Positions 1-44,971 of a stretch of 44,971 nucleotides of DNA are shown here, piece by piece. Positions within the stretch are counted from its first letter, which is position 1; each line of letters starts with the position of its first letter. Both the position numbers and the translations under genes were made by a program. This stretch comes from Burkholderiaceae bacterium. GTDB lineage: Bacteria > Pseudomonadota > Gammaproteobacteria > Burkholderiales > Burkholderiaceae_B. The stretch is taken from NCBI GenBank assembly GCA_020851995.1, contig JADZBO010000212.1, positions 1 through 44,971 on the forward strand. Reading direction: 5' to 3'. The notes under the pieces are model-generated. The model searched no databases and was not told the DNA's origin. It saw only the letters and a program-made list of their open reading frames with translations.

Positions 1-70
1 CATGGCGGCACGATCGGCCAGCCGGCGCAATCATCGTCGTCTGGCCCACCTTCGGATGAATTCTGCAATC

Positions 71-736
71 ATGTTCTACGGCATCACCGACCTTCCCGCC
101 TTTATTGTTGGCGCGATCGTCATCATCCTCCTTCCCGGACCGAACTCCCTCTACATCATGACGACGGCGTCACGCTGGGGGGTCGCGGCGGGTTACCGGG
201 GAGCGGCGGGCGTCTTCGTTGGCGACGCCATTCTCATCGTGCTCTCGGCGGCTGGCGTCGCCTCATTACTCAGAACCAGCCCGATTCTGTTCATGGCGGT
301 CAAATACGCCGGCGCAGGTTACCTGGCCTGGGTCGGGTTCGGATTGTTGCGTTCGGCGGCCAGCACCTGGCTCCAGCGCGGCGCAAAGCACGACGGTCAG
401 GACCGGGAAATCACGGTCTCTGCCAAGGGCCCTGCAAGTCCTTTTCGCACGGCGCTGATTATCAGCCTGATGAATCCCAAGGCGATCCTGTTCTATATCT
501 CCTTTTTCATCCAGTTTGTCACGCCGGGCTATGAACATCCCGCGTTGTCATTTTTGATCCTCGGCGCAATCGTCGAGGTCGCCAGCCTGATCTATCTCTC
601 GGCTCTCATCTTTGGCGGTGCCGCGCTGGCGCAGGCCTTTCGCAGCCATCCCGGCGTAGCGGCAGCGGGTACCGGAACCGTCGGCGCGGTCTTCCTGGGC
701 TTCAGCGTCAAGCTTGCCACCGCGACGCTGGGCTGA
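71..736 (+). CDS. LysE/RhtB-family amino acid exporter
   Basis: Predicted inner-membrane exporter of the LysE/RhtB (LeuE-like) family, 221 residues, which is the usual family length. The N-terminal membrane segment is followed by the family signature LLPGPNSLYIM (about residues 21-31), and further hydrophobic segments lie near residues 45-65, 70-90, 125-150, 160-185 and 195-218. The reading frame is open back to base 2. I chose ATG 71 because the protein then begins MFYGITDLPAF, typical of the family; ATG 56 is an alternative. Substrates of the family are amino acids such as leucine or homoserine, and nothing here fixes which one. The next gene, a cation exporter, is on the same strand 82 bases on. 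No regulator is visible inside the window. Confidence 0.85.
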   Translation: MFYGITDLPAFIVGAIVIILLPGPNSLYIMTTASRWGVAAGYRGAAGVFVGDAILIVLSAAGVASLLRTSPILFMAVKYAGAGYLAWVGFGLLRSAASTWLQRGAKHDGQDREITVSAKGPASPFRTALIISLMNPKAILFYISFFIQFVTPGYEHPALSFLILGAIVEVASLIYLSALIFGGAALAQAFRSHPGVAAAGTGTVGAVFLGFSVKLATATLG

Positions 737-745
737 TGCGTCCGG

Positions 746-773
746 GCATTTCCGCCAGCATGCTGCGAAATGC
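746..773. terminator. Hairpin after the LysE-family gene, possible weak terminator
   Basis: GCATTTC (746-752) pairs with GAAATGC (767-773), and the self-complementary CAGCATGCTG lies between them. This gives a long stable stem just after the stop at 736. It lacks a clear T-tract, so its role as an intrinsic terminator is inferred and uncertain. Confidence 0.35.
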
Positions 774-818
774 GCATTAAACTATCGCGATCATCAGTAA
801 CCGGACAGGGTTGAGCGC

Positions 819-1805
819 GTGGATCACATCGCATTGCAAGAGGACAGCGACGACTCCGGATTCCCACCCGCAGTGCGTGCCGAGGCGGCCAAAAAAAGCA
901 CTCTGGTCAGTGTGGTGGTCAATGTGGTGTTGTCCGCCGCGCAAATCGGCATCGGCCTGGTCGCGCACTCCCAGGCACTGATCGCCGACGGCATCCACTC
1001 GCTGTCCGATCTGATTTCCGATTTCGTCGTGTTGCTCGCCAACCACCACAGCCAGAAGGACGCCGACGAGGATCATCCCTACGGTCATCAGCGTTACGAA
1101 ACCGCCGCGTCGCTGGTGCTCGGCTGCCTGCTGATCGCCGTGGCGCTGGGCATGTTATGGACCGCGTTCGAAAAGCTGAAAGATCCCTCCTCGATTCCAT
1201 CCGTACACTATGTCGCGCTCGGGGTCGCCACCATCAGTCTGATCGCCAAGGAAGCGCTGTTTCGCTACATGCTGCGGGTTGCCAAGAAGGTCAAGTCGAG
1301 CATGCTGGTTGCCAACGCCTGGCACGCCCGATCTGACGCGGCCTCTTCCCTGGTGGTATCGCTGGGCATCATCGGCAATCTGCTTGGCTACACCATTCTC
1401 GATCCGATCGCTGCGCTGATCGTCGGACTGATGGTCGGGAAGATGGGATGGGATTTTGGCTATGACGCATTCAACGACCTGATGGACCGCTCCGTCGACG
1501 AACGCGAGGTTCAGGGCATCAAACGCACCTTGTTGAAAACGCCCGGCGTGCTCGGCGTGCACGACATCCGCACCCGCAAGATGGGCGACATGATTGTCGT
1601 GGACGCCCACCTCGAAGTGGACGGCTCGCTGACCGTGGTTCAGGGTCACGACATCGCCGAAGCGGCCGAACACGCGGTCCGGCGGCGCCATCGTGTGCTT
1701 AACGTGCTAACCCACGTGGATCCGGTGAGAGTCATCCCCGAAATCAGCGCCCAGCCGCCCAAGGATTCCCCACAGGAGTCCTACCCCAGACACGCAGCGC
1801 GTTAA
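819..1805 (+). CDS. Cation diffusion facilitator (CDF) family metal exporter
   Basis: Likely inner-membrane divalent metal/H+ antiporter of the FieF/CDF family, 328 residues. The metal-site helix signature is HSLSDLISD (about residues 66-74), followed by the DEDHPYGHQRYET loop (87-99) that marks this family. Further transmembrane helices follow, with the second metal-site motif HARSDAASS near 168-176. A cytoplasmic C-terminal domain (about 225-305) carries conserved histidines. The start is GTG 819, the first in-frame start that keeps the N-terminal cytoplasmic segment. The stop codon shares the bases TTAA with the stop of the converging biotin carboxylase gene, so the two transcripts overlap. 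The metal (Zn, Fe, Mn, Cd) cannot be told from sequence alone. Confidence 0.88.
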   Translation: MDHIALQEDSDDSGFPPAVRAEAAKKSTLVSVVVNVVLSAAQIGIGLVAHSQALIADGIHSLSDLISDFVVLLANHHSQKDADEDHPYGHQRYETAASLVLGCLLIAVALGMLWTAFEKLKDPSSIPSVHYVALGVATISLIAKEALFRYMLRVAKKVKSSMLVANAWHARSDAASSLVVSLGIIGNLLGYTILDPIAALIVGLMVGKMGWDFGYDAFNDLMDRSVDEREVQGIKRTLLKTPGVLGVHDIRTRKMGDMIVVDAHLEVDGSLTVVQGHDIAEAAEHAVRRRHRVLNVLTHVDPVRVIPEISAQPPKDSPQESYPRHAAR

Positions 1806-3859
1806 GCGGGTGCCGTGACGGTCATCAGCAAGGTGCCTGATCTGACCTGATCATTTTGCGCAACGCTGATCTTGCCAACCGTGCCATCAAAGGGCGCAGT
1901 CACAATGTGCTCCATTTTCATGGCCTCCATGACCACCAGAGGCTGCCCCTGGCTGACCGTGTCTCCGGTCGTCACATGCACGGCAGCCACCCGACCGGTG
2001 AGTGGTGCTTTCAAGACACCGCTGACGTTTGCCCGAACCTGCCGCAGACGCGGATCGTCCACGTCAAAGCGCCATGCACGACCCGCGTCGAACAGGTGCA
2101 GCGTCTGCCCGTCCCGGACGTAAATCGACGGAATCACATCAGCATCAACCTCGATGTCACGCGACTGCAGCCGCGTCTTCGACGGAATCGCGCCGGCATC
2201 GACCTCAACTTCAACCTCAACTTCAACTTCAACTTCAACGTCAAGCGCCTGCAACCGCGCCGTCCAATGGGTGCCCGCCACCTGCGGGTAACGCACCCAC
2301 ACGTCCCAGTGGTCGTCACCAGCCCGCAATCGGGTGTGCGCCTCAAGCGGCGCGAGCCCGCGTTCCATTGAACCCTGCACAGCGCCAGACGCTGCGCCAC
2401 CAAGAGCCAGAACAGCCGCCCGGCTGATGATCCCCGCATCGGGCGGCGGATCGGCCGCCAGACCCTGCCCGATCGCCCGGTCGACAAATCCGGTATCGCA
2501 AGCTCCGGCGATAAACGCCGGGTGCTCAAGGCACCGCAACAGAAATGGCTGATTGGTCTTCACACCCAACAATGCAGTGTCACGCAAGGCCAGCGCAAGT
2601 TTGCGCCGCGCTTGCTCCCGCGTGGCACCGTGGGCGATCACTTTGGCCAGCATCGAATCGTAGAAAGGCGACACGGGCAAACCTTCAGCCAGCCCGTGAT
2701 CGACACGCGCAAGATCGCTGGGCCGCCAGCGCAACACATTGCCAGTCTGCGGCATAAAGCCCCCGGGAACATCTTCGGCAATCAGTCGTGCCTCGATCGC
2801 GTGTCCCGTGAACTGCACCTGTTCCTGCGTCACCGCAAGGTGCTGGCCCGCCGCAATGTCCAATTGCCAGCCGACCAGGTCAAAACCCGTCACGGCTTCA
2901 GTGACCGCATGTTCGACCTGCAGGCGGGTGTTCATTTCCATGAAATAAAACTGACCGTCCGGTGCCAGCAGGCACTCGACCGTACCCGCCCCCACATAGT
3001 TGACCGCACGCGCGGCGCGCACCGCCATCTGACCAAGCGCCTCGCGCAGGAACGCATCGACCGCCGGGCACGGCGACTCCTCGATCAGCTTCTGGTGCCG
3101 GCGCTGCAACGAGCAATCGCGTTCGCCCAGATGGATGACGTGACCGTGCGCGTCTCCAAAGACCTGTACTTCCACATGACGCGCCTGCTCCATGGCGCGT
3201 TCGAGAATCAGTTCAGCGGAGCCAAACGCCGCCAGCGACTCGGCGCGTGCGCTTTTTAGCGCCGCAGACAAGTGCACGGGCTCCTGCACCAGCCGCATGC
3301 CACGGCCACCGCCGCCCGCAGCCGCCTTCACCATCAGCGGGTAACCAATGCGTGCAGCCTCAGACTCCAGGGTGGCGTCCGACTGATCCGCGCCGTCGTA
3401 CCCGGGGATGCAGGGCACCCCGGCATCTCGCATCAGCACTTTGGCGCGCGCCTTGTTGCCCATCGCCCGAATCGCCTGCGGCGATGGCCCGATCCACACC
3501 GCACCCGCCTCGATCACAGCCTGCGCGAAATCTGCGTTTTCCGCCAGAAACCCATAGCCCGGGTGCACCGCGTCGGCACCCGTACGCCGGATCGCAGCGA
3601 TGATGGCCTCGATGTTCAAATAGGAATCGCGCGGCAGCACACCACCGATTCCTGTACGCAGATCGGCTTCGCCGACGTAGGGACTTTCACGATCGGCATC
3701 GGAATACACAGCGACTGTTTCAATGCCTTTGAGGCGTGCCGTGCGCATGACACGACTTGCAATCTCGCCCCGGTTGGCCACCAGCACCCGACCAAACGGG
3801 CGTTGTCCAGGCCTGATATCGACGCCCTGGCTGACCGGATTTGCCCCGCACGGCGTCAT
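1802..3859 (-). CDS. Acyl-CoA carboxylase biotin-carrying alpha subunit (AtuF/LiuD type)
   Basis: ATP-dependent biotin carboxylase plus biotin carrier subunit of an acyl-CoA carboxylase, 685 residues, the usual size for geranyl- or methylcrotonyl-CoA carboxylase alpha chains. It begins with the family start FGRVLVANRGEIASRV. It then has the glycine-rich ATP-grasp loop KAAAGGGGRGM, the active-site stretch FMEMNTRLQVEHAVTE and a C-terminal biotinyl domain with AMKMEH, the biotinylated lysine being about residue 648. Start ATG 3859 overlaps the hydratase stop (ATGA); an upstream extension of the frame is not conserved-looking. Between the carboxylase and biotinyl domains lies a Val-Glu dipeptide repeat encoded by hexamers at 2204-2239. 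The partner is the carboxyltransferase at 5918-7534. Which acyl-CoA it carboxylates is unproven; the gene order favours the Atu type. Confidence 0.88.
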   Translation of the reverse strand: MTPCGANPVSQGVDIRPGQRPFGRVLVANRGEIASRVMRTARLKGIETVAVYSDADRESPYVGEADLRTGIGGVLPRDSYLNIEAIIAAIRRTGADAVHPGYGFLAENADFAQAVIEAGAVWIGPSPQAIRAMGNKARAKVLMRDAGVPCIPGYDGADQSDATLESEAARIGYPLMVKAAAGGGGRGMRLVQEPVHLSAALKSARAESLAAFGSAELILERAMEQARHVEVQVFGDAHGHVIHLGERDCSLQRRHQKLIEESPCPAVDAFLREALGQMAVRAARAVNYVGAGTVECLLAPDGQFYFMEMNTRLQVEHAVTEAVTGFDLVGWQLDIAAGQHLAVTQEQVQFTGHAIEARLIAEDVPGGFMPQTGNVLRWRPSDLARVDHGLAEGLPVSPFYDSMLAKVIAHGATREQARRKLALALRDTALLGVKTNQPFLLRCLEHPAFIAGACDTGFVDRAIGQGLAADPPPDAGIISRAAVLALGGAASGAVQGSMERGLAPLEAHTRLRAGDDHWDVWVRYPQVAGTHWTARLQALDVEVEVEVEVEVEVDAGAIPSKTRLQSRDIEVDADVIPSIYVRDGQTLHLFDAGRAWRFDVDDPRLRQVRANVSGVLKAPLTGRVAAVHVTTGDTVSQGQPLVVMEAMKMEHIVTAPFDGTVGKISVAQNDQVRSGTLLMTVTAPA
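2204..2239. repeat. Hexanucleotide repeat coding a Val-Glu run
   Basis: Six consecutive hexamers of TTCAAC or CTCAAC, read on the minus strand as GTTGAA/GTTGAG, encode alternating Val-Glu in the linker before the biotinyl domain. The neighbouring residues EVDAGAIPS and EVDADVIPS are themselves a duplicated segment, so this linker has grown by local duplication. Because the unit is 6 bp, copy-number changes keep the reading frame. Confidence 0.9.
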
Positions 3860-4719
3860 GCGATCGCTCCATGGGTGCCCTGCCCCACATAGACCGCCCG
3901 GATGTCCCCGGGACTGAACTCGATACACCAGGGCGCCGGTTCGCGTGCACGAAATGCCGCAATTCCGGCTTGCCCCTCGTCCTGCATACACCGCGAAAAC
4001 CCGTGCGCCGCCTGGTCGAGAAACGCGCTGAGCGGCATTTCCGCCGCCTCTCCCGCCATGGTCTTCATCAACCGGTTCGCCTGCGGCGCGCAGCGTCCAA
4101 TACGCGTAAGCCATTGCGCCAGCAGTTCATCGAGCGCATCCGTATCCCCGGCAAGCGCATCGACGATGCCCAGGCGCACGGCCTCCTCACCCGCGACGCG
4201 CTCGGCCGACAATCCCATGCGCCGCGCGCGCACCGTGCCGATGCGCCGGACCACAAACGGCATAATCTGCGCCGGCACCACGCCCAGCGAGGTTTCGGTC
4301 AGCGCAAAGCGTGCCTGCGGGGTCGCAAGTACGATATCCGCCATACAGGCCAACCCCATCCCACCCCCGAGCGCTGCGCCTTCGACCACCGCGATCAGCG
4401 GCACCGGGATCGATACCACCGTCTCCATGAAGGCACCGAACGCCCGGTTGCGTTGCGCCACCGGATCCACATCGGCGCTCACCGCATCAAGCCGACTTTT
4501 AAAATCCGACACATCGCCGCCGGCACAGAAGAAGCCGCGAGCGCCACGCAGCACAATGGCACGCAAATCCTCATCGGCGCGCGCATCACGCGCCAACTGC
4601 GCAATGGCAACCACCACCTCGGCGTTCAGTGCGTTACGCGCCTGCGGACGATTGATCGTCACGAAAAGCACATTCTGCAGACGCGTGCACACCAGTGATT
4701 GCGTCGTATCGGTCGTCAT
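3856..4719 (-). CDS. Enoyl-CoA hydratase/isomerase family protein (AtuE/LiuC-like hydratase)
   Basis: Crotonase-fold hydratase, 287 residues, inferred to add water to a 3-methylglutaconyl-type CoA ester made by the neighbouring carboxylase. The oxyanion-hole segment FCAGGDVSDF (about 64-73) and the ALGGGMGLACMAD helix (about 115-127) are clear. The first catalytic Glu of classical crotonases is Gly here, while the second is kept in TETSLGVVP. This pattern, together with PFVVRRIG and LSAERV, matches the 3-methylglutaconyl-CoA hydratase subgroup as I remember it. Its start overlaps the dehydrogenase stop by 4 bases (ATGA) and its stop overlaps the biotin carboxylase start, so the three genes are translationally coupled. 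Substrate assignment is by context only. Confidence 0.82.
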   Translation of the reverse strand: MTTDTTQSLVCTRLQNVLFVTINRPQARNALNAEVVVAIAQLARDARADEDLRAIVLRGARGFFCAGGDVSDFKSRLDAVSADVDPVAQRNRAFGAFMETVVSIPVPLIAVVEGAALGGGMGLACMADIVLATPQARFALTETSLGVVPAQIMPFVVRRIGTVRARRMGLSAERVAGEEAVRLGIVDALAGDTDALDELLAQWLTRIGRCAPQANRLMKTMAGEAAEMPLSAFLDQAAHGFSRCMQDEGQAGIAAFRAREPAPWCIEFSPGDIRAVYVGQGTHGAIA

Positions 4720-5870
4720 GCCATCAACCCCATCTTGCGGGCGATCACCATCATCATCACCTCATCAGCGCCACCCCCGATCGACCCGAGACGGAAATCC
4801 CGATAGGCCCGCGAAACCGGGTTATCCCAGGTGTATCCCATGCCGCCCTGGAACTGCATGCACCAGTCGGCGATTTCCCGCGAAAGCCTGCCCGCCTTGA
4901 GTTTGGCCATCGAAGCCAGTTCGGTCACATCGCCCCCGGCGATCATCATTTCGGTCGCCATGTAGGTCAGACCGCGCAGCGCCTCGAGTTCGGTCTTGAG
5001 CTCGGCGAGTTTGTACTGGATGTACTGGTTATCAAGCAATGGACGTCCAAACGCCTGTCGCTCGCGCAGGTAGGCTGCGGTCTGCTCGATGAGCCCCAGG
5101 GCTGCGAGCCGGCGCGCCGCCGCATTCAGGCGTTCCTGCTGAAACTGCTGCATCTGATAGATGAAGCCCATGCCCTCTTCGCCGATGCAGTTGGCAACCG
5201 GCACGCGCACGTTGTCGAAAAACAGTTGCGCGGTATCCGAGCACCACATGCCGAATTTGCGGATCTTCTGGACCTCGAGCCCGCGGGGCCTGCCGCTGCC
5301 TTCGCGCAACGGCACGATGATCAGCGATTTGTTCTTGTGCACCGGCCCGTCCGAGGTGTTGCAGAGCAGGCAGACCCAATCGGCCTGGGTACCATTGGTG
5401 ATCCACATTTTCGATCCGTTGATGACGTAATCGCCGCCCTCGCGTCGGGCGTGGGTGCGGATCGACGCTACATCGGACCCTGCGCCGGCCTCTGAAACCC
5501 CGATCGACACCACCATTTCTCCGGCAATCGCAGGTGCCAGAAATTCACGCCGCAACGCGTCCGACCCGTGACGCGCCAGCGCCGGCGTCGCCATATCGCT
5601 TTGCACACCCACGGCCATCCCAATGCCCTGCGCCTTGACGTAGCCGAGCGCCTCTGCCACCGCCAGTGAATAGGAAAAATCCAGACCCAGCCCGCCAAAT
5701 TCAATCGGCTTATCGACGCCAAGCAATCCCAGTGCGCCCATTTTGCGAAAGAGCGCGTGTGCCGGGAAGACCTCTGCGGCCTCCCATTCGTCGACAAAGG
5801 GGTCCACCTCTTCGGCGACAAAGCGACGGACTGTCTCCATCATGCTGCGATGTTCTTCGGTGTAAAGCAT
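4716..5870 (-). CDS. Acyl-CoA dehydrogenase (AtuD/isovaleryl-CoA dehydrogenase type)
   Basis: FAD-dependent acyl-CoA dehydrogenase, 384 residues, full length. It has the N-terminal helical domain and the central beta domain with SEAGAGSDVAS (126-136) and KMWITNG (154-160). A C-terminal helical domain follows, with RQAFGRPL and QGGMGYTWDNPVSR. The catalytic Glu of MCAD-type enzymes (in YEGT near the C-terminus) is replaced by Gly. A Glu is instead present in QQERLNAA (Glu246), the position used by isovaleryl-CoA dehydrogenase, which points to a branched substrate. The gene lies 47 bases after the carboxyltransferase and overlaps the hydratase by 4 bases. Citronellyl-CoA or a related branched acyl-CoA is a reasonable guess, not shown. 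Confidence 0.86.
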   Translation of the reverse strand: MLYTEEHRSMMETVRRFVAEEVDPFVDEWEAAEVFPAHALFRKMGALGLLGVDKPIEFGGLGLDFSYSLAVAEALGYVKAQGIGMAVGVQSDMATPALARHGSDALRREFLAPAIAGEMVVSIGVSEAGAGSDVASIRTHARREGGDYVINGSKMWITNGTQADWVCLLCNTSDGPVHKNKSLIIVPLREGSGRPRGLEVQKIRKFGMWCSDTAQLFFDNVRVPVANCIGEEGMGFIYQMQQFQQERLNAAARRLAALGLIEQTAAYLRERQAFGRPLLDNQYIQYKLAELKTELEALRGLTYMATEMMIAGGDVTELASMAKLKAGRLSREIADWCMQFQGGMGYTWDNPVSRAYRDFRLGSIGGGADEVMMMVIARKMGLMA

Positions 5871-5917
5871 CCTGTCTCGCTCCTGATTCGAATTTTGACG
5901 CTGTCACGTTGCCCGGA

Positions 5918-7534
5918 TTAGAACCGCGCGACACCGAACTGAATGCGGCGCGTCGACCGCGCATCGCCTTCCCGGCAAGTTGCCAGCACGAAAGCGAGCA
6001 CCGCACGCGTATCCCGTGGATCGATCACGCCGTCGTCCAGCAGCAACCCGCTGGTGACCCAGGCGCTTGCCTGCCGTTCAAAGGTATCAATGATTTCCGC
6101 CTTCTGGCGCGCCAGGGCATCCTCGTCCACAGGGCGTGCACGCCGTTCGGCCTGCTCACGCGCGACAATCTCCAGCGTCGCGGCGGCCTGCTCCGCTCCC
6201 ATGACGGCGGTGCGGGCATTGGGCCACGTAAAACAGAAGCGGGGATGAAAGCCCCGGCCACACATACCGTAGTTGCCCGCGCCATACGACGCGCCGCAAT
6301 AAATCGTCACCTGCGGTACCGTCGCATTCGCCAGCGCCTGGATCAGTTTGGAACCGTGCTTGATCATTCCGGCCGCCTCCGAATCACGACCGACAATAAA
6401 GCCCGTGGTGTTCTGCAGGTAGACGATCGGTACGCCTGACTGACAACACAGCTGGATAAACTGCGCAGCCTTGGTCGAGCCCGCGGGATCGAGCGGCCCA
6501 TTATTTGTCACGAACCCGGTCACGTGGCCGTAGATGCGCGCATGACCGCAGATCGTGGCGTGGCCATAGTCCGGCTTGAAATCCATCCAGGCGCTGTCGT
6601 CCGCCACACGGGCAATCACCTCGCGCATGTCCACCGGCTTGCGCGACTCGGTCGGCATGACGGCCAGCAACTCCTGCGCATCATGGCGCGGTACCTTGAA
6701 CGCTGGCGGGTCTGCGGGCGCAGCTGACCAGTTCAGGTTGGCGACAATATCGCGTACCAGCGCCAGCGCGTGGCGATCGTCCTCGGCGACATATTCGGCC
6801 AGGCCCGTGGTACCCGCGTGCAGCGCCGCGCCGCCTAACTCCTCGGCGGTCGCAATTTCGCCCGTCGCCGCGCGCAACAGCGGCGGGCCTGCGAGGAAGG
6901 CGCGAGCCCGATCCCGCACCATCACCACATAGTCGGACAGACCAGGCATATAGGCGCCGCCCGCGGTCGAAGGACCATGCACCACCGTGATAACCGGAAT
7001 ACCTGCCGCAGAAAGACGCGCCAGGTTATAGAAGATACCGCCGCCCCGGATGAACTTGTCGACCCGGTATTTGCGCAGGTTCGCACCGGCTGACTCGACC
7101 AGGTGAATAAACGGCAGCCGGTTTTCAAGGGCGATCTCCTGGCAGCGCATGAGTTTCATGTTGCCCGCCTCGGTCATCGCGCCAGCATGAATGCCTGCAT
7201 CCGTTGCGGCCAACAGGCAACGCACACCGTTGACGAACCCGATTCCCGCGATCAGCGATCCGCCTGGGATCGAGGTCGCTGGATCGGGATCATCCATCAG
7301 GTAGCCCGCAAGCGTCGCCAGCGGAAGAAATGCGCTGGCGGGGTCGACCACAGCAGCGACGCGCTCGCGCGGCAGCAGTGCACCGCGTCGCGCGAAATCC
7401 GCACGACTTTTCTCGGACGCCTGCGCCGCACGCGCCTCGAGTGAGTGCAGTTTGCCCACCAGCGCGAGCATCGCTTCGCGCCGCTCCCTGGCCACCGGGG
7501 ACTGCACGTCGAGCGTCGATTCATAAGGGATCAT
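5918..7534 (-). CDS. Acyl-CoA carboxylase carboxyltransferase beta subunit (AtuC/LiuB type)
   Basis: Carboxyltransferase half of a biotin-dependent acyl-CoA carboxylase, 538 residues, the length I recall for geranyl-CoA carboxylase beta chains. The acyl-CoA site is represented by SAGANLRKY and by GPSTAGGAYMPGLSDYVV. The carboxybiotin site is represented by NTTGFIVG and CGASYGAGNYGMCGRGFHPR. I chose ATG 7534 because an AGGAG sits 9 bases upstream; the frame stays open to 7582 but that part is not family-like. This is the first gene of a minus-strand operon: carboxyltransferase, dehydrogenase, hydratase, biotin carboxylase. It faces the IclR gene, with a palindrome in the 99-base divergent interval. 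Confidence 0.87.
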   Translation of the reverse strand: MIPYESTLDVQSPVARERREAMLALVGKLHSLEARAAQASEKSRADFARRGALLPRERVAAVVDPASAFLPLATLAGYLMDDPDPATSIPGGSLIAGIGFVNGVRCLLAATDAGIHAGAMTEAGNMKLMRCQEIALENRLPFIHLVESAGANLRKYRVDKFIRGGGIFYNLARLSAAGIPVITVVHGPSTAGGAYMPGLSDYVVMVRDRARAFLAGPPLLRAATGEIATAEELGGAALHAGTTGLAEYVAEDDRHALALVRDIVANLNWSAAPADPPAFKVPRHDAQELLAVMPTESRKPVDMREVIARVADDSAWMDFKPDYGHATICGHARIYGHVTGFVTNNGPLDPAGSTKAAQFIQLCCQSGVPIVYLQNTTGFIVGRDSEAAGMIKHGSKLIQALANATVPQVTIYCGASYGAGNYGMCGRGFHPRFCFTWPNARTAVMGAEQAAATLEIVAREQAERRARPVDEDALARQKAEIIDTFERQASAWVTSGLLLDDGVIDPRDTRAVLAFVLATCREGDARSTRRIQFGVARF

Positions 7535-7616
7535 GGCGCACGACTCCTGTCGTGATGTGTCGGCAGAGCCACTATCAGTCAATCACAACAGGATGCACAA
7601 TCCCGATCTATTAAAA

Positions 7617-7633
7617 TGTGCATAATATGCACA
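7617..7633. promoter_or_regulatory. Perfect palindrome at the divergent IclR/carboxylase promoter
   Basis: TGTGCATAATATGCACA consists of 8-bp arms around a single central A and ends exactly one base before the IclR-gene ATG 7634. A further half-site ATGCACA lies at 7593-7599, within a small flanking repeat GGAT/ATCC. Position between divergent genes and symmetry suggest an operator for the IclR protein. Binding is inferred. Confidence 0.6.
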
Positions 7634-8419
7634 ATGACCGTGTCAATTCGCCCAAATCCAGCCACCGGCGTCCAGAGTCTCGAAAGGGCTTTTGGGCTGT
7701 TGCAGGCGATTGCCCGGCACCAGGAGCATGGTGTGAGCCTCGCCAGCCTGGTGGCCGCGACCGGCCTTGATCGCACGACCACACACCGAATGCTGCGCTT
7801 CCTGACTGACGCCGGTTACGTCGAGCGCGAAGCGACCGCAGGCCGCGCTTACCGACTTGGATGCGCTGCGATGGGCCTGGGGCTCATGGCAATGACGCGC
7901 CCGCCACTGGTCGACCGCCTGAGCCCCTTGATGAAATCGCTGGCACGCCAAAGTGCAGATAACGTCTTTCTTGTGACCCGACTAGGCGATTTCGGCTACA
8001 CACTGCACCTCGAGCAAGGCGCGGTCCCGATGCCTCGCTATCGCGAACTGGTCGGAGCCACGCGATTGCTCGGGTTGGGCACGGCCAGCATGGCGCTGCT
8101 CGCCAGCCTTTCAGATGATCAGGTGCAGGCTCACTTGCGACGTCATCAGGCCGGCTATGCCGCAAGCCCCGCGAGTCCTCTGCGCATCCAGCGTGCCATA
8201 CAGCGCACGCGCGCCGCTGGCTACACGCTCGCCGCCGAACCGGGTGTCGCCGGTGCCGGTGTTGCTTTTGACGTCCCTGGCGCAGGCCTGGTGGCCCTCA
8301 GCATCCTCTCAAGCCGGGCACGCATGCCTGCCGCACGGCGCCACGATCTGGCGAAACTGATGGCGCAGGAAGTCCGGCAGGCCGGTTACGCGACAGGACT
8401 ACCCGGGACCGATGTGTAG
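7634..8419 (+). CDS. IclR-family transcriptional regulator
   Basis: 261-residue regulator with an N-terminal winged helix-turn-helix (about residues 9-75, containing SLASLVAATGLDRTTTHRML) and a C-terminal IclR effector-binding domain (about 85-255). The family usually senses small carboxylates or aromatic acids and controls adjacent catabolic genes. Here it stands between the carboxylase operon (minus strand) and the CoA-transferase and lyase genes (plus strand), so it is the likely local regulator of both. ATG 7634 lacks a Shine-Dalgarno sequence and directly abuts the palindrome; ATG 7616, six codons upstream, is an alternative. The message may be leaderless, or the palindrome may also limit translation. 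Confidence 0.85.
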   Translation: MTVSIRPNPATGVQSLERAFGLLQAIARHQEHGVSLASLVAATGLDRTTTHRMLRFLTDAGYVEREATAGRAYRLGCAAMGLGLMAMTRPPLVDRLSPLMKSLARQSADNVFLVTRLGDFGYTLHLEQGAVPMPRYRELVGATRLLGLGTASMALLASLSDDQVQAHLRRHQAGYAASPASPLRIQRAIQRTRAAGYTLAAEPGVAGAGVAFDVPGAGLVALSILSSRARMPAARRHDLAKLMAQEVRQAGYATGLPGTDV

Positions 8420-8609
8420 CCCCGCTCCGGGCACCGACTCGAGCCTGACTGAACCGCGCGGAACTGTTTTGCCGTGCACGCCGTTAATCTGTTTCTGAAT
8501 GGAGGACGGGGACCCGCCAGCGGTCAAGCGAATCCCCGCGCCTTGGCCGATAATATCCCCCGCACTGACCAAAGTATCCCCTTCACTCACCATCACGATT
8601 CCGCATCTC

Positions 8610-9800
8610 ATGCCTCTGCCACTGGAAGGCCTTCGGGTCATTGAACTGGGCCAACTGATCGCCGGCCCCTTCGCCGCCAAGATCCTCGCCGAATTCGGTG
8701 CGGACGTCATCAAGATCGAACCGCCCCAATCCGGCGATCCCCTGCGCAACTGGCGCCTGATGCATGACGGCACATCGGTCTGGTGGGCCGCGCACGCGCG
8801 CAACAAGCGCTCAATCACGCTCGACTTGCGCCAGCCCGAAGGTCAGGAAGTCGTGCGCAAGCTAGCCGCCGACGCTGATATTCTCATCGAAAACTTCCGG
8901 CCGGGCGCGATGGATAAATGGGGGCTCGGCTTCAAAGAGCTGCACGCCATCAACCGGAAACTGATCATGCTGCACGTTTCGGGCTACGGCCAGACAGGTC
9001 CCTACCGCGACCGCCCCGGCTTTGGCGTGATCGGTGAGGCGATGGGGGGGCTGCGCTACCTGTCAGGGGAACCTGGCCGCCCACCCGTGCGCGTCGGCGT
9101 ATCGATCGGCGACACGCTGTCCGGTCTGCACGGCGTGATCGGCGTCATGATGGCGCTGCGCAACCGCGAGCAACAGGGCGGCGTGGGACAGGAAGTCGAT
9201 GTGGCGCTCTACGAATCGGTGTTCAACATGATGGAAAGCCTGCTGCCCGAATACGACAAGTTTGGCGTCATTCGCCAACCGTCCGGCGCCAGCCTGCCGG
9301 GCATCGCACCGACTAACGCCTATTTATGCAAGGATGGCAAATACGCGCTCATCGCCGGCAACGGCGACAGCATTTACAAACGTTTGATGGGACTCATCGG
9401 GCGCAGTGATCTGGCGACCGATCCAAAGTATGGAAGCAACGCCGGACGCGCCGAAAACGCTGAAATGATCGACGCCGCCATCGGCGAGTGGACTGCACAG
9501 CACACACTGGACGAGGTCCTGGCCGGGACCACGGCCGCAGGCGTTCCCGCCGGCAAGAGTTACGATGCCGCCGACATTGCCGCTGACCCGCATTATCAGG
9601 CGCGCGACATGATCCTCGATGCCACGCTGTCGGACGGTTCAACGGTCAAGGTGCCCGGAATTGTTCCCAAGCTTTCGGCAACGCCCGGGAAGGTCACCCG
9701 CGAGGCCCCCGCGCTGGGTCAGCATACCGCCGAGATACTCACTTCCATCGGCATCGACTCGACCACGCAGGCCGACTGGAAAGCCCGCGGGATCACCTAG
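8610..9800 (+). CDS. CaiB/BaiF (family III) CoA-transferase
   Basis: Formyl-CoA transferase-type enzyme, 396 residues, normal for the family. It begins MPLPLEGLRVIELGQLIAGP, and the predicted catalytic aspartate is Asp168 in VSIGDTLSGLHG, equivalent to the Asp that forms the acyl anhydride in family III. It would activate a free acid by moving CoA from a donor such as succinyl-CoA. Start ATG 8610 begins exactly at the conserved N-terminus; the longer open frame to 8499 has no family similarity that I can see. It follows the IclR gene by 190 bases and precedes the lyase. In this setting it probably supplies the acyl-CoA to the dehydrogenase/carboxylase operon. Confidence 0.87.
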   Translation: MPLPLEGLRVIELGQLIAGPFAAKILAEFGADVIKIEPPQSGDPLRNWRLMHDGTSVWWAAHARNKRSITLDLRQPEGQEVVRKLAADADILIENFRPGAMDKWGLGFKELHAINRKLIMLHVSGYGQTGPYRDRPGFGVIGEAMGGLRYLSGEPGRPPVRVGVSIGDTLSGLHGVIGVMMALRNREQQGGVGQEVDVALYESVFNMMESLLPEYDKFGVIRQPSGASLPGIAPTNAYLCKDGKYALIAGNGDSIYKRLMGLIGRSDLATDPKYGSNAGRAENAEMIDAAIGEWTAQHTLDEVLAGTTAAGVPAGKSYDAADIAADPHYQARDMILDATLSDGSTVKVPGIVPKLSATPGKVTREAPALGQHTAEILTSIGIDSTTQADWKARGIT

Positions 9801-9874
9801 ACATGTTCAACGCCAGGGCGCGGAATGAGACCGCCCCCAATGATCGCCGTGAACGGTCACCGACCTCTAAACCA

Positions 9875-9942
9875 CCCTCTCGAAACAAGCTCTTTAAACA
9901 AGCTCTTTAAATAGTCCCCTCTCGAAACAAGCTCTTTAAACA
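9875..9942. repeat. 42-bp period direct repeat with an internal third copy
   Basis: A 26-bp block starting CCCTCTCGAAACAAGCTC occurs at 9875-9900 and again at 9917-9942. Its 3' half AACAAGCTCTTTAAA appears once more in between (9897-9911). It lies in the 193-base gap between the CoA-transferase and lyase genes. No hairpin or regulator site is obvious. Confidence 0.85.
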
Positions 9943-9993
9943 GTCAATTGCAGCCAACAGACACTTGCAGCCGCCCAATCCGGAGACCACACA

Positions 9994-10938
9994 ATGCCAT
10001 CCAGCCGTCAGCGCATTTACATGCAGGAAGTCGCCACCCGCGACGGCTTCCAGAACGAAGCGCAATTCATCGAAACCGAAGACAAGATCCGTGTGATCGA
10101 TGCCCTGAGCGCATGCGGCTTCGCCAAGATTGAGGTCACTTCGTTTACGTCGCCCAAAGCGATTCCCGCACTGCGCGATGCCGAGGAGGTCATGCACCGG
10201 ATCACCCGCAACCCCGGGGTTGAATACACCGTACTGGTTCCAAACGTCCGCGGCGCGGAGCGCGCACTCTCGTGCGGGATCGACGAAGCCAATCTGGTGA
10301 TGTCCGTCAGCGAAACACACAACCGGTCAAATCTGCGCATGACGCGCGAGCAGTCGTTCGCGCAGCTGACTCAGGTCGTCAGTGCAATATCCGGCAGCCA
10401 TGTCGCCGTCAACATCTCGCTGTCAACAAGCTTTGGCTGTCCGATGGAAGGTGATATTGACGAGGACGAGGTCATGCGCTGGCTTGATCGGTTCGCAGGC
10501 CTAGGTGTGGCCCGCGCCACGCTGTGCGACACGACCGGAATGGCCTACCCCTCGCAGGTACGCGCGATGGCGGCACGCGCTCGCCGACTGCATCCGGAAA
10601 TGGTCTTTACCTTGCACTTTCACAATACGCGCTCGATGGCTCAGGCGAACACGCTGGCCGCGATTTCTGCTGGCATCGACCGGTTTGACGCATCGCTGGG
10701 CGGCATTGGCGGCTGCCCTTATGCACCGGGCGCCAGCGGCAACGCCTGCACCGAGGATATGGTGCATATGCTCGAACTCGAGGGCTACGACACCGGCATT
10801 GATCTGCCCGGACTGCTGGAGGTTTCGGCCCTGCTGCCCGGCCTGATCGGCCACGACGTTCCGAGCCAGTTGCTGAAAGCCGGTACGCGATCCAGGCTGC
10901 ATCCGGCGCCCGCATACGCGGCGGATATCGGCCGATAG
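9994..10938 (+). CDS. Hydroxymethylglutaryl-CoA lyase family protein
   Basis: TIM-barrel lyase of the DRE-TIM family, 314 residues, typical for HMG-CoA lyases. The N-terminal EVATRDGFQNE carries the metal-binding Asp, HFHNTRSMA carries the two metal His residues, and GGIGGCPYAPGASGN contains the active-site Cys signature. It would cleave a 3-hydroxy-3-methylglutaryl-type CoA ester to acetyl-CoA and a keto acid (acetoacetate if the substrate is HMG-CoA). Together with the CoA-transferase and the minus-strand operon it completes a leucine/terpenoid-style route. The longer isoprenoid analogue of HMG-CoA is possible. Start ATG 9994; no strong Shine-Dalgarno is seen. Confidence 0.85.
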   Translation: MPSSRQRIYMQEVATRDGFQNEAQFIETEDKIRVIDALSACGFAKIEVTSFTSPKAIPALRDAEEVMHRITRNPGVEYTVLVPNVRGAERALSCGIDEANLVMSVSETHNRSNLRMTREQSFAQLTQVVSAISGSHVAVNISLSTSFGCPMEGDIDEDEVMRWLDRFAGLGVARATLCDTTGMAYPSQVRAMAARARRLHPEMVFTLHFHNTRSMAQANTLAAISAGIDRFDASLGGIGGCPYAPGASGNACTEDMVHMLELEGYDTGIDLPGLLEVSALLPGLIGHDVPSQLLKAGTRSRLHPAPAYAADIGR

Positions 10939-10962
10939 CCACGACCGACGGGTTATTTTTGG

Positions 10963-11041
10963 TTGATCATTACCACCGACTGATCGTATCGACTGAATAT
11001 ATCGACTGAATATATCGATTGATCAATACCACCGACTGATC
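10963..11041. repeat. Nested direct repeats after the lyase gene
   Basis: A 23-bp block (TTGATCATTACCACCGACTG plus three bases) at 10963-10985 recurs with one mismatch at 11019-11041. Between the copies, ATCGACTGAATAT (13 bp) is repeated in tandem at 10988-11000 and 11001-11013. The region is AT-rich against its surroundings and lies between two convergent genes. Confidence 0.85.
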
Positions 11042-11068
11042 ATTTCCGTCAGGAAACAGCCTTGATCT

Positions 11069-11105
11069 AAAAAAATCCCCGCCGGCGCGGTGCCGCGCGG
11101 CGGGG
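11069..11105 (-). terminator. Intrinsic terminator of the fumarylpyruvate hydrolase-like gene
   Basis: On the minus strand a GC-rich stem (bases 11105 to 11077, CCCCGCCG pairing with CGGCGGGG) is followed by a run of seven T residues (11075-11069). It lies 23 bases after the gene stop at 11128. Orientation fits the minus-strand gene; the lyase on the plus strand would read into it without a T-tract. Confidence 0.85.
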
Positions 11106-11127
11106 ACTTTGCTTGCTGATCAGCGAA

Positions 11128-11826
11128 TCAGACCATCACGATTTCAAATTCACCGAGGCCAGCGATGCGGCCAAGCAGTTTGTCGCCCTTGACGACGGCG
11201 CCCACGCCTTCGGGTGTGCCAGTGAAAATCAAATCGCCCGCCTTCAGTTCAAACAGGCCGGACAGGTACGAAATGCTTTCCGGAATGTTCCAGATCATTT
11301 GCGTCAGATCGCTGGTCTGCTTCAGGGATCCATTGACGTGCAGGGTAATACTGCCCTGCGTGATGGTCCCGGTCACCGCGCGTGGGTGAATCGGCCCGAT
11401 CGGACCGGAGTGATCAAACGCCTTGCCCGTCTCCCACGGACGGCCCTGCTTCTTGCTCTCGTTCTGCAGATCGCGGCGCGTCATGTCCAGGCCCAGTGCG
11501 TAGCCAAAGATGCAGTCGTTCGCACGCTCCACCGGAATATCGCACCCGCCGCTGCCCAGGGCGACCACAAGCTCCATTTCGTAATGCAGATTTGATGTCT
11601 TTGACGGGTAAGGGACCTCGGTAACCTCGCCCGTGGCCACCGGCACCAGGGCATCGGTTGGCTTACAAAAAAAGAAGGGATCTTCGCGACCCGTAAAGCC
11701 CATTTCCTTGGCGTGCTCAGCGTAGTTTCGGCCGACGCAGTAGACGCGGCGCACCGGGAATAACTGATTGCTGTCCGCAATGGGCAGTCCAACGATTGCG
11801 GGCGGGGTAAAAACGTAATCGGCCAT
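11128..11826 (-). CDS. Fumarylacetoacetate hydrolase family protein (fumarylpyruvate hydrolase-like)
   Basis: FAH-fold hydrolase, 232 residues, the size of fumarylpyruvate hydrolases of gentisate catabolism (NagK type). The core begins RVYCVGRNYAEHAKEMG (about 24-40), the metal-site acid motif is in LHYEMELVVALG (about 76-87), and the C-terminal TGTPEGVG signature is present near 205-212. Start ATG 11826 fits the family; the frame extends to 11877 without family sequence. No gentisate dioxygenase or isomerase is nearby, so its true substrate is open: it may cleave or decarboxylate another beta-diketo acid. It has its own terminator and is separated from the heme genes by 96 bases. Confidence 0.82.
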   Translation of the reverse strand: MADYVFTPPAIVGLPIADSNQLFPVRRVYCVGRNYAEHAKEMGFTGREDPFFFCKPTDALVPVATGEVTEVPYPSKTSNLHYEMELVVALGSGGCDIPVERANDCIFGYALGLDMTRRDLQNESKKQGRPWETGKAFDHSGPIGPIHPRAVTGTITQGSITLHVNGSLKQTSDLTQMIWNIPESISYLSGLFELKAGDLIFTGTPEGVGAVVKGDKLLGRIAGLGEFEIVMV

Positions 11827-11922
11827 GATCCGAAATCCTGAGGTGAGTGTAGGAAAGTGACGTGTGACTAGGGGCACGCGACGGACAAGCGCCCCACAGG
11901 CGTCAAGATGACACGAGTAGCG

Positions 11923-13509
11923 CTAACTGCTTTTTTCCGGGGCGGATGATAGACCACCTGAGGGCAAACCAGAAGTTGTATTTGTACCTGAATCGCGCGT
12001 GCCCGGCTCTGTAACTGAAGCCCGTGAACCAGGCTCGCGCGCTGGCACCGGTGCCGGCGAAACCGCAGCGGGCTCACCCAGCCCGCTCACTGGCGCGCTA
12101 TCGAAGAATTCCTCAAAATCGTGAGCCGGTGTCAAGGCAAATGCCGGGCGGTCCAGGTGCGAGATCGGCTCGCCTGACCGATCCGCAATCGACACGGCAT
12201 CTTGCGCAACAATCGGCAATCCGGTTTCGGCCATGTAGGCGAGCCCTTCCGCCTGGCGCACACCCGGGTCGGCATGCACGGCGGCAGCCGGCAGAGCCGA
12301 ATCCTCGACGAGAACCGGCAGCGCCGTGCCGATGGCAGTTGCCAGGCGCCATTGCCGCGCCGCATCCTGCGTCCGTCCAAGGCGGTCATACAGGCTACCC
12401 AGCAGAGCATGCACCCTGGCGTCAGCCCGGCGTGCCAGACTTCGCTGCAAATAGTGATCCGCCTGACCCCAGATTTGGCCTGACAGGCACAGATTCCCGA
12501 GCGTCGTGAGCAGATCAGGATCTTCAGGGCGCTGTTCGAGCCAGCCCTCGGCCTTTTCCAGCCGCCTTGCCACCTGGCCTGGATCGCAGCGCGCATAGGC
12601 GGCGAGCAGTCGCGGGTCAAACCCCACCGAGATCGCCTGCTCAAGCGCTCGTGAAGCTTCATCCGGCATACCGGCGGCTTCAAACGCCGCAGCGCCGGCA
12701 AGCGCGACCTCCGGCAATTTGCGTTCGTCGGATTTCAGGGATTTCCAGACGGTGTGCCACTCGTCCTGTGTCTGCAGCGCCCGCAAGCGCGCCGCCGCAG
12801 CCGCCTCGATCATGGGACGGGCTTCAGATTCATGCAAAGCGCCCCGGCGTTGCAGGGCGGTTGCAAGAGAATAGACCTCATCATGGCGGTCGAGTTGCCG
12901 GTAGGCGCGCAGCAGCAGGCGCATGGTATGCACATGACGTGCGCTGGACTCTTCCAGCGGCAGCAGTTCATCCAGCGCGGTTTGCGCCAACCCTTGATCG
13001 AGATAGAGATCCGCCGCTGCCGTCGCAGTCGCCCCGCTGAGCCCGGAATTGCCCGCCGCCTTTTGGCGCGCCATGGCAATCAGGCTGTCACGCCGGTCGA
13101 ATTCGCCCAGGGCGTGTGCCGCGCGCGCCGCCGACAAAGCGGCAAGCACCTGCCGGCTGGAATCCCTGGATCGGTCCAGGAGGCGGGTCAGGTCCTTTTC
13201 TGCATGGGCATAACGCCCTTCAAGAAGCTCGGTCCAGCCCTGTTCAAGAAGCTCGCCATCCCGGCGGCTGTTACGACGCGATTTCCACTCGCGCATCCGC
13301 TCCGGCAGTGCGGTGATCCAGGCGACCATGCGCAACAGCACGTAGAGCACAGCAAAGGCCGCAATCAGGGCAAACACTGCGAAAGCGAGCGACACCTCGA
13401 TACGCAGTGTATTGACCACGATGATCACATTGCCTGCGTTGCCACGCAAGGCCACTGCCAGTGCAACAGCCACTGTGGCGAGAAGCAGCGTCCAGAACCA
13501 GGTGCGCAT
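11923..13509 (-). CDS. hemY: HemY, TPR-containing inner-membrane protein of the heme operon
   Basis: HemY homologue of 528 residues, longer than the roughly 400 residues usual in enterobacteria. Two N-terminal transmembrane segments (about residues 5-25 and 35-65) precede the HemY N-terminal domain. Tetratricopeptide-like helical repeats occupy about residues 75-400 (for example DLLTTLGNLCLSGQIWGQA). The C-terminal 130 residues are low-complexity, rich in Pro, Ala, Ser and Gly. The protein is thought to organise late porphyrin synthesis enzymes at the membrane; its exact role is unsettled. It lies 2 bases after hemX and is the last gene of hemC-hemD-hemX-hemY. This is not the oxygen-dependent protoporphyrinogen oxidase that bears the same name in Gram-positives. 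Confidence 0.85.
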   Translation of the reverse strand: MRTWFWTLLLATVAVALAVALRGNAGNVIIVVNTLRIEVSLAFAVFALIAAFAVLYVLLRMVAWITALPERMREWKSRRNSRRDGELLEQGWTELLEGRYAHAEKDLTRLLDRSRDSSRQVLAALSAARAAHALGEFDRRDSLIAMARQKAAGNSGLSGATATAAADLYLDQGLAQTALDELLPLEESSARHVHTMRLLLRAYRQLDRHDEVYSLATALQRRGALHESEARPMIEAAAAARLRALQTQDEWHTVWKSLKSDERKLPEVALAGAAAFEAAGMPDEASRALEQAISVGFDPRLLAAYARCDPGQVARRLEKAEGWLEQRPEDPDLLTTLGNLCLSGQIWGQADHYLQRSLARRADARVHALLGSLYDRLGRTQDAARQWRLATAIGTALPVLVEDSALPAAAVHADPGVRQAEGLAYMAETGLPIVAQDAVSIADRSGEPISHLDRPAFALTPAHDFEEFFDSAPVSGLGEPAAVSPAPVPAREPGSRASVTEPGTRDSGTNTTSGLPSGGLSSAPEKSS

Positions 13510-13511
13510 GC

Positions 13512-14723
13512 TCAGTCACCGGCCTTCGCAGGCGCCGCATCGGAAGTCCGCACGCTTTCAAGCGCCGCGACACTGTCCGAAAGGTCCGGCAAGGGAACAA
13601 CGACCGCCGTCGCGGCCAGCTCGCGCGCCATTTTGAGCGCGGCAAGCGTATCGGGAGACTGCGGATCATAACGGGCGACCAGCGCGGCTTCAATCGATGT
13701 GAGTTCAGCCTTCCAGAGAGATGGCTGACGCATCACCAGCGCAAGCTGAGCCGTGAGCAAGCGCGAACGCAGATTGGCGCGCAGTTGCGCCGCCTGCTCT
13801 GGCGAGACCAACAACGCGCTGGCATCACTCACGCGCTGCACGTGGATCACCGAAGCAAGCTCCTTCGAAATCAGAGTGGCAACGGATCCGCTCCAGGCCG
13901 TGACGTCATTCACCGCGCGGCTCCACCAGGGAACCTCCGTATTGGCGCCGCCATCTGCCTTACCAGCCGGGCTGGCCGCGGCAACGGGGTCGACGGTCGG
14001 ATTTCGGGGCGGTGCCCCGCTGACCGGGGCCGTGGCTGCCTCAGGCGTTGTTACGGATCTTGCGCTGCGCGGCGCGGCCGCATCGGGCACCAGAAGCGGC
14101 GCACGACCGACGAGGCTGGTCAGGACATCGAGTCGTGCGGAAATGCCCTGGACATCCACGATGGGCACTGCCCGCAGGCGTTCGAGATCCGCATTGATAG
14201 AGCGCTGAACTCCGGCAAACCGCGGTCGCTCGGCGCGCACCAGGGTCGAAAGCGCCGTCTCCAGAGCCACCACCGCGTTGTTCACATTGCCCGACAGGCG
14301 CAACTGCTGGCCGGCAAGCGTCACCAGACGATCAAGGTCGCTGGCCAGCATGGAATCTTCCATGCCTTTGTTAAAACTCTGCCACTCCTGCTCGAGCACG
14401 GCAAACTGACTTTGCGCGTCACGCAGGGCCAGTTCGAGCTGGGCAATGCGTGCCGCATGCGACTCGACCAGCGCCACGGCCTGACGGGATTCGCGACGCG
14501 ACTCTGTCAGTTGCACGGACAGGGCATGCACCTGCCCGGCCACATCACGGCCAGCGGCCTCGAAGCGCGACTGTTGAAACCACAGTGCGGCGCCCAGCAG
14601 CGCCGCAAGCAGAAGCAGGACAATCACCAGCGTCACCGACCAGGACAACCCGGAGGCTTGGCGCTGGGATCGGGAGGGAAGATCTGCCGCGCTGGAGGCG
14701 GCGGTCGTGTCAGTTTCGCTCAT
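13512..14723 (-). CDS. hemX: HemX, putative uroporphyrinogen-III C-methyltransferase-like membrane protein
   Basis: HemX-family protein of 403 residues. A short cytoplasmic N-terminus is followed by one transmembrane helix (about 26-50, SWSVTLVIVLLLLAALLGAA). A long coiled-coil-like segment follows (about 55-190, rich in Ala, Gln and Glu), then a low-complexity Ala/Pro/Ser stretch (about 210-260) and the C-terminal HemX domain. Despite its old database name the family lacks the SAM-methyltransferase fold; it is thought to support tetrapyrrole synthesis at the membrane. It sits 47 bases after hemD and 2 bases before hemY, consistent with one transcript. The low-complexity stretch separating the coiled coil from the C-terminal domain is lineage-specific. 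Confidence 0.83.
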   Translation of the reverse strand: MSETDTTAASSAADLPSRSQRQASGLSWSVTLVIVLLLLAALLGAALWFQQSRFEAAGRDVAGQVHALSVQLTESRRESRQAVALVESHAARIAQLELALRDAQSQFAVLEQEWQSFNKGMEDSMLASDLDRLVTLAGQQLRLSGNVNNAVVALETALSTLVRAERPRFAGVQRSINADLERLRAVPIVDVQGISARLDVLTSLVGRAPLLVPDAAAPRSARSVTTPEAATAPVSGAPPRNPTVDPVAAASPAGKADGGANTEVPWWSRAVNDVTAWSGSVATLISKELASVIHVQRVSDASALLVSPEQAAQLRANLRSRLLTAQLALVMRQPSLWKAELTSIEAALVARYDPQSPDTLAALKMARELAATAVVVPLPDLSDSVAALESVRTSDAAPAKAGD

Positions 14724-14770
14724 GGCTGGATTGTAGTCGCGAAGCCCCGAAAACGTGCACGATCAACGCA

Positions 14771-15577
14771 TCAGCAAAGGCTTGCGTGCTCGCGAATCTG
14801 CTCAAAACACAACAAAACGGCGTCGTCCTCTGGTAAAGCGGTGCTGATCAGCGGCGTGTGCGGGCCCTCCCCCAGACGCTGCTGCAGCACCCGGGTCAGA
14901 CGGGGGTGGGTGACCACAAACGCAGATTCGCGACACCAGTCGATCAATCCATGGGTCTGAGCCTGATCCAGCGTCGCCGCGATGCCCTCGGCGCTGGTCA
15001 GCAGCCAAACCGGCCGAACACCCTGTTCCGCCCATTCACACAACGTGCGCACAGTCTCTGGCGACCACGCCGCCACTTCACGTTCGTAGCCCACGTGCGC
15101 CTGCACTTCAATGCCGCACTCGCGCATCTTTTCGCCGAGCCATTCTCGGCCAACCTGCCCGCGCACGATCAGCACGCGGCGCGGTAACTGCGGTTCACGC
15201 ACGATGACATCCCAGAGCGCCTCGGAATCCTGGGCCTGCGCAGAGGAAGGATGCAGCACAGTGATGTCGCCGCCAAACGCTGCGTGTGCGGCGCGCGCGG
15301 TGGCCGGCCCCACGGCGGCAGCCAGCGTCGTGACCGGCCAATCGACCCCCTTGCCCAACTGGCGAGCGTAACCGGCCACTGCGGCTCCGCTGACGAAGAC
15401 GACCATATCGAACGCAGCCGGTCTGGGCAACGGAATCCTGGGATCAACAACAGCTGCCCGGATTGTCAGTGCCGGACACTCGATCACGCGCCAGCCTTTC
15501 TGGCACAGCGCACGAACCAGCGCATCGCTGCGGCCCGCTGGTCGGGTCAGTATGGCGGTGGGCGAGGTGTTCAGCAT
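14771..15577 (-). CDS. hemD: Uroporphyrinogen-III synthase HemD
   Basis: Converts hydroxymethylbilane into uroporphyrinogen III with inversion of ring D. The protein has 268 residues and the bilobed HemD layout: MLNTSPTAILTRPAGRSDAL at the N-terminus, the hinge region near DMVVFVSGAAVAGYARQLG, VGPATARAAHAAFG in the first lobe and VWLLTSAEGIAATLDQA in the second. Sequence conservation in this family is low, so the assignment rests also on position directly after hemC. ATG 15577 is preceded by AGGGG nine bases upstream. GTG 15601, overlapping the hemC stop (GTGA), is an alternative start. Cytoplasmic. Confidence 0.86.
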   Translation of the reverse strand: MLNTSPTAILTRPAGRSDALVRALCQKGWRVIECPALTIRAAVVDPRIPLPRPAAFDMVVFVSGAAVAGYARQLGKGVDWPVTTLAAAVGPATARAAHAAFGGDITVLHPSSAQAQDSEALWDVIVREPQLPRRVLIVRGQVGREWLGEKMRECGIEVQAHVGYEREVAAWSPETVRTLCEWAEQGVRPVWLLTSAEGIAATLDQAQTHGLIDWCRESAFVVTHPRLTRVLQQRLGEGPHTPLISTALPEDDAVLLCFEQIREHASLC

Positions 15578-15597
15578 GTGCTTTGCCCCTGTTGGGT

Positions 15598-16542
15598 TCA
15601 CCCCTGCGCGGCGAGCTGCGCCAGAATTTTGTCAGCACCCTGCCCGATCAACTCACGGGCAACCGAAAGTCCCAGCGACTGCGCGTCCGACACCGGGCCG
15701 ACAAGATGCGCGCGATGAATCGTCTTCCCATCCGGGGTGGCGACCAACGCCTGCAAGTGCAGTTGCTGCGAGCGCACCTGCGCGTATGCCGCCAGCGGTA
15801 CCTGGCAGGACCCCCCCAACTCACGGGAAACCGCACGTTCGGCCAGTGCACAGGCGGTGGTGTGCGCACAGGCCAGTGGCGCCAGCAGTTCAATCAAATC
15901 CGACCGGCTTTGCAGCACTTCGATTCCCAGGGCTCCCTGCCCGGCGGCAGGCAGTGAATCCTCGACCGGGATGTAGGCGCGAATCCGGCTTGCAAGCCCA
16001 AGCCGCTCAAGTCCGGCCGCGGCAAGGATGATCGCTGCGTACTGCCCTGCGTCGAGCTTTCCGAGCCGGGTGTCCAGATTGCCCCGCAGGGGTTCGATCA
16101 CAAGGTGCTCATAGCGGGCGCGCAGTTGCGCCTCACGGCGCAGACTGGACGTACCGACGACCGCACCAGCCGGCAAGTCCGCAAGGCTGGCGTATTGGCC
16201 CGACACAAACGCATCCCGGCAATCCGCGCGCTGCATCACACAGGCAAGTTCGAAGGGTGCCTGCAAATCGACTGGAACATCTTTGAGCGAATGGACGGCC
16301 AGATCAGCGCGCCCATCCAGCAAGGCGTTCTCGAGTTCCTTGACGAAAAGGCCTTTGCCGCCCACCTTTGAGAGGCTGCGGTCCAGAATTTCGTCGCCGC
16401 GGGTGCTGAGCTTGAGGAGCTCAACGGGCATGGCGGGATAAAGCTCGGTCAATCGCGCCTGCACGTGCTCCGCCTGCCAGAGCGCAAGGCGACTGGCGCG
16501 GGTAGCGATCACGATTTTTCGGGGCTGCACTTGGGTTTCCAT
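15598..16542 (-). CDS. hemC: Porphobilinogen deaminase (hydroxymethylbilane synthase) HemC
   Basis: Polymerises four porphobilinogen units to hydroxymethylbilane. It has 314 residues, the usual length. [20 protein letters not shown] opens the first domain. SLKDVPVDL and [14 protein letters not shown] form the substrate and cofactor pocket. [13 protein letters not shown] carries the Cys to which the dipyrromethane cofactor is bound. Start ATG 16542 overlaps the stop of the upstream microprotein gene (TGATG), suggesting translational coupling. A TTG one codon earlier is possible but unlikely. It heads the heme genes hemD, hemX and hemY on the minus strand. Confidence 0.93.
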
Positions 16543-16649
16543 CAACGAAAGTAGTTCAGGATCAGGGTGACGACGATACCGATCACGGCAAGAATCGCCA
16601 AACCCTGCAGGAGCGTGTAACCGCGTTGCGACTGCTTATTGAACTGCAT
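16542..16649 (-). CDS. 35-residue prepilin-like membrane microprotein upstream of hemC
   Basis: A short gene with its own Shine-Dalgarno (GAGGAA, 5 bases before ATG 16649) whose stop overlaps the hemC start. The product has a basic polar head of about 10 residues ending in Arg-Gly, then [17 protein letters not shown] and a short tail ending LNYFR. It is one transmembrane helix, most likely N-in. The Gly-Tyr junction and following hydrophobic stretch look like a type IV prepilin N-terminus (consensus GFTLIEL), but the usual Glu at mature position 5 is Gln and no globular domain follows. I do not recognise a named family. It may be a small membrane protein tied to heme synthesis, or a relic of a pilin. 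That it is expressed is inferred from the ribosome site and coupling. Confidence 0.6.
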
Positions 16650-16801
16650 GGTATTCCTCACTGCGCGCTGTCCTGCTTTGAACAGAATGATTGAGCCGAT
16701 TTGAACACGGGCGCGGACAAGCACGCAGAAAACCCGATGGCGGGATATTGATTTTGGATAAACAGAGCACACATGGCGCGCTGCCCCGGACGAGCGGGCA
16801 G

Positions 16802-16833
16802 AAAAACGCCGATCGGCAGGACGCGGATCGGCG
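16802..16833 (-). terminator. Intrinsic terminator after sucD
   Basis: CGCCGATC (16807-16814) pairs with GATCGGCG (16826-16833). On the minus strand the stem is followed by five T residues (16806-16802). It lies 23 bases beyond the sucD stop at 16857. Four T on the other side make it weakly bidirectional. Confidence 0.8.
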
Positions 16834-16856
16834 TTTTCGCGGAAAATCCGGGCGTT

Positions 16857-17738
16857 TTACAGCACAGACTTCAGCAACTTGCCCATTTCGGAGGGGTTCT
16901 TGGTCGTACGGATGCCACACGCTTCCATGACTTCCAGCTTGGCATCCGCCGTATCAGCACCGCCCGAGATCAGCGCACCTGCGTGACCCATGCGCTTGCC
17001 GGCCGGTGCGGTCACGCCAGCGATGAAGCCCACCAAAGGCTTCTTCATGTGCTCTTTCGCCCACAGCGCCGCATTGACTTCATCGGGACCGCCGATTTCG
17101 CCGATCATGATGACCGCATCGGTCTCGGGATCGTCGTTAAAGAGTTTCAGAACATCAATGTGCTTGAGCCCGTTGATCGGATCACCGCCAATGCCGACCG
17201 CGCTCGATTGACCGAGACCCAGTTCGGTCACCTGGGCGACCGCTTCGTAGGTCAGCGTACCGGATCGGCTGACGATGCCGATACGACCTTTGCGGTGAAT
17301 GTGCCCGGGCATGATGCCGATCTTGATTTCGTCTGGCGTGATCAGGCCTGGGCAGTTGGGCCCGAGCAACAGCGTTTTGCTGTTCCTGGCGAGCATGCGG
17401 CTTTTGATTTCAAGCATATCCCGCACAGGGATGCCCTCGGTGATGCAGATCACGAGGTCGAGCTCGGCTTCGATGCCTTCCCAGATCGCTGCGGCAGCGC
17501 CTGCGGGCGGGACGTAGATGACTGAAACGTTGGCACCGGTGTCGGCCTTCGCGTCTTTGACCGAAGCGTAGATGGGGATGCCCTCGAAATCCTCGCCAGC
17601 TTTCTTGGGGTTGACCCCGGCGACGAAAGCGGCCTTGCCGTTGGCGTAGTCGCGGCAGGCACGGGTATGGTACTGACCAGTCTTGCCGGTGATGCCCTGC
17701 GTGATGACTTTGGTGTCTTTGTTGATGAGAATCGACAT
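16857..17738 (-). CDS. sucD: Succinyl-CoA synthetase (ADP-forming) alpha subunit SucD
   Basis: Alpha chain of succinyl-CoA ligase, 293 residues, usual length. The CoA-binding Rossmann domain opens with KVITQGITGKTGQYHTR (about 9-25). The phosphorylated active-site His lies in AGVTAPAGKRMGHAGALISG (about 240-259). GIGGDPINGL belongs to the ligase domain. With SucB/SucC it interconverts succinyl-CoA and succinate with substrate-level phosphorylation in the TCA cycle. It is 19 bases after sucC and is followed by a clear intrinsic terminator, so sucC-sucD form the end of a transcript. Confidence 0.96.
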   Translation of the reverse strand: MSILINKDTKVITQGITGKTGQYHTRACRDYANGKAAFVAGVNPKKAGEDFEGIPIYASVKDAKADTGANVSVIYVPPAGAAAAIWEGIEAELDLVICITEGIPVRDMLEIKSRMLARNSKTLLLGPNCPGLITPDEIKIGIMPGHIHRKGRIGIVSRSGTLTYEAVAQVTELGLGQSSAVGIGGDPINGLKHIDVLKLFNDDPETDAVIMIGEIGGPDEVNAALWAKEHMKKPLVGFIAGVTAPAGKRMGHAGALISGGADTADAKLEVMEACGIRTTKNPSEMGKLLKSVL

Positions 17739-17757
17739 GTCGGAATCCTTGGCGGAA

Positions 17758-18918
17758 TTATTTGGCAGCCGCGACGACGCGGGTGGCCGCTTCGGCCATG
17801 GTGTCGGCGCTGATGATGGGCAGACCCGAATCAGCCAGCATCTTCTTGCCCAGCTGTTCGTTGGTTCCCTTCATCCGAACCACCAGAGGCACGCTGAGGT
17901 TGACGGCCTTGCAGGCTGCAATGATGCCCTCGGCGATCACATCGCAGCGCATGATCCCGCCAAAGATGTTGACCAGAATGGCCTTGGTACCCTTGTTGGA
18001 GAGCATGATCTTGAAGGCCTCGGTGACGCGCTCGGCTGTCGCACTGCCGCCGACGTCAAGGAAGTTTGCCGGCTCGCCGCCAAACAGCTTGATCGCATCC
18101 ATTGTGGACATGGCCAGGCCCGCGCCGTTGACCAGGCAACCTATATTGCCGTCGAGTTGGATATAGGCCAGATCGTGTTTACTGGCTTCGATCTCGGCAG
18201 GGTCTTCTTCATCGAGGTCGCGGTAGGCGACGATTTCGGGATGACGGAACAGCGCGTTGCTGTCGAAGTTGAACTTGGCATCCAGAGCGATGATATCGCC
18301 GCTACCGGTCAGAATCAGCGGGTTGATTTCCGCGAGCGACGCATCCGTGTCCCAGTAGGCTTTGTAGAGCTTCTGGAACTCAGCGGCAGCCTTGCCCACT
18401 GACGCCTCAGGCACGCCGATGCCACGGGCAAGGCCCGCGGCCTCGTCATCCGTCAGGCCCTTGGCCGGATCAGCGAACACCTTGAGGATTTTTTCCGGGT
18501 GATGCGCGGCGACTTCCTCAATATCCATGCCGCCTTCGCTGGACGCCATGACGCACACGCGCTGCGTGCTGCGGTCGGTGACGATACCAACGTAGTATTC
18601 CTTTTTGATGTCGGCGCCTTCCTCGACCAGCAGGCGACGCACTTTTTGACCCGTTGAACCGGTCTGGTGCGTGATCAGCTGCATGCCGAGAATTTCGTTG
18701 GCAAGCTTGCGCACTTCTTCCATGGATCGTGCAAGCTTGACGCCACCGCCCTTACCCCGGCCACCGGCATGAATCTGCGCCTTGATGACCCAGACGGGTC
18801 CGCCCAGCTTTTCGGCGGCGCTGACCGCCTCTTCGACCGTAAACGCGGGAATGCCGCGCGGAACGACCACGCCAAACTGCCTGAGCAGTTCCTTGCCTTG
18901 GTACTCATGGATTTTCAT
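17758..18918 (-). CDS. sucC: Succinyl-CoA synthetase (ADP-forming) beta subunit SucC
   Basis: Beta chain of succinyl-CoA ligase, 386 residues, full length. It starts [17 protein letters not shown] and has an ATP-grasp domain with the lysine-rich [14 protein letters not shown] (about 50-63). [10 protein letters not shown] (about 197-206) coordinates metal. The C-terminal CoA-ligase domain carries [17 protein letters not shown] and [17 protein letters not shown]. It pairs with SucD next to it. The upstream gene on the same strand is the DUF2889 gene, 47 bases before, so co-transcription is possible. Here sucCD is linked to recA-recX, not to the sucAB genes. Confidence 0.96.
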
Positions 18919-18965
18919 GGGAATCCTGTTAGATCAGATGGAGTCAAAAAAGGGATCGCTGCACG

Positions 18966-19544
18966 CTACGACTCGCCGGAAGGTTCGGTCGTACCTGGTT
19001 TTGAAGGCTCGTACCACTGCGGGTAAATTTCCTGAATCACCGGACCGTTGACGCGCTGCGCGTAGCAACCACCAAGCTGAAACGGGCGTTTGCCGGACTC
19101 CGCCGAGCGTCGGCGCTGCGGAGCCATGGTCTGTACGGCCGCGGTCGGCAGCACCGCAGCCAGCTCGGTCATGTGCGTACAGCCGGCGGTGCGGCCGAAG
19201 CGGTCCTTGATCTGCTGACGAAAACTCTTGAGCAGGTTCATGCCGACCAGATCCCGGTAAGCAGGCCCGATCGCGGTGCATTCCTCGCCAAAGGGCGCTG
19301 CGTCATAGGTTGCGATTGCATCAACAATATTGAAGTTGATATCGATCGTGACGCGCACGTGCATGTGGTGAAACGGTTGCCCCGCGCGTTGCGTTGCACC
19401 GCTGCGACGCTGGTAATCGTAGGACTTGTAGTCGATGAGTTCGGCCTCAATATCCCAAAGGCCATCGTCACGCTCAAAGGAATGCACCTGGATCGACCGG
19501 TTGTGGATCGGTTTTCGGGGGCAATTGGATGCAGGCAGCGACAT
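18966..19544 (-). CDS. DUF2889 domain protein
   Basis: 192-residue protein that I recognise as the DUF2889 family: it opens with HNRSIQVHSFERDDGLWDIEAELID and continues with the conserved pattern GQPFHHMHVRVTIDINFNIVDAIA and CTHMTELAAVLPTAA. No signal peptide and no membrane segment are evident. The family has no established function. The conserved His, Asp and Cys residues suggest a binding or catalytic pocket but this is a guess. It lies between recX (109 bases upstream) and sucC (47 bases downstream), all on the minus strand. A duplicated 19-bp block precedes its start at 19579-19616. Confidence 0.75.
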   Translation of the reverse strand: MSLPASNCPRKPIHNRSIQVHSFERDDGLWDIEAELIDYKSYDYQRRSGATQRAGQPFHHMHVRVTIDINFNIVDAIATYDAAPFGEECTAIGPAYRDLVGMNLLKSFRQQIKDRFGRTAGCTHMTELAAVLPTAAVQTMAPQRRRSAESGKRPFQLGGCYAQRVNGPVIQEIYPQWYEPSKPGTTEPSGES

Positions 19545-19578
19545 AGCAGTCAGGGCGATGCGAAACGTCGGGTCAAAA

Positions 19579-19616
19579 AAAAGCGCTGGGATAACAGAAA
19601 AGCGCTGGGATAACAG
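19579..19616. repeat. Tandem 19-bp duplication upstream of the DUF2889 gene
   Basis: AAAAGCGCTGGGATAACAG occurs twice head to tail (19579-19597 and 19598-19616), between recX and the DUF2889 gene. The copies are identical, so the duplication is recent or maintained. Confidence 0.9.
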
Positions 19617-19653
19617 TCAAGCCTCGTAGTGTAGCGCAGTGCAGCAAAACTCC

Positions 19654-20175
19654 CTACTGATCGGATTCGGGAAGGCTTCGCAATACTTTGTGGATGACAT
19701 CGTGAGAAAACCCGCGCGATACCAGAAAACGCCCCTGACGTGCATAACCAGCCTGATCCGAAGGCAGACCAACCGCACCAAAGCGCTTGCGCCAGACTGC
19801 GATCGCGCGGTCGAGTTCGGTTTCCCGCAATGATTGACGCACCTGCGCAATCGCGCCTTCGTCAATACCCTGTTGGCGAAGCTCCTGCGCCACGCGCGCC
19901 GCGCCGTGCCCGGGTGCCTTGCGGTGAACCAAGCCCTGCACGTAACGATCGTCTGATTGCCAGCCCTCGGCGGCCAGGGCGTCAAGCACACGGCTGACGT
20001 CATCGGCGTCTTGCGCGTGGGGAGCGAGCTTGCGGGCAAGTTCAGCCCGACTGTGCTCGCGGCGCGACAACAAGGCAACGGCCCGAGCCTTGAGGGAAAG
20101 GCCGGGCCGCTGTTTTGCGCCCTTGGAAGGCGCAAAATCGTCATCGAAGCTGTCAGGGCCGGACACGCCAGGCAT
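19654..20175 (-). CDS. recX: Recombination regulator RecX
   Basis: RecX-family modulator that caps RecA filament growth, 173 residues. The three-helix repeat structure is visible: SLKARAVALLSRREHSRAEL, then VLDALAAEGWQSDDRYVQGLV and the C-terminal YARQGRFLVSRGFSHDVIHKVL. The first 25 residues are a polar extension. It begins 17 bases after the recA stop and is surely co-transcribed with it from the SOS promoter. Cytoplasmic. Confidence 0.92.
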   Translation of the reverse strand: MPGVSGPDSFDDDFAPSKGAKQRPGLSLKARAVALLSRREHSRAELARKLAPHAQDADDVSRVLDALAAEGWQSDDRYVQGLVHRKAPGHGAARVAQELRQQGIDEGAIAQVRQSLRETELDRAIAVWRKRFGAVGLPSDQAGYARQGRFLVSRGFSHDVIHKVLRSLPESDQ

Positions 20176-20192
20176 TGCCGCCAGTTTCGGTA

Positions 20193-21338
20193 TCAGACTT
20201 CGTCATCAGACTCCGCCTCTGGGGGGGTGGCCGCTGATGACCCGCGCGCACTGCGGGCTGAGCCTGCCTTGGCGGCGCCAGCCGCTGCAGCCTGTGTAGC
20301 CGCGTTGGCGGAAGCTGCGCGAGGCACGACGCCAAGCTTTTCGCGAACACGATTTTCGATTTCAAAGGCCATGGCCGGGCGTTCGCGAAGGTATTCGCGC
20401 ACGTTGTCCTTGCCCTGGCCAATGCGCTCACCGTTGTAGCTGAACCACGCACCAGCCTTGTCCACGATGCCGGCGGTGACGCCCAGATCGATGATTTCCC
20501 CTTCGCGCGAGATGCCGCCACCGTACATGATGTCGAACTCGGCTTGCTTAAATGGTGGCGCGACCTTGTTTTTGACGACCTTGACGCGGGTTTCGTTGCC
20601 TACGACCTCATCGCCCTTTTTGATGGAACCAATGCGGCGAATATCCAGGCGCACCGAAGAGTAGAACTTCAGCGCATTACCACCCGTGGTGGTCTCGGGA
20701 TTACCAAACATGACCCCGATCTTCATCCGGATCTGGTTGATGAAGATCACCATGCAGTTGGTGCGTTTGATGCTGGCGGTGAGTTTGCGAAGCGCCTGGC
20801 TCATCAGGCGGGCTTGCAGGCCGGGCAGGGAATCACCCATTTCGCCCTCGATTTCGGCCCTGGGCACCAACGCGGCAACCGAGTCGATCACAATGAGATC
20901 GACTGAGCCCGAACGCACGAGCGCATCACAGATTTCAAGTGCCTGCTCGCCGGTGTCGGGCTGGGAAATGAGCAGATCCGTGAGGCTGACGCCCAACTTG
21001 GATGCGTACTGCACATCCAGCGCGTGCTCGGCATCGATGAAGGCGCAGGTGCCGCCGATTTTTTGCATTTCGGCGATAACCTGAAGCGTGAGCGTGGTCT
21101 TGCCGGACGATTCAGGACCGTAGACTTCAATGACCCTGCCGCGCGGCAACCCGCCAACGCCCAGAGCGACGTCGAGCCCGAGCGAACCGGTTGAGACGAC
21201 CTGGATGTCGTGTTCGACCTCGTTGTCGCCGTAGCGCATGACGGACCCTTTGCCGAACTGCTTCTCGATTTGAGCGAGCGCAGCGGCCAGGGCCTTGCTC
21301 TTTTCGGTGGAGCCGGCCTTAAGCGACTTGTCGTCCAT
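20193..21338 (-). CDS. recA: Recombinase RecA
   Basis: DNA strand-exchange recombinase and LexA co-protease, 381 residues, some 25-30 longer than the E. coli protein. Walker A is GPESSGKTT (74-82). Loop regions L1 and L2 ([40 protein letters not shown]) are intact. The extra length is a C-terminal tail rich in Ala, Gly and Ser ending in the acidic EAESDDEV, the part known in the family to restrain DNA access. The promoter with an SOS box lies upstream at 21381-21410, and recX follows 17 bases downstream. Cytoplasmic. Confidence 0.97.
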
Positions 21339-21380
21339 GAAATGTCCTTAAAATGTGGGCAAGCGTTGATTATGCATTGA

Positions 21381-21410
21381 ATTGTACTGTACAAATAAAC
21401 AGTATGACAA
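21381..21410 (-). promoter_or_regulatory. recA promoter with LexA (SOS) box in the spacer
   Basis: Reading the minus strand, TTGTCA (-35, 21410-21405) and TACAAT (-10, 21386-21381) are separated by 18 bases. That spacer contains the SOS box CTGTTTATTTGTACAG (21402-21387), which matches the CTG-N10-CAG consensus. LexA bound here would occlude RNA polymerase. Start of translation is at 21338. Confidence 0.88.
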
Positions 21411-21530
21411 TCATTTCTTCTTGCGACCCGGGTTTCCCCGACCTATGGCTTATCCCATAGGCATCGGCGGCACCTGTGTGACAGAATAGGCACCCTGCGC
21501 CCACAAAAGCCCACATCCAGGCGTCATATT

Positions 21531-22220
21531 ATGCGCATCCTGATCGCGGAAGACGATTCCCTTATCGCTGACGGCCTCACCCGGTCGCTGCGCAACAGCG
21601 GCTACGCCACGGACGCCGTTTCTGATGGCGTAGCGGCCGATTCCGCCCTGAGCGCCCAGGAGTTCGACCTGCTGATCCTGGATCTTGGCCTGCCCCGGAT
21701 GCCGGGGCTCGAGGTGTTGAGCCGCCTGCGCGCGCGAAACTCGCATCTTCCGGTGCTGATTCTGACCGCGGCTGACAGCGTTGAACAACGCGTCAAAGGG
21801 CTGGATCTTGGCGCGGACGACTACATGGCCAAACCTTTCTCGCTTTCAGAGCTTGAGGCTCGGGTGCGCGCCCTCACCCGCCGCGGTGCCGGCGGCGGCG
21901 CAACCATCCTGCGCCATGGTCGTCTGGTATTCGACCAGACCGGGCGCGTGGCAACGGTCGATGACCAGACCCTCGAACTTTCTGCACGCGAGGTCGGTCT
22001 GCTCGAAATCCTGCTCACGCGCAGCGGTCGCATGGTCAGCAAAAACCAGATTGTCGACCACCTGTGCGAATGGGGTGAAGAGGTCAGTTCCAACGCGATC
22101 GAGGTCTACGTGCACCGCCTGCGCAAGAAGCTCGAACCGAGCGGCGTGAAGATCGCCACGGTGCGCGGGCTTGGGTACTGCCTTGAGCGAGACCCCAGTG
22201 GCACACCTGCGAATAGCTGA
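21531..22220 (+). CDS. OmpR/PhoB-family response regulator (TctD/QseB-like)
   Basis: Two-component response regulator, 229 residues. The receiver domain (1-118) has acidic residues EDD at 7-9, phospho-acceptor Asp51 in LLILDLGLPRMPG, and the conserved Lys in AKPFSLSELEAR. The winged-helix DNA-binding domain (about 125-222) ends with SSNAIEVYVHRLRKKLEPSGV and TVRGLGYCL. It is cognate to the kinase gene that overlaps its 3' end. Start ATG 21531 matches the conserved N-terminus MRILIAEDD. The gene is divergent from recA. Likely targets are itself or the downstream transporter, before which a PmrA-like box is visible. Confidence 0.92.
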   Translation: MRILIAEDDSLIADGLTRSLRNSGYATDAVSDGVAADSALSAQEFDLLILDLGLPRMPGLEVLSRLRARNSHLPVLILTAADSVEQRVKGLDLGADDYMAKPFSLSELEARVRALTRRGAGGGATILRHGRLVFDQTGRVATVDDQTLELSAREVGLLEILLTRSGRMVSKNQIVDHLCEWGEEVSSNAIEVYVHRLRKKLEPSGVKIATVRGLGYCLERDPSGTPANS

Positions 22221-23826
22221 AAATCCGGACGCCTCGCTCAACCCGGCGATCAGCGAGGATCAATCCACACCGCCTGAATCGGAAGGTCGTGTCAACCGGG
22301 AAGCACTCGACATCACGCGCGGGGTCGCTGCAGCAGCCGAAACCGGACCGATTCGCCGCTCTCTGCTCGGCGAAATTCTCGACTGGATGCTTGCGCCGCT
22401 CTTTCTGCTGTGGCCCATGAGCGTCGCCATCACCTACGTGGTCGCTCAGAATATTGCCAATACCCCCTACGACCATGCCCTCGCCAACGCGCTGAAGGTG
22501 CTTGGCCAGCAGGTCGAACTCGACAACGGGCGTTTCGTGCTGCGTCTTTCGGCGCCAGCGCGGCTGGCACTGCGCACGCGGGAAAACGACGGGGTGTTCT
22601 GGAAAGCGGTTGCCCCGGACCACGAATACCTTGGCGGCGACTCCGAATTGCCCACGCCCCAGCGTACGTCCATCCACCAATCGAATACGGTTTACTACCG
22701 CGACGAGGCGACGCGCGACTTCGAAATCCGTGTCGCCTACATGTGGCTTGACACCGGTGTGCGTGGCTACGGGGAGGTGTTGCTGGTCGCCGCCGAAACC
22801 CTCGAGCGACGCAAGCAACTGGCCAACGACATCATCAAGGGCGTGATCATTCCGCAGTTCTTCGTGCTGCCGATCGCCGTACTGCTCGTGTGGTTCGGAC
22901 TATCGCGGGGCATCGCGCCAATCAACAAGCTGCAGCAGCGATTGCGCGCCCGACGCCCTGACGACCTCTCACCAATCGACGAACACGCTGCGCCAACCGA
23001 GATCGGCCCGCTGGTGGCCGCCATGAACGATCTGCTCAACCGCCTTTCGTCCAACGTCCTCACACAGCGACGGTTTGTGGCCGACGCCGCGCATCAGCTC
23101 AAGACCCCGCTCGCGGGACTGCGCACACAGGCTGAACTCGCCCTGCGGGAAGCCCCTGGCGGCGAAATCGAGTCGGGGCTGCAGCAAATCGTATCCAGCA
23201 CGGCTCGTCTGACAAGACTCGTCAACCAATTGTTGCAAATGGCCAACGCCGAAAATCCCGCCAACGTCGGGATGGTTCCCTGCGATCTGGTCGCGCTCGC
23301 GCGCGAACGAGCGCAGCACTGGGTGGATCAGGCACTGCCAATGGGCATCGACCTCGGCTTTGAGGGGCCGGACGATCCGCTGACAATCCGAGGCCAGCCT
23401 CTGCTGCTTGCAGAAGTACTCAACAATCTCATCGATAACGCACTGCGATACACCCCGGCGCCAGGCCGCGTCACTGTCATCGTCAGCGAAACTGCGGATT
23501 ACGCGATTCTTGCCGTGGAAGATTCGGGCCCCGGCATCGCCCCGGAGGAGCGTGAGCGGGTTTTTGATCGGTTTTACCGGGTGCTGGGCACGCGTGTCGA
23601 AGGCAGTGGCCTCGGCCTGGCGATCGTCAAGGAGATCGCAACGCGACACCGGGCCACAGTCCAGATCTTCTATGCCGGGCGCAGTGACCTGCCTGGTTCA
23701 GGCTCAGGTTCAGGCTCAGGTTCAGGTTCAGGCTCAGGTTCAGGCTTAGGTTCAGGCTCAGGGTCAGGGTCAGGTTCAGGGTCGGGGTCGGGCACCCGAA
23801 TCGAGTTACGGTTTCCACGTCATTAA
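22198..23826 (+). CDS. Sensor histidine kinase, TctE-like, with Gly-Ser repeat insertion
   Basis: Membrane sensor kinase, about 542 residues. A variable N-terminal tail is followed by the first transmembrane helix (LDWMLAPLFLLWPMSVAITYVV). A periplasmic 2CSK_N-type sensor domain follows, then a second helix (VIIPQFFVLPIAVLLVWFGL) and a HAMP region. The H-box is FVADAAHQLKTPLAG with His about 299, and the ATPase domain has N-box NNLIDNALRY, G1 VEDSGPGIAP and G2 GSGLGLAIVKEI. Sixteen Gly-Ser (one Gly-Leu) dipeptides interrupt the domain just before its last strand TRIELRF. The start is uncertain: GTG 22198, TTG 22183 or TTG 22171, all overlapping the regulator gene. TctE homologues sense tricarboxylates; the ligand here is unknown. 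Confidence 0.88.
   Translation: MAHLRIAENPDASLNPAISEDQSTPPESEGRVNREALDITRGVAAAAETGPIRRSLLGEILDWMLAPLFLLWPMSVAITYVVAQNIANTPYDHALANALKVLGQQVELDNGRFVLRLSAPARLALRTRENDGVFWKAVAPDHEYLGGDSELPTPQRTSIHQSNTVYYRDEATRDFEIRVAYMWLDTGVRGYGEVLLVAAETLERRKQLANDIIKGVIIPQFFVLPIAVLLVWFGLSRGIAPINKLQQRLRARRPDDLSPIDEHAAPTEIGPLVAAMNDLLNRLSSNVLTQRRFVADAAHQLKTPLAGLRTQAELALREAPGGEIESGLQQIVSSTARLTRLVNQLLQMANAENPANVGMVPCDLVALARERAQHWVDQALPMGIDLGFEGPDDPLTIRGQPLLLAEVLNNLIDNALRYTPAPGRVTVIVSETADYAILAVEDSGPGIAPEERERVFDRFYRVLGTRVEGSGLGLAIVKEIATRHRATVQIFYAGRSDLPGSGSGSGSGSGSGSGSGLGSGSGSGSGSGSGSGTRIELRFPRH
23695..23790. repeat. Sixteen hexamers coding a (Gly-Ser)n run in the kinase
   Basis: GGTTCA, GGCTCA, GGGTCA, GGGTCG and one GGCTTA hexamers follow each other without interruption. 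They encode Gly-Ser sixteen times with one Leu, inside the histidine kinase ATPase domain. Synonymous third positions alternate, which indicates expansion by duplication of 12- and 18-bp blocks. Confidence 0.95.
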
Positions 23827-23935
23827 GCCGCACTGGGCACAGGCATGTCTCAAACAGCACAGAGTAATTTTTAGTATGAATCTTCGGTTTGGAAACTGTG
23901 GACGCTGTGCCACGATCTGGGACATACCCTATTTC

Positions 23936-23969
23936 TTACATCTTGTAACAAATTTAAGGTTCGCGTAAG
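23936..23969 (+). promoter_or_regulatory. Candidate control region of the symporter gene: inverted repeat plus PmrA-like direct repeat
   Basis: TTACA-TCT-TGTAA is an inverted repeat at 23936-23948. Five bases further, TTTAAG-GTTCG-CGTAAG (23953-23969) is a direct repeat with the hexamer-N5-hexamer layout that OmpR-family regulators of the PmrA/QseB type bind. The symporter start is 115 bases downstream. The link to the adjacent response regulator is inferred. Confidence 0.4.
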
Positions 23970-24084
23970 CATTGCGTCAGACACCCGTCAGCGAGTCGAT
24001 CCATGATTCGCCCCAGTCCGGTGATGAAAATCTCCGGCGAAAATCACCATAACGATTGTGCACATCAATCGAAGGAGACTATCC

Positions 24085-25755
24085 ATGAGCACAGCAACTG
24101 CGGGCAAGGTTCACCCAGCCCCGCGCCCGATGTCAAAAGAAGAGCGAAAAGTTATTTTCGCCTCGTCATTGGGCACGGTATTCGAGTGGTACGACTTTTA
24201 CCTGTATGGTTCGCTCGCGGCGATCATCGCGTCGCACTTTTTCTCTGGCGTGAACCCGACTGCTGCGTTCATTTTCGCGTTGATGGCGTTCGCTGCCGGC
24301 TTCGCGGTTCGTCCGTTCGGCGCGCTCGTGTTTGGCCGTCTCGGCGATCTGGTCGGACGTAAGCACACCTTCCTGATCACCATCGTGATCATGGGCCTTT
24401 CGACCTTCCTGGTCGGCGTGCTGCCCAGCTATGACTCGATTGGCATGGCCGCCCCGACCATCCTGATCATTTTGCGCCTGCTGCAAGGTCTGGCGCTTGG
24501 CGGCGAGTACGGCGGCGCGGCGACCTACGTGGCCGAACACGCGCCGCACGGCAAGCGCGGCGCCTACACCAGCTGGATTCAGACCACGGCAACGCTGGGT
24601 CTGTTCCTGTCGTTGCTGGTGATTCTGGGTGTGCGTACCGGCATCGGCGAAGAAGCATTCAAAGCCTGGGGCTGGCGCATTCCGTTCCTGGTTTCGGTGG
24701 TATTGCTGGGTGTTTCGGTGTGGATCCGTCTGCAGCTGAACGAATCGCCCGCCTTCAAACGCATGAAGGAAGAAGGCAAAACTTCCAAGGCACCGATCAA
24801 GGAGTCGTTCGGCGAATGGGGCAACCTGAAGATCGTGCTGCTGGCGCTCTTCGGCCTGACGGCTGGCCAGGCTGTGGTCTGGTACACGGGTCAGTTCTAC
24901 GCACTCTTCTTCCTGACGCAAACGCTGAAGGTTGACGCCAACACCGCCAACATCCTGATCGCGATTGCGCTGCTGATCGGCACACCGTTCTTCGTGTTGT
25001 TCGGAACGCTGTCTGACAAAGTTGGCCGCAAGGTCATCATCATGGGCGGCTGCCTGATTGCTGCGCTGACCTACTTCCCGGTGTTCAAGGCCATCACCCA
25101 CTACGCCAACCCGGCGCTTGAAGCAGCGCAGGCTTCGGCACCAGTCGTCGTGATTGCGGATCCGGCCAAGTGCTCGTTCCAGTTCAACCCGGTCGGTACC
25201 TCGGCGTTCACCAGCTCCTGCGACGTGGTGAAATCGTTCATGGCCCGCAACTCGGTAAACTACAAGAACGAAGCGGCACCCGCCGGCGCAGTGGCCAAGG
25301 TCAAGATTGGCAATCAGGAATTCACTTCCTTTGAGGGTACCGGTATGCCCTCAGCCGACTTTGCCAAAAAGAGCGCAGCGCTCAACAAGCAGTTGACCGA
25401 GGCGATCCGCGCGAGCGGCTATCCCGCTGCAGCCGATCCCGCGAAGATAAACTCGTTCATGGTCGTGGTCCTGCTCGTCTACCTGGTTATCCTGGTGACG
25501 ATGGTGTACGGCCCGATCGCGGCGATGCTGGTCGAGATGTTCCCGACCAAAATCCGTTACACCTCAATGAGTCTTCCTTACCATATTGGCAACGGATGGT
25601 TCGGTGGCTTCCTGCCAACGGTTTCGTTCGCAGTGGTTGCGGCAACCGGTAATATCTATGACGGACTCTGGTATCCGATTATCATCGCAGTTATGACGCT
25701 GGTGATCGGCACGCTGTTCGTCAAGGAAACCAAAGACGTGGACATTCACGACTAA
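24085..25755 (+). CDS. MHS-family MFS transporter (metabolite:H+ symporter) with periplasmic insert
   Basis: Twelve-helix major facilitator of the metabolite:H+ symporter family, 556 residues, longer than the usual 430-460. The N-terminus SSLGTVFEWYDFYLYGSLAA is diagnostic, followed by FGRLGDLVGRKHT (loop 2-3) and LQGLALGGEYGGAATYVAEH. The repeat of the loop motif, GTLSDKVGRK, comes before helix 9. Between helices 9 and 10 an insertion of about 115 residues with two cysteines should lie in the periplasm. ATG 24085 has GAAGGAG eight bases upstream. Substrate is not predictable; relatives carry proline/betaine, citrate, ketoglutarate or shikimate. Its position after a TctE-like kinase suggests a carboxylate. 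Confidence 0.88.
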   Translation: MSTATAGKVHPAPRPMSKEERKVIFASSLGTVFEWYDFYLYGSLAAIIASHFFSGVNPTAAFIFALMAFAAGFAVRPFGALVFGRLGDLVGRKHTFLITIVIMGLSTFLVGVLPSYDSIGMAAPTILIILRLLQGLALGGEYGGAATYVAEHAPHGKRGAYTSWIQTTATLGLFLSLLVILGVRTGIGEEAFKAWGWRIPFLVSVVLLGVSVWIRLQLNESPAFKRMKEEGKTSKAPIKESFGEWGNLKIVLLALFGLTAGQAVVWYTGQFYALFFLTQTLKVDANTANILIAIALLIGTPFFVLFGTLSDKVGRKVIIMGGCLIAALTYFPVFKAITHYANPALEAAQASAPVVVIADPAKCSFQFNPVGTSAFTSSCDVVKSFMARNSVNYKNEAAPAGAVAKVKIGNQEFTSFEGTGMPSADFAKKSAALNKQLTEAIRASGYPAAADPAKINSFMVVVLLVYLVILVTMVYGPIAAMLVEMFPTKIRYTSMSLPYHIGNGWFGGFLPTVSFAVVAATGNIYDGLWYPIIIAVMTLVIGTLFVKETKDVDIHD

Positions 25756-25803
25756 AGATACGATCCCCCGCCGGGTGGGACTGCTGCGCCCAACCGGCTT
25801 TTT

Positions 25804-25833
25804 GCCCCACCCGTTCGGGTGGGGCTTTTTTTT
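25804..25833 (+). terminator. Strong intrinsic terminator after the symporter gene
   Basis: GCCCCACCC (25804-25812), loop GTTC, GGGTGGGGC (25817-25825) and eight T residues (25826-25833) form a textbook plus-strand terminator. It closes the transcript 49 bases after the stop at 25755. Confidence 0.95.
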
Positions 25834-25850
25834 GGGATGAACAGAGTGCC

Positions 25851-26273
25851 CTACTTCGACGCCTTCAACCGGCGACGCAGCACGCGCAGCATCGCGCCAA
25901 GCAAAGGTACGTGTTCATAGACTTCGCGGGCCGCATCCCAGTAGTCGCGATGCAGAGCAATACGCCCGGACGCATCAAGCCTGAAGTGCGTACAACCTGC
26001 GATGCTGTAGGGTGTCGAGGCGCGGCGAAAATTGAACGACCAGGTCATGAACGCCTGCTCGGCCTCGACCACGATGGTGTTGACGACAAATCCAGGCGAG
26101 TCCAGCGACGCAAACATGTGCGCGTAGATGTGGCGCACCGACTCCACGCCAATCACATCGTTGAAGGGATCCGTAAACCTGACGTCTGCCGCATAAATAT
26201 CGCCGATTGAATCGAGCATCCCGGGCCGCAGGCTTTCGAACCAGCGCGCGATTTCTTCGTAGCGTTCCCGCAT
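25851..26273 (-). CDS. NTF2-like/SnoaL-like protein, last gene of the lipid operon
   Basis: 140-residue cone-shaped NTF2-fold protein. Typical elements are RYEEIARWFESLRPG at the start, IYAADVRFTDPFNDVIGVESV with conserved aromatic and acidic residues, and GCTHFRLDASGRIALHRDYWDAAREVYEHVP near the C-terminus. The fold serves as an isomerase, hydrolase or ligand pocket, and no catalytic assignment is possible. ATG 26273 has AGGA at good spacing. The frame continues upstream to 26324 but that part is encoded by an 8-bp repeat and is probably not translated. It follows the SDR gene by 182 bases and belongs to the conserved lipid-modification gene set in other proteobacteria. Confidence 0.78.
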   Translation of the reverse strand: MRERYEEIARWFESLRPGMLDSIGDIYAADVRFTDPFNDVIGVESVRHIYAHMFASLDSPGFVVNTIVVEAEQAFMTWSFNFRRASTPYSIAGCTHFRLDASGRIALHRDYWDAAREVYEHVPLLGAMLRVLRRRLKASK

Positions 26274-26295
26274 GCGATTGTCCTGTAGAAATTCA

Positions 26296-26391
26296 GCCAC
26301 TCTGCCACTCTGCCACTCTGCCACTCAGCAATTCAACAATTCAACAATTCCGCAATTTCGCAATTCAACAATTCCGCAATTCAACAATTCA
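26296..26391. repeat. Twelve 8-bp units in the leader of the NTF2-like gene
   Basis: Four copies of GCCACTCT (the last ending in A) are followed without a break in phase by eight units of the form GCAATTCA/ACAATTCA/ACAATTCC. All twelve keep an exact 8-bp period. The array lies between the SDR gene and the NTF2-like gene, 23 bases before the latter's start. Confidence 0.95.
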
Positions 26392-26455
26392 ACCGCTGAG
26401 GGGCGCAAGTCGGCGAATGCAAAGCAGCAACCAACCTTCAGCTTGCGCATGCACC

Positions 26456-27259
26456 TCACATTCCCGTGGCTTTGTGCAGCAGCCAGAAGCGCAGCCGCTC
26501 GGGCAAACGGCTCACCCACTTGACTGCGCCAGCAAAACCGCGCGGAAACCGGATTTCGAAACGCCCTCGCTCGAGTCCCTCGATGATGTGCGCAGCCGCC
26601 TGAGGCGGCGTCAATAATCCGGGCATCGGAAAGTCGTTGACCGACGACATCGGCGTCGCGACAAAACCGGGACTGATCAGGTAGACGCTTAAACCCCTGG
26701 GCTCAAGCTCGAAATACAAGGATTCGGCGAGATTGCGCAAGGCCGCCTTGGTGGCACCATAAATCATGGCGCGCGGCAGGCCCGTGTAGGCGGCAATGCT
26801 GCCCACCAGAGCAATGCCGCCGTGCCCCTGCGCGAGCAGGTGGGGCACGACGAGAGCGAGCGCGCGGTAAACACTGACCACGTTGAGGTCAAAGCTCGCC
26901 TCGACCTTGGCGATGTCGAAATCCCATGAGTGCGCCGGCTCGTAGCGAGCGGCCCCCAGCACCACGAGATCAATGCCGCCAAGGCCCGCTACAACCCGCT
27001 CAAACGCGCTCGGCCATGCAGCCGGATCCGTGGCGTCGAAATCGACTGCCAGCGCGGCTTTTCGCCCGGCGACCACCTGCTCGAGGGCGTCCAGACGACG
27101 CGCCGACACGGCGACATGCGCTCCAGCGTCAAGCAACGCCTGAGCCAGCGCCGCGCCAATCCCGCTCGATGCCCCGACAATCCAGACCCGACGTCCCGCC
27201 CAGTCAGCAATCGCCGGATTCAACCGCCCGGTCAGTGCGCTCCTCAACCCACACGTCAT
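26456..27259 (-). CDS. Short-chain dehydrogenase/reductase (SDR)
   Basis: Classical SDR oxidoreductase, 267 residues. The cofactor loop is VWIVGASSGIGAAL (about 25-38). The stretch LGAARYEPA replaces the usual NNAG, the catalytic Ser is in ALVGSIAAYTG, and the YGATK motif gives Tyr and Lys. ISPGFVATPM follows. The Ala in place of Asn in NNAG is a family variant. The start overlaps the DUF3833 stop (ATGA), so it is translationally coupled inside the operon. In related clusters an SDR accompanies the cyclopropane synthase-like and FAD enzymes; a keto/hydroxy lipid intermediate is a plausible substrate but unproven. Confidence 0.85.
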   Translation of the reverse strand: MTCGLRSALTGRLNPAIADWAGRRVWIVGASSGIGAALAQALLDAGAHVAVSARRLDALEQVVAGRKAALAVDFDATDPAAWPSAFERVVAGLGGIDLVVLGAARYEPAHSWDFDIAKVEASFDLNVVSVYRALALVVPHLLAQGHGGIALVGSIAAYTGLPRAMIYGATKAALRNLAESLYFELEPRGLSVYLISPGFVATPMSSVNDFPMPGLLTPPQAAAHIIEGLERGRFEIRFPRGFAGAVKWVSRLPERLRFWLLHKATGM

Positions 27260-27804
27260 TTGGCCTCACCTGATCCACGCTTGCGGAAAAACAAGGTGAC
27301 CTCGCCAAGGTCGATTCCAAACTTCGACATCGTCGAGCGGTTCATCATCGCCTGATCATCCATCTGCCACATCCAGTCGTCGAAGGTCACCTCGTACTCT
27401 TTGCCATCCACTGGCAAACGCAGCACATACCTCCAGTGCAACGCGTTGCCGGCCACTGTGCCAATCGCGACACCCACCACGTCATCAGCGGTACCCTGCC
27501 AGGTGCCGTCGGCCTGACGGCGCAGGGTCCAGACGCGACGCTGCGTTTCGCCGTCCGAGTAGGTGAACCGCTCGTCGAGCGTGCCCGTGTTCCGGTCGGA
27601 CCAGCTCGCTTCGATCACGACATGAAAGCGCCTTGCCACTTCGCCGCTGCGCTTCTGGAACAGACCCCAGGCATCGATGGTGCCGTCAAAATACGTCGGC
27701 AAATCCAGCGTGGGCTTCTCGTTGGCATAACGTGCGACATCGACGCCCGAGCAGGATGTCAGCAACGCGGCCATTGAGGCAGCGAACCAGGTTTTGATTC
27801 TCAC
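27256..27804 (-). CDS. DUF3833 family putative lipoprotein
   Basis: 182-residue protein of the DUF3833 family. GTG 27804 is chosen because AGGAG lies just upstream and the product then begins with a lipoprotein signal, MRIKTWFAASMAALLTSCSG, with a lipobox ending in Cys18. The mature part has the family marks YFDGTIDAWGLFQKRSGEVARRF, DERFTYSDGE and DDWMWQMDD, and is predicted beta-rich. The function is unknown; the fold is thought to bind hydrophobic ligands. Both ends overlap its neighbours (GTGA with the transporter, ATGA with the SDR). Likely anchored to the periplasmic face of a membrane, fitting a role in handling modified lipids. Confidence 0.82.
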   Translation of the reverse strand: MRIKTWFAASMAALLTSCSGVDVARYANEKPTLDLPTYFDGTIDAWGLFQKRSGEVARRFHVVIEASWSDRNTGTLDERFTYSDGETQRRVWTLRRQADGTWQGTADDVVGVAIGTVAGNALHWRYVLRLPVDGKEYEVTFDDWMWQMDDQAMMNRSTMSKFGIDLGEVTLFFRKRGSGEAK

Positions 27805-29078
27805 GGAAGGCTCCTGGTGCGCGACGCAGCGCACGATAAAGTCAGCGGTCGGCGCAGCGACCACAAGGCGACGGCCGCGGCAACCTTCAGCGCAACCGGC
27901 AGAAAACTATAGACCACCGTCAGTGGGTCGGAGGTTGTCGCGTCGCCGGGCTGATAACCCAGAAAGCGTACCAGCGGCAAGGCAAGCCCTGCAGCCAGCG
28001 CAAGCGACAATTTTCCGACCAGCGCCCAGAGGCCAAAATACAATCCGGTGCTCTTGCGGTGCGCCGGCCCGATTGCATCGGCCAGCATGGCGGGTGGCAA
28101 CGCCACATCGGCACCGAGCGCGGCGCCAGACAATAAACAGACGATCGCCCAGCGCGTCACGTCGCCGGGTTCGGTCCAGGCCGTCAAAAGCAGCGCGCAA
28201 GACGCAAGCAACGCGCCAGACAGCCACGCGCGCTCCTTGCCGATCCGATCCGATAAGGCCACCCAGCCCGGCAGTGCGATCATGCCCGCGAGGAAATACA
28301 GCCCGAGGAACAAGCCTGCATCCTCTTGCAGACCCAGCGCATCATCCATCACAAAGAGTACCAGCGTCGCGGGCACTGCCACCGAGGTCGCGTTGAACAG
28401 GTAAAACCACAACAGGCGCCGGATCGCGGTTGGCGCCAAGGCCTCGCGCCATCGCTCCAGAGCGCCGGCCGGCGCGGGCGAGGGTCTTGGCGCGCCCCAG
28501 AGCGTGACCAGCAACCCCACCGCGAGCACACCGACAAAGACCCAGGCGAACTGCCCGTATCCCGCACGAGGGCCAGAGTCCGACACCCAGGCCGCAGGCA
28601 GCACCGAGGCAAACACCACGCCGGCCAGGCCGAACGCTTCACGCCAGGCAGTGACGCGCGTACGGCCCGCGGGATCATCCGTCAGGCGCGCACCCCAGGT
28701 GAGGTAGCAGACGCTGACCAGGCTGTGCGCCGTATAGACAACCGCAAGCGACAACGCCAGCCACACCAGCAATCCACGCTCGCTCCACGCGGGCGGGTGA
28801 AACAACATGACGAATCCGCCCGACAGCGCGACCCCCGCCACCACCACCAGCGATGTCCAGCCCGACTTTCGGCGATGCAGGAAATCCACCAGTCGCCCGA
28901 TCAAAGGATCCTGCGCTGTATCCAACAGGCGGACGAGAAACAACACGGCGCCCAACGCCGCCAGATCGACCCCGAGTGAATCGCCGTAAAACTTGGGCGA
29001 AATCATGTAGATCGGCAGCATCGCCATCGCCAGCGGCAATCCCAGCGCTGCGTAGGCTGCAAGCCCGCGTCGTGTCAC
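27801..29078 (-). CDS. GPH-type MFS transporter of the lipid operon
   Basis: 425-residue membrane protein with about twelve hydrophobic helices. It starts LAAYAALGLPLAMAMLPIYM and carries the GPH/MFS loop signature VRLLDTAQDPLIGRLVDFLHRRKSG (about 48-72). ARLTDDPAGRTRVTAWREAFGLAG (about 128-151) is also typical. The family contains sodium or proton:glycoside symporters, but homologues in this gene set are more likely lipid or metabolite transporters. Its start overlaps the stop of the upstream chalcone isomerase-like gene and its stop overlaps the DUF3833 gene. The substrate is unknown. Confidence 0.82.
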   Translation of the reverse strand: MTRRGLAAYAALGLPLAMAMLPIYMISPKFYGDSLGVDLAALGAVLFLVRLLDTAQDPLIGRLVDFLHRRKSGWTSLVVVAGVALSGGFVMLFHPPAWSERGLLVWLALSLAVVYTAHSLVSVCYLTWGARLTDDPAGRTRVTAWREAFGLAGVVFASVLPAAWVSDSGPRAGYGQFAWVFVGVLAVGLLVTLWGAPRPSPAPAGALERWREALAPTAIRRLLWFYLFNATSVAVPATLVLFVMDDALGLQEDAGLFLGLYFLAGMIALPGWVALSDRIGKERAWLSGALLASCALLLTAWTEPGDVTRWAIVCLLSGAALGADVALPPAMLADAIGPAHRKSTGLYFGLWALVGKLSLALAAGLALPLVRFLGYQPGDATTSDPLTVVYSFLPVALKVAAAVALWSLRRPLTLSCAASRTRSLP

Positions 29079-29590
29079 GGCGTCTTCCCCAGTAACGCGA
29101 CGCGCAGTGCGGGTTCACTGGTGCGCGGATCAAGCCAGATACCGAAAAAGTATTGAGCAAGCTCCTCGTCCATGCGGCCAGTCGGCGTCTCATCCAGATA
29201 GAAAGTCGCGCCCTGGCCTGGCACATAAACCCCTGCCAGGCTTTGACCCTTGCTGACATCGCGCAGAACCGCCTCAAGCGCAGCTCGCCACTGTGGACGT
29301 TCGGCAATCGGTGCACCGAGACGCGCCATCTGGTCGATCGAGGCGTCAACGATGCGCGATCGCGCGATGTCAAACTCGTACGTCAGCGACAGCGCGAAAG
29401 GCTTGCCCGGCGTATAGACGCCACCGGGTGCCCACAGGCGCGCCGTGTAGACAGACCAGCCAAGCCGCTTGAATACGCCTTCACCAACCCGTTGTGCCTG
29501 AGGGATAGGTGCAAGCCACGCCTGCGAGGTCGCACCGGCCGGTGACAGCAGGCAAAGCGCGATCAGCGCCGAAGCTAGGATTGTGCGCAT
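29075..29590 (-). CDS. Exported chalcone isomerase-like protein (second copy)
   Basis: 171 residues with a clear signal peptide (MRTILASALIALCLLSPAGA), so the protein is periplasmic. The mature part is a chalcone isomerase-like domain: RVGEGVFKRLGWSVYTARLW, FALSLTYEFDIARSRIVDASIDQMARLGAP and GIWLDPRTSEPALRVALLG. It is clearly paralogous to the first gene of the operon (32904-33473). Bacterial members have no shown isomerase activity; the fold can bind fatty acids, as in plant FAP proteins. ATG 29590 overlaps the methyltransferase stop by 16 bases. GTG 29599 is an alternative start. Confidence 0.8.
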   Translation of the reverse strand: MRTILASALIALCLLSPAGATSQAWLAPIPQAQRVGEGVFKRLGWSVYTARLWAPGGVYTPGKPFALSLTYEFDIARSRIVDASIDQMARLGAPIAERPQWRAALEAVLRDVSKGQSLAGVYVPGQGATFYLDETPTGRMDEELAQYFFGIWLDPRTSEPALRVALLGKTP

Positions 29591-30792
29591 AGTGTCCACT
29601 GTTTAACGTCGATGCGTTGCTCGCGAAACCCCGCCTCGCAGTAGGCGAGATACATGCGCCAGATCCGAATGAACCGCTCGTCGAAGCCCTGTGCGCGCAC
29701 GGTGTCGAGATTGCGCTCAAAAGCCTGCGACCAGCGGTGCATGGTTTCGGCGTAGTCGATTCCCATCGACTGGGTTGTGAGACAGCGCAACCCCGCCTGT
29801 TGGCATTCGGACTGGAACCGGGTCGGGCTCGGCAGCATTCCACCCGGAAAGATGTACTGCTGAATGAAATCTGTGCCATCGCGATAGGCATCGAAATGCG
29901 CATCGCCAATATCGATCGATTGCACGACGATACGTCCGCCCGGGCGCAGGCAGCGTGCCAGCATACGGAAGTATCCAGACCAGTGCAGCAACCCGACCGC
30001 CTCGAACATTTCAATCGACACGATATGGTCAAACTGACCGGTGACATCCCGGTAATCCTGCAGCCGCAATGTCACCTGATCCGACAGCCCTGCATCGGCA
30101 ATGCGACGCAGGCCCCAGGCAAGCTGCGCATCCGACAGCGTGATCCCGACGACATTCAATCCGCGCCATGCCGCGCGTTCGGCAAAGCCAGCCCAACCGC
30201 AACCCACCTCCAGAATGGTCTGGCCGGCAGTCGCGCCCAGTTCGTCGAGTATCCGGTCGTACTTTGCGTTCTGAGCCGTTTCGAGATCCCGGGTGTAGTC
30301 GCCTTCGAACCACGCCGCGGAATACGACATCGTCGGATCGAGCCAGAGGCTGTAGAACGCATTGCCCAGATCGTAGTGGCTAAGAATATTGCGCCGGCTT
30401 CCGCGGCGACTGTTGTCGCGCAGCACCCAATGCGTGAACCGGCGTGCCAGCAAAGCCCACCAGCGCCCGTCAACCACCTGAGTCACACCCTCATTGCGCA
30501 GGGCCACGGTGAACAGCGCCAGCATGTCCGGGGTCTCCACCCAGCCGCGTTCCAGGCATTCGGCGAACCCGATATCGCCACGTCGCAGGATCATTCCCGC
30601 GGCGCGCCAGTCGTTGATCCTCAGAGTGGCATGCGGTTGTTGCCCCGCCCGACCCAGGTGCAGCGCGATGCCAGCCGGATCAATCAACATGAGCGACCCA
30701 TGTTCGAGGCGATCAAGCACAGTGAGAAACATGCGCGCGACCCACGGCAAGCCGCTGGACCAGGCAATCAGGCGATACTCGTTCAAACTCAT
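29575..30792 (-). CDS. Cyclopropane-fatty-acid-synthase-like SAM methyltransferase
   Basis: 405 residues, full length for the CFA synthase family, acting on phospholipid acyl chains at the membrane surface. The N-terminal domain is followed by the family block HYDLGNAFYSLWLDPTMSYS (139-158), the SAM-binding EVGCGWAG (195-202) and IVSIEMFEAVG with the conserved catalytic Glu. FIQQYIFPGGMLPS and the C-terminal RIWRMYLAYCEAGF complete the pattern. It could add a methylene to make cyclopropane rings or a methyl group as in methylated or furan fatty acids; sequence alone does not decide. Its start overlaps the DUF1365 stop by 4 bases. Confidence 0.88.
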   Translation of the reverse strand: MSLNEYRLIAWSSGLPWVARMFLTVLDRLEHGSLMLIDPAGIALHLGRAGQQPHATLRINDWRAAGMILRRGDIGFAECLERGWVETPDMLALFTVALRNEGVTQVVDGRWWALLARRFTHWVLRDNSRRGSRRNILSHYDLGNAFYSLWLDPTMSYSAAWFEGDYTRDLETAQNAKYDRILDELGATAGQTILEVGCGWAGFAERAAWRGLNVVGITLSDAQLAWGLRRIADAGLSDQVTLRLQDYRDVTGQFDHIVSIEMFEAVGLLHWSGYFRMLARCLRPGGRIVVQSIDIGDAHFDAYRDGTDFIQQYIFPGGMLPSPTRFQSECQQAGLRCLTTQSMGIDYAETMHRWSQAFERNLDTVRAQGFDERFIRIWRMYLAYCEAGFREQRIDVKQWTLCAQS

Positions 30793-31592
30793 AGGGGAAC
30801 CTTCGCGTTAGAAGACACTTCATCCTTGGACTGCGGGGGAATCGGGTGATAGGCAGCGCCCTTGCGCCAAAGACGCAAGGCCTGCAAGTGGATGCGCACG
30901 ATCACGCCCAGGGTCATGAGCGGTGCACGCACCAGTTCGCGCAACAAAAGCCGGGTCGACAACGCGGCCGACTGCACTACGATCGCCGTGCGCAACAGCG
31001 CCACCGGTTCGTCCACGGGGTCAAAATAGTCAATCGAAACGCGCTGCGACTGCGCGCGCGTGTCGAGTTGAAATTCGTACCGGCCACTCACCGCGCAAAA
31101 CGGAGAGACGTGAAACTCCTTCGCGCAGCTGAGCGCGACCCCGTCGACAATCGGCCCGCCGTCGGGGGAGCGAAGCACGTACTGGTGTCGCTGGCCAAAG
31201 GTGTTGTTGACTTCCGCCACCAGAACGCGCAATTGTCCCTGCGCATCATGCAGAAACCAGAAGCTGACGGGATTGAACACATACCCGAAAATCCGCGGAA
31301 AACACTGAAGCCAGACGGCACCCTCAGGCATTGAAAGCCCGGCAGATTCCACCGTGCCCCGCAGCCAGGTCATCAGGTCGCTGCCATCGCGCGCACCGTG
31401 GTCGGCCGACATGAAACTGACCGGTCTCCGGCGATTGACGCCAAACAACGCGCTGTTAAAAGCACCAAGCAGTTCAGGTTCGTCGACGCGCAGGCGCAAA
31501 CAAAACACCCGGTACACGAACCGGTGGACAAACGGTCTCAGGCGCGCATGCGCGACGCGACCGGCACATAACTGGATGGCCGCTTCAGTCAT
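30789..31592 (-). CDS. DUF1365 protein
   Basis: 267 residues, DUF1365 family, recognised by PRIFGYVFNPVSFWFLHD, AEVNNTFGQRHQYVL and AKEFHVSPFCAVSGRYEF. The family is almost always next to a CFA synthase-like gene and an FAD oxidoreductase, and its biochemical role is unknown. The conserved Asn, His and Phe residues suggest a catalytic or lipid-binding part. No signal peptide is present. The start overlaps the FAD oxidoreductase end by 8 bases and the stop overlaps the methyltransferase start by 4. Confidence 0.88.
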   Translation of the reverse strand: MTEAAIQLCAGRVAHARLRPFVHRFVYRVFCLRLRVDEPELLGAFNSALFGVNRRRPVSFMSADHGARDGSDLMTWLRGTVESAGLSMPEGAVWLQCFPRIFGYVFNPVSFWFLHDAQGQLRVLVAEVNNTFGQRHQYVLRSPDGGPIVDGVALSCAKEFHVSPFCAVSGRYEFQLDTRAQSQRVSIDYFDPVDEPVALLRTAIVVQSAALSTRLLLRELVRAPLMTLGVIVRIHLQALRLWRKGAAYHPIPPQSKDEVSSNAKVPL

Positions 31593-32907
31593 AGACGGCC
31601 TGCCATGGCGGCATGACGCCCATCACGCGCAACATGCGCAGCGATGACTTGAGCCCGTCCTCATGAAACCCATAGCCACCCCAGGCACCGCAGAACCAAG
31701 CGCGGTTGCCGCCCTGAATCGTCGGTATCAAGGGCTGCGCAGCGGTCGCTTCGGTGTCAAGCACGGGATGTTCGTAGCTGAACCGCCCGATGACGCTTGA
31801 CCGATGTGGCGCCCGATACGGGTTCAGCGTCAAAACGAGCGGGGTGCGAAATGGCAAATCCTGCAACTGATTCAGCAGGTAACTGACCGACACCGGACGA
31901 TGACGCCCGACGGCGGTCGGGGACATGTAATTCCAGGCGGCCCAGGTGTTTTCACGGCGGGGTAGCAAAGCCGCATCGGCGTGCAGAATCGCCAGGTTCT
32001 GCTGATACCGGAAGTGACTCAGGACGGCGGCTTCGCGCTCAGTGGCATCAAGAATCTTCAAGGTCGTAGGCGGATGGCAGGCCATCACGACGTGATCGAA
32101 ATTCTCGATACCGCTGCGCGAAGTCACCTCGACTCCGCCCTGCGTGCGGCGAACTTGAAAGACAGGACACGATCGGCGAGCATCCGGAATGGCGGCAATC
32201 ATGGTTTCCACGTACGAGCGGCTGCCACCTTGAACGGTCTTCCATTGCGGTCGGTTTTCGACCTGCAGCAGGCGATGGTTGATACAGAACGCCAGGAAGG
32301 TCTCGGCCGGAAAGCCCAGGATGGTCTCGAAGGATGCAGACCAGATCGCCGCTGCCATGGGTAGCAAATACCAGTCGCGCACCGGGGCACCAAAGCCCTC
32401 AGCGTCGAGCAACTCGCCAAGCGTGCGGGGATTCACGCGCGCCTGTTCAAGATAGACCGGGGCGTTGCGATTGAAACGCAGGATGTCGCGCAACATCCCC
32501 CAGAATGCGGGTCGCGCAAGGTTTCGGAACTGAGCGAATACTGTCGAAAGGCTGGTGCCGCACCACTCCACATCCGGCCGCTCGATTGAAACCGAAAAAG
32601 ACATCTCGCTTGCATAGACCTCGGTGCGCAGCGCAGCGAACAGCTTGACGAGGTTGGGGTAAGTAATCTCATTGAATACGAGAAACCCCGTATCGACCGG
32701 ATGCGTGACATTGCCGATCGTGACGTCGACCGTATTCGCATGCCCGCCGAAATACGCTGCGGATTCGAACAAAGTGACCCGATGATTTGGCGCCAGCAAC
32801 CAGGCCGCGGAAAGTCCGGCGATGCCGCCGCCGACGACCGCGATCCTGTCCCCGGGCCGCACAGGCGTCGCGTTCGCCTGTTGTGAGCCAAACGGCGCGT
32901 CGCTCAT
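31585..32907 (-). CDS. FAD-dependent oxidoreductase (amine-oxidase/desaturase-like) of the lipid operon
   Basis: 440-residue flavoprotein. After a 20-residue lead comes the dinucleotide-binding GGGIAGLSAAWLL (26-38), followed by LFESAAYFGGHANTVDV, the second FAD-contact region of the amine oxidase/phytoene desaturase superfamily. The C-terminus closes with FCGAWGGYGFHEDGLKSS, the final FAD-binding strand. In related clusters this enzyme accompanies the CFA synthase-like protein, and a role in desaturating or oxidising acyl chains has been proposed for such gene sets. It starts ATGA-overlapped with the first chalcone isomerase-like gene. Substrate unproven. Confidence 0.85.
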   Translation of the reverse strand: MSDAPFGSQQANATPVRPGDRIAVVGGGIAGLSAAWLLAPNHRVTLFESAAYFGGHANTVDVTIGNVTHPVDTGFLVFNEITYPNLVKLFAALRTEVYASEMSFSVSIERPDVEWCGTSLSTVFAQFRNLARPAFWGMLRDILRFNRNAPVYLEQARVNPRTLGELLDAEGFGAPVRDWYLLPMAAAIWSASFETILGFPAETFLAFCINHRLLQVENRPQWKTVQGGSRSYVETMIAAIPDARRSCPVFQVRRTQGGVEVTSRSGIENFDHVVMACHPPTTLKILDATEREAAVLSHFRYQQNLAILHADAALLPRRENTWAAWNYMSPTAVGRHRPVSVSYLLNQLQDLPFRTPLVLTLNPYRAPHRSSVIGRFSYEHPVLDTEATAAQPLIPTIQGGNRAWFCGAWGGYGFHEDGLKSSLRMLRVMGVMPPWQAVYD

Positions 32908-33473
32908 TGGTTGCCCTCCGCGCCGAGCAATTTCGCGCGCAATTCCGGACTGCGGGTCTGCGGATCCAGCCAGATTGCAGCAAACGCTTCGGCGAATTGC
33001 GGATCACGGATTTCACCGAGACGCCGCGAATCAAAATAAAAGACCACCGCGCCAAGAGGATCAAAGACTCCGACAAGACGGCTGCCGAGCGACACATCGG
33101 GCATCAGCGTCGCGAGCGATTCCTGCCAGCGCGTCAGCGTGTCGTTGTCTGGCGCACGCAAGCGCCGGATCTCGTCGATTGAGCGTTCGACGATCTGACC
33201 CGCCGGGATGCGCCTCAGATAACTCAAATCGAGGGCAAACGGACGGGTCGAGTCGAACTGGCCCCCCGGCACATGGAGCGAGGCGCGATAGATTCGAAAT
33301 ACGCTCCAGGTCAGCACGCCCGACCCGCAAACCGCCCAGTCGAGATCGAAGTCCGCGACGACGGCCGCCGGCAGGGAATCCGACGGCCCTTGGCGAAAGT
33401 CGAGCGCGCCCAGCCCGACGGCAATCGCGTCAGAGAGCTCAGAAACCTGTTGCGCACGACCTCTGAATTGCAT
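32904..33473 (-). CDS. Chalcone isomerase-like protein without signal peptide (first gene of the operon)
   Basis: 189 residues from ATG 33473, which has AGG at proper spacing. The frame is open to ATG 33533, but the likely -10 element and operator lie inside that stretch, so the longer start would precede the transcript. The core matches the second copy: SGVLTWSVFRIYRASLHVPG, FALDLSYLRRIPAGQIVERS and AIWLDPQTRSPELRAKLLG. No signal peptide is visible, in contrast to its paralogue, so it is probably cytoplasmic. The function is unknown; a fatty-acid or isoprenoid binding role is conceivable. First gene of a nine-gene minus-strand operon. Confidence 0.78.
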   Translation of the reverse strand: MQFRGRAQQVSELSDAIAVGLGALDFRQGPSDSLPAAVVADFDLDWAVCGSGVLTWSVFRIYRASLHVPGGQFDSTRPFALDLSYLRRIPAGQIVERSIDEIRRLRAPDNDTLTRWQESLATLMPDVSLGSRLVGVFDPLGAVVFYFDSRRLGEIRDPQFAEAFAAIWLDPQTRSPELRAKLLGAEGNQ

Positions 33474-33502
33474 GATTTGACCTGGTGGTATAAAAAGTGA
33501 CT

Positions 33503-33522
33503 GTTCAGTATAATACCTGAAC
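33503..33522. promoter_or_regulatory. Inverted repeat overlapping divergent -10 elements (candidate TetR operator)
   Basis: GTTCAG (33503-33508) and CTGAAC (33517-33522) are perfect inverted arms with an 8-base spacer. The spacer reads TATAAT on the plus strand (33509-33514), a consensus -10 for the tetR direction. Read on the minus strand it contains TATTAT (33515-33510), a -10 for the lipid operon with a leader of about 28 bases. No good -35 is present on either side. A regulator bound here would cover both promoters. Confidence 0.6.
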
Positions 33523-33574
33523 TGATTAGACATTAATCACGTCTCACCGTCAATACCAACGATTCAGCCTGAAT

Positions 33575-33783
33575 GACTCTGGCCACACTTGACGACTCCT
33601 GCCACACTCACTGACTCCTGCCGCACTCACTGACTCCTGCCGCACTTACTGAGCCCTGCCACACCTAACGACTCCTGCCACACCTAATGACTCCTGCCAC
33701 ACTTAACGACTCCTGCGACACTTAACGACTCCTGCCACACTTAACGACTCCTGCCACACCTAATGACTCCTGCCACGGCCAAG
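33575..33783. repeat. 19-bp tandem repeat array in the tetR leader
   Basis: Eleven consecutive 19-bp units, of which ten are well conserved, have the consensus GACTCCTGCCACACTTAAC, starting at 33575, 33594, 33613 and so on to 33765. Variation is limited mainly to the last five bases (CTCACT, CTTAAC, CCTAAT). The last unit is partial in similarity and overlaps the tetR start codon, which is made by the AATGACTCC junction. No internal dyad symmetry is seen. Confidence 0.95.
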
Positions 33784-34395
33784 AAGCTTTCTTTCAAGCA
33801 GCAACAACTCCGATTCCGCGAGGATGCGATCCTTGACGCAGTCAACCGTCTGCTGTCTCGCAAGGGCTTTGATCTGATGACGATGGACGAGGTCGCGGCC
33901 GAGGTCGGCATCTCCAAGGCAAGCCTCTACAAACACTTCGAATCCAAGGAAGAACTCGCCGCCGCGTCCATGACCCGCTTGCTTGAGCAGACGCTTGACC
34001 ATGCCCACAGCCTGGCCGCTGAACTTTCACCGCTCAAGCGCCTCAAGGCGGTGATGCGGTGGGCAGTGACCGCGCACCTGGATGGCGCGATGCCCTCGTT
34101 GCCATCCACGCGCTCCAACATCCAGCATGCGCTGATCGGTTACGCGCCCTATGCAGAGCGGGTCGGTCAACTCACGGAACTGCTCGGCGGCTGGATCCTG
34201 CAGGCGCAGGATACTGGCGACCTTTCACCCGATTTACCCGGCGAAGTCATTCTGTACACCATCTACGCCCGCTCCTGTGATCCGGTGTCAGACTTTCTCA
34301 AAACCGGAGGTGCCTTCACCGACGACGAAATTGTCGGTTACGTGGAGCGCACCTGCTTTAACGGGATCACAGGATCACCTGATCCAGTCGCCTGA
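33763..34395 (+). CDS. TetR/AcrR-family transcriptional regulator
   Basis: 210 residues. The N-terminal helix-turn-helix is plain: REDAILDAVNRLLSRKGFDL followed by TMDEVAAEVGISKASLYKHF (about 43-62) and ESKEEL. The remainder is an alpha-helical ligand-binding and dimerisation domain. It is divergent from the nine-gene lipid operon and is its probable repressor. The start ATG 33763 lies in the last 19-bp repeat unit and has no Shine-Dalgarno; no other start codon is available upstream of the DNA-binding domain in this frame. The ligand is unknown; a fatty acid or acyl-CoA would fit the operon. Confidence 0.85.
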   Translation: MTPATAKKLSFKQQQLRFREDAILDAVNRLLSRKGFDLMTMDEVAAEVGISKASLYKHFESKEELAAASMTRLLEQTLDHAHSLAAELSPLKRLKAVMRWAVTAHLDGAMPSLPSTRSNIQHALIGYAPYAERVGQLTELLGGWILQAQDTGDLSPDLPGEVILYTIYARSCDPVSDFLKTGGAFTDDEIVGYVERTCFNGITGSPDPVA

Positions 34396-34447
34396 GCATC
34401 GTCCTGCCGTCCTCGGCTAGAATCGGTCTCTTTGTCCCGGGCATCCC

Positions 34448-35362
34448 ATGTGGTTCAAGAATCTCAAACTGTTCCGTCTCACCAGTGACTGGAAGACCTC
34501 CGCCGAGCAACTCGACGGCCTGTTAGCGAAGGAAGCCTTTGTGTCCGCGGGTGCCGCGGCACCGATGTCCTCGGGCTGGGTCTCCCCGCGCGAAGGCGAC
34601 GTCCGCCTCGCCTACCCGGTCGGCCGTCAGATCCTGTGCGCCTTTCGCACCGAGAAAAAGCTGTTGCCGGCCTCCGTCATCAATCAGTTCGTCAAGGTGC
34701 GCGCCACGGAACTGGAAGACCAGCAGGGCTTCAAGCCGGGCCGCAAGCAAATGCGGGACCTCAAGGAAGAGGTCACCGAATCCCTTCTGCCCCGCGCTTT
34801 CAGCCTGCAACGCGACACGCGTCTGTGGATCGATCCTGTCAACCACTGGGTCGTCGTCGACACCGCCTCTGCCTCCAAGGTCGAGGAGGTCATCTCCGCG
34901 ATGGGTCGCTTGCTCCACCCCTTCCCCATGCTGCCGGTGCAGGTCAACATCAGCCCGGCCACCGCCATGACCGAATGGCTCCTCACCGGCGAGCCTCCCG
35001 TGAATTTCACGGTCGATCAGGATGCCGAACTGCGCGCGGGTGGCGACAAGGCCGCTGTGGTGCGCTATGTCAAGCACACGCTGGATATCGACGACATCAA
35101 AAAACACGTCCAGAGCGGTAAGCAGTGCACCCGCCTCGCGCTCACTTTCAATAACCGCGTGTCCCTGGTTCTGACCGAAAATCTCGACATCAAGCGTGTC
35201 GCTGCACTCGACATCCTCGACTCACCTGACTTGCAGGGTGCGGCAGACGCTGCCGAAAAATTCGACGGCGACATGACTTTGATGTGCGCCGAAATCAGCC
35301 AGTTGCTCGATGCCCTGATGGCCACGCTACAGGAAATCAGGGCTGACGCAACCAGGCCGTAA
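34448..35362 (+). CDS. rdgC: Recombination-associated protein RdgC
   Basis: Nucleoid-associated, ring-forming double-stranded DNA-binding protein that limits RecA activity. It has 304 residues, the normal length. It opens MWFKNLKLFRLTSDW and has AYPVGRQILCAFRTEKKLLPASVIN, the central SLLPRAFSLQRDTRLWIDP and the C-terminal KQCTRLALTFNNRVSLVLTE. It is monocistronic as far as can be seen, 52 bases after tetR. A TAGAAT that could be a -10 lies at 34419-34424. Functionally it fits the presence of recA-recX elsewhere in the window. Confidence 0.93.
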   Translation: MWFKNLKLFRLTSDWKTSAEQLDGLLAKEAFVSAGAAAPMSSGWVSPREGDVRLAYPVGRQILCAFRTEKKLLPASVINQFVKVRATELEDQQGFKPGRKQMRDLKEEVTESLLPRAFSLQRDTRLWIDPVNHWVVVDTASASKVEEVISAMGRLLHPFPMLPVQVNISPATAMTEWLLTGEPPVNFTVDQDAELRAGGDKAAVVRYVKHTLDIDDIKKHVQSGKQCTRLALTFNNRVSLVLTENLDIKRVAALDILDSPDLQGAADAAEKFDGDMTLMCAEISQLLDALMATLQEIRADATRP

Positions 35363-35436
35363 AGCGGATCTCGCAGCAACCGAACCGACTTGTCACACAA
35401 CCCGCAGCAGCCGAACCCATTTCCAGGAGGCCACCC

Positions 35437-35757
35437 ATGGACCTGATGATCAGCAGCCAGGTGATCCAGCCCGTCAAGAACGGCGTCTTGCTCGCCGTGA
35501 CGGCGGGCGATCTCGCGGTACGGGCGTATGTTGTGATCGAGCCCCAGGATCTTCACATCGTCGAAGGCCTGGTCCCGTCCGCCGTGTTCGAAAGCGGTGC
35601 ACAAGTGCATGTGGGCGGCATCGGCGCCGATGACGACGTCGAAGACCAGGTCGTCCAGATCCTGGAGGCCATGGATCCGGATGACGTTGTGGTCTACCTG
35701 TGCGACGGTGAGCCGAGCTACGCCGCGACACTCGCCATTCTGGGTGCCGTCTTCTAG
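35437..35757 (+). CDS. Small conserved-looking protein of unknown function
   Basis: 106 residues, acidic (many Asp and Glu), no signal peptide and no membrane segment. The sequence alternates short hydrophobic strands (NGVLLAVTAGDLAVRAYVVI; VVYLCDGEPSYAATLAILGAVF) with an acidic middle (GADDDVEDQVVQILEAMDPDD). I do not recognise the family. A good AGGAGG Shine-Dalgarno precedes ATG 35437, and codon use matches the neighbours, so it is a real gene. It lies 74 bases after rdgC on the same strand and may be co-transcribed. Confidence 0.7.
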   Translation: MDLMISSQVIQPVKNGVLLAVTAGDLAVRAYVVIEPQDLHIVEGLVPSAVFESGAQVHVGGIGADDDVEDQVVQILEAMDPDDVVVYLCDGEPSYAATLAILGAVF

Positions 35758-35892
35758 GTAATGTTCAACACATGATTCCCAGTCCGGGAAACACGATCAT
35801 CCGGCCCTGAAAACTGGCCACGGGCTGCGCGTCGCCGCCGAGAATCTGTTTGAAGATCGCGTCCCGGCCCGGGGCAACTCTTCGAACGCGAT

Positions 35893-37266
35893 TCAAACCA
35901 CCTTCGAGGGCTTGACTCGGTGCGTCAGCAACAGAGCCATGACGCCCACCGCCATGACCAGCATCGAGATATGCACCGCGTTCTTGCTCGCCGCGTAAAC
36001 AATGCTTGAGTAGGCCAGGTAGGCGCAGGTCAGGCAGAATAATGCGGGGGTCAGCGGGTAAAGCGGCACACGGAAAGGACGGTCGGCATTAGGATCGCGT
36101 ACACGCATCACGAACAGCGATACGCCCACCAGAAACAGAAAGATCCAGAAGACCGGTGCAGTGAATTCGACCATCACTTCAAAGCCATCGGTCTGCCAGA
36201 TCCCCAGCCCCACCAGCGCCAGACTGATGACTGACTGAATCAGGTAGGCGCGGATCGGCGAGCTGCGCCCCGCGTGCCAGTGGCCCATAAACCGCAGCGC
36301 CGGCCAATCGCGGCCCAGTGCGAAGTTGCTGCGCGCGCCGACGATCATCGTGGCGTTGATACTGGTCAGCGCCGAGATCGCCACGAAAATCCCGAGCGCG
36401 CGTTCGCCCCAGGGACCAAACGCCTTGCCCATCAGATCAGCCGCGATCGCCTTGCTGTCAGCAAGCCCTTGCAGACCCATGCCCGCCAGAATCGCGATAT
36501 TCACAAACACGTAAATCACCGTGATGATCACGATGCTGAAGACAATGACCGGCACGATGGCCCGGCGCCCGCCGCGCACTTCGGCGGAAATGTAGGCGGC
36601 CTCGTTCCAGCCCCCGTAGGTCAGCAGCACGAAAACCATCGCCAGGCCGAACATGCCCAGACTCGGCGTCGAGGTGAATGCCTCGCTCGTGACGGGCGTG
36701 CTGCCTGCCAGCACCATCCCGGCCACCCCCACGCAAATCAGCCCGCTGACTTCGATGACGGTCAGCAGCGTTTGCACCCACGAGGCCGCATGCAGTCCGA
36801 TCAGGTTGACGATCGTCAGGACCACGACAATGCCGACAGCCCAGATCGCACTCGAATGCGGCCCCAGATCAATCACCTTGGACAGGTAATCGCCAAACAC
36901 GAATGCCAGCAATGCGATCGACCCGGTGTTGATCACCGTGGCCTTGGCCCAGGCGTAAAGAAAGGCGACCTGACGGCCAAACGCCCTGCCGAGGAAGTGA
37001 TAATCGCCACCCGCGTGCGGATAGGTGGTCGCGAGCTCTGCGTAGCAAAGCGCACCGGCCAGCGAAATCACGCCGCCCAGGATCCAGGCCAAGATCATCC
37101 AGCCGGCGTCTCCGGTCACCCCGGCGACCATCGAGGGGGTCTTGAAAATACCCGCGCCGATCACGATTCCGACGATGATCGCGACCGCGCCCACCGGGCT
37201 TAGCCGACGCGTAGGTTCGGCAAAATGAGCCGCGGGCTCGGCGACTTGCTGCCTGGATTTCGTCAT
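35893..37266 (-). CDS. APC-family amino acid permease
   Basis: 457-residue inner-membrane transporter with about twelve helices. The signature of the amino acid-polyamine-organocation superfamily is in the first helix: VAIIVGIVIGAGIFKTPSMVAG (about 29-50), which carries the unwound GIGAGIF-like substrate site. YAELATTYPHAGGDYHFLGRAFG follows in helix 3, and GGWNEAAYISAEVRGGRRAIV in helix 6. It resembles the LAT/serine-threonine exchanger type. The substrate is not defined. It follows the exported methyltransferase gene by 15 bases on the minus strand, so the two probably share a transcript. Confidence 0.87.
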   Translation of the reverse strand: MTKSRQQVAEPAAHFAEPTRRLSPVGAVAIIVGIVIGAGIFKTPSMVAGVTGDAGWMILAWILGGVISLAGALCYAELATTYPHAGGDYHFLGRAFGRQVAFLYAWAKATVINTGSIALLAFVFGDYLSKVIDLGPHSSAIWAVGIVVVLTIVNLIGLHAASWVQTLLTVIEVSGLICVGVAGMVLAGSTPVTSEAFTSTPSLGMFGLAMVFVLLTYGGWNEAAYISAEVRGGRRAIVPVIVFSIVIITVIYVFVNIAILAGMGLQGLADSKAIAADLMGKAFGPWGERALGIFVAISALTSINATMIVGARSNFALGRDWPALRFMGHWHAGRSSPIRAYLIQSVISLALVGLGIWQTDGFEVMVEFTAPVFWIFLFLVGVSLFVMRVRDPNADRPFRVPLYPLTPALFCLTCAYLAYSSIVYAASKNAVHISMLVMAVGVMALLLTHRVKPSKVV

Positions 37267-37281
37267 TCAATGATCGTCACG

Positions 37282-38217
37282 TTACAACCGCCGCGCGCTG
37301 ACGGCGAAGATCGGCACGTTTTCAAGTACGTTGCCCGACATCTTGTCACCCAGCACGTTCACATCGAAGACCCGCTGGGCCTTCGCGTGATCCAGGTAGC
37401 GGAATGTCAGATGGCTGCCGTCGAGGCGCGGGCTCAGGATCGGCTGGGATTTACCATCAATCGTCAGCGTGCCGCCGATCTGCTGATAACTTTGCGCCAG
37501 GCTCAGCTGGACCTTCTTTGCGCCCTCGATCCCTGTGACCTCCCAGTTGCCGGCCACCCAGGACGGCACCACCCAGCGATAGCCGTGATCGCTTCCGACT
37601 GAGATGATTTCATCCGGTTCCCAATCCCCCATGTTGAAGGAATTGGCCAGAATCCGTGTCCCGGGTGTCATTTTCAGCAGCGTCGGACGCAGCTTCAGAT
37701 TCAGGTCCGGCAGCAGGTACAGCGTGACCACGGTCGCCTTGGAAAAATCCTCGACGAAGATATCGCCCGTGATGATTTTGACCTTGTCCTCGACGCCCGC
37801 GCGTTTGGCGTTGCGACGCGCCAGATCGGCCATCTCGGCCTTGTATTCGATGCCCACCGCATTGGCGCCGAAATTCTTGGCCGCCAGGATGGCGATCTTG
37901 CCGTCACCCGCACCCAGGTCATAGACCAGGTCGGTCGGTTTAACGCCAGCCGACGTCAGCAGTTTTTGCGCGAGACTATCCTGAGTCGGCACCCAGATGA
38001 CATCCTTGCCCATCTGGCCGATCATGGGTTCGAAGAGTTCATCACCCAGTTTGGGGCGCTCAGACTGCCGGGGCACTGGCGCTGTGGCAGCGGCGGCGGG
38101 AGTCGACGCACTCCCCGCGCCGGGTTTGCTGTCGGACTGCGCAGTCTGGCTGCCGGCGACGCCAGTCCAAAGCGCAGACGCAAGCGCGGCAAGGGCAAAA
38201 ACTCTGTGCAACTTCAT
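37282..38217 (-). CDS. Class I SAM-dependent methyltransferase with an N-terminal export signal
   Basis: 311 residues. The first 23 residues form a plausible Sec signal peptide (MKLHRVFALAALASALWTGVAG) followed by a Ala/Pro/Ser-rich linker to about residue 50. The catalytic domain then has the SAM motif LVYDLGAGDGKIAILAAKNFG (about 97-117), the acidic VGIEYKAEM and the post-motif VVTLYLLPDLNLKLRPTLLKM. That last stretch resembles the FAM173/ATP-synthase c-subunit lysine methyltransferase group. About 100 extra residues follow, predicted beta-rich. An exported SAM enzyme is odd because SAM is not known in the periplasm. It may be membrane-tethered with the domain in the cytoplasm, or not cleaved. 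Confidence 0.75.
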   Translation of the reverse strand: MKLHRVFALAALASALWTGVAGSQTAQSDSKPGAGSASTPAAAATAPVPRQSERPKLGDELFEPMIGQMGKDVIWVPTQDSLAQKLLTSAGVKPTDLVYDLGAGDGKIAILAAKNFGANAVGIEYKAEMADLARRNAKRAGVEDKVKIITGDIFVEDFSKATVVTLYLLPDLNLKLRPTLLKMTPGTRILANSFNMGDWEPDEIISVGSDHGYRWVVPSWVAGNWEVTGIEGAKKVQLSLAQSYQQIGGTLTIDGKSQPILSPRLDGSHLTFRYLDHAKAQRVFDVNVLGDKMSGNVLENVPIFAVSARRL

Positions 38218-38300
38218 CAGGATTTCCTCAAAAGATCGAACTTAGCGCGCTTGGCGCCCTCTGCATGCGACAGCTTCCGCGGGTGCAGGCGCCGCGGTCG

Positions 38301-38367
38301 CAGTGAGCAGTGAGCAGTGAGCAGTGCGCGGTGAGCAGTGCGCGGTGAGCAGTGCGCGGTGAGCAGT
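38301..38367. repeat. Nine 7-bp tandem units upstream of the methyltransferase gene
   Basis: Units CAGTGAG, CAGTGCG and CGGTGAG succeed each other with an exact 7-bp period (three CAGTGAG, then CAGTGCG-CGGTGAG three times, then a partial unit). It lies between the dehydrogenase stop (38424) and the methyltransferase start (38217) on the minus strand. Confidence 0.92.
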
Positions 38368-38423
38368 CAGGCGGTAGCGGCACGCCGCTGCAGACCAGGA
38401 CAGCAACAACGTAACAAACTGTA

Positions 38424-39317
38424 TCACTCCTGCACGGGCTTCGCTCCGAACTCGGCGCCCGCCCATTGCTCGATATGACGAATGATGTGCGCGTAGTCTT
38501 TGGGACCATCGCCCTGACTGATCGCAAACGCCAGAAACTGACGCGCTGCAGGGCTTACCGTCATGGGCACACCGAGCTTTTCGGCCTCTTCCATGCACAG
38601 TTTGATGTCCTTGTGCAACAGATCGGTCGTGAAGCGCGTCGGAAAATCACGGGTCAAAATGCACTGGGGCACCTTCTCCTGGGTGGCAAACGAGCGACCA
38701 CTCGACGTATTGATGACATCCAGCATCTGCTTGGGATCCAGCCCGGCCTTGGCGCCGAAAACCAGCGTTTCGCAGGCTGCCACGAACGACACGGCGCACA
38801 GCGTGTTGTTGACAATCTTCATCGTCTGGCCCAAGCCCGGCGCCGCACCCAGATAGTGGATATTTTTGGCCAGCACATCGAGCGCGGGCTTGGCGGCCAG
38901 GTAGGCCGCCTCGTCGCCCGACACCATCATGGTCAGGGTGCCCTTTTCAGCACCGGTCGTGCCGCCGCTCACGGGCCCTGTCACCCACTGAATACCGCGT
39001 TCGGCGGCCTGCGCGGCCAGGCTTTCCGTGACCGAGGGGCCGGTCGTTGACAGGTCAACGATGTTGCGCACCGCACTGCCTTGCAGGATTTCCGCCGCGA
39101 CCGATTGCACGATTGACGGCATCGGCAGACACAGCAGCACCGTATCAGCCTCGTCAGCAAGCGCCCGGGCGCTGACCGCCGCGCGAGCCCCGCTGGCAAC
39201 GACGCGTGCCAGGGCCTGCGAATTCACGTCAAAAACAACGGGGTTCAGGCCTGCCGCTGCCAGGCGCGTTCCAAAATGGAACCCCATATTCCCCAGGCCA
39301 ATCAATCCAAGTTTCAT
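38424..39317 (-). CDS. NAD(P)-dependent beta-hydroxyacid dehydrogenase (3-hydroxyisobutyrate dehydrogenase family)
   Basis: 297-residue beta-hydroxyacid dehydrogenase. The cofactor-binding start is MKLGLIGLGNMGFHFGTRLA, the substrate motif is TGPVSGGTTGAEKGTLTMMV (about 116-135) and the catalytic Lys is in MKIVNNTL (about 165-172). The family includes 3-hydroxyisobutyrate, tartronate semialdehyde and related reductases, and the exact substrate is undetermined. It is the third gene after the PLP enzyme and the Bug protein on the minus strand (79-base gap). It could reduce or oxidise a small hydroxy acid taken up through that system. Confidence 0.85.
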   Translation of the reverse strand: MKLGLIGLGNMGFHFGTRLAAAGLNPVVFDVNSQALARVVASGARAAVSARALADEADTVLLCLPMPSIVQSVAAEILQGSAVRNIVDLSTTGPSVTESLAAQAAERGIQWVTGPVSGGTTGAEKGTLTMMVSGDEAAYLAAKPALDVLAKNIHYLGAAPGLGQTMKIVNNTLCAVSFVAACETLVFGAKAGLDPKQMLDVINTSSGRSFATQEKVPQCILTRDFPTRFTTDLLHKDIKLCMEEAEKLGVPMTVSPAARQFLAFAISQGDGPKDYAHIIRHIEQWAGAEFGAKPVQE

Positions 39318-39396
39318 TGCTGTCGAATCCTGAATACTTTAGTCGCCCAATGAAAAGTCGTGCACTCAGTTTTCTCCACCCGCGCGGCGATGCCGC

Positions 39397-40449
39397 TCAG
39401 TCTTCCGCTTTGAAATCAATGGCCTGCGCGGCCTTGCGAAAGCGTTCGATCTCGGCAAGCTGGAAGGTTCGCATCTGCTCAGGCCCGAAGGGCATCAGTT
39501 CGCCGCCGGTTTTGACCACGAACTCCTTCGAGTCAGGCTGGGAAAGTGCTTTTTGCATGGCTTCGGCAAGTACCTTGACCACACCGTCCGGCGTCTTGGC
39601 CGGCACCCAGAAAGCCGTCCAACTGTAATGCACAGCCTCTGGATAGCCGCTTTCCTTGAATGTCGGCACGTCCGGCAATTCCGGGTGCCGACTGGCGCCT
39701 GACACTGCGACAGCCCTCACCTTCCCCTGTGCCGCCATGCTGGCCGATCCGGTGCCATCGGCGACCGCCATGTCCACCTGTCCGCCCATGACATCCGTCA
39801 ACGTTTGCGAAAGCCCCTTGTACATCACGTTTTGCAACTTCACGCCGGCCGGAGCCGTGAACTGCGCCAGGGCCAGCTGGTAGCCCGGAGAGTATGTGCC
39901 CGAATTCAGGGGCGGGGATTGTTTGCCGCGCGCCACAAGATCCGCGAGCGACTTGATCGGCGAATTCGGTGGCACCATGACCACCGCCATTGACCGCGTC
40001 ATACCGGAGACTGGTCGAACATCCTTGACCGGATCGTAGGCCAGCTTTTTCTCGGTCACCACGTTGACCGCCATCGGCGAATTACTGCCCAGAATCATCG
40101 TGTAGCCGTCCGGCGGATCGGCCAGCATCGCCTGCACGGAAAGCGCGCCACCCGCACCGGGTTTGTTTTCCACCACCACAGGCTGGCCCAGAATCTCGGA
40201 CAGCTTCTTGCCGAAGAAGCGCGCATAGACATCCGACCCACTACCGGCCGTAAACGGCACCAGGATGCGGATCGGACGCGTGGGGAAGTTCGTCGCGGCA
40301 GTGGCGGATCCGGCGCTAGCACCGCTGCCCGCTACCGCTCCCGCCACTGACTGAACCTGCTGAGCACTGACGCACGCAGGCAGCAGCGCAACGGCCAAAG
40401 CGGCTGCGACGCCGTGCGCAATCAAACTACGACGACTGATGTCGCTCAT
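39397..40449 (-). CDS. Bug-family (TctC) solute-binding protein
   Basis: 350-residue periplasmic binding protein of the tripartite tricarboxylate transporter type, greatly expanded in Burkholderiales. The N-terminus has a twin-arginine (SRRSL) followed by a hydrophobic stretch ending ALLPACVSA, so export through Tat or Sec. Family marks are FPTRPIRILVPFTAGSGSDVYAR, VVVENKPGAGG and LADPPDGYTMILG. Between signal and domain lies an Ala-Gly-Ser-rich spacer. No TctA/TctB membrane genes are near, which is usual for Bug orphans. It stands 30 bases after the CuyA-like PLP enzyme and probably supplies its substrate or a product-related acid. Confidence 0.87.
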   Translation of the reverse strand: MSDISRRSLIAHGVAAALAVALLPACVSAQQVQSVAGAVAGSGASAGSATAATNFPTRPIRILVPFTAGSGSDVYARFFGKKLSEILGQPVVVENKPGAGGALSVQAMLADPPDGYTMILGSNSPMAVNVVTEKKLAYDPVKDVRPVSGMTRSMAVVMVPPNSPIKSLADLVARGKQSPPLNSGTYSPGYQLALAQFTAPAGVKLQNVMYKGLSQTLTDVMGGQVDMAVADGTGSASMAAQGKVRAVAVSGASRHPELPDVPTFKESGYPEAVHYSWTAFWVPAKTPDGVVKVLAEAMQKALSQPDSKEFVVKTGGELMPFGPEQMRTFQLAEIERFRKAAQAIDFKAED

Positions 40450-40479
40450 GATGTGTCTCCTCGCCTTGTGATGCAGAAA

Positions 40480-41496
40480 TCAGGCCACAGCCTGAGGGTC
40501 GCCCAGCAGCACCGATTCGTAGGCATGCAGCGCGGTCGCACCGCCCGTGTGAAGGAAGAGCACGTTGTCCGTGGGTTTGAAATAACCCTTGCGCGAGAGC
40601 CCGATCAGCCCCGCCATGATCTTGCCCGTATAGACCGGATCCAGCAGAATGGCTTCCGTGCGAGCCAGCATCTGCACCGCCTCGATCATCGCCGGATTCG
40701 GCACCGAATACTTCGGCCGCCACCAGTCGCCATGGCTGACCACGGCCTCGCGCGGCACCTTGATGTCCACGCCCAGCAGGTCCAGCGTGGCCTGCGCCTC
40801 TTTGAGGACCAGCGGATCCTGATCGGAAGGGTCGCGGCTGACACCGATGCCCACGATCGGAATCCGGATGTTGTTACCCAGGAACCCGGCGACCAATCCG
40901 CCGTGGGTTCCCGAACTGCCCGAACCCACGACCACGTGATCGATCCCCAGACCCATTTCGGCCAGTTGCTGCTGAAGCTCCTGTGCACAATCGACGTAGC
41001 CCAGCCCGCCAATCGCGTTGGACCCACCGCCCGGCACAATATAGGGCGTGCGCCCCAGCGCCCGGACTTCGTCCGCCGCTTTTTGCATGGCCTCAGCCAT
41101 GTTGCTGCCGCCCGGCACCACGGTGATCGACTCGACGCCCATGAGCCGGTACATGAAATTGTTACCCGTCGCATCCACCTTGTAGCTGCCGGGCACCCGC
41201 TCCTCGATGACGAAACGGCACTTCAGGCCTTCCTTGACCGCCGCTGACAGCGTGATGCGACAATGATTCGATTGCGGGGCACCGCAGGTGATCAGCGTAT
41301 CAGCGCCCTTGGCAAGCGCGTCGCCCATCAGGAACTCCAGCTTGCGCGTCTTGTTGCCACCCGGATTCAGGCCCAGCATGTCGTCACGCTTGATCCAGAC
41401 GCGCGGGCCGCCCAGGGCACGCGTGAAATTCGGCAAAAACTCCAGCGGCGTAGGCCCCTGGGAGTAGCGGCGGCGGGGGAAACGGCTCAGATCCAT
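40480..41496 (-). CDS. PLP-dependent D-cysteine desulfhydrase/L-cysteate sulfo-lyase-like enzyme
   Basis: 338 residues, fold-type II PLP enzyme of the ACC deaminase/D-cysteine desulfhydrase family. The start LSRFPRRRYSQGPTPLEFLP and length recall CuyA, the L-cysteate sulfo-lyase that makes pyruvate, ammonia and sulfite. The PLP lysine is predicted as Lys49 in GGNKTRKLE, with QSNHCR (75-80) facing the cofactor phosphate side. EERVPGSYKVDATGNNF and PGGGSNAIGGLGYVDCA also match the remembered CuyA pattern. D-cysteine desulfhydrase or ACC deaminase are the alternatives. It leads a minus-strand set with the Bug protein and a hydroxyacid dehydrogenase and faces trxC divergently; a sulfate uptake operon begins 1.1 kb away. 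Confidence 0.75.
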   Translation of the reverse strand: MDLSRFPRRRYSQGPTPLEFLPNFTRALGGPRVWIKRDDMLGLNPGGNKTRKLEFLMGDALAKGADTLITCGAPQSNHCRITLSAAVKEGLKCRFVIEERVPGSYKVDATGNNFMYRLMGVESITVVPGGSNMAEAMQKAADEVRALGRTPYIVPGGGSNAIGGLGYVDCAQELQQQLAEMGLGIDHVVVGSGSSGTHGGLVAGFLGNNIRIPIVGIGVSRDPSDQDPLVLKEAQATLDLLGVDIKVPREAVVSHGDWWRPKYSVPNPAMIEAVQMLARTEAILLDPVYTGKIMAGLIGLSRKGYFKPTDNVLFLHTGGATALHAYESVLLGDPQAVA

Positions 41497-41658
41497 GAAT
41501 TCTTCCTTTCAGGTGAACATGTCAGGCACTTGAAATGTCGGCTTACCGGTGCCATTTAATGCCCAACAAATGATTTTTAGTTTGTCTTAGCATTTCTGCT
41601 GTGATCATCCTGCCCGGCGCAGGTCGTGTGCACGCAGTTTGCCCGACAGGAGCCCATC

Positions 41659-42093
41659 ATGCAATTGAACTGCCCGCACTGCCAGAAAGCCAACCGGTTT
41701 CCCGACGAACGCATCGGCGATGGCCCAACCTGCGGCGCCTGCGGCCAAGCGCTGTTTTCGGGCGTGCACGCAGTCGATTCCACCGGTCTTGCCGCCCTGA
41801 CAGCGCAAGCCAGAGTTCCGGTCATTGTCGATTTCTGGGCGCCCTGGTGCGCGCCCTGCAGGTCTTTCGCGCCCACCTTTGCCGCTGCTGCGCAAAAGCA
41901 TGGTGACCGACTCGTCTTCGCCAAAGTCGATACCGAGGCCAACCAGGATCTGGGGGCAAAATTCAATATCCGCTCGATCCCGACGCTCGCGGTCTTCAAC
42001 GGCACGCAGGAACTCGGCCGCGTCTCCGGCGCCCTGCCACCTGCGCAACTTGAAGATCTCATCCAGCAGGTATTGCAGCAAGTTTCAAAATAA
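41659..42093 (+). CDS. trxC: Thioredoxin 2 (TrxC) with WCAPC active site
   Basis: Zinc-ribbon thioredoxin, 144 residues, cytoplasmic disulfide reductase of the oxidative stress response in related bacteria. The N-terminal ribbon has two Cys pairs (CPHC and CGAC), and the thioredoxin fold has VDFWAPWCAPCRSFAP with the redox dithiol. The cis-Pro loop RSIPTLAVFNG is present. The central Gly of the usual WCGPC is Ala here, a change that alters redox potential in model thioredoxins. ATG 41659 has ACAGGAG at good spacing. It is divergent from the CuyA-like gene with a 162-base interval. Confidence 0.92.
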   Translation: MQLNCPHCQKANRFPDERIGDGPTCGACGQALFSGVHAVDSTGLAALTAQARVPVIVDFWAPWCAPCRSFAPTFAAAAQKHGDRLVFAKVDTEANQDLGAKFNIRSIPTLAVFNGTQELGRVSGALPPAQLEDLIQQVLQQVSK

Positions 42094-42145
42094 AGCTGAT
42101 CCTGAGTCCCCCTGTAACAACCGTTATAAGTTGTTTAGTCCTGGC

Positions 42146-42169
42146 GTATACCGTATCGATACTAGATAC
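42146..42169. promoter_or_regulatory. Nested palindrome upstream of higA (candidate autoregulatory operator)
   Basis: GTATC-GATAC (42153-42162) is a perfect 10-bp palindrome, and flanking GTAT (42146-42149) and ATAC (42166-42169) extend the symmetry outwards. It lies 27 bases before the higA start. HigA-type antitoxins commonly repress their own promoter through such sites; the link here is inferred. Confidence 0.55.
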
Positions 42170-42196
42170 AATGCTGCACGCAGGAAGGAGAACAAA

Positions 42197-42508
42197 ATGG
42201 TGAAAATGCATAATCCGCCGCATCCCGGACTCACTCTGCGCGATGATGTCCTGCCTGCGCTCGGGCTCAGTGTCACTCAGGCGGCGCTGCAACTTGGAAT
42301 TTCGCGTGTCGCCCTCTCTCGCGTGCTCAACGGACATGCGGGAATTTCTCCCGAAATGTCGCTTCGCCTCGAGGCATGGCTTGGCATTGAACGAGGTGGT
42401 TCAGCACAAGCGTGGTTGGCGCAGCAAAGCGCATACGATATCTGGCAGGCGCAACAGCGTTTCAAACAGCACCCGATGCGCGTTCATCCTGCGCCTTTGG
42501 CTGCATAG
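42197..42508 (+). CDS. higA: HigA-family antitoxin-like HTH protein without HigB
   Basis: 103-residue XRE-type helix-turn-helix protein of the HigA addiction-module group. It starts HNPPHPGLTLRDDVLPALGL, and the recognition part is LSVTQAALQLGISRVALSRVL followed by NGHAGISPEMSLRLEAW. QAWLAQQSAYDIWQAQQ near the C-terminus is the family hallmark. AGGAAGGAG precedes ATG 42197. Only about 100 bases separate it from trxC, so there is no room for the usual upstream higB toxin gene of about 90 codons, and none follows. It is either an orphan antitoxin or a regulator adopted from one. Confidence 0.85.
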   Translation: MVKMHNPPHPGLTLRDDVLPALGLSVTQAALQLGISRVALSRVLNGHAGISPEMSLRLEAWLGIERGGSAQAWLAQQSAYDIWQAQQRFKQHPMRVHPAPLAA

Positions 42509-42537
42509 CTGCATAGCTGCATAGCTGCATAGCTGCA
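42503..42537. repeat. 8-bp tandem repeat at the higA stop codon
   Basis: GCATAGCT is repeated four times with a further GCA. The TAG in the first unit is the higA stop, and the repeat continues into the sbp leader. The period is 8 bp. Confidence 0.9.
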
Positions 42538-42604
42538 GTCAACCATATTCCATTTCCGTATAAACAAATTGAAAATCAGTAGTTCGCGGTTTTAATGACG
42601 CACC

Positions 42605-42643
42605 GCAAAATGGCCGCATCAAAGTCAACTGTTGCCATTTTGC
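42605..42643 (+). promoter_or_regulatory. Stem-loop directly before the sbp start codon
   Basis: GCAAAATGGC (42605-42614) and GCCATTTTGC (42634-42643) form a perfect 10-bp stem with a 19-base loop, ending three bases before ATG 42647. No normal Shine-Dalgarno is found at sbp, so this hairpin could limit ribosome access or be an operator for a sulfur regulator. Function is inferred. Confidence 0.5.
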
Positions 42644-42646
42644 TCC

Positions 42647-43645
42647 ATGAAAAATATTCAAACCGTGCTCGCGGGCGTGCTGATCGCGCTGGCCTCCCTC
42701 CCCGCCCCCGCGCAAACGACGCTGCTCAACGCATCGTACGACGTAGCCCGCGAGTTCTATAAAGACTACAACGCGGCCTTCGTCGCGCAGTACAAAAAGA
42801 CCACCGGCAAGGACATCAGGATCGACCAGTCTCATGGCGGCTCCAGCGCCCAGGCACGCGCCGTGAATGATGGTCTCGCGGCCGACGTGGTGACCATGAA
42901 CACCACCACGGATGTGGATTTTCTCGCCACCAGCGGCGTCGTGGCGCCGAACTGGTCGACATTGTTCCCTGACAACGCCGCGCCTACGACATCAACCATG
43001 CTGTTTCTGGTCCGGCGCGGTAATCCCAAAGGCATCAAGGACTGGGCTGACCTGATCAAGCCGGGTATCAAGGTGATCGTCGTCAACCCCAAGACAGGCG
43101 GCAACGGCCGCATGGCCTACCTCGCTGCCTGGGGCCAGGTGCGCGAAAAAGGCGGCACCGATGCGCAGGCACAGGAATTCGTGTCGAACCTGTTCAAGAA
43201 CGTGCCGATCCTTGCCAAGGGCGGACGGGACGCGACCTCGATCTTCCTGCAGCGCAATATTGGCGACGTCCTCATCACCTTCGAATCCGAAGTCGTGTCG
43301 GTCAACCGCGAATTCGGCGAAGGCAAGGTCGATGTGATCCATCCTTCGAGTTCGATCGTCGCGGAAAACCCCGTGGCCATCGTCGAGCGCACCGTCAAGC
43401 AGAAAGGCACCCGGGACCAGGCGAAGGCCTATCTGGATTACCTGTATTCGGACGAAGGCCAGGAGATCGCCGCACGCCACGCCATCCGGCCACGCAACGC
43501 CGCAATCCTCGCGAAGTACAAGGACACCTTCAAACCCATCAAACTCTTCACGGTGAAGGAATACTTCGGCAGCCTGGGGGAAGCGCAAAAGGTGCACTTC
43601 AATGACGGCGGCCTGTTCGACAAGATTTACACCGTCGGAAAGTAA
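42647..43645 (+). CDS. sbp: Sulfate ABC transporter periplasmic binding protein
   Basis: 332 residues with a cleavable Sec signal peptide (MKNIQTVLAGVLIALASLPAPAQ). The mature protein has the sulfate-binding start LLNASYDVAREFYKDYNAAF, QSHGGSSAQARAVNDGLAADVVT (the anion-contacting loop) and NPKTGGNGRMAYLAAWG. These are marks of the Sbp/CysP sulfate or thiosulfate receptors. Full family length. It heads sbp-cysT-cysW, with cysT starting 4 bases after its stop. Start ATG 42647 follows a stem-loop, and no Shine-Dalgarno is seen. Expression under sulfur limitation by a CysB/Cbl-type regulator would be expected; no such site is certain. Confidence 0.92.
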   Translation: MKNIQTVLAGVLIALASLPAPAQTTLLNASYDVAREFYKDYNAAFVAQYKKTTGKDIRIDQSHGGSSAQARAVNDGLAADVVTMNTTTDVDFLATSGVVAPNWSTLFPDNAAPTTSTMLFLVRRGNPKGIKDWADLIKPGIKVIVVNPKTGGNGRMAYLAAWGQVREKGGTDAQAQEFVSNLFKNVPILAKGGRDATSIFLQRNIGDVLITFESEVVSVNREFGEGKVDVIHPSSSIVAENPVAIVERTVKQKGTRDQAKAYLDYLYSDEGQEIAARHAIRPRNAAILAKYKDTFKPIKLFTVKEYFGSLGEAQKVHFNDGGLFDKIYTVGK

Positions 43646-43649
43646 GGCC

Positions 43650-44573
43650 ATGACCGCAGCGTCTCTCGCTCTGCCGGCGCAGAACCGATCCCGCGGTCCG
43701 GTGAATGGCAAATCGCCCGCCGCCGGGGATCATGCCCCCCGCGCCGCCACCCGACGCGTTCTGCCCGGCTTCGGCCTATCGATGGGCCTCACGATTCTCT
43801 ACCTGAGTCTGATCGTCCTGATCCCCTTGTCGGCGCTGTTCATCAAGACGTTCACGCTGACCTGGCCGGAGTTCTGGTCCGCGGTGACGTCGCCACGCGT
43901 GATGGCCTCCTATCGACTGACGTTCGGCGCATCGTTTCTCGCCGCGACCTTCAATCTGTTCACCGGTGTACTGCTCGCCTGGGTGCTGGTGCGATACGAA
44001 TTCCCGGGCAAGAAGTTCGTCGATGCGTTGGTCGATCTGCCGTTTGCGCTGCCCACCGCTGTGGCTGGCATTTCGCTGACGGCACTGTGGGCCGGCAACG
44101 GCTGGGTGGGGCAATTTGTTGAATCCAACTGGGGAATCCAGGTCGCTTTCACGCCCGCTGGCGTTGTCGTCGCGCTGATCTTCATCAGCCTGCCCTTCGT
44201 GGTGCGCACCGTTCAACCCGTGCTCGAAGAGGCCGAAAAAGAGCTTGAGGAAGCCGCCACCTGTCTGGGGGCCACGCCATTGCAGACATTCGTCAAAGTG
44301 ATCCTGCCCACCATCACGCCGGCGCTGCTCACTGGCTTTGCCATGGCCTTTGCGCGGGCGATCGGGGAATACGGCTCGGTCATCTTCATCGCAGGTAACA
44401 TGCCCATGGTGTCGGAAATCACCTCGCTCATCATCATCGGCAAACTCGAGCAGTATGACTTCGCCGGGGCCACAGCCGTCGCCACGGTGATGCTGGTCTC
44501 CTCGTTCATCCTGCTGATGATTATCAACCTGCTGCAAGCCTGGCAGCGACGCCGCTCGGGACTGAAGGCATGA
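43650..44573 (+). CDS. cysT: Sulfate/thiosulfate ABC transporter permease CysT
   Basis: Membrane subunit (also called CysU) of the sulfate importer, 307 residues. About six transmembrane helices follow a 30-residue polar N-terminus. GLSMGLTILYLSLIVLIPLSAL is the first helix, and the permease EAA loop is EEAATCLGATPLQTFVKVILPTITP (about 207-231), which contacts the ATPase. YGSVIFIAGNMPMVSEITSL is typical of CysT. ATG 43650 is preceded by AAGG, 4 bases after the sbp stop, and the stop overlaps the cysW start (ATGA). It should pair with CysW, the CysA ATPase beyond the window, and Sbp. Confidence 0.93.
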   Translation: MTAASLALPAQNRSRGPVNGKSPAAGDHAPRAATRRVLPGFGLSMGLTILYLSLIVLIPLSALFIKTFTLTWPEFWSAVTSPRVMASYRLTFGASFLAATFNLFTGVLLAWVLVRYEFPGKKFVDALVDLPFALPTAVAGISLTALWAGNGWVGQFVESNWGIQVAFTPAGVVVALIFISLPFVVRTVQPVLEEAEKELEEAATCLGATPLQTFVKVILPTITPALLTGFAMAFARAIGEYGSVIFIAGNMPMVSEITSLIIIGKLEQYDFAGATAVATVMLVSSFILLMIINLLQAWQRRRSGLKA

Positions 44574-44971
44574 GGGCGCACAGCATCTCCCCCCGCATCG
44601 CGCAGGGCGCAGGCGAATCACGCCTGGTGCGATACATCCTGATCACCATCGCACTTGCCGTCGTCGCCCTGTTCCTGGTGTTGCCGCTGGCCGCGGTGCT
44701 CACTGAAGCGCTGCGCAAGGGTGTCGATTTCTACCAGGCATCCTTCGACGATCCGGATTCCTGGGCGGCCATCCGCCTCACCCTGGTGATCGCTGCAATT
44801 GTCGTCCCGCTGAATCTTGTATTCGGCGTGGTGGCAGCCTGGGCGGTCGCCAAGCACGAGTTCCGCCACAAATCGATACTCATCACGCTGATCGATCTGC
44901 CGTTTTCGGTTTCCCCGGTGGTGGCTGGCCTGGTCTACGTCCTGGTGTTTGGTGCGAATGGCTGGTTTGGC
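44570..44971 (+). CDS. cysW: Sulfate ABC transporter permease CysW (5' part, cut by window end)
   Basis: The first 134 codons of the second sulfate permease. It begins MRAHSISPRIAQGAGESRLV and has the first helix ILITIALAVVALFLVLPLAAVL, then RLTLVIAAIVVPLNLVFGVVAAWAVAKHEF and the helix IDLPFSVSPVVAGLVYVLVFG. These correspond to CysW. The start ATG overlaps the cysT stop by 4 bases. The reading frame runs on past base 44971, so the C-terminal part is not visible. Confidence 0.92.
   Translation, partial: MRAHSISPRIAQGAGESRLVRYILITIALAVVALFLVLPLAAVLTEALRKGVDFYQASFDDPDSWAAIRLTLVIAAIVVPLNLVFGVVAAWAVAKHEFRHKSILITLIDLPFSVSPVVAGLVYVLVFGANGWFG

Follow-up and report, generated by a model that had tools for sequence, protein, structure and literature searches.

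The stretch of DNA analyzed here (the window, 44,971 nucleotides of a contig of a Burkholderiaceae bacterium) was confirmed to carry on its minus strand, from 25851 to 33473 or 33533 according to the start assigned to the first gene, nine ORFs in the order given by the earlier note, together with a divergent TetR gene (Table 1). All nine passed the Pfam cut-offs, the two chalcone isomerase-like (CHI) ORFs narrowly (Chalcone_3, 32.6 and 30.7 bits against a cut-off of 27). With the likely starts listed in Table 1, five of the eight junctions were 4-base overlaps, and the remaining ones were an 8-base overlap, a 16-base overlap, and a gap; these stop/start overlaps suggest that the operon genes may be co-transcribed. 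The gap, at the last junction (SDR/NTF2), spans approximately 130–180 bases and holds short tandem repeats, and this junction is tight in L187, the closest relative, in which a stop also closes the longer-start frame of CHI1 after 10 codons. All nine genes were kept in L187 (66–88% identity) and L188 (47–74%), and eight of them in L190, the contig of which stops before the ninth; the nine ORFs are therefore no chance run.

Table 1. Features of the locus and their positions in the window.
Feature	Position	Strand	Basis or remark
Terminator-like hairpin and T run, serving the convergent transporter gene (24058-25755)	25804..25825	+	Downstream boundary
NTF2-like SnoaL_2 protein, last gene	25851..26324	-	Pfam, SnoaL_2 60.8 bits
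Short tandem repeats, SDR/NTF2 junction	26296..26393	.	
Short-chain dehydrogenase (SDR)	26456..27259	-	Pfam, adh_short 137.4 bits
DUF3833 protein, lipoprotein-like start	27256..27864	-	Pfam, 237.5 bits; likely start GTG at 27804; calycin-like barrel, low-confidence model
GPH/MFS_2 transporter	27801..29078	-	Pfam, MFS_2 213.6 bits
CHI2, chalcone isomerase-like, signal-peptide-like N-terminus	29075..29599	-	Likely start ATG at 29590
UfaM-like CFA-synthase-related methyltransferase, Gln at His266 position	29575..30792	-	Pfam, CMAS 280 bits; alignment
UfaO-like DUF1365 protein, proposed O2-dependent furan-forming enzyme	30789..31592	-	Pfam, DUF1365 241.9 bits
UfaD-like FAD oxidoreductase, proposed methyl-fatty-acyl desaturase	31585..32907	-	Pfam, Amino_oxidase/NAD_binding_8 above cut-off; best solved relative LkcE
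CHI1, chalcone isomerase-like	32904..33473	-	No signal peptide by hydropathy; likely start second Met at 33473, longest ORF from 33533
Proposed operator TACTGAACAGTC, kACTN4rGTm class	33499..33510	-	Palindrome conservation
Second operator-like site TCTAATCAGTTC, degenerate, 20 bp upstream of the first, over the proposed -10	33519..33530	-	
Proposed sigma-70-like promoter TTGACG-N17-TCTAAT	33525..33553	-	Like layout in 6/14 own-family sequences
19-bp tandem repeat, ~10 copies, lying between the operator and the start of TetR and taking in the first TetR codons	33582..33776	.	
TetR-family regulator, divergent from the operon	33763..34395	+	TetR_N 58.1 bits

The core of the unit, in which an FAD oxidoreductase, a DUF1365 protein, and a CFA synthase-like enzyme follow one another, reproduces the ufaD-ufaO-ufaM order of the furan fatty acid (FuFA) pathway (PMC7380195; PMC12089945), and the joint presence of UfaD-, UfaO-, and UfaM-type genes places it among the putative FuFA (Ufa) operons. 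Homology to the Ufa proteins was assigned from domains, gene order, and the literature. RPA2571-2569 of R. palustris, arranged in the order D-O-M, is described as enough for FuFA formation in a triple mutant of R. sphaeroides (PMC7380195), and the Halomonas ufaM, one of three consecutive ufa genes, as giving rise to 11-methyloctadec-12-enoate in E. coli (PMC12089945).

The bicarbonate ligands of E. coli Cfa are Glu239, His266, and Tyr317 (PMC11387697). Like Cfa and other CFA synthases, the CFA-like protein of the window belongs to the CMAS family and keeps the equivalents of Glu239 and Tyr317, whereas His266 is replaced by Gln (E, Q, and Y at the three positions), which sets it apart from canonical CFA synthases. 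The same Gln was found in 145/145 M-group sequences of the order, the window included, and His266 was kept in 18/18 M2-group sequences. This one-residue signature may separate UfaM-type methyltransferases from CFA synthases. The chemically distinct lipid envisaged by the earlier note was set aside, since the gene order and the H266Q signature of the enzyme point to the known FuFA pathway, and a methylated FuFA rather than a new lipid appears to be the likeliest product. Another modified fatty acid, such as a 10-methyl branched or oxygenated one made by a BfaAB-like methyltransferase/flavoenzyme pair with DUF1365 in another role, is unlikely: while a flavoprotein and a CFA-like methyltransferase from Mycobacterium are reported to yield 10-methyl stearate in E. 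coli (PMC5660069), the DUF1365 gene lies between the pair here, as in R. palustris (PMC7380195), the three genes also stand together in Halomonas (PMC12089945), and this core, with its H266Q, recurs throughout the order.

The structural model of the UfaO-like protein (pLDDT 67) resembled a nitrobindin-like structure only weakly (E 8e-4, TM 0.33 by query). H15 was its sole conserved His, present in 144 of 146 sequences with gaps in the other two, and no cofactor is therefore proposed. The model of the DUF3833 protein was weak (pLDDT 60), and its structural matches (TM up to ~0.6) were for the most part barrels of the calycin and nitrobindin-like kinds. A plasmid search with DUF1365 returned 99 records, none above 60% identity.

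Across the order, an orthologous TetR was found at 25 of the 116 core loci, divergent in every one of them and no more than 260 bp from the UfaD domain in 23. Among 151 family-level genomes, a TetR orthologue (E ≤ 1e-20) was present in 22, in all of which it was divergent and lay at most 2.3 kb from DUF1365, and it was present at that threshold in none of the 104 genomes without DUF1365, the association having a Fisher p of 1e-13 with the kinship of the genomes uncorrected. By parsimony over related loci the TetR label changed seven times, some of the changes falling on weak nodes. A class-level search, in which the best eight candidates per genome were scored, located the regulator in at least 2 of 369 genomes, both in the order and one of them at an unrelated locus. 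In G049, a TetR homologue of 51% identity stands at an unrelated locus without a kACTN4rGTm site; the wider TetR family is therefore not tied to the FuFA module. At the core loci, the TetR_N domain, the divergent linkage kept across species, and an operator-like palindrome in the shared intergenic region are those expected of a local TetR-family repressor, and this conserved linkage with its palindrome makes the association stronger than first claimed.

The earlier note placed TetR in the position of a sigma/ChrR switch, with no ECF sigma, ChrR, or photolyase in view. For the window this was correct: ChrR (TIGR02451) had no match in the genome of the window (97.4% complete), which speaks against a sigmaE/ChrR (ECF11) unit, a Pfam scan of 27 window ORFs, which make up nearly all of those called beyond 15 kb, showed no sigma factor, and no photolyase-family domain occurred on the operon contig, three being found on two other contigs of the genome. 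The contrast overlooks, however, the usual neighbour in the order, a LitR-like MerR, found at 61 of the 116 core loci. A sigma/ChrR pair as the usual local state was not supported, as among 300 genomes of the order just 2 had ChrR above the cut-off; DUF1365 was present in 145 of the 300. ChrR-profile matches at E ≤ 0.001 occurred in 88 of these genomes, all but 2 below the cut-off and many partial. In G204, one of the two ChrR genomes, an ECF-type sigma gene and ChrR are divergent from D-O-M. The sigmaE promoter TGATC-N18-CGTAT was absent from positions 25001-34500 of the window on both strands; its strict form was missed in the ChrR locus L040 too and was absent from every set searched, the two ChrR loci included, and a loose form occurred in 0/25 TetR regions, 2/60 LitR-like regions, and a few places in the ChrR loci.

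TetR and LitR-like genes were never found together within 2.6 kb (0/116 core loci), and neither was near at 30 of the 116, 4 of these 30 having little upstream sequence; at L140, a LitR-like gene is accompanied by a TetR-profile match ~5 kb off. FolE2 was nearby at 28/61 LitR-like loci versus 0/25 TetR loci. Beside the operon of the window stands a TetR and no MerR/B12-fold regulator, which argues against a LitR/CarH light regulon. A LitR-like query gave no match in the genome of the window in a search without a built-in control, and the same query, searched over 2 kb, picked up the LitR-like gene of G376 at E 6e-79, G376 being a genome of the same genus. This genome has LitR where TetR stands in the window: its MerR/B12-fold gene and a lipocalin gene are divergent from UfaD, and no kACTN4rGTm-type site lies between UfaD and MerR. 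Such within-genus exchange of switches offers a testable case. A role of TetR as an activator, or as an additional level of control above a light-sensing regulator located elsewhere in the genome, seems very unlikely; a photolyase-related gene in four and a photolyase near three of the 25 TetR loci do leave a link to light stress, but neither the LitR-like query nor the ChrR profile found a counterpart in the genome, and overlap of the weaker operator-like site with the proposed -10 suits repression.

Sites of the kACTN4rGTm class occurred in the TetR intergenic regions of 13/14 own-family sequences and 22/24 sequences from other families, 200 shuffles of the latter set giving a mean of 0.15 and a maximum of 2, and at 1/60 LitR loci. 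When the ACT-AGT spacer was set to 3, 5, or 6, each set gave 0–2 matches. The outer bases of the site were T..A in 17/17 cases with a recognition helix of the SKP type and other than T..A in 5/5 of the AKG type, and the flanks were mixed with the AKA type. L187 is without a full-strength site, and L199 has a single site with one half changed. A generic promoter scan called nothing at the divergent region. The 19-bp tandem repeat was rejected as an operator array because it contains no kACTN4rGTm site and its unit is confined to this place in the genome, where a 14-base piece of it matches exactly only at this array (5 places); the repeat is absent from L187, and it sets TetR ~180–195 bp farther from the operator than in that relative.

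Overlap of the first site with the start codon of TetR, seen at many loci, fits autoregulation, and TetR might accordingly be a mere autoregulator beside an operon set by something else, for example a global regulator. We regard this as quite unlikely, however, because the sites are often paired and span the intergenic region common to both promoters, TetR and LitR-like genes are mutually exclusive as described above, and LitR-type regulators control homologous genes in Pseudomonas (PMC9758184).

Taken together, the locus is a known lipid module with a conserved variant form of regulation, and, judged from its sequence, it is probably a FuFA operon under a local TetR-family repressor. In the reaction scheme, which is drawn from the literature on homologues and from which we infer FuFA synthesis by the window enzymes, the UfaM-like enzyme would methylate the cis-vaccenoyl chain in a membrane phospholipid with SAM as the donor, the UfaD-like flavoenzyme would introduce a second double bond, and insertion of oxygen from O2 with closure of the furan ring would fall to the UfaO-like DUF1365 protein. 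The two CHI-like proteins, the GPH transporter, the DUF3833 lipoprotein, the SDR, and the NTF2-like protein may take part in handling, transport, or recycling of the modified lipid. As for the regulator, we infer its DNA binding and ligand as well as the product: a TetR dimer would repress both divergent promoters by binding the TACT-N4-AGTA palindromes that lie over them, often as two sites spaced by 20 bp, and would be released by a ligand, most likely a fatty-acyl product or a product of lipid oxidation. A broader picture can be offered only tentatively, in which one order would hold at least three interchangeable FuFA switches (ChrR/ECF, LitR, and TetR), the TetR would sense a lipid, either an acyl product of the pathway itself or one arising from lipid oxidation, so that chemical demand rather than light would trigger synthesis of this membrane antioxidant, and the cytoplasmic/periplasmic CHI pair, the transporter, and the DUF3833 lipoprotein would form an outward path for the modified acyl chain.

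The FuFA switches known so far respond to light and singlet oxygen, and the window has a TetR-type repressor gene with a recognizable candidate DNA site. The FuFA module would thereby gain a third switch, one of the ligand type, for which a candidate operator is defined across a dozen families of one order. A literature search pairing furan fatty acids with TetR, its coverage excluding most subscription journals, found no paper.

The view of the earlier note that the genes form one lipid-modification set comparable to the Rhodobacter singlet-oxygen set was upheld: the RSP1091-1087 operon of Rhodobacter sphaeroides together with ufaM shares with the window the equivalents of UfaD, UfaO, and UfaM. 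RSP1089-1087 we take to be a transporter, a DUF3833-like protein, and an SDR protein. In contrast to that system, the window has ufaM inside the operon, adds two CHI-like genes and an NTF2-like gene, and has a TetR neighbour in a genome without ChrR; the R. sphaeroides operon consists of five genes (PMC7380195), and FuFA genes are assigned to the core sigmaE/ChrR regulon (PMC6852236). In P. putida and P. mendocina, a light-induced locus of LitR (PplR/PmlR) is described with SDR, FAD oxidoreductase, and ufaM genes beside the regulator (PMC9758184); MerR/LitR and photolyase there differ from the TetR and the lack of an adjoining photolyase in the window. Finally, in comparison with the D-O-M-C-T-L-S-N loci of the order that carry a LitR-like MerR, the enzyme and accessory families are the same, whereas the regulator is different.

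The nine open reading frames described in the earlier note and the TetR gene divergent from them were both confirmed in the window, which covers bases 1-44971 of a contig from a 3.9-Mb draft genome (97.4% complete), and 4-base overlaps were found at 5 of the 8 operon junctions when the likely start codons were assumed. We read this unit as a lipid module of a known type that is probably controlled by a conserved TetR regulator. Its features are collected in the table.

Features of the operon, its flanks and the repeat arrays of the same contig
Feature	Coordinates	Details
Operon, minus strand		In order: CHI1 (Chalcone_3), FAD oxidoreductase, DUF1365, CFA-like enzyme (CMAS), CHI2 (Chalcone_3), GPH/MFS_2 transporter, DUF3833, SDR, SnoaL_2
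Candidate operator site	33499-33510	TACTGAACAGTC
Weaker candidate site	33519-33530	TCTAATCAGTTC; overlaps the -10 of the proposed promoter
19-bp tandem repeat	33582-33776	~10 copies, between operator and TetR start
RdgC gene (PF04381)	34448-35362	Directly 3' of the TetR gene
In-frame hexamer repeat	23695-23780	GGTTCA, ~14 copies; encodes a Gly-Ser tail close to the end of a histidine kinase
Run of short tandem repeats	26296-26393	SDR/NTF2 junction
Further short tandem repeat arrays	2205-2244, 38299-38367, 42500-42537	

When public genomes were scanned using the DUF1365 protein as query, five loci were obtained, namely L187 (81% identity to the window protein), L188, L189 and L190 (63-64%), and the far relative L191 (38%), the first four being from betaproteobacterial metagenome genomes. 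TetR and all nine genes were present in L187 and in L188, a metagenome contig with identities of 47-74% labelled, perhaps wrongly, as Bordetella parapertussis. L190 carried TetR and eight genes before its contig ended ahead of the ninth, and the short contig L189 carried TetR, CHI1, UfaD, UfaO and part of UfaM. The RdgC gene keeps its position beside TetR in L187, L188, L190 and L193-L201.

Across the order, DUF1365 was found in 145 of 300 genomes and ChrR above the cut-off in 2; weak ChrR matches (E <= 0.001), many of them partial, occurred in another 86. The DUF1365 surroundings of the 144 other genomes (146 stretches, plus two around ChrR-like matches) were retrieved, their ORFs were clustered, and profiles derived from these clusters were used for scoring. 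A main-group ufaD-ufaO-ufaM (D-O-M) core was present in 116 of the 148 loci with any profile match, window included; the remaining 32 held a second DUF1365 group (27) or no core (5). A MerR regulator lay within 2.6 kb in 61 of the 116 loci (divergent in 60) and TetR in 25, the window among them, while 30 had neither within 2.6 kb (in 10 of these MerR is farther off, and in 4 the available sequence upstream of UfaD is shorter than 1.5 kb). None of the 116 core loci had both regulators within that distance, and only L140 had both beyond it. B12-binding domains were recognized by Pfam in one MerR-group representative and in a gene of G376, an own-genus genome. The LitR-like and TetR loci also differed in their neighbors: FolE2 (28/61 vs 0/25), glutathione peroxidase (21/61 vs 2/25) and a photolyase-related protein (18/61 vs 4/25). 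A third arrangement was seen in G204, in which sigma-70 region 2 and 4 domains together with ChrR are divergent from D-O-M. At the 27 loci of the second DUF1365 group (L041-L047, L053, L058, L065 and others), the DUF1365 gene is flanked by a UfaD-like gene on one side and a UfaM-like gene on the other. A fatty acid desaturase is encoded at 18 of these loci, a lipocalin at 19 and an additional CFA-like protein at 15; they perhaps make a different furan or branched acid.

Within the family-level set of 151 genomes, TetR (E up to 1e-20) was detected in 22, all among the 47 with DUF1365, and the coordinates placed it divergent from and within 2.3 kb of DUF1365 in 22/22. All seven own-genus genomes in the set carried DUF1365 and six carried TetR; in the exception, G376, the genes divergent from UfaD are the MerR/B12-fold gene (38.7% identity to its G003 counterpart) and one for a lipocalin. 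The same LitR-like query gave no match in the own genome. A tree was built from the concatenated D, O and M proteins of 119 loci; its root and its weak nodes are uncertain. On it the regulator label required 18 parsimony changes vs 49.5 in shuffles, and the TetR label 7 vs 25.4, so that exchange of the switches has been recurrent yet constrained. Outside the own family, TetR loci number 24 and come from 11 families. The TetR family also has members with other jobs, as a homologue in G049 (L202 3085-3684; 51% identity) has a LysR-like gene as its neighbor at an unrelated locus and lacks the operator site.

The palindrome class kACTN4rGTm, proposed as the TetR operator, was first noticed in 14 regions of the own family (13/14 vs a shuffle mean of 0.33) and then tallied over 24 regions from other families (22/24 vs 0.15), although the latter tally was not blind, because these regions had been viewed beforehand. 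Stronger evidence comes from the controls, as the class occurred in 1 of 60 LitR-like loci and ACT-AGT with other spacers only 0 to 2 times per set. The candidate sites are often paired ~20 bp apart, and in many loci the first of the two covers the start codon of TetR; L187 has weak sites only. The outer bases were T..A with the recognition helix SKPSLYKH (17/17), A..T or G..C with AKG (5/5), and mixed with AKA. The layout of the proposed promoter, TTGACG-N17-TCTAAT, is repeated in 6 of the 14 sequences from the own family.

The 19-bp repeat carries a duplicate of the first TetR codons upstream of that gene, was unique to this place in the own genome when an exact 14-base piece was searched, and was not found in L187; counted on the sequences, the TetR to CHI1 start distance is 289 bp in the window vs about 107 bp in L187. 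The array is possibly a variable-number locus between the repressor and its operator, its copy number, like that of the SDR/NTF2 repeats, being one that a draft assembly may misjudge. A copy-number change in the GGTTCA repeat would lengthen or shorten the Gly-Ser tail of the histidine kinase.

As for the accessory genes, hydropathy indicated a signal-peptide-like segment in CHI2 (window, L187, L188, L190) and none in CHI1 (window, L188, L189, L190). In DUF3833 a Cys comes after a hydrophobic start, and the low-confidence model of this protein is a barrel matching calycin and nitrobindin-like folds. A route from the cytoplasm through the transporter and periplasm to a lipoprotein is possible. 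According to PMC7380195, deleting R. sphaeroides RSP1087, 1088 or 1089 singly left the fatty acid profile without a detectable change, and the genes at those places are therefore dispensable for synthesis in that organism.

The same source reports that UfaM, UfaD and UfaO convert a cis-vaccenoyl chain to 9M5-FuFA in R. sphaeroides, UfaO being the DUF1365 protein and O2 the oxygen source. In Halomonas, ufaM, ufaD and ufaO are consecutive genes, and its ufaM in E. coli yields 11-methyloctadec-12-enoate (PMC12089945). In E. coli Cfa, His266 is a bicarbonate ligand (PMC11387697); the CFA-like protein of the window retains residues equivalent to Glu239 and Tyr317, but its His266 position is occupied by Gln. 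This Gln was present in all 145 M-group sequences of the surveyed loci (L039-L186), window included, while His was kept in 18/18 sequences of the second CFA-like group and in the own genome's other strong CMAS gene. Gln may mark UfaM-type chemistry, in which methyl transfer would be followed by loss of a chain proton with no ring formed, and could possibly serve as a mark against the CFA synthase annotation of UfaM-like proteins.

Regarding regulation, earlier work describes a homologous Pseudomonas locus governed by LitR-type regulators (PMC9758184) and a Vibrio blue-light response governed by MerR and ChrR, in which a CFA-like gene rises (PMC5241685); in the literature covered, itself partial, we found no description of this conserved TetR and no paper that links furan fatty acids to a TetR. 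R. palustris RPA2571-2570-2569 (ufaD-ufaO-ufaM) is reported to be sufficient in a triple mutant (PMC7380195), and the window carries the same three families in the same D-O-M order.
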